DNA of 21,106 nucleotides from a virus. Under the pieces are notes generated by a model, which saw only the letters and a program-made list of their open reading frames with translations, was not told the origin of the DNA and made no database searches. The stretch spans positions 1 through 21,106 of IMG/VR virus record IMGVR_UViG_3300003823_000021. One strand, given 5' to 3'. This document shows positions 1 to 21,106 of the stretch, one piece after another (within the stretch, counting starts at the first letter, position 1; every line of letters starts with the position of its first letter). The position numbers were made by a program, and so were the translations under genes.

Positions 1-204
1 GGTATGTCGGCGGCGGACGGCGCCTTTGCGTCTAGGGGGCGGGGATTCTCATGGTCCATCTCCGGGTGGGCTGGATGCGTATCGTAACAGGCGCACTGCC
101 CTGCCCCCTTTACACCCACGCACAGGCCGGCTACAGGAATGGCCATGAACACGACAGCGCCTCGACCGACGACCTGAGGGCGTAGCCACTGGCTACGCTC
201 GGAT
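1..204. other. Leader without a convincing gene; hairpin before tRNA-Pro
   Basis: No reading frame here looks coding. One frame is open from base 1 to a stop at 85-87 and another from base 2 to about 150, but neither gives a recognisable peptide, so a truncated upstream gene cannot be excluded. At 181-197 there is a perfect 7-bp hairpin (CGTAGCC, loop ACT, GGCTACG) ending seven bases before tRNA-Pro. It has no T-tract, so it is not an intrinsic terminator; a role in tRNA 5' processing is only a guess. A packaging site could lie here because terminase genes follow, but nothing in the bases shows one. Confidence 0.35.
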
Positions 205-280
205 CTGGGTGTAGCTCAAGTGGTAGAGCGCCTGCCTTGGGAGCAGGAGGTTGTAGGTTCAAGTCCTGTCACCCAGACCA
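205..280 (+). tRNA. tRNA-Pro (anticodon TGG)
   Basis: A complete 76-nt cloverleaf. The acceptor stem CTGGGTG/CACCCAG pairs at all seven positions and begins with the C1-G72 pair typical of bacterial proline tRNAs. The D-arm is GCTC/GAGC with loop AAGTGGTA, and U8 and A9 are present. The anticodon stem CCTGC/GCAGG carries loop CTTGGGA, giving anticodon TGG (238-240). The variable loop is 5 nt. The T-arm has the standard TTCAAGT loop, two G-U pairs at its base, and the CCA end is encoded. It would read CCA and probably other CCN codons. It is followed by the candidate ribozyme and by a second tRNA about 0.9 kb downstream. Confidence 0.96.
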
Positions 281-299
281 GTTTGAAATCGAAGTAGAA

Positions 300-469
300 G
301 AGAAGATAGACCGTGGGTGCGCGTGGGAGTACAGCGCACATCTGGCCCGGAACCCGAAACGGCTGACGATTGCCTGAGATGGCATGAAACGCGAAAGCGT
401 CCCGTGGAGTCCTCCGATCCGGGGAATAACTGAGGACCTGAGGCCCACATACCCACGATCTATCTTCTT
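300..469 (+). other. Long imperfect inverted repeat enclosing the ribozyme
   Basis: Bases 300-317 and 452-469 are complementary over 18 positions, with one G-U pair at the outer end and one C-A mismatch (311 against 458). In RNA this makes a long stem closing a domain of about 170 nt. Inside it, TGCGC (318-322) pairs with GCGCA (334-338), and the hammerhead occupies 346-423. GTCCTC (409-414) can also pair with GAGGAC (432-437). That pairing would cross distal stem I, so it implies either a pseudoknot or an alternative fold. The right arm ends two bases before an ATG at 472 and 41 bases before the preferred start of the next gene. Confidence 0.7.
346..423 (+). ncRNA. Candidate type I hammerhead ribozyme
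   Basis: The strand carries the hammerhead core in the right order. CTGACGA (363-369, consensus CUGANGA) is followed by stem II TGCC/GGCA (371-374 with 381-384, loop TGAGAT). Next come GAA (386-388) and stem III ACGC/GCGT (389-392 with 397-400), closed by a GAAA tetraloop. C401 is the H17 position, so cleavage is expected between 401 and 402. Proximal stem I is ACGG/CCGT (359-362 with 402-405). After an internal loop stem I continues as CCCGGA/TCCGGG (346-351 with 418-423). With stems II and III closed by loops and stem I open, this is the type I arrangement. One flaw is that the first stem II position is T370 opposite T385, where most hammerheads have G-C. The internal loop of stem I and loop II could supply the usual tertiary contact. 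Self-cleavage is inferred, not shown. Confidence 0.78.
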
Positions 470-510
470 TTATGGAAGCTATCACCCAGACCAACATATC
501 GAGGGTAGTT

Positions 511-732
511 ATGGGCGACGATGTCGAAGCGATGAAGTCCAACCGCAAGCTGCAGTCGGCCATGAAGAAGCGCCGGCTTGAGGCTGAGCACAATGAGCGG
601 ATGGAGAAGCTGTACGCTTATTACGCCGGCACCGAGGTTCCCCTCAGTCGCGTGGCGCAGCGCCTCGGCGTGGGCGAGATGGTTGCGATGAAGAAGCTGT
701 CAGACTATGGGCGTCGTGTTTCGCCGGATTAG
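511..732 (+). CDS. Small HTH-like protein, function unknown
   Basis: A 73-residue basic protein. I prefer ATG 511, which has a GAGGG purine run about seven bases upstream, over the in-frame ATG 472, which has no SD and sits at the foot of the long RNA stem. Residues about 9-38 are a charged, probably helical segment rich in Lys, Arg and Glu. Residues about 45-66 (from LSRVAQRLGVGEMVAMKKL) have the spacing of a helix-turn-helix, with a central LGVG turn. I do not recognise the family. A DNA-binding or regulatory role is inferred from the fold pattern only. It lies between the candidate ribozyme and the HNH gene, and its frame uses many G/C-ending codons. Confidence 0.6.
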   Translation: MGDDVEAMKSNRKLQSAMKKRRLEAEHNERMEKLYAYYAGTEVPLSRVAQRLGVGEMVAMKKLSDYGRRVSPD

Positions 733-774
733 CTTATTTTCTTGTAGCAGAGCATCTCACTTTAAGGTAGTGTT

Positions 775-793
775 CTTCCTCTCGGCGAGGAAG
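775..793 (+). promoter_or_regulatory. Hairpin sequestering the HNH ribosome-binding site
   Basis: CTTCCTC (775-781) and GAGGAAG (787-793) form a perfect 7-bp stem with loop TCGGC. The right arm contains the SD sequence GAGGA of the next gene, whose ATG is at 798, so a folded transcript would hide that SD. In T4-type phages, homing endonuclease genes such as I-TevI are known to be translationally repressed by hairpins over their ribosome-binding sites. The same logic is inferred here. Confidence 0.65.
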
Positions 794-797
794 TATT

Positions 798-1190
798 ATG
801 CCCACGCACAAAACGTACCCATGCCTAAACTGCGGAGTCACAGTTACTCGGGTGAACACGATGGGCAAGTATTGTTCGAACAAGTGCCAGCATGCGCACA
901 CCAGAGCGCAGAAAGTCACTTGCGGAACAGCAAGCCATGCCTCCGTCAGGCGGTACCTTTTGGACACTCGCGGGAGGCAATGTCAAGAGTGCGGCATTGA
1001 AGGATGGAACGGCAAGGCGCTGACATTCGAGCTTGAGCACATTGACGGGAACGGGGACAATAACAACCTTATCAACCTATTGATACTATGCCCGAACTGC
1101 CACTCGCAGACGGATACGTACAAAATCCGCAATAGGGGTAACGGCCGTCACCAGAGAAGGGTGCGGTACGCCGAGAAAAAGAGTTTTTAG
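798..1190 (+). CDS. HNH endonuclease, probably homing-type
   Basis: A 130-residue protein with two zinc-ribbon-like parts. An N-terminal CxxC pair (CLNCG, residues 9-13) is followed by a CxxxC (YCSNKC, near 25-30). The C-terminal HNH unit has CQECG (near 62-66), ELEHIDGNGDNNNLINL (near 78-94) and CPNCHSQ (near 98-104). The EHIDG His and the later Asn and His give the metal-binding, DNA-cleaving site of the HNH family. SD GAGGA lies 5-7 bases before ATG 798, inside a hairpin. Base composition is visibly lower in G+C than in the neighbouring structural genes, consistent with recent acquisition. The TAG stop (1188-1190) directly abuts tRNA-Thr. It may be a free-standing homing endonuclease. Alternatively it may be a packaging partner, since HNH proteins encoded beside terminases are known in some phages, for example HK97 gp74. 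Confidence 0.9.
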   Translation: MPTHKTYPCLNCGVTVTRVNTMGKYCSNKCQHAHTRAQKVTCGTASHASVRRYLLDTRGRQCQECGIEGWNGKALTFELEHIDGNGDNNNLINLLILCPNCHSQTDTYKIRNRGNGRHQRRVRYAEKKSF

Positions 1191-1266
1191 GCTTCAGAAG
1201 CATTGCTGGCGATGCGCCGGATTTGTAACCCGGAGACAGGGGGTTCGATTCCCTCCTGAAGCACCA
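1191..1266 (+). tRNA. tRNA-Thr (anticodon TGT), slightly atypical
   Basis: A 76-nt cloverleaf with perfect acceptor stem GCTTCAG/CTGAAGC, D-stem GCAT/ATGC and anticodon loop TTTGTAA, giving anticodon TGT (1224-1226) for ACA codons. The T-arm loop is TTCGATT and CCA is encoded. Two departures from canon are visible. Position 8 is A instead of the almost universal U, and the bottom pair of the anticodon stem is an A31-C39 mismatch. Both could lower folding stability or be repaired by modification. The 5' end follows the HNH stop codon with no spacer, so RNase P processing would cut the shared transcript exactly behind the HNH reading frame. Confidence 0.9.
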
Positions 1267-1361
1267 CTCGATCCCCACATCCGGCACCATTCTCTTCTGT
1301 CACTTCCCAAGAGGCGGCTGATCCATTACATATTGGGCCGTTACGCGAAGAGACGAGAGCT

Positions 1362-1967
1362 ATGCCCAAAAAACCACCAGCCGAGCCGAGACTCTCGAAG
1401 AGCCCGTTGGCGCGCATGCGCCCTGACGGCGGGGTTATTCCGCTCCCTACGCCTGCGCACGAATACGACGACGTGACGGCCGCGATGGTCGAGCGCCTGC
1501 GCGCTGGTGGCCTGCGCAAGGATCAGGTGGCCAAGCTGGTCGGGGTGAGCCTGCCCACGGTCGAGAAGTATTACGGCGAAGAGATGCAGGCCGGCACGTC
1601 GTCCCTGATGACGAAAATCGCCTCGAACATGGCCGTCATCGCGCAGGATCCGGGGCACAAGCAGTCTGTCGTGGCCGGCAAGTTCATGCTGAGCCGGCTG
1701 ATGCCCGAGGTGTTCAGCGAGAAGCAGCAGATCCAGTTTCTGGGCAAGGACGGTCGGCCGATTGACCCTCAGCAGACGACCACGCTCGACCCTTACCAGT
1801 TGACCGACGAGCAGCGTTACGCGCTGCGCGAGGCGGTGTCCGGCGTGCTGCGCGAGGCCATCGACGAGGCCAGCGGCTATCGGCAGTCTCAGGTTCCGGA
1901 GGCTGACTACACGATGATTTCGGACGGGACCGACGAGGCGGAAGTCGAAGAGATCGACGACGAATGA
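1362..1967 (+). CDS. terS: Terminase small subunit (TerS-like)
   Basis: A 201-residue protein immediately before the large terminase gene, with which it shares an ATGA overlap. Residues about 52-71 (RKDQVAKLVGVSLPTVEKYY) read as a helix-turn-helix, the DNA-recognition element expected in small terminase subunits. The middle (about 75-120) is helical and could form the oligomerisation core. The C-terminus is strongly acidic (EAEVEEIDDE), a common feature of segments that contact the large subunit. TerS forms a ring that binds the packaging site and stimulates TerL ATPase activity. The assignment rests on position, size and the HTH. ATG 1362 has only a weak purine run (GAGAG) upstream. Confidence 0.82.
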   Translation: MPKKPPAEPRLSKSPLARMRPDGGVIPLPTPAHEYDDVTAAMVERLRAGGLRKDQVAKLVGVSLPTVEKYYGEEMQAGTSSLMTKIASNMAVIAQDPGHKQSVVAGKFMLSRLMPEVFSEKQQIQFLGKDGRPIDPQQTTTLDPYQLTDEQRYALREAVSGVLREAIDEASGYRQSQVPEADYTMISDGTDEAEVEEIDDE

Positions 1968-3688
1968 GCCGGTTGATCGACATTGGGGGTGGGGTTCTGA
2001 TCGACCCGAGCGAGCAGCTTCGGCTTCTCGAGCGGTACGATTACGAGAACAGCCTCTATGACTTTCTGGTCGGCGCGTGGCAGCACATTGACGCCTCGCC
2101 GTGGAAGGACGGCTGGCCGATTGAGGCTGTGGCCGAGCACCTGCAGGCCGTGGTCGATGGCGACATCAAGCGGCTGGTGATCAACATCCCTCCGCGTATG
2201 GGCAAGTCATCGATCACGTCTGTGGCCTTCCCGGCTTGGACGTGGGCGCAGACGGAACGGTCGGCCACCTCGGGGCCTCAAGTCCAGTTCCTCTGCGCCT
2301 CATACGGTTCGTCTCTGGCGATGCGCGACTCCGTGAAGTGCCGCCGACTGATCGAGAGCCCGTGGTACCAGCGGTATTGGGGCGACCGCTTCAAGCTGAC
2401 GTCCGACCAGAACACCAAGGGGCGCTTCCTGAACGATCAGCGCGGCGAGCGCCTGATCACCTCGGTCGATGCGAAGATCACCGGCGAGGGCGGCTCGATC
2501 ATCATTGTGGACGACCCGAACGCGGCGAATGAGGCCTTCTCGGAGGCCAACATCCAGTCCACGATTGACTGGTGGGACGGGACGATGAGCACCCGCCTCA
2601 ACGACCAGAAGACCGGCGCGATGATCGTGATCCAGCAGAGGCTGGCCGAGAACGACTTGACCGGCCACATCCTCGACAACGACACCGAGGGCGAGTGGAC
2701 CCACCTTGTGCTGCCGATGCGGTACGAGTGGGAGCGCCACTGCTCGACGGTCATCGGTTGGGAAGACCCCCGCGGCTGCGACGACGACGGAGAGCCGCTG
2801 GTCAAGATCGGTGAGACAGGGGTCCGTGAGCCTGTCTCGCACAAGGCCGAGGTGGCTCTGAAGGAGCGGCAGGGCGAACTGCTGTGGGATGAGCGGTTCG
2901 GCGAGAAGGAAGTGGCCCGTCTGGAGCGCGTGCTGGGGCCGTATGGCGCCGCCGGCCAGTTGCAGCAGCGCCCCGACCCGCCGGGCGGCGGCGTGATCAA
3001 GCAGGAGTGGTGGAACCTGTGGGAGCACAAGGCCTATCCGGGGATGGATTTCATCTTGGCATCCCTCGATACCGCCTACACCACCGTCAATTCCAATGAC
3101 TTCTCGGCCTTGACCGTCTGGGGTGTGTTCACCGAAGACTTCAAGGCGCAGGAGATCCGGTCCTTTATGAAGGGATCGGGGGCCAGACAGGTCGAGCGCA
3201 CCTACGTTGAGGGCTCGCCGAAGCTGATGCTGATGCACGCGTGGCAGGAGCGGCTCGAGTTTCACCAACTGATCGAGAAGGTGGCCGACACCTGCCGGCG
3301 TTTGCGTGTAGATAAGCTGCTGATTGAAAATAAGGCCGCGGGTATTTCTGTGTCGCAGGAAATGCGGCGACTGTATAGCAGCGCAAGCTGGGCTGTTCAG
3401 TTGTCCGATCCGAAGAGTATGGACAAGCTATCGCGCCTCATTTCTATTCAGCATCTTTTTGCAGAGGGTTTGATCTTTGCGCCTGACTATTCGTGGGCGC
3501 AGGAAGTCATCAATCAGGTCGCGATGTTCCCGAAGGGGAAGCACGACGACTTGGTCGATACTGTGAGCATGTCGATCCGACACTTGCGCGATCTGGGGCT
3601 TCTGACCCGCACCGCGGAACGAATGGAGGAACTTGAGTCGCTGAAGGTGTACCCCGGCAAGGGGCCGGTGCCGCTATATCCGGCGTGA
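1964..3688 (+). CDS. terL: Terminase large subunit (ATPase-nuclease)
   Basis: A 574-residue DNA-packaging motor. The N-terminal ATPase has Walker A PPRMGKSS (residues 76-83) and Walker B IIIVDDPN (179-186). The C-terminal RNase H-like nuclease has three acidic stations: LDTAYT (Asp369), LLIENKAAG (Glu455) and KHDDLVDT (Asp528, Asp529). Together these are the full set expected of a functional terminase that cuts concatemers and translocates DNA through the portal. Length is within the usual range. The start overlaps the terS stop by four bases. From about 3300 to the end of the gene the codon choice shifts to more T/A-ending codons than in the first 1.3 kb, a possible recombination trace. The nuclease residues remain intact across it. 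Confidence 0.97.
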   Translation: MSRLIDIGGGVLIDPSEQLRLLERYDYENSLYDFLVGAWQHIDASPWKDGWPIEAVAEHLQAVVDGDIKRLVINIPPRMGKSSITSVAFPAWTWAQTERSATSGPQVQFLCASYGSSLAMRDSVKCRRLIESPWYQRYWGDRFKLTSDQNTKGRFLNDQRGERLITSVDAKITGEGGSIIIVDDPNAANEAFSEANIQSTIDWWDGTMSTRLNDQKTGAMIVIQQRLAENDLTGHILDNDTEGEWTHLVLPMRYEWERHCSTVIGWEDPRGCDDDGEPLVKIGETGVREPVSHKAEVALKERQGELLWDERFGEKEVARLERVLGPYGAAGQLQQRPDPPGGGVIKQEWWNLWEHKAYPGMDFILASLDTAYTTVNSNDFSALTVWGVFTEDFKAQEIRSFMKGSGARQVERTYVEGSPKLMLMHAWQERLEFHQLIEKVADTCRRLRVDKLLIENKAAGISVSQEMRRLYSSASWAVQLSDPKSMDKLSRLISIQHLFAEGLIFAPDYSWAQEVINQVAMFPKGKHDDLVDTVSMSIRHLRDLGLLTRTAERMEELESLKVYPGKGPVPLYPA

Positions 3689-3699
3689 TGGAGGGCGTT

Positions 3700-4089
3700 A
3701 TGAACGAGTATGAGAGTGGGATCTTTGCCTTCGAGAAGGTGGTTTCCGGCGTTTTGGGGAAGACGAATGCGTCCCTTGAGGAGGCGGGCGTCGAATTTCG
3801 GATTGAGCGGTCCGACCAGATGGATGCGCGCCTTGCGGCCGACCGCGAGGCTGTCCGCGAGGCGGTTGGCGGGGCAATTTTCACCGCACGACTGAACGCG
3901 CAGCGCACCGAAGACCTGCGCCGGCGGTTGCTCGAAGAAATCGGCCGCGTTGACCATATTGCGGGGCTCGTCACCGAACAAAGTGCAAGAATGAGTCGCC
4001 TCTGGACCGAATTTGCTGCTATACCGGTCGCATTTCTTGAGATGGTCGGCGAAAAAGAAGAGGAAAAGGGCGTTGATGGACCCGAATAA
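3700..4089 (+). CDS. Small helical protein between terL and portal, unknown
   Basis: A 129-residue protein. I chose ATG 3700, four bases after GGAGGG, over GTG 3685 or ATG 3688, which overlap the terL stop without an SD. Residues about 30-105 are dense in Glu, Arg, Ala and Leu with heptad-like spacing, so an alpha-helical or coiled-coil fold is likely. No signal peptide or membrane segment is seen. The C-terminus is acidic then basic (GEKEEEKG). I do not recognise the family. Its place between terminase and portal suggests a packaging or head accessory role, which is inference. It overlaps the next gene by 14 bases. Confidence 0.72.
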   Translation: MNEYESGIFAFEKVVSGVLGKTNASLEEAGVEFRIERSDQMDARLAADREAVREAVGGAIFTARLNAQRTEDLRRRLLEEIGRVDHIAGLVTEQSARMSRLWTEFAAIPVAFLEMVGEKEEEKGVDGPE

Positions 4090-4285
4090 TCGCATCCTGT
4101 GTCATGCGACGGTTGACAGTGTGTCTGATTGCACTTGGGAGGTGACCGTCTGGGGCGAAAGTCCATTTGACGTCACCAGAATCTATACTCTGACGGCGAA
4201 AGATGATAATTCAGCCGCGTTCGAGGGCATCGAACGCTTCACCGCGGAGATGGAAGACGTCCGCGCAGGCAAATCGAAGGATTGA
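4076..4285 (+). CDS. Small beta-rich protein, unknown
   Basis: A 69-residue protein starting at ATG 4076, with AAGGG about five bases upstream and a purine-rich GAGGAAAAGGG stretch before that. A longer in-frame start at 4013 lies deep within the preceding gene and lacks an SD. The middle contains alternating polar and hydrophobic residues (CTWEVTVWG, TRIYTLTAKDD), suggesting a short beta hairpin. A helical end rich in Glu follows (FEGIERFTAEMEDV). No family is recognised. It is translationally linked to the gene before it (14-base overlap) and ends two bases before the portal start. Confidence 0.7.
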   Translation: MDPNNRILCHATVDSVSDCTWEVTVWGESPFDVTRIYTLTAKDDNSAAFEGIERFTAEMEDVRAGKSKD

Positions 4286-4287
4286 AC

Positions 4288-6618
4288 ATGGATAACGGCC
4301 TCGGTGCTCCCCTGATGAACATGCGAATGCCGGGGCCGGATCAGGAAGACCCCGATCTGGACTCGATTGTTATCTCCGACGCCGATCCCGAGCCCGACAC
4401 CCACAAGGAAGACGACAAGGGCAACGTCATCGAGATCGAGCACGCCGATGGATCGGTGACAATCTCGCTCGATGACTCGCCTTTGATCTCGGGCGAGGGC
4501 GGTGCCGGCGACGATGGCGGCTGGTTCGACAATCTGGTGGACAAGATCGACCCGATGGAGCTCTCGGCCATCTCCGAGACCCTGATCCGCGGCATCGAAG
4601 AGGACATCGAGAGCCGCAAGGACTGGATCGAGGACCGCACGCAGGGCCTGAAGCTGCTTGGCCTCAAGGTCGAGCTGCCGGGCGTCTCTGGCGCCTCCGA
4701 CGGCGCCCCTGTCGAGGGTATGTCACGCGTCCGCCACCCGCTTCTGCTCGAGGCCGTGCTGCGCTTTCAGGCCAACGCGCGCTCCGAGATGCTTCCGACC
4801 GACGGTCCGGTGAAGATCCGCGTCGATCAGGTGTCCGACACCCTACAGACCGACCAGTTGGCCAACGCTCTCGAGCGCGACTTCAACCATTACCTGACCT
4901 CCACGGCCACCGAGTATTATCCCGACACCGACCGCATGCTGCTGATGCTGGGCTTCGGCGGCACGTCCTTCAAGAAGGTCTACTACTGCCCGCTGCGCAA
5001 CCGGCCGGTGTCCGAGACCGTCGATGCCGACGACCTGATCGTCAACAACGACGCGACCGACCTCGACAACGCTAAGCGCATCACGCACCGGCTGATCATG
5101 CGGCCGTCCGTTGTGCGCCGCATGCAGATCCTCGGCGTCTACCGCGACGTGTCGCTGGGCGAGGCCAAGCCGCGCAACCTCGACTCGTTCCAGCGCGAGG
5201 AGAAGGAGCAGCAGGGGCTGGCGCCTGAGGCATCGAACCCCGAGGACCGCGACCGCGAGATCTACGAGTGCTACTGCGAGCTCGACCTCAAGGGGTTCGA
5301 GCACAAGTACAAGGGCAAAGTCTCCGGCCTCGAAGTGCCCTACTGTGTTACTATTGACGTTTCGTCGCGCGAGATCCTTTCGATTGTACGCAACTACGAT
5401 CAAGAGGATCCCGACAATCTGCCCGAAGCACGCAAAGTATTCGTCAAGTATACTTTCGTGCCGGGCATCGGGTTCTACGACATTGGCCTGCTCCACATCT
5501 TGGGGAACACGACAAACGCTATCACGGCTGCTTGGCGTGAGCTGCTGGACGCGGGGATGTACTCGAACTTCCCCGGCTTCCTCATGGCCGACACGGGGGC
5601 GAGGCAGAACACGAACATCTTCCGCGTTCCTCCGGGGGGTGGCGCGTTGGTGAAGACAGGCGGCCTGCCGATCAAGGACGCCATCATGCCGCTGCCGTAC
5701 CAGCCGCCCAACGTCGCGATGATGCAGTTGGTGCAGGACATGGCCCAGACCGGCATGCGGATTGGTGGCACGTCGGAGCTTCAGGTCGGCGAAGGCCGGG
5801 CTGACGCGCCAGTGGGGACAACGCTGGCCTTGATCGAGCAGGCCACCAAGGTTCTGGACTCGGTGCACAAGCGCATGCACGCGGCTCAGGCGCAGGAGTT
5901 TCAGGCCCTGAAGCAGCGGTTCCGCGAGTACCCGAACAGCTTCTGGGAGCGCAACAACCGGCCAAATCAGGACTGGGATCAGCAGACCTTCCTGCAGGCG
6001 CTGGAGAACTGCGATCTCGTCCCGCAGGCCGACCCGAACACCGCTTCGCACGGCCAGCGGGTGATGAAGATCATGGCCCTGAAGCAGCTCCAGCAGCAAA
6101 ACCCGTCGATGTACGACCCGATTGCGGTCGATACCGCGGCGCTGCAGGCAATCGGCTGGAGCAACCCCGAGCAGTTCCTCGTGCCGCCGAACGCGCAGGC
6201 CGCGCCGCCGCCCGAGTTGATCCAAGCTCAGGCCAAGATGAAGAACGACGAGACGGACGCTCAGGCGCGGATGATGGAGGCGCAGGCCAAAGTCGCCGAG
6301 ACGCAGGCCAAGATCCAGCAGGGCGCCTTCGCGCCGAAGCCGCAGGGCGGGCTGGGTGGCCCGGCTCAGCCGCAGGAACCGACGCCGATGCAGCTTGCGG
6401 AACTCAAGATCAAGCAGATGGATGCTGCGACCCGCGCTGAGGCCGTCGGGATCAAGCACCACGACACGATGGTCGAGGACCAGAACCGCGATCTGGACCG
6501 CCAGAGCCGCGAGCGTGTCGAGCTGATGCAGTTGGCCAAGGAAGTCTTGACCCACCCTGAAGGCGTTGCAGGCGCCGAGCGTGGCGTCAGCAAGCTCAAG
6601 AAGGACGTCAGCGAATGA
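4288..6618 (+). CDS. Portal protein, long type with coiled-coil tail
   Basis: A 776-residue protein. ATG 4288 is preferred because AAGGA lies six bases before it; a TTG two codons upstream has no better support. Residues about 1-90 are acidic and low-complexity. The body (about 95-600) has the pattern of large P22-like portals, for example IEEDIESRKDWIEDRTQGLK and VRHPLLLEAVLRFQANARSE, followed by a wing/stem region. The C-terminal 140 residues are Gln/Ala/Lys-rich with repeated AQAKxxE units, consistent with a coiled-coil barrel. Portals form the dodecameric ring at one capsid vertex, bind TerL during packaging and later the neck proteins. A stretch near 5340-5470 uses more T/A-ending codons than its surroundings. 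The stop overlaps the next start by four bases. Confidence 0.92.
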   Translation: MDNGLGAPLMNMRMPGPDQEDPDLDSIVISDADPEPDTHKEDDKGNVIEIEHADGSVTISLDDSPLISGEGGAGDDGGWFDNLVDKIDPMELSAISETLIRGIEEDIESRKDWIEDRTQGLKLLGLKVELPGVSGASDGAPVEGMSRVRHPLLLEAVLRFQANARSEMLPTDGPVKIRVDQVSDTLQTDQLANALERDFNHYLTSTATEYYPDTDRMLLMLGFGGTSFKKVYYCPLRNRPVSETVDADDLIVNNDATDLDNAKRITHRLIMRPSVVRRMQILGVYRDVSLGEAKPRNLDSFQREEKEQQGLAPEASNPEDRDREIYECYCELDLKGFEHKYKGKVSGLEVPYCVTIDVSSREILSIVRNYDQEDPDNLPEARKVFVKYTFVPGIGFYDIGLLHILGNTTNAITAAWRELLDAGMYSNFPGFLMADTGARQNTNIFRVPPGGGALVKTGGLPIKDAIMPLPYQPPNVAMMQLVQDMAQTGMRIGGTSELQVGEGRADAPVGTTLALIEQATKVLDSVHKRMHAAQAQEFQALKQRFREYPNSFWERNNRPNQDWDQQTFLQALENCDLVPQADPNTASHGQRVMKIMALKQLQQQNPSMYDPIAVDTAALQAIGWSNPEQFLVPPNAQAAPPPELIQAQAKMKNDETDAQARMMEAQAKVAETQAKIQQGAFAPKPQGGLGGPAQPQEPTPMQLAELKIKQMDAATRAEAVGIKHHDTMVEDQNRDLDRQSRERVELMQLAKEVLTHPEGVAGAERGVSKLKKDVSE

Positions 6619-9600
6619 AGCTCGACCCCAAAGCCATCTCCCGCGCGCTGAACATTGCGAAGCGGATCGGGGAGAACATCGACCCCGGCTTTGGGGGCGT
6701 CAATTTTCCCAAGGTGGGAACTGGCGTGCCTCTGGTGCGCAAGTCCGGTGGGCGCACGGGGTACTCCGACGGCGGCTCACAGGGCGACCCGCGGCTGGGC
6801 CAGCAGCATGCCGAACCTGAGCCGGATTACTCCGCTCCCGACAGCTACATGAACATGTACAGCAAGGCGGCCGACGTTGCCTCCAAGCTGCCGATGAAGC
6901 AGGCCTCGCCCGAGCAGTGGAAGGCCACGCTCCTGAACAAGGGCGTGAAGCCGGCTGAGCTCAAATGGTCCGAGTTCGACAGGCGGCTCGGAGACAAGCC
7001 GACGGTGAGCCGCGAAGAAGTCGCGCGCCACTTCGACATCTATCAGCCCGACATCCACAAGACCGAACTGCGCGGGCCTGACACGAAATACAGTGCACAC
7101 ACCTTGCCGGGGGGTAAGGAATACCGAGAGGTTTTGCTCCACGAAGCCAATCCGGACGAAACGCGCCATCTGTCTTCGCATTGGACGCAGGTCGGCGGAA
7201 ATTATAATCCTTGGGATGACACGGATGAACCCGAAGATATTCCCGACGTCTACGTTCACGCCCGCCTGAAGGATCGCGAAACACCCGACCGAAAGAAGGT
7301 TCTGCATGCCGAGGAGCTGCAGAGCGACTGGGGGCAGGAGGGGCGCAAGAAAAGCGACGGGACCGGCGGCTTCCGCGACCCGGATTGGAGAAAGGTGCGG
7401 CAGGATACCGAGGCGCAGGACCGCTTCAAGGATTACATCCGCGACCTGTCGCAGCGCACGGGCATGCACATCGAGCCCGAGCGCCCTTATCCCGATATTT
7501 ACGATGCTGCCAGAAAGACGGGGGAGCTGGAACAGGTCTTCGAGCATGGCCGTAACGTGAAGGCGGAAAGAGAAGCCAACCTCCGCCGCCTGAACGTGCC
7601 TGTTGAAGGCCCTTATGTCGGCAGCACCAACGACTGGGTCGATCTCGGCCTGAAGCACCTGCTCTCGCACGCCGCGGCGAATGGCCATGAGCATCTGGCG
7701 TGGACGCCGGGTGACATGCAGGCGACCCATTACCGTGAAGACAACGAGACCAAGCAGGCTGCCCGCGTCAAGGGCATGCAGAAGTTCTACAACGAGATCG
7801 TGCCGAACCGCTTGCTGAAGCTGGCGCGGATGCACGATCCCGAAGCGCGTCTGGGAACCGTTCAGACCAAGGAACCGGAACGCGCTTCCAGCGACCCTCG
7901 CGGCTCCTACACCCTTCCCTCGCTCGAGATCACGCCGCGGATGCGCGAGAGCATTCTCAAGCACGGCTTTTCGGCCTACGCCAGCGGTGGCTCGGTCGAG
8001 GGATATGAGGATGGCGGCACGCCTGAACCTCACCCGCTGACCAACCCGGTCTATCACGGCACCAAGGGCGAATCGGTTTCGTCCCCGATGGCCAGCGGGT
8101 TCAATATGGAGATGTTTGACGCCCAGCATCCCTCACTGGATTACAATGCCGAGAACGTGACGGCTCTCGCGCTTGGGCCGCACGTTGCGCGTGACCCCAA
8201 CATTTCCGGCGACTACCGCTTCACCACGGGGGAGGAGCACAAAGAAGGCGGGCGCAAGCCGCTGTACGCCCAAGGTAAGGTGATGATGCTCAACACCTTC
8301 CCCGATGAGAAGTTCTTCCCCGTCAAGCAGAAGCTCAATGACGACGGATCGCCTATTCGCTTCAGAGAAGACAATGACGACAATGCCGTTTACAACACCG
8401 TTTATGCGGACGTGTTCCGACACAACCCAAAACTTGCCCACGAAGTTTTGACAGGTCACGGGTACGACCCAGAGACGGCCAGCGAATATGTGAAGGGCTT
8501 CCAGTCCGGCAAACCCTTTGCCGACCCCTACATGGGTTCTTCCCGGTTTCCGTATCGGGATATTGAGCACTTCCTCTCAAGCCACAGGACGTTGAAGCCG
8601 GGTGAGCGCAATATCAAGAAGGTGGTGAAGGATTTTCGCAAGCGCATGCGGGATCGGGGATACGTTGGCCTCAGCTACATCAACACCGACGATGACGAAA
8701 CCGCGAACGCCGAAGACAGGAAGTGCTACATCGTGTTCCCTCAGCGTGACAAGCAGACCGGCTGGTACCCCCTGCGGATGAAGCACGCTGCCTATGATCC
8801 GCAGGAAAAGGCTAGTTCGGTTTTGACCCGCGCTGACGGCGGCGAGACCGACGCGCCTATGGCCATGTCTGCTGCTCGCGAAAATGTACCCGGCATCACT
8901 GTTTCTCCGCGCCCCGGCAAGATGGGTGGCTACCCCGTCCGTGAAGGCACAATGGATGAGCATGAGCCTTGGACATACGCAGCAGAGCCGGGCGAGCACA
9001 TGCCTTCGCCCCCTCCAATTCAGGAGCCGGTGTACAATTCTCCGCGCCTTGATCGCCTGCACAGGCTGACGGCGCCAATTTTCAAAAGCAAGGGCTTCAA
9101 CGACCTCGTTTATGATCTGACCGGCCTTCGCAACCTGAAGGTCAGCCCGATTCATGGGACGTGGAAGGGCGAGGCCGAGCCTTCTTTTCATATCAGTCAC
9201 CCCGACCTGACTGCCGAGCATGTCAGCAAGCTTGCGCCGTTGCTGGGGTTTGGTTTCCAGCAGGATGCGGTGGTCCACCATCACCACAACGCGGACCAGC
9301 AGGGTGACGGCATCCCGGCATATTATATCGGGAAGGGGTCAAAGCTTTCCCCTAAGGATTTGCAGAGGATCACGGAAGCCGCCCAGAAGGAGGGGCTTGA
9401 TTACTCGCAAACTTCTGATGGCAGGGGTGTAAAGTTTTTGCATTTCGGTGATGATGGCGAAGACCTTGACAGGTTCGACAGATCTGTCGATAACATCGCC
9501 AACGCATCGGGCTTGCCGCACAGGCATATCGTTAAGACTTCAGGAGACCTTCAAAATGCGCAGGACTATCTCCCCGCAATCTTTGGCTCGGTGGGAGGAG

Positions 9601-11288
9601 CGGGCGAAGGCGAGGGGATGGACTCACGCCCCGCACGATCACCCCATCTATTCGGAAGGATCGTCGATCACGTTCTTGCACCATACGCCAAAGCCGTCGC
9701 ATCGGAAGGGTACCGGATCTCACCCGAAAGGCTAGCGGAGACATACGGGCTGACTCCGGAGGAGACGGAGAAGGTCCGCACGGCCATGCTGCCGAAAGGA
9801 TCGGCTGATCGAACCACCGTTCCCCTGATGAACGGTGAGGAGCCGCTCGATGTCCGCCCGACCGGGGCGAACGGCAAAGCCAACGTCGGCGACGTTCTTT
9901 TCGCACTGCAAAATCGTGCCGCGCGTCACGGCACGATCAACCCCGGCGACCACAGCCCTCAGGCGATGGATAGAATCGCTTCGGACGTGGCCAAAGAGGT
10001 GAAGTATCATACCGATACGGCCGGAAAGTCGGCCATCGGTTGGTACGACAGCGCCCTCAAAAAAGCGATGTCGCAGTACGAGGATCATTTTCCAGAGCTG
10101 AAGAACAACAAGGACGCGCAAGCTGCCTTCAAGGCGATCCTTGGGATCACCTCGCAGGGGCAGGATGTCTTCCAGAACTCGGGCCATACCATTCGCGCAT
10201 ATGACTTGCTGCGCAAGGGGGTCCCAATCCCTGATGTCGTCAAAAAGCTTCGCGGCACCTTTGGAGACAAGACCCGAGCGATTGAGACCAACCTCATGAA
10301 GCTGCACGACCTGTCCCAGAAGGCGGGCGGCTACGACGCGTTGAGCAATGTCCTCAACAAAAAGATGAGCGTCTCAGACTGGAACAAGTACCTGAAAAAC
10401 AACCCAAGCCTCCATTTCGATGGAGAGCCGTTGGGGATGAAGGGGGGTAGCAATCAGAAAGTCACCGGCTGGACGGTTTTTGGCCCGAAGATCGGTTCGT
10501 TCATCAACAACCTGAATGGCGACTATTCCACCCTGACGGCCGACCTTTGGTTCAGCCGCACTTGGAACCGCCTGCTGGGCCACAACTTTATTCACACCCC
10601 AGAAGTCGAGGCCAAGCAGTATCGCGACTTCCGCGATGCCCTCGTCGCCGAGCATGCCCATCACAATCCAGACGAGGCATTGCCTGAGGCATCGCCATAC
10701 AAGACCTCTGCGGGCAAGGTGAAGATGGACACCAGCGGCCGCCCGCAACCTTGGCTGCACGGCAATGACGTGGGGTCTTTGGGCCGTGACGAGATGGACA
10801 GCCTTGTCAATGATCCGGAGAAGATGCTGAGCTTGGCGCAGCAGGCCAACGACCTGTACCGGAAGGGCGGGTACAAGGGCAAAAGCGACCTTCGGCGTCG
10901 AGCCAAGAACTGGATCGAGAATCGCGAAAACCCCGTTGCTGCGCCGCGCGGCGACCTTGAGCGAGATTTTCAGCAGAACACCATCGAAAAGGCCCAGAAA
11001 AAGCTCAAGAAGCAAGGCCTAGACATCAGTGTCGCGGACATTCAGGCCGCGCTGTGGTTTCATGAAAAAGACCTCTTCAACAAGCTCGGGGTTGCATCCG
11101 AGAAGGCGAAGCCTGCGGATTACTCTGACGCCGCCGCCAAGATGCTCGCGCAGTACGCCGCCAATAGACCGGCTCCTCGCCCCAAGAAGTACATCGGGGG
11201 AGGATTGACAAGCCGAGCGCCGCTTCATGTGCCAAAGGATGCCGTCGAAAGAGCACTTCTTATTGCGCGAAAGATGAGGTATAGCTGA
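6615..11288 (+). CDS. Giant polyvalent protein with ADP-ribosyltransferase-like domain
   Basis: A 1557-residue multidomain protein joined to portal by ATGA. The first domain (about 150-380) has [25 protein letters not shown] (near 231-243) and a helical [17 protein letters not shown] block. This matches a domain common in phage and conjugative-element polyvalent proteins. Residues about 477-715 look like an ART fold: NPVYHGTKG (His481, Gly482, Thr483), a [11 protein letters not shown] segment and a C-terminal GYVGLSYIN...CYIVFPQRD block. A third region (about 805-985) is of unknown type. The C-terminal part (about 1139-1500) contains [24 protein letters not shown] and [10 protein letters not shown], a pattern I associate with DUF7178-like domains. 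Gly-Gly motifs sit between the domains. Related proteins are proposed to be injected with phage DNA to act on the host; that is inference here. Codon use is patchy, with AT-richer tracts near 7080-7300 and 9050-9640. Confidence 0.85.
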
Positions 11289-11362
11289 CGCGTTGTGCCT
11301 CTTCTTCCAGTTTTCAACTATACCGCACTTGCCCACTACGCGGTGACTACACGGAGACAGTA

Positions 11363-12823
11363 ATGTCCGAACACCTGAAGCAAGCCCGCAAGTCCATGAA
11401 GGACAAGATCTCGCGCTACATGGAAAAGGGCGAGGGCGCGGTTGACGCTTCGGGGTACGTCGTCCCCGACTTCCTGAACGTGGGCGTGAAGACCGGCGCT
11501 CGGCCGCTGACCCGCAAGCTGTACAAGCGCGGAGGCTCGGTCAAGGCTACGGGCACCGAAGCCGAAGGCAAGAAGGCCAAGCACCACGCTGGCCGCAAGG
11601 CGCGCAAGAGCGGTGGCGCCAGTGTAGTCAAGGACTACATCAACCGCGACCAGCGCGAAGCCAACGAAGATCGCGAGGGCGTCAAGCACCTCGGCGCCTA
11701 CAAGCGCGGCGGGCGTACCAAGAAGGCTGACGGCGGCCTGATGGGGCCGGGCCTGTATGGCATGCAAAGCCAGCCCACTTCGAGCCGCATGAGCAAGGCC
11801 GCCGGCCTGAAGCGCGGCGGCCGCGCTGCCGGCGGCGAAGCTTACGACGATTCTGACATGGATGACGGCATGGATTTCGGCGCCGCCAAGCGCGGTGACG
11901 TCAAGACCATCTACCCGCCGAAGACCCCGATCAAGACCCGGCCGCTGCCCAGCCAGCAGCCGAAGCCGCGCCCGTTCAACGATCCCGATGGCGAGCGCAT
12001 CCCCACCGACGCCGACGTCAAGCGCATGATGGGCTATAAGCGCGGCGGCAAGATGCCCATGAAGGAGTGGGAGGGCTCGCGCAAGGATCTGGTCGAGGAT
12101 AAGAAGCTGGCCAAGAAGCACCACATGACCTTCAAGGAGTGGGAAGCTTCGGATCTCGACAAGAAGCACGACAAGCAGCAGAACATGAAGGGCCTGAAGC
12201 GCGGCGGCTCGGCTGACCATCCCCACGGCTGCCGCTGCGAGCGGTGCTGGGGCGGTCGCGCCAAGCGCGCCTCGGGCGGCGGCAACTGGATCAAGGAAGC
12301 CGTCAAGCATCCCGGAGCCCTTCACAAGTCGCTGGGCGTCTCTGCGGGCGAAAAGATCCCGGAGAAGAAGCTCCTTCGCGCCGAACACAGCAGCAACCCT
12401 GTGACGGCCAAGCGCGCTCGCCTCGCCGAGACGCTGAAGAAGCTCCCGCACAAGAAGGGTGGAGGCTCTCTCTCGGTCAGTGACGGTGAATTGGAAGGCA
12501 CTCGTCCGACCGGTGACCGCCTCGCCCGCAAGGCTGGTGGCCGCGCCAAGGGCAAGACCAACATCAACATCGTGATCGCGACTGGCAAGGGCCAGCAGCC
12601 GATGGGCGGCCTTGGCCCCCAGCCCGGCATGCCGCCTCAGCAGCCGATGGGCCGCCCTGTGCCTGTCGCGCCTCCGGCTGGTGCTCCGGCCGCCGGCGCT
12701 CCGATGCCGATGCCCATCCCGATGCCGATGCCTTCGGGCGCCCCTGCCGGGGCACCTCCGATGGGTCGCAAGTTCGGTGGCCGCAGCACTCACAAGGAGC
12801 ATCGCCTGCTCCACAAGAAGTAA
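11363..12823 (+). CDS. Basic disordered protein with K-R-G-G repeats
   Basis: A 486-residue Lys/Arg/Gly-rich protein starting at ATG 11363 after GGAGACA. KRGG occurs at residues 55-58, 114-117, 150-153, 226-229 and 279-282. Variants KSGG, KKGG, KAGG and KFGG occur at 82, 364, 390 and 470. Two similar units of about 24 residues lie at 234-281, each beginning KEWE followed by a charged KK-rich helix. A CRCERC cluster (290-295) could bind metal. The last 90 residues are a Pro/Met/Ala-rich tract ending with a basic tail. Little regular fold is expected. Residues 66-85 match a block in the 127-residue protein at 18271 (17 of 20 identical). The location before the scaffold and capsid genes suggests a head-associated or DNA-binding role. 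I do not recognise a characterised family. Confidence 0.85.
12701..12732 (+). repeat. CCGATG hexamer repeat within the basic protein gene
   Basis: Five consecutive hexamers follow the pattern CCGATG (third unit CCCATC), encoding the alternating Pro-Met run in the C-terminal tail of the 486-residue protein. Such a repeat may change in copy number by slippage. It preserves frame at any whole number of units. Confidence 0.8.
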
Positions 12824-12830
12824 GGAGAAA

Positions 12831-12852
12831 GGGCGTCCCCGAGGGGGCGCCC
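12831..12852 (+). terminator. Strong GC hairpin after the basic protein gene; weak terminator
   Basis: GGGCGTCCCC (12831-12840) and GGGGGCGCCC (12843-12852) form ten pairs, one of them G-T, with a minimal GA-centred loop. It starts seven bases after the TAA stop. The following bases (ATTCATTATG) lack a real T-tract, so strong intrinsic termination is doubtful. An mRNA-stabilising or processing hairpin is equally possible. Its right arm holds the only nearby G-rich SD-like sequence for the next gene, so folding would also mask that SD. Confidence 0.5.
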
Positions 12853-12859
12853 ATTCATT

Positions 12860-13060
12860 ATGATGAATATCAGCACACTATTCGAAGCCGAACTGAAGAA
12901 GATGATCGACGAGGAGCTGCAGCGAATTGCAGAAAAACTCCTCGTGGGCTTTTCAATTGACGACATGGGCCAATATAAGCACGAGACGGGGCGAGTCGCC
13001 GCCCTGCGATGGATCTTGGACGCCTGCGACGAAGTGAATGAAATTATTGCCAAGAAGTAG
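12860..13060 (+). CDS. Small acidic helical protein, unknown
   Basis: A 66-residue protein; ATG 12860 and ATG 12863 are adjacent candidates. The only SD-like sequence is the G-run in the preceding hairpin, about ten bases upstream, so translation may depend on upstream ribosomes opening it. The chain reads as two amphipathic helices (about 5-30 and 41-64) with a short IDDMGQYKHETG link. The second helix includes GRVAALRWILDACDEV, a pattern seen in many small phage proteins of unknown function. Eight bases of spacing precede the GroES-like gene SD-start region, so the two are probably co-translated. Confidence 0.68.
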   Translation: MMNISTLFEAELKKMIDEELQRIAEKLLVGFSIDDMGQYKHETGRVAALRWILDACDEVNEIIAKK

Positions 13061-13069
13061 GAGAATACA

Positions 13070-13462
13070 GTGCCTCATATGATTATGGATCATGAAACGG
13101 ATCCGAAGAAGCAAATCTGGGACAAGGTCGGGAGCCTCGAGGATTTTGCGATTGCGAACAATCAGGTTCTCGTCGCCATCTACATCCGCCCCGAAAAGAC
13201 CAAGTCGGGCATCGTCCTCCCCGACAACTACCGCGACGAAGACCGGTATCAGTCGAAGGCCGCCCTCGTCCTCAAGAAGGGGCCTGTCGCCTTCAAGGAA
13301 GAGAACCCCGAGTGGTTCGCCGACTTCGACATCAACGTGAACGATTGGGTGGTCTACCGGCCGTCTGATGGCTGGGCCATTACCATCAATGGCGTGCCCT
13401 GCCGGATGGTCAAGGACACCTCGATCAACATGCGAGTCCCCGCCCCTGACGCCGTTTGGTAA
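13070..13462 (+). CDS. GroES-like co-chaperonin (Cpn10 family)
   Basis: A 130-residue protein starting with GTG 13070, supported by AGGAG six bases upstream; in-frame ATGs at 13079 and 13085 are poorer. Residues 31-70 follow the co-chaperonin pattern: NQVLVAIYIRPEKTKSGIVL, then PDNYRDEDRYQSKAALVLKK. This corresponds to the core strand, the mobile-loop region with the SGIVLP motif that docks on GroEL, and the strand leading to the GP turn (KKGPVAF). A second part, NDWVVYRPSDGWAITINGV, matches the later barrel strands, and MVKDTSINMRV the last strand. It is longer than bacterial GroES (about 97 residues), as phage versions often are. The likely role is to work with host GroEL in folding the capsid protein encoded 2.6 kb downstream, as T4 gp31 does. 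Confidence 0.86.
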   Translation: MPHMIMDHETDPKKQIWDKVGSLEDFAIANNQVLVAIYIRPEKTKSGIVLPDNYRDEDRYQSKAALVLKKGPVAFKEENPEWFADFDINVNDWVVYRPSDGWAITINGVPCRMVKDTSINMRVPAPDAVW

Positions 13463-13473
13463 GGAATACGATT

Positions 13474-14343
13474 ATGGAAGAAGAAGTGATGGAGCCGCTC
13501 GAGGTCATCCTCGACGACGAAGCCCCCGAGGCCGACAAGGTTGAGGTTCAGGTCGAACAGGATCCGCCGAAGCCGGATATGATCGAGCCGGAAAAGGGCA
13601 TCGAAGCCCTGCGCCAGCGCCTTGAGGCCGAGCAGAACGCCCGCATCGAGGCTGAGCGCCGCGCTCAGGCTGAATCGGAGCGCGCCTTCCGCGCGCAGAA
13701 CGAAGCCCAGACCACGCAGTTGCACCTGATCAGCAACAGCATCGACAGCTACCGCCAGAACTCCGAAGTGCTCAAGGCGAACTACGCCTCGGCGATGGAG
13801 AACGGCGACTACAGCCAAGCCGCTGCGATTCAGGAAGCGATGGCGCGCAACTCGGCCGAGCTTCTCATGCTCGAGCAGGGCCGTGACACGATGCAGGCGG
13901 CGCCCAAGCCGCAGGCGCCGACTTATCAGCCCCCGCAGCCCTCGGATCCCGTCGAGGCCTTCGCTGCTCAGTGCACGCCGCGCTCGGCCGACTGGGTTCG
14001 CGCGCACCCCGATTACGTGACCAACCCGGCCCTGCAGCAGCAGATGTTCGCGGCCCACCAGTTCGCTGTGGCCTCGGGCAATCCGGTCGATAGCCCGGCC
14101 TATTTCTCGGCCGTTGAGCGCGTGCTCGGCATCGACGACAGCGGCCACGAGACCCCGCGGCAGCGGGCCAGCGCACCGCCGGCCGCTCCGGTCAGCCGGG
14201 GCGCTTCGGGCACGGGCGGCTCCCGCCCGACCCACGTCACATTGACACCGGCGCAGCGCGAGGCTGCGAGGATGTCGGGGATGACCGACAAGGAATACGC
14301 CCAGAGCCTCATCAAAATGCGCCGTGAAGGGCGCATCATTTAA
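13474..14343 (+). CDS. Scaffold-like coiled-coil head assembly protein
   Basis: A 289-residue acidic protein. ATG 13474 is preferred, with AAGGA eight bases upstream; the longer TTG start at 13456 overlaps the GroES-like gene. After a very acidic head (EEEVMEPLEVILDDEAPEAD) a long helical segment runs from about residue 38 to 140, rich in Glu/Gln/Arg/Ala with heptads. A Pro-rich hinge follows, then a compact segment with VEAFAAQCTPRSADWVRAHP and a basic C-terminus (QSLIKMRREGRII). A coiled coil with a small basic helical tail that can bind coat protein is the usual layout of phage scaffolding proteins, and the position just before the capsid genes agrees. No protease motif is seen. The name is inferred from architecture. 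Confidence 0.75.
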   Translation: MEEEVMEPLEVILDDEAPEADKVEVQVEQDPPKPDMIEPEKGIEALRQRLEAEQNARIEAERRAQAESERAFRAQNEAQTTQLHLISNSIDSYRQNSEVLKANYASAMENGDYSQAAAIQEAMARNSAELLMLEQGRDTMQAAPKPQAPTYQPPQPSDPVEAFAAQCTPRSADWVRAHPDYVTNPALQQQMFAAHQFAVASGNPVDSPAYFSAVERVLGIDDSGHETPRQRASAPPAAPVSRGASGTGGSRPTHVTLTPAQREAARMSGMTDKEYAQSLIKMRREGRII

Positions 14344-14355
14344 CAGGAGTTACAG

Positions 14356-14967
14356 ATGGCACGCGTCCCCCGTAAATCGCCCGTGAAGCGCCTCTCCGCC
14401 CAGCGGGCGGCGGCCAATCGGGCTGCAGAAGAAGTCATTGTCGAGGCTGAACCCGAGATTGTGATCGTTCGCGAAGACCTTCGCGCCCCAATCCGCGAGG
14501 AAGACCCGCGCGCTCGCGCTGATCGCCGCGCGCAGGAGATCTTGGGCCACGGCTCGTTCTCGGCCGGCACGTCCGACCAGTTCTACATCGATCCGGACTC
14601 GATCCCCGACGGCTGGACCTACGAGTGGAAGCGCGCTCAGACGGTCAACAAGAACGAAGACGCCTATGGGATCGAACTGCGCCGCAACGGCTGGGAGCCG
14701 GTCCCTTCGGGCCGTCACCCCGAGCTGATGCCTCCGGGCGTCCGCGACGAAACGATCACCCGCAACGGCATGATCCTGATGGAGCGGCCGGCCGAAGTGA
14801 CCGAGACCGTTCGCCGGATGGAATTGAACGAAGCGCGCGAACTGCAGCGCCTTCCTCACCAACTGGCCGGAGAAAGCCCGCGCGGGACTTTCGAGCGCAG
14901 GAACAAGGACTCTTCGCTACACAAAATCAAGAGCTCCTTCGAACCGATCATGGTCCCAGAGAACTGA
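14356..14967 (+). CDS. Conserved phage head-region protein, unknown function
   Basis: A 203-residue protein with ATG 14356 and GGAG seven bases before it. The N-terminal 60 residues are basic then mixed charge (PRKSPVKRLSAQ, REEDPRARADRR), probably disordered. The core (about 75-150) holds DGWTYEWKRAQTVNK, LRRNGWEPVPSGRHPELMPP and RNGMILMERPAEVTE. I recognise these aromatic blocks from uncharacterised proteins near phage capsid genes, but no function is established. The C-terminus is charged. It closes the region 3 operon and is followed 24 bases later by a strong terminator. Confidence 0.8.
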   Translation: MARVPRKSPVKRLSAQRAAANRAAEEVIVEAEPEIVIVREDLRAPIREEDPRARADRRAQEILGHGSFSAGTSDQFYIDPDSIPDGWTYEWKRAQTVNKNEDAYGIELRRNGWEPVPSGRHPELMPPGVRDETITRNGMILMERPAEVTETVRRMELNEARELQRLPHQLAGESPRGTFERRNKDSSLHKIKSSFEPIMVPEN

Positions 14968-14991
14968 GTCGTTTCGAAATGAATACTACAG

Positions 14992-15021
14992 AGGCCCGGT
15001 CAAAAGCCGGGCCTTTGTTTA
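14992..15021 (+). terminator. Intrinsic terminator
   Basis: AGGCCCGG (14992-14999) pairs perfectly with CCGGGCCT (15007-15014) around loop TCAAAAG, followed by TTTGTTTA. This is a textbook Rho-independent terminator. It separates the scaffold group from the capsid group. Confidence 0.9.
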
Positions 15022-15061
15022 TTGACAGAGTATCTTCTGTAGATGTATGAGTCGTGATCAC
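15022..15061 (+). promoter_or_regulatory. Sigma70-like promoter with overlapping palindromes
   Basis: A perfect -35 box TTGACA (15022-15027) is followed after 18 bases by TATGAG (15046-15051), a four-of-six match to TATAAT. It sits directly after the terminator and about 85 bases before the first capsid-group gene. Two palindromes overlie it. ACAGA/TCTGT (15025-15029 and 15036-15040) spans the end of the -35 box and the spacer, and the perfect 8-base GTGATCAC (15054-15061) lies near the expected transcription start. Either could be an operator. The long leader to ATG 15145 is otherwise featureless. Confidence 0.65.
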
Positions 15062-15144
15062 TCCCCCCGGCGTGGGAGACTCGTATTTATTTGGCCTCAG
15101 TTGCCCCGGAGCGCGACAACGGTCATCCCACAGGAGTCACCAAA

Positions 15145-16065
15145 ATGGCGAATACTTTTGCGCCCAATGGTTTCGCTCAGTTTCAGGGGACTGGCGCAAC
15201 GCCGTCTTACGAACAGACCGCGATGGCCATTGCCTCGACCAATACTACTCCGATTTTCCTCAACGACCCCATCGTTCAGGCTTCGAGCGCCTCGACTGGT
15301 GTCGGCACTGGTTACATCGCGCAGGCTGCTGCTCCCGTGTCGCTGGCCGTTTCGGGTATCGTGGTTACCGCCGGCGTTGCCGTCGCGACCTTCACAGCCC
15401 TGTCGGCCGCCCCGCCGGTCGGCGCCACTGTCGTGTTCACTGGTACAAGCTTCGCCACCGGCGGTAGCTTCAACAGCGCCTACACGATCACAGCCTCCTC
15501 GACCACGACCGTCACCTTCACCGTCAACGGCGCCTTCTCGAGCACCCTGACCTTCGGTGCTGCCACCGTGTACGTGCCGGTTGCCGGCGTGTTCACAGGC
15601 TGCAAGTACCTCTCGACATCGCAGAAGCGCACTGTCTGGAGCAACTACTGGCCGGGTTCGGACGCCAACGGTGACGTCACCGCCTACGCGATCACTGACC
15701 CGAACGCGCAGTTCGTTGTTCAGACCGGCAACAGCAACACCACCGCCACTGCGGTTGGTCTTGCGAACGTCGGCCAGAACATCGGCTTCAGCTACTCGCA
15801 GTCGGGTGTGACCACCACCAACGGCAACACCGCTACAGGCATCTCGACCTACTTCGCGGACCAGTACACCCTGTCGGCCAACTCGGCTCAGGGCTACTAC
15901 GCGAACGCCGTCCTGCCGTTCCGCATCGTTTCGCTCCTGAACTACGTTCCCGGTCAGACCAGCCCGCTGGTCTCGATCAACGGTAGCGACCCGACCACCG
16001 CGTACAACAAGATCGTTGTTGGCTTCAACAACGCGATGCCCAACCGCCCCGGCGCTGGTATCTAA
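15145..16065 (+). CDS. Virion protein, MANTFAP-type, with inserted beta domain
   Basis: A 306-residue protein. ATG 15145 follows AGGAG by about nine bases; a longer in-frame ATG at 15091 has no SD and gives an atypical leader. It opens MANTFAPNGFAQFQGTG, a form typical of structural proteins encoded next to phage capsid genes. Residues about 62-140 are a Thr/Val/Ala-rich all-beta insert, resembling Ig-like domains fitted into phage surface proteins. The family body resumes at VAGVFTGCKYLS and SQKRTVWSNYWPGSD (about 148-162) and continues with AYAITDPNAQFVVQTG. A head-decoration or minor capsid role is likely. It is the first gene after the promoter and lies 13 bases upstream of the capsid gene. 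Confidence 0.82.
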   Translation: MANTFAPNGFAQFQGTGATPSYEQTAMAIASTNTTPIFLNDPIVQASSASTGVGTGYIAQAAAPVSLAVSGIVVTAGVAVATFTALSAAPPVGATVVFTGTSFATGGSFNSAYTITASSTTTVTFTVNGAFSSTLTFGAATVYVPVAGVFTGCKYLSTSQKRTVWSNYWPGSDANGDVTAYAITDPNAQFVVQTGNSNTTATAVGLANVGQNIGFSYSQSGVTTTNGNTATGISTYFADQYTLSANSAQGYYANAVLPFRIVSLLNYVPGQTSPLVSINGSDPTTAYNKIVVGFNNAMPNRPGAGI

Positions 16066-16078
16066 GGAGTAAGGCAAA

Positions 16079-16993
16079 ATGGCTGTCAATCTTTCAGCAA
16101 TTAAAGACCTTCTGCTCCCCGGCCTCCGTGGGGTTGAAGGCAAGTACGAGATGATCCCAACTCAGTACGACAAGATCTTCACGAAGCACGACTCGAAGAT
16201 GGCGCTTGAGCGCACCGTCGAGATGCGCTTCCTTGGTCTTGCCGCACTGAAGAATGAAGGCGGTCAGACCTCGTTCGACAACGGCGCTGGCGAGCGTTTC
16301 GTGTACAACCAAGAGCACAATGAAATTGGCCTTGGCTACGCGATCACCCGCAAGGCCATCGACGACAACCTGTACAAGACCCAGTTCCATCCCTCGAACA
16401 TGGGCCTCATCGAGTCGTTCCGTCAGACCAAGGAAATCTACGGCGCCTCGATCTTCAACTTCGCCCAGACCTACAACGCGGCGGTCGGTGGTGACGGTGT
16501 GGCCCTGTGCTCAACCGCTCACCCGATTGACGGCGGTACGATTGCCAACAAGCCGGTGGTGGACGTCGATCTTAACGAATCGACCCTGCTGAACGCTCTG
16601 ATCGGCATCCGCACCAACTTCCGCGATCAGGCGAACCTGAAGATCCACGCCCGTGGCCGCAAGCTGATCGTTCCGCCTCAGCTCGAACCCGTCGCCGTCC
16701 GTCTGACCAAGACCGAACTGCGTCCGGGTACTTCGGACAACGACGTCAACGCGCTGCACACAGTCGCTGGCGGCCTGTCGGAAGGCTACTTGGTCAACGA
16801 CTTCCTGACCTCGTCGTATGCTTGGTTCTTGCTGACCAACATCGACGGTCTGTCGTACATGGAACGCATGAAGTTTGAAATGGACATGCAGGTTGACTTT
16901 GTGACAGACAACCTTCTTGTCAAGGGCTACGAGCGTTACAGCTTCGGTTACTACAACTGGCGTTCTGTGTACGGTTCGTTCCCGACTTCGTAA
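16079..16993 (+). CDS. Major capsid protein
   Basis: A 304-residue protein starting at ATG 16079 after a strong AAGGAG. It has the outline of an HK97-fold coat protein. A helical N-arm (LSAIKDLLLPGLRGVEGKY) is followed by an E-loop-like part (FLGLAALKNEGGQTSFDN) and a spine helix region (SNMGLIESFRQTKEIYGASI). The beta-rich P and A domains contain KIHARGRKLIVPPQLEPVAV, and the chain ends with DNLLVKGYERYSFGYYNWRS. That ending closely resembles capsid proteins with a Mu-like major head subunit signature. No long N-terminal delta domain is present, in line with the separate scaffold-like gene. It probably needs the co-chaperonin encoded upstream, which is inference. Confidence 0.9.
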   Translation: MAVNLSAIKDLLLPGLRGVEGKYEMIPTQYDKIFTKHDSKMALERTVEMRFLGLAALKNEGGQTSFDNGAGERFVYNQEHNEIGLGYAITRKAIDDNLYKTQFHPSNMGLIESFRQTKEIYGASIFNFAQTYNAAVGGDGVALCSTAHPIDGGTIANKPVVDVDLNESTLLNALIGIRTNFRDQANLKIHARGRKLIVPPQLEPVAVRLTKTELRPGTSDNDVNALHTVAGGLSEGYLVNDFLTSSYAWFLLTNIDGLSYMERMKFEMDMQVDFVTDNLLVKGYERYSFGYYNWRSVYGSFPTS

Positions 16994-17016
16994 CTTAAGC
17001 AGAAAGGAGAAGCAAA

Positions 17017-18258
17017 ATGTCTATTTCTGCTTTTGCGGGTCCGCTCGTTTCCTTCGGGCAGTCGCCTTATCCGGCGAGTGACTACAACCCGGAGATTGGT
17101 CCGTCGCTGTTTTACGCGGGTTCGGGGATCCTTGATCCCCGCACTCCGTACACATACAACCCCGGCCAAGACTTCGGTGCGGCCACCGCTGGCTTCCTCG
17201 GCGTGCAGGATGTGGTGTCTCTGAACATCCTCCCTTACACGCTGAGCAAGACTGCGATTGTCACCACCGCTGTCGCCGTCACCGCCAACACGGCGATGAC
17301 TCTGGCTGCGGCGTCGTCGGCCACCACCGGTATCGCCATCAACCAGTCGATCACTCGCGCCGATACCGGTGCGACGGTCACTGGCCTGATCGGGATCGAC
17401 GCCTACACCTCGGTGACTGGCTACATCTCGAACGGCACCAGCGGCACCGCCGGCAACATTCTGATCGTCTCGACGGCTTCGGCCGCCCCGCTGACGATTG
17501 GCATGGTGATTAGCGGCACCGGCATCGGTAGCAACGTGGTGATCACTGGCTACGGCCCGACCGTCAACGTCTCCAACGGTGGCGCTGGCGCTGGCCTGAC
17601 CGGCTCGTACACTGTCAGCGGCGCTCCGGTGGCCGCGGGCACAAGCGGCTCGCCAATCACGATCACTGCCTCGCTGGGGAACTCGACGCTGAACGCCATC
17701 GCTGCCGAACGCACTCCGTTCGGTTCGGCGGGTACCGTTCAGCTCTGGAACCCGATGGCCCTGACGGCTCGCGCGGTCAGCGTCACGCCGACTTCGGGCA
17801 CTCCGACTGCCAGCATCAACTTCACCGTCTCGGGCTATGACATCTATGGCTACCCGATGACCGAAGTTATCGCTCTGACGACCGGTTCGACACAGAACAC
17901 GGCCGTCAGCGGCAAGAAGGCGTTCAAGTTCATCTCCTCGGTCGTTCCTTCGGTGACGGACACTGTGACCTATTCTGTCGGCACCACCGACACGTTTGGT
18001 CTCCCGATCCGCTCGGACTTCTTCGGCGATACCTTGATCGTGTACCCCGGAACCGGCTCCACGAACGTGGTGACCTCGGTGACTGGTTACACAGCGGCAG
18101 TGACCACAACGGCCACTTCCACCACCGGTGACGTGCGAGGGACATACACTGTGCAGACAGCGTCCTCGACCAACACCAACCGACTGATTGTCCGTCAGTC
18201 GCCCGCCCTGTACAACATCAGCTCGGCAACGGGCCTGTTTGGCGTTACTCAGGCATAA
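17017..18258 (+). CDS. Beta-rich virion protein, probable decoration protein
   Basis: A 413-residue protein starting at ATG 17017 with AAAGGAG upstream. The N-terminus (about 1-65) contains aromatic and proline residues (LFYAGSGILDPRTPYTYNPG) and may anchor it to the capsid. The remainder is Thr/Ser/Val/Gly-rich beta structure. Residues about 131-220 are a module with the pattern NILIVSTASAAPLTIGMVIS, GTGIGSNVVITGYG and TGSYTV, also seen in the final protein of this window. Residues about 235-325 (ARAVSVTPTSG, SGYDIYGYPMTEVI, GKKAFKFISSV, TDTFGLPIRSDFF) resemble part of the 219-residue protein at 19160. Head decoration or fibre function is inferred from position and fold type. No enzyme motif is seen. 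Confidence 0.78.
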   Translation: MSISAFAGPLVSFGQSPYPASDYNPEIGPSLFYAGSGILDPRTPYTYNPGQDFGAATAGFLGVQDVVSLNILPYTLSKTAIVTTAVAVTANTAMTLAAASSATTGIAINQSITRADTGATVTGLIGIDAYTSVTGYISNGTSGTAGNILIVSTASAAPLTIGMVISGTGIGSNVVITGYGPTVNVSNGGAGAGLTGSYTVSGAPVAAGTSGSPITITASLGNSTLNAIAAERTPFGSAGTVQLWNPMALTARAVSVTPTSGTPTASINFTVSGYDIYGYPMTEVIALTTGSTQNTAVSGKKAFKFISSVVPSVTDTVTYSVGTTDTFGLPIRSDFFGDTLIVYPGTGSTNVVTSVTGYTAAVTTTATSTTGDVRGTYTVQTASSTNTNRLIVRQSPALYNISSATGLFGVTQA

Positions 18259-18270
18259 GGAGGCCTGTAA

Positions 18271-18654
18271 ATGAAAGGTCGTAAGCATCGCGAGACCGGT
18301 GGAGTGAATGAGGCCGACGAAGACCTCAAGAGCAAGCCGGAACGCTACAACGAGAGCCGCGTCGAAGGCGAGGCTGAAGAACGCAAGCATGGTGGCCGCG
18401 CCAAGCATCGCGAAAAGCGTCGTCATGGGGGCCACGTCGCCCATCACGAAAAGCACGAGATGCACAAGGAGCACGAAGGCCACAAGCGTCGTCGCAAGCG
18501 CAAGCATGGCGGCGAAGCTGAGGGCGAGAAGGCTATGCACCACGCTGGCCGCAAGCCCCGCAAGAGCGGCGGCTCGTGCGAATCGAGCCCGTTCTCTTCG
18601 GCCCGTAAGGGGGAGTTCCCCAAGGGTCGCAAGATGGACGGTGAAGTTGAGTAA
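18271..18654 (+). CDS. Small His/Lys/Arg-rich GG-motif protein
   Basis: A 127-residue highly charged protein with an excellent SD (AAGGAGG) before ATG 18271; the SD overlaps the preceding stop. It carries HGG at residues 40-42, 52-54 and 79-81 and SGG at 99-101, inside Lys/Arg/His clusters such as RAKHREKRRHGGHVAHHEKH. Residues 82-101 (EAEGEKAMHHAGRKPRKSGG) match residues 66-85 of the 486-residue protein at 11363 in 17 of 20 positions. The underlying DNA shares an identical 18-base run, CACCACGCTGGCCGCAAG. It should be disordered and able to bind nucleic acid or acidic surfaces. Function is unknown. A short palindrome, TAAGGC/GCCTTA (18652-18667), begins at its stop codon. Confidence 0.82.
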   Translation: MKGRKHRETGGVNEADEDLKSKPERYNESRVEGEAEERKHGGRAKHREKRRHGGHVAHHEKHEMHKEHEGHKRRRKRKHGGEAEGEKAMHHAGRKPRKSGGSCESSPFSSARKGEFPKGRKMDGEVE

Positions 18655-18679
18655 GGCTTAGGCCTTAGTCCACGAAGCG

Positions 18680-18705
18680 AACGGGGGCGTAACAGCCCCC
18701 GTTTT
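18680..18705 (+). terminator. Intrinsic terminator
   Basis: AACGGGGGC (18680-18688) pairs perfectly with GCCCCCGTT (18695-18703) around loop GTAACA. It runs into TTTT (18702-18705), which is a short but acceptable T-tract. It closes the capsid transcription group 17 bases before the next start codon, so the genes after it need read-through or another promoter. Confidence 0.85.
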
Positions 18706-18721
18706 GCCATCGGAGATGGCG

Positions 18722-18991
18722 ATGTCTGATACATGGCAGAAGAAGGCTGGTCAGTCTTCGAAGGGTGGCTTGAACGAGAAGGGGCGCGCGTCCCTGCGTG
18801 CCGAGGGCCACGACATCAAGCGGCCGGTAACGGCCAAGGAAGCGAGCCACAGCCCTGAGGCTGCGCAGCGGCGCGAGAATTTCCGGACCCGCATGTGCGG
18901 CATGAAGGAGAAGCTGACGTCGTCGAAGACGGCTCATGATCCGAACAGCCGGATCAATCTCGCACTCAAGCGGTGGGACGTGAAATGCTGA
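18722..18991 (+). CDS. Small conserved phage protein, DUF6321-like
   Basis: An 89-residue basic protein. ATG 18722 is chosen because GGAG lies six bases upstream; TTG 18704 and ATG 18716 have no properly spaced SD. The chain shows TWQKKAGQSSKGGLNEKGRA, then KRPVTAKEASHSPEAAQRRE, FRTRMCGMKEKL and the ending NLALKRWDVKC. This order of blocks (xWQxKxGxxxKGGLNxKGR, PVT, RRxxFxxRMxGM, ALxxWxxC) is one I associate with DUF6321, a family of small phage proteins without known function. The middle is shortened compared with what I remember, which is a recollection and not a measurement. It overlaps the next gene by seven bases. Confidence 0.75.
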   Translation: MSDTWQKKAGQSSKGGLNEKGRASLRAEGHDIKRPVTAKEASHSPEAAQRRENFRTRMCGMKEKLTSSKTAHDPNSRINLALKRWDVKC

Positions 18992-19158
18992 AGAAGCCAT
19001 TCTGGGACAAAGACGCCCCCAAAGACGTGATGCACAAGCATCTGGACCGCGAAGGCGTGAAAATGGCCAAGGCCAAGGCTCGCGCCGCTGGACGACCGTA
19101 CCCAAACCTAGTAGATAATTTGGCTGCGTCCAGAGCAGGACACACGAAGGGAAAATAA
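18985..19158 (+). CDS. Small basic protein with GRPYPNLVDN motif
   Basis: A 57-residue basic protein from ATG 18985, overlapping the previous stop; GTG 18973 is a longer alternative. It begins MLKKPFWDKDAPKD and ends with KAKARAAGRPYPNLVDNLAA followed by a short basic tail. The ARAAGRPYPNLVDN segment is a conserved signature I recognise from unnamed small proteins encoded near phage structural genes. Function is not known. Coupling to the gene before it and the one-base gap to the gene after it indicate one translation unit. Confidence 0.75.
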   Translation: MLKKPFWDKDAPKDVMHKHLDREGVKMAKAKARAAGRPYPNLVDNLAASRAGHTKGK

Positions 19159-19159
19159 T

Positions 19160-19819
19160 ATGCGCCCGATTACTGTCACAGTGGGTCCGCTCGCCACGCC
19201 GAGTGCGAACGCTATCTGTCTCTCTCAGACACCGAACTCGACTTTTACGCTGAACGGCTCGCTGGTTTCTGGCGGCGTTGCCGTTATGGACACCGCCCGG
19301 CGCGTCCTTTTCACCACCACCTCGGCCAGCGACAACGGCAAGACCGTGACGCTCGTGGGGTCGGACATCAACGGCGCTCCGATCACCGAGGTGCTGACCC
19401 TCGTCAACGCCAACAGCGTGACGACGGCGTACACCAATCTCGACTACTCGAAGGTCTCTTCGATCACGATGGGGTCGGCTGCCGCCGGCGCGATCACCGT
19501 GGGTACGAACAACGTGGCCTCGTCGATGTGGGTCCGGCTGGACGAATGGGCCTCGGCCCAGACCTCGATTCAGGCCACCGCGAGCGGCACCGTCAGCTAC
19601 ACGGTGCAGCAGACGATGCAGGATCCCAACAGCCCGACAAACCCCGTCTCGCCGTATCAGGTGGCTTGGATCAACATCTCGGATCCGAACATGGTTAACG
19701 CCAGCGCCACGATGCAGAGCACCTACGTCTCCACGCCGACCTTTGCCAAGGTCACCCTCAACAACGGCTCGGGCTCGGTCACCGCGATCTTCGCTCAGTC
19801 GGGCGTCGTTCCGTTCTAA
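19160..19819 (+). CDS. Beta-rich virion protein, unknown
   Basis: A 219-residue protein starting at ATG 19160 after AAGGGAAAA. It is almost wholly Thr/Ser/Val/Ala-rich beta structure without Cys-rich or enzymatic motifs. Residues about 47-90 (RRVLFTTTSASDNGKTVTLV, GSDINGAPITEVLTL) parallel residues about 241-275 of the 413-residue virion protein at 17017 (FTVSGYDIYGYPMTEVIAL), so both may contain the same sandwich fold. Later blocks include SMWVRLDEWASAQ and SPYQVAWINISDPNMV. It is probably a component or decoration of the particle surface. I cannot say whether it is head or tail. Confidence 0.78.
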   Translation: MRPITVTVGPLATPSANAICLSQTPNSTFTLNGSLVSGGVAVMDTARRVLFTTTSASDNGKTVTLVGSDINGAPITEVLTLVNANSVTTAYTNLDYSKVSSITMGSAAAGAITVGTNNVASSMWVRLDEWASAQTSIQATASGTVSYTVQQTMQDPNSPTNPVSPYQVAWINISDPNMVNASATMQSTYVSTPTFAKVTLNNGSGSVTAIFAQSGVVPF

Positions 19820-19834
19820 TAGGGGTTATAGCTT

Positions 19835-21106
19835 ATGTCCGGCTTTTCGGGTTCTCCTTCCAATCTCACTGCTGACGCGAGCGCGATTGCCTCGGCGCCG
19901 CAGCGTCTGCGCGACAACCTCGGCAAGCTCGAGGTCTCCGAAGTCCAGAACCTCTTCGAGGCCGACTTCGAGTACAGCGCGCAGCCGATGCGCTGGGAGC
20001 AGTACACCTCGGGTGGCGCGACCATTTCGGCCTCCTCGACCCTCGGCGGCGTGGTGATGAGCGTGACGTCGGCTTCGGGCGACGTGGCCATCCGCCAGAC
20101 CCGTCCGTATGTGCGCTACCAGCCGGGCAAGACGCTTTACATGTCGAGCGGCTTGCAGTTCGGCGCCGCGGTGGCCAACCAGCGTCAGCGCCTTGGCTTT
20201 TTCGATGACGGCAATGGCGTCTTCTTCGAGCAGGGCGACCCGACCGCGGCGAACCCGAGCGGCATGACCGCCGTTTACCGCACCGACAACGGCGGCAACG
20301 GCGTCAGCGAGACCCGTATTTATGCCAACAGTTGGAGCGACCCGCAGGGCGTGTTCCGCGGCATCAACCCGATCACCGGCGTCTTCAACGTCAACAACAT
20401 CCAGATGTGGTGGGTGGAGTTCGCTTGGTACGGCGCCGGCCTGCTGCGCTGGGGCGTGCTGATCGGTGGCGAGCCCTACGTGCTGCATCAGATCGGTATC
20501 GGTAACCTGCCCGGCCAGCTCGTTGCTTGGTCGCGCACGGGCAACCTTCCGATTCGCTATGAGCTGCGCAACATCGGTCCCTCGACCGCTGGCTCGATGA
20601 CCCACTTCGGTGTGTCGGTGCTGGCCAAGGGCAAGATTGATACGCAGCGCGGCTTCACCTACGGCTACGGCATGGCCGCTGGTACGCCTGTGCGCGCCCC
20701 CGGTGCCTCGGCTACCCGCTACCCGCTGCTTTCGATCCGCTACCGCACAATGGGCACGCTGGAATACGGCGTCGATACGAACTACTCGGGCGCGAACGGC
20801 ACCCTGCCGACTGGTGGCGCAGCCATCACTGGCTCGACCGTGCTTGCAGCCCAGATCGCGACCTCGACGATCAGCGGCACAACCCTCACCGTCGGCTCGG
20901 TCACTTCGGGCACCGTGGCGGTTGGCCAGCTTGTCGCCGGCACCGGCGTTGCCGCGGGCACAGTGATCCTGTCGGGCAGCGGCTCGACATGGACCGTGAA
21001 CGTCTCGCAGACCGTGGCCTCGACCACGATGTACATGACGGCCGGCACCGTGATCACCGTGTCCGGCACGCCTTGGACGGCCAACCAGTGGCAGGGCAAG
21101 TACGTG
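19835..21106 (+). CDS. Large virion protein, partial (3' end beyond window)
   Basis: The frame from ATG 19835 (AGGGG nine bases upstream) stays open for 424 codons to the last base. The N-terminus MSGFSGSPSNLTADASAIAS precedes a region of about 300 residues with many aromatic strands: RYQPGKTLYMSSGLQFG, QRLGFFDDGNGVFFEQ, NNIQMWWVEFAWYGAGLLRW and GVLIGGEPYVLHQIG. The pattern is like a jelly-roll or lectin-type (concanavalin-like) domain. Residues about 342-410 are an inserted module (TTLTVGSVTSGTVAVGQLVA, GTGVAAGTVILSGSG) of the type also present at 17017. It is probably a surface or receptor-contact protein. Total size, C-terminal domain and the possibility of a tail fibre cannot be judged from this fragment. 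Confidence 0.8.
   Translation, partial: MSGFSGSPSNLTADASAIASAPQRLRDNLGKLEVSEVQNLFEADFEYSAQPMRWEQYTSGGATISASSTLGGVVMSVTSASGDVAIRQTRPYVRYQPGKTLYMSSGLQFGAAVANQRQRLGFFDDGNGVFFEQGDPTAANPSGMTAVYRTDNGGNGVSETRIYANSWSDPQGVFRGINPITGVFNVNNIQMWWVEFAWYGAGLLRWGVLIGGEPYVLHQIGIGNLPGQLVAWSRTGNLPIRYELRNIGPSTAGSMTHFGVSVLAKGKIDTQRGFTYGYGMAAGTPVRAPGASATRYPLLSIRYRTMGTLEYGVDTNYSGANGTLPTGGAAITGSTVLAAQIATSTISGTTLTVGSVTSGTVAVGQLVAGTGVAAGTVILSGSGSTWTVNVSQTVASTTMYMTAGTVITVSGTPWTANQWQGKYV

Follow-up and report, generated by a model that had tools for sequence, protein, structure and literature searches.

Positions 298-471 of the window (the whole stretch of viral DNA analysed, 21,106 nucleotides) probably encode a structured phage RNA with a two-pseudoknot core and a plugged-in hammerhead ribozyme, most likely a stable RNA from tRNA arrays and late transcripts. 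Judged from sequence comparison, the hammerhead is one module of a larger folded RNA that is common to many unrelated phages. If this reading is true, the RNA represents a new class of widespread phage RNA, made across very different hosts and sizes. It would join a textbook ribozyme to an RNA architecture of phages of actinobacteria, a cyanobacterium and enterobacteria, and would provide natural examples of a hammerhead used as a module and of the circular permutation of a pseudoknotted RNA. A further example would be the A-A and U-U mispairs that recur at a normally paired hammerhead position.

The earlier note on this DNA had described a type I hammerhead at 346-423, and reading of the letters showed that all the parts are present in the order claimed (Table 1). 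The nucleotides C3 U4 G5 A6 N7 G8 A9 and G12 A13 A14, the A15.1-U16.1 pair and H17 were found both in the letters and by a strict descriptor (CUGANGA, stem II, GAAA, stem III of four pairs, U16.1, H17 and stem I of three pairs, with 10.1/11.1 left free). The descriptor fits the window at exactly one place, on the + strand, and fits none of 300 dinucleotide-preserving shuffles of the whole window searched on both strands. The T370/T385 pair, placed in the note at the top of stem II, is a mispair at the core end of this stem (positions 10.1/11.1), and this U370/U385 mispair beside the core could slow or stop cleavage. The proposed two-part stem I stands for its inner part, whereas the outer pairing (CCCGG 346-350/CCGGG 419-423) belongs to helix B of a pseudoknot, which is crossed by helix A. 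Compensatory changes, for which the note had suggested looking in homologues, were observed in all three stems (double changes at 1, 2 and 2 pairs of stems I, II and III, respectively, in the aligned relatives), with the core kept. The stems are 100% paired in the chosen rows, a value that holds for these rows since L032, L033, L040 and L119, which have degenerate or replaced inserts, were omitted from alignments A2 and A3 (see below).

The significant Rfam covariance score that the note had also proposed as a check was not reached by the window copy. Searches with Rfam 15 gave no hammerhead match in the whole window at the gathering score or in window 281-500 at E values up to 10, and a search of the relative L115 gave no hammerhead match either. 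The copy in L035 matches Hammerhead_1 weakly, with 24.7 bits vs. a gathering score of 34. As the window copy fails both on the Rfam score and on the 10.1-11.1 base pair used as a filter by Perreault et al. (PMC3088659), it is not filed as a standard type I member. By sequence and predicted structure, 346-423 is nevertheless a hammerhead, for which cleavage is predicted.

The hammerhead is embedded in a scaffold with two pseudoknots, in which helix A crosses helix B and PK2 crosses P3 (Table 1). From 5' to 3', the elements run CGUGGG, P3, a PK2 strand, CAUCUGG, a helix B strand, the insert, GYGGAGU, helix A, the other helix B strand, GAAUAACU, the other helix A strand and the other PK2 strand, and all of them are present in the window. 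The PK2 register varies among copies, and that of the window is best read as 323-327/444-448. Covariance model R2, built from A3 with the window excluded, matches window 312-454 with 107.4 bits and an E value of 1.2e-27, the sole match in the window. Positions 298-318 and 451-471 form an inverted repeat of 90% complementarity, and a nearly identical stem is present in L099.

Table 1. Features of the RNA and its neighbours in the window (percentages are pairing in alignment A3; T stands for U in DNA letters).
Feature	Positions	Strand	Basis and remarks
tRNA-Pro(TGG), upstream neighbour	205..280	+	ARAGORN, Rfam
Outer closing stem P1, 5' arm	298..310	+	pairs with 459-471, 13 bp
Whole conserved double-pseudoknot RNA with embedded hammerhead	312..454	+	covariance model R2
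Conserved CGTGGG	312..317	+	in 47/47 rows of A2, where the row parse had required GTGGG
P3, 5' arm	318..322	+	pairs with 334-338; 100% paired; double changes at 5/5 pairs
PK2, 5' arm GTGGG, in P3 loop	323..327	+	pairs with 444-448; ~80% paired; double changes at 7/7 pairs; window register by eye
P3, 3' arm	334..338	+	covariation
Conserved CATCTGG	339..345	+	alignment A2
Helix B, 5' arm	346..351	+	pairs with 418-423; 99.6% paired; covaries
Hammerhead stem I, 5' arm	360..362	+	pairs with 402-404; 100% paired; third pair switches between G-C and C-G
Hammerhead core CUGACGA (C3-A9)	363..369	+	letters; core kept in 91/118 relatives
Hammerhead stem II	370..385	+	U-U mispair 370/385, helix 371-374/381-384, loop TGAGAT
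Hammerhead core GAA (G12 A13 A14)	386..388	+	letters
Hammerhead stem III with GAAA loop	389..400	+	389-392/397-400; A15.1-U16.1 is 389/400; 100% paired and covarying in aligned relatives
Predicted cleavage site after C401 (position 17)	401..402	+	predicted from hammerhead anatomy
Hammerhead stem I, 3' arm	402..404	+	covariation in relatives
Conserved GYGGAGT, here GTGGAGT	404..410	+	A2, in which GGAGT was part of the search pattern
Helix A, 5' arm	409..414	+	pairs with 432-437, crosses helix B; 100% paired; covaries
Helix B, 3' arm	418..423	+	covariation
Conserved loop GAATAACT	424..431	+	A2; 18-21 of 21 copies per base in the independent sample
Helix A, 3' arm	432..437	+	covariation
PK2, 3' arm CCCAC	444..448	+	letters, covariation
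Outer closing stem P1, 3' arm	459..471	+	inverted-repeat search
Second copy of tRNA-Pro 3' end	479..493	+	14/15 nt identical to 266-280; probably a decayed tRNA
HNH endonuclease gene, downstream neighbour	798..1190	+	PHROG 10822, E 1.4e-25
Terminase large subunit gene	1964..3688	+	PHROG 38, E 1.5e-80

A distant blastn search of annotated phages with window 1-2400 gave top matches to 338-444 in the Arthrobacter phages Karkharias and Constance (79%) among the best 20 of 481 records, the other rows of these 20 being tRNA and terminase matches. A narrower query also matched Mycobacterium abscessus prophages and phage Gaia, and gave weak matches to an Enterobacter phage (E 0.2) and to a Microcystis phage (E 0.05), both of which were confirmed with a covariance model. 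When the blastn relatives were aligned, conservation proved highest outside the hammerhead, and two helices were seen to cross each other. Most relatives were gathered by scanning IMG/VR with a pattern of two conserved 3'-half stretches (17 bases fixed), which gave at least 120 stretches. Among the matches listed, 60 of the 90 distinct cores parse into one architecture, 58 of them under the length limit. Alignment A2 contains 47 copies, the window (replacing its copy L001) and 46 others. The remaining 11 of the 58 were omitted as near-duplicates (L024, L100, L124) or for odd length or odd or degenerate inserts (L032, L033, L034, L040, L065, L075, L081, L119). Alignment A3 (45 copies) is A2 minus the window and L099.

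Comparison of these copies establishes the double-pseudoknot fold as a covariation model. In A2, 95.5% of the 1404 cells are paired; double-change cells number 351 vs. 97 in shuffles, and slid versions pair at 44.5% at most. A3 gave the same 95.5% and 333 double-change cells, with none of 500 shuffles as high on either measure and slid controls at 34-45%. One of the five pair measures, extra pair types, was not above shuffles in A3 (81 of 500 as high). Of the 35 invariant columns of A2, most owe their invariance to the way the copies were collected, as the pattern fixes 17 bases and the parse demands further motifs. Because of this bias, a second scan was made with the 5' half only. It gave 49 stretches and 26 new loci, 25 of which carry the complete RNA (E < 1e-17; the exception is L187), 21 of these copies being distinct. 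In these 21 copies, collected by the 5' half only, conservation in the 3' half reaches 90% or more in 21 of 55 columns, with 11 columns invariant, and each base of GYGGAGU except Y is kept in at least 18 of 21. Pairs that the first pattern had fixed change on both sides in this sample (for example, in L181, L184, L202 and L183), and helix A shows further double changes.

Among 91 distinct cores with helix A from the 3' pattern, 82 have CGTGGG and CATCT, upstream in 70 and downstream in 12. The set used for counting comprises 118 distinct copies, which are not phylogenetically independent and include an L068 copy matching the window. A near-exact core and a matching helix A were required, by which variants such as L186 were dropped. 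By order, 89 copies are standard, 15 permuted and 14 unclassified.

Minimum-energy folding of 290-475 indicated an unusually stable stretch (z -4.5, 0 of 200 shuffles). Isolated pieces did not give the model fold with the program used, which cannot represent pseudoknots, and their excess stability is little or none (z of -0.8 and -1.8 for pieces of the window and of -0.3 and 0.1 for those of two relatives). No Rfam 15 family fits the scaffold at gathering or permissive thresholds in the window or in hammerhead-bearing and compact relatives, and no account of the scaffold RNA was found among the open-access papers listed in literature searches. The scaffold is thus apparently a phage structured RNA family not described before, and the novelty rests on the scaffold. 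As laboratory phages such as Constance and Gaia carry a copy, the scaffold RNA is open to study now.

The neighbours named in the earlier note, tRNA-Pro and the HNH and terminase genes, were confirmed by ARAGORN and Rfam and by PHROG. The window, from an IMG/VR virus record, also carries tRNA-Thr (ARAGORN) and portal and major head genes (PHROG), and at 13070-13462 it encodes a GroES-like co-chaperonin (PHROG 3188, E 9e-11). The piece at 479-493 looks like a decayed tRNA of an array, as a whole tRNA-Thr lies at the same place in L099. No promoter-like site was found at window 1-2000. A tRNA is present within 300 nt in 35 of the 118 copies, vs. 9.3% for random positions in the same loci, and the nearest tRNA is on the same strand in all 35. 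In eight copies, the next tRNA begins 47-54 nt past GYGGAG. Proximity to a tRNA is not clearly commoner in copies without an intact hammerhead (11 of 27 vs. 24 of 91, Fisher p 0.16).

Forty neighbour proteins, taken as the largest open frames within ~700 nt and thus not always the nearest genes, were compared with PHROGs. Sixteen have an assigned function, ten of them in head formation or packaging, from seven loci: TerL (L016, L073, L091), portal (L016, L073), TerS (L028), scaffold and major head proteins (L014), a head protein (L029) and a head protease (L032). In L016 and L073, TerL is upstream and portal downstream of the RNA. The others are antiterminator Q (L074), a DNA methyltransferase (L080), a helicase loader (L124), a GtrB-like protein (L106), a protease (L075) and a lytic tail domain (L090). 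A Pfam search placed a tRNA-synthetase core domain upstream of the RNA in L036. Terminator-like sites closely follow only 9 of 101 copies (control 1.2%) and precede 4 of 101, so that most copies are not obviously free-standing genes, and a link to intrinsic terminators was rejected on these counts.

Outside viral records, the RNA is seldom found. Among 5426 complete E. coli genomes, 15 have a permuted copy, and in the one genome whose context was examined it lies in a lambdoid prophage between antiterminator and holin genes. GTDB genomes gave 44 pattern stretches, 10 of them true by the model (E < 1e-14). In whole-record searches of 25 phage records, 22 had the RNA once and 3 had a single permuted copy, matched as its two halves.

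The strong conservation of the 3' half in the 5'-half sample suggests a binding or catalytic site, and the three-pair stem I abuts the conserved GYGGAGU, a position from which the scaffold would be well placed for gating. The scaffold might thus act as a switch for the hammerhead, through binding of a ligand or a protein, making the whole a natural allosteric ribozyme that controls late or tRNA transcripts. However, the gene neighbours are widely different, unlike those of typical metabolite riboswitches, and the hammerhead-free copies retain the same core. We consider this reading unlikely.

The hammerhead itself is an optional part of the family, as the distribution of inserts among the copies shows. 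An intact hammerhead is present in 91 of the 118 copies, 18 have a short loop only, and the inserts of the other 9 do not pass the strict test. By eye, the failures are clear in L032, L040, L053 and L119 and narrow in L064 and L194, while L033 has a core insertion, L023 is a variant and L057 meets a contig end. The earlier note had held that its hammerhead would be refuted by homologues in which the core is lost and the flanks are conserved. Such copies exist in part, 18 without a hammerhead and 9 failing the strict test, all with the scaffold kept. This loss speaks against cleavage being the purpose that is conserved and leaves the hammerhead reading of the window unaffected, and the scaffold, which persists without the hammerhead, is the conserved entity.

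These counts bear on whether the element is an ordinary type I hammerhead that cuts the tRNA-bearing RNA from the HNH/terminase mRNA, with the surrounding helices merely closing stem I. The core and stems fit and covary, the location is between tRNA-Pro and the packaging genes, and same-strand tRNA neighbours occur in 35 of 118 copies, all as expected from this explanation. However, the surrounding RNA is kept without an intact hammerhead in 18 to 27 of 118 copies, 83 of 118 are not near a tRNA, and the surrounding RNA would bind both products together. A cut at 401/402 is expected to nick rather than release, because helix B, PK2 and the 13-bp outer stem pair across it. The note's proposal that cleavage splits the tRNA-bearing RNA from the mRNA for the HTH, HNH and terminase genes is therefore doubtful unless these helices are melted, and the explanation as a whole is quite unlikely.

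The cores of the 91 hammerheads are CTGATGA in 53, CTGACGA in 28, CTGAAGA in 9 and TTGATAA in one, in which the C3-G8 pair is replaced by U3-A8, a swap described for hammerheads in the available text of Perreault et al. (PMC3088659). Position 17 is C in 54, A in 33 and U in 4. Positions 10.1/11.1 are G-C in 53, A-U in 1, G-U in 1, A-A in 24, U-U in 9, C-A in 2 and U-C in 1, that is, paired in 55 and unpaired in 36, with A-A or U-U in 33. The U-U of the window is of the same kind as these 36 unpaired cases. According to the available text of Perreault et al. (PMC3088659), hits with a mispair at 10.1/11.1 were rejected; the window copy would be discarded by this filter because of its mispair. 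We infer that such copies may have been partly overlooked for this reason, yet 55 of the 91 are paired. In a subgroup (L015, L046, L056, L065, L106, L113), stem III of the hammerhead is much longer and the insert is large.

The hammerhead could also be a decaying passenger, impaired here by the U-U mispair, so that only the scaffold matters and no cut occurs in the window phage. The 18 copies without insert, the 9 that fail the strict test and the missing 10.1/11.1 pair in 36 of 91 otherwise intact hammerheads agree with such decay. However, stems I-III covary and are 100% paired in A3 (from which degenerate copies were omitted), the core is kept with a compensating U3-A8 swap, and the hammerhead is kept in all 15 permuted copies. 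The stem covariation and the kept core with its swap point to selection for the hammerhead fold, and mere decay is distinctly unlikely.

A chance resemblance or sampling artefact is scarcely credible: although a pattern fixing 17 bases and a motif-demanding parse force invariance on most of the 35 invariant A2 columns, it is refuted by the empty shuffles, by the E value of the model that excluded the window and by the independent 5' pattern, which recovered the RNA at 25 of 26 new loci, where previously fixed positions show double changes.

The scaffold fold also occurs in circularly permuted order, as judged from the order of its conserved parts. Fifteen of the 118 copies are classed as permuted, with the 5' half following the 3' half. 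A hairpin connects their usual ends, and the hammerhead's own loop is the site of the new ones. Model R1 gave two matches in swapped order in 13 of the 23 sources searched. The copy in L064 was flagged as permuted in an earlier parse, is unclassified in the 118-copy set and narrowly fails the strict hammerhead test. In the permuted copies, the hammerhead is placed so that the predicted cut would create the 5' end of the RNA.

The favoured reading is a stable RNA with an optional end-former, proposed because the scaffold is conserved without the hammerhead, the two halves would be clamped in the window and the 5' end would be freed in the permuted copies. In the window, as in most copies, the hammerhead is inserted in the loop between helix B and the conserved GYGGAGU. 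The RNA would be transcribed together with tRNA-Pro and the packaging genes, and the scaffold may supply the stem I contact that is missing from the three-pair stem I. As anatomy and covariation suggest, cleavage would follow C401 and produce a 2',3'-cyclic phosphate as well as a 5'-hydroxyl at CCGUGGAG. In the window copy, both halves would stay clamped by helix B, PK2 and the outer stem, giving a nicked but intact particle. The scaffold is proposed to be matured from tRNA arrays and late transcripts as a stable phage RNA, for which the hammerhead would be a self-contained, optional processing tool that sets one RNA end. On balance, we favour a double-pseudoknot particle of ~105 nt with a conserved function of its own in phages of very different hosts and sizes, with the plugged-in hammerhead and the permutation at the same permissive loop and the cut making a 5' end. 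The particle is perhaps a trans-acting stable RNA that works alongside the tRNAs and tmRNA of the phage translation kit, or else a new ribozyme or aptamer whose backbone may, or even must, be nicked.

Compared with RF00163 (Hammerhead_1), the insert has the same CUGANGA/GAA core, A15.1-U16.1, H17 and three helices in type I order, but its stem I has only three pairs and is embedded in a pseudoknotted scaffold, and 10.1/11.1 is often A-A or U-U. GOLLD and ROOL are structured phage RNAs in tRNA-rich loci. The scaffold RNA resembles them and tmRNA as a structured phage RNA in such loci, and predicted permuted tmRNA genes share contigs L050 and L116 with it. However, it has no Rfam match to any of these families. 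A tmRNA match of Rfam in L035 lies beside the scaffold RNA and is below threshold, and neither ARAGORN nor Rfam found a tmRNA in the window. Theta ribozymes have the HDV fold; their fold and catalytic motif differ from those of the scaffold RNA, and no HDV-family match was found in window 281-500 and two relatives at E values up to 10.

By analogy, theta ribozymes are the nearest functional parallel to the scaffold RNA: according to the available text, these HDV-like ribozymes of gut phages are self-cleaving, lie beside tRNA genes and are proposed to process tRNA 3' trailers (PMC10879173). Its main text does not contain the word hammerhead. Hammerheads in phage intergenic regions, as in the window, were described for PaP3 and Bcep176 in the available text of Perreault et al. 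2011, where processing of long phage transcripts was suggested (PMC3088659). With model R2, PaP3 had no match and Bcep176 scored at noise level (6.9 bits, E 4.1), so at the sensitivity of R2 both are without the scaffold. As far as the available text describes it, HRIMA-1 likewise combines a hammerhead, pseudoknots and permutation, but its permutation is non-circular and re-orders the hammerhead itself, whereas in the scaffold family the hammerhead keeps its ordinary order and the scaffold around it is permuted (PMC10085705).

Several other assignments were rejected. A riboswitch was rejected as the gene neighbours are too varied. The stable RNAs C and D of phage T4 were rejected as relatives, the T4 tRNA locus giving no match with model R1 at E values up to 1. 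Group I intron, RNase P RNA, HDV-type and tRNA-like readings were dropped by eye, the basis being the absence of Rfam hits.

Tandem copies are present in L182 (237-339 and 349-447, both compact) and L198 (2732-2876 and 2560-2697, - strand, both with a hammerhead). The permuted tmRNA genes predicted by ARAGORN on RNA-bearing contigs are at 6387-6770 (-) in L116, with the tag ANESTFLKVA, and at 12665-13142 (+) in L050, with the tag ANDNIYALVA; ARAGORN also predicted one in L042, but with an implausible tag. In lambdoid loci of the L035 type (L035, L077, L089, L107, L207), the RNA is closely preceded by a tmRNA-like tag frame, ANDDVVLMAA, which is also found in L132 and L134. The same frame is present in phages ST1UNAM and IME11, with other stem contents and no model match. 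The late leader of phage lambda upstream of holin S (L135, ~1444-1519) has a closing stem as around the permuted RNA of L035, with different contents. The same closing stem encloses other contents in L134 (2574-2662), L132 (2592-2671 and 2783-2890) and L133 (2576-2685), which suggests an exchangeable noncoding module in several phages. An array of noncoding modules in near-identical stems occupies 1370-2230 (-) of L127, one of which is a permuted hammerhead RNA and another a tRNA-like piece.
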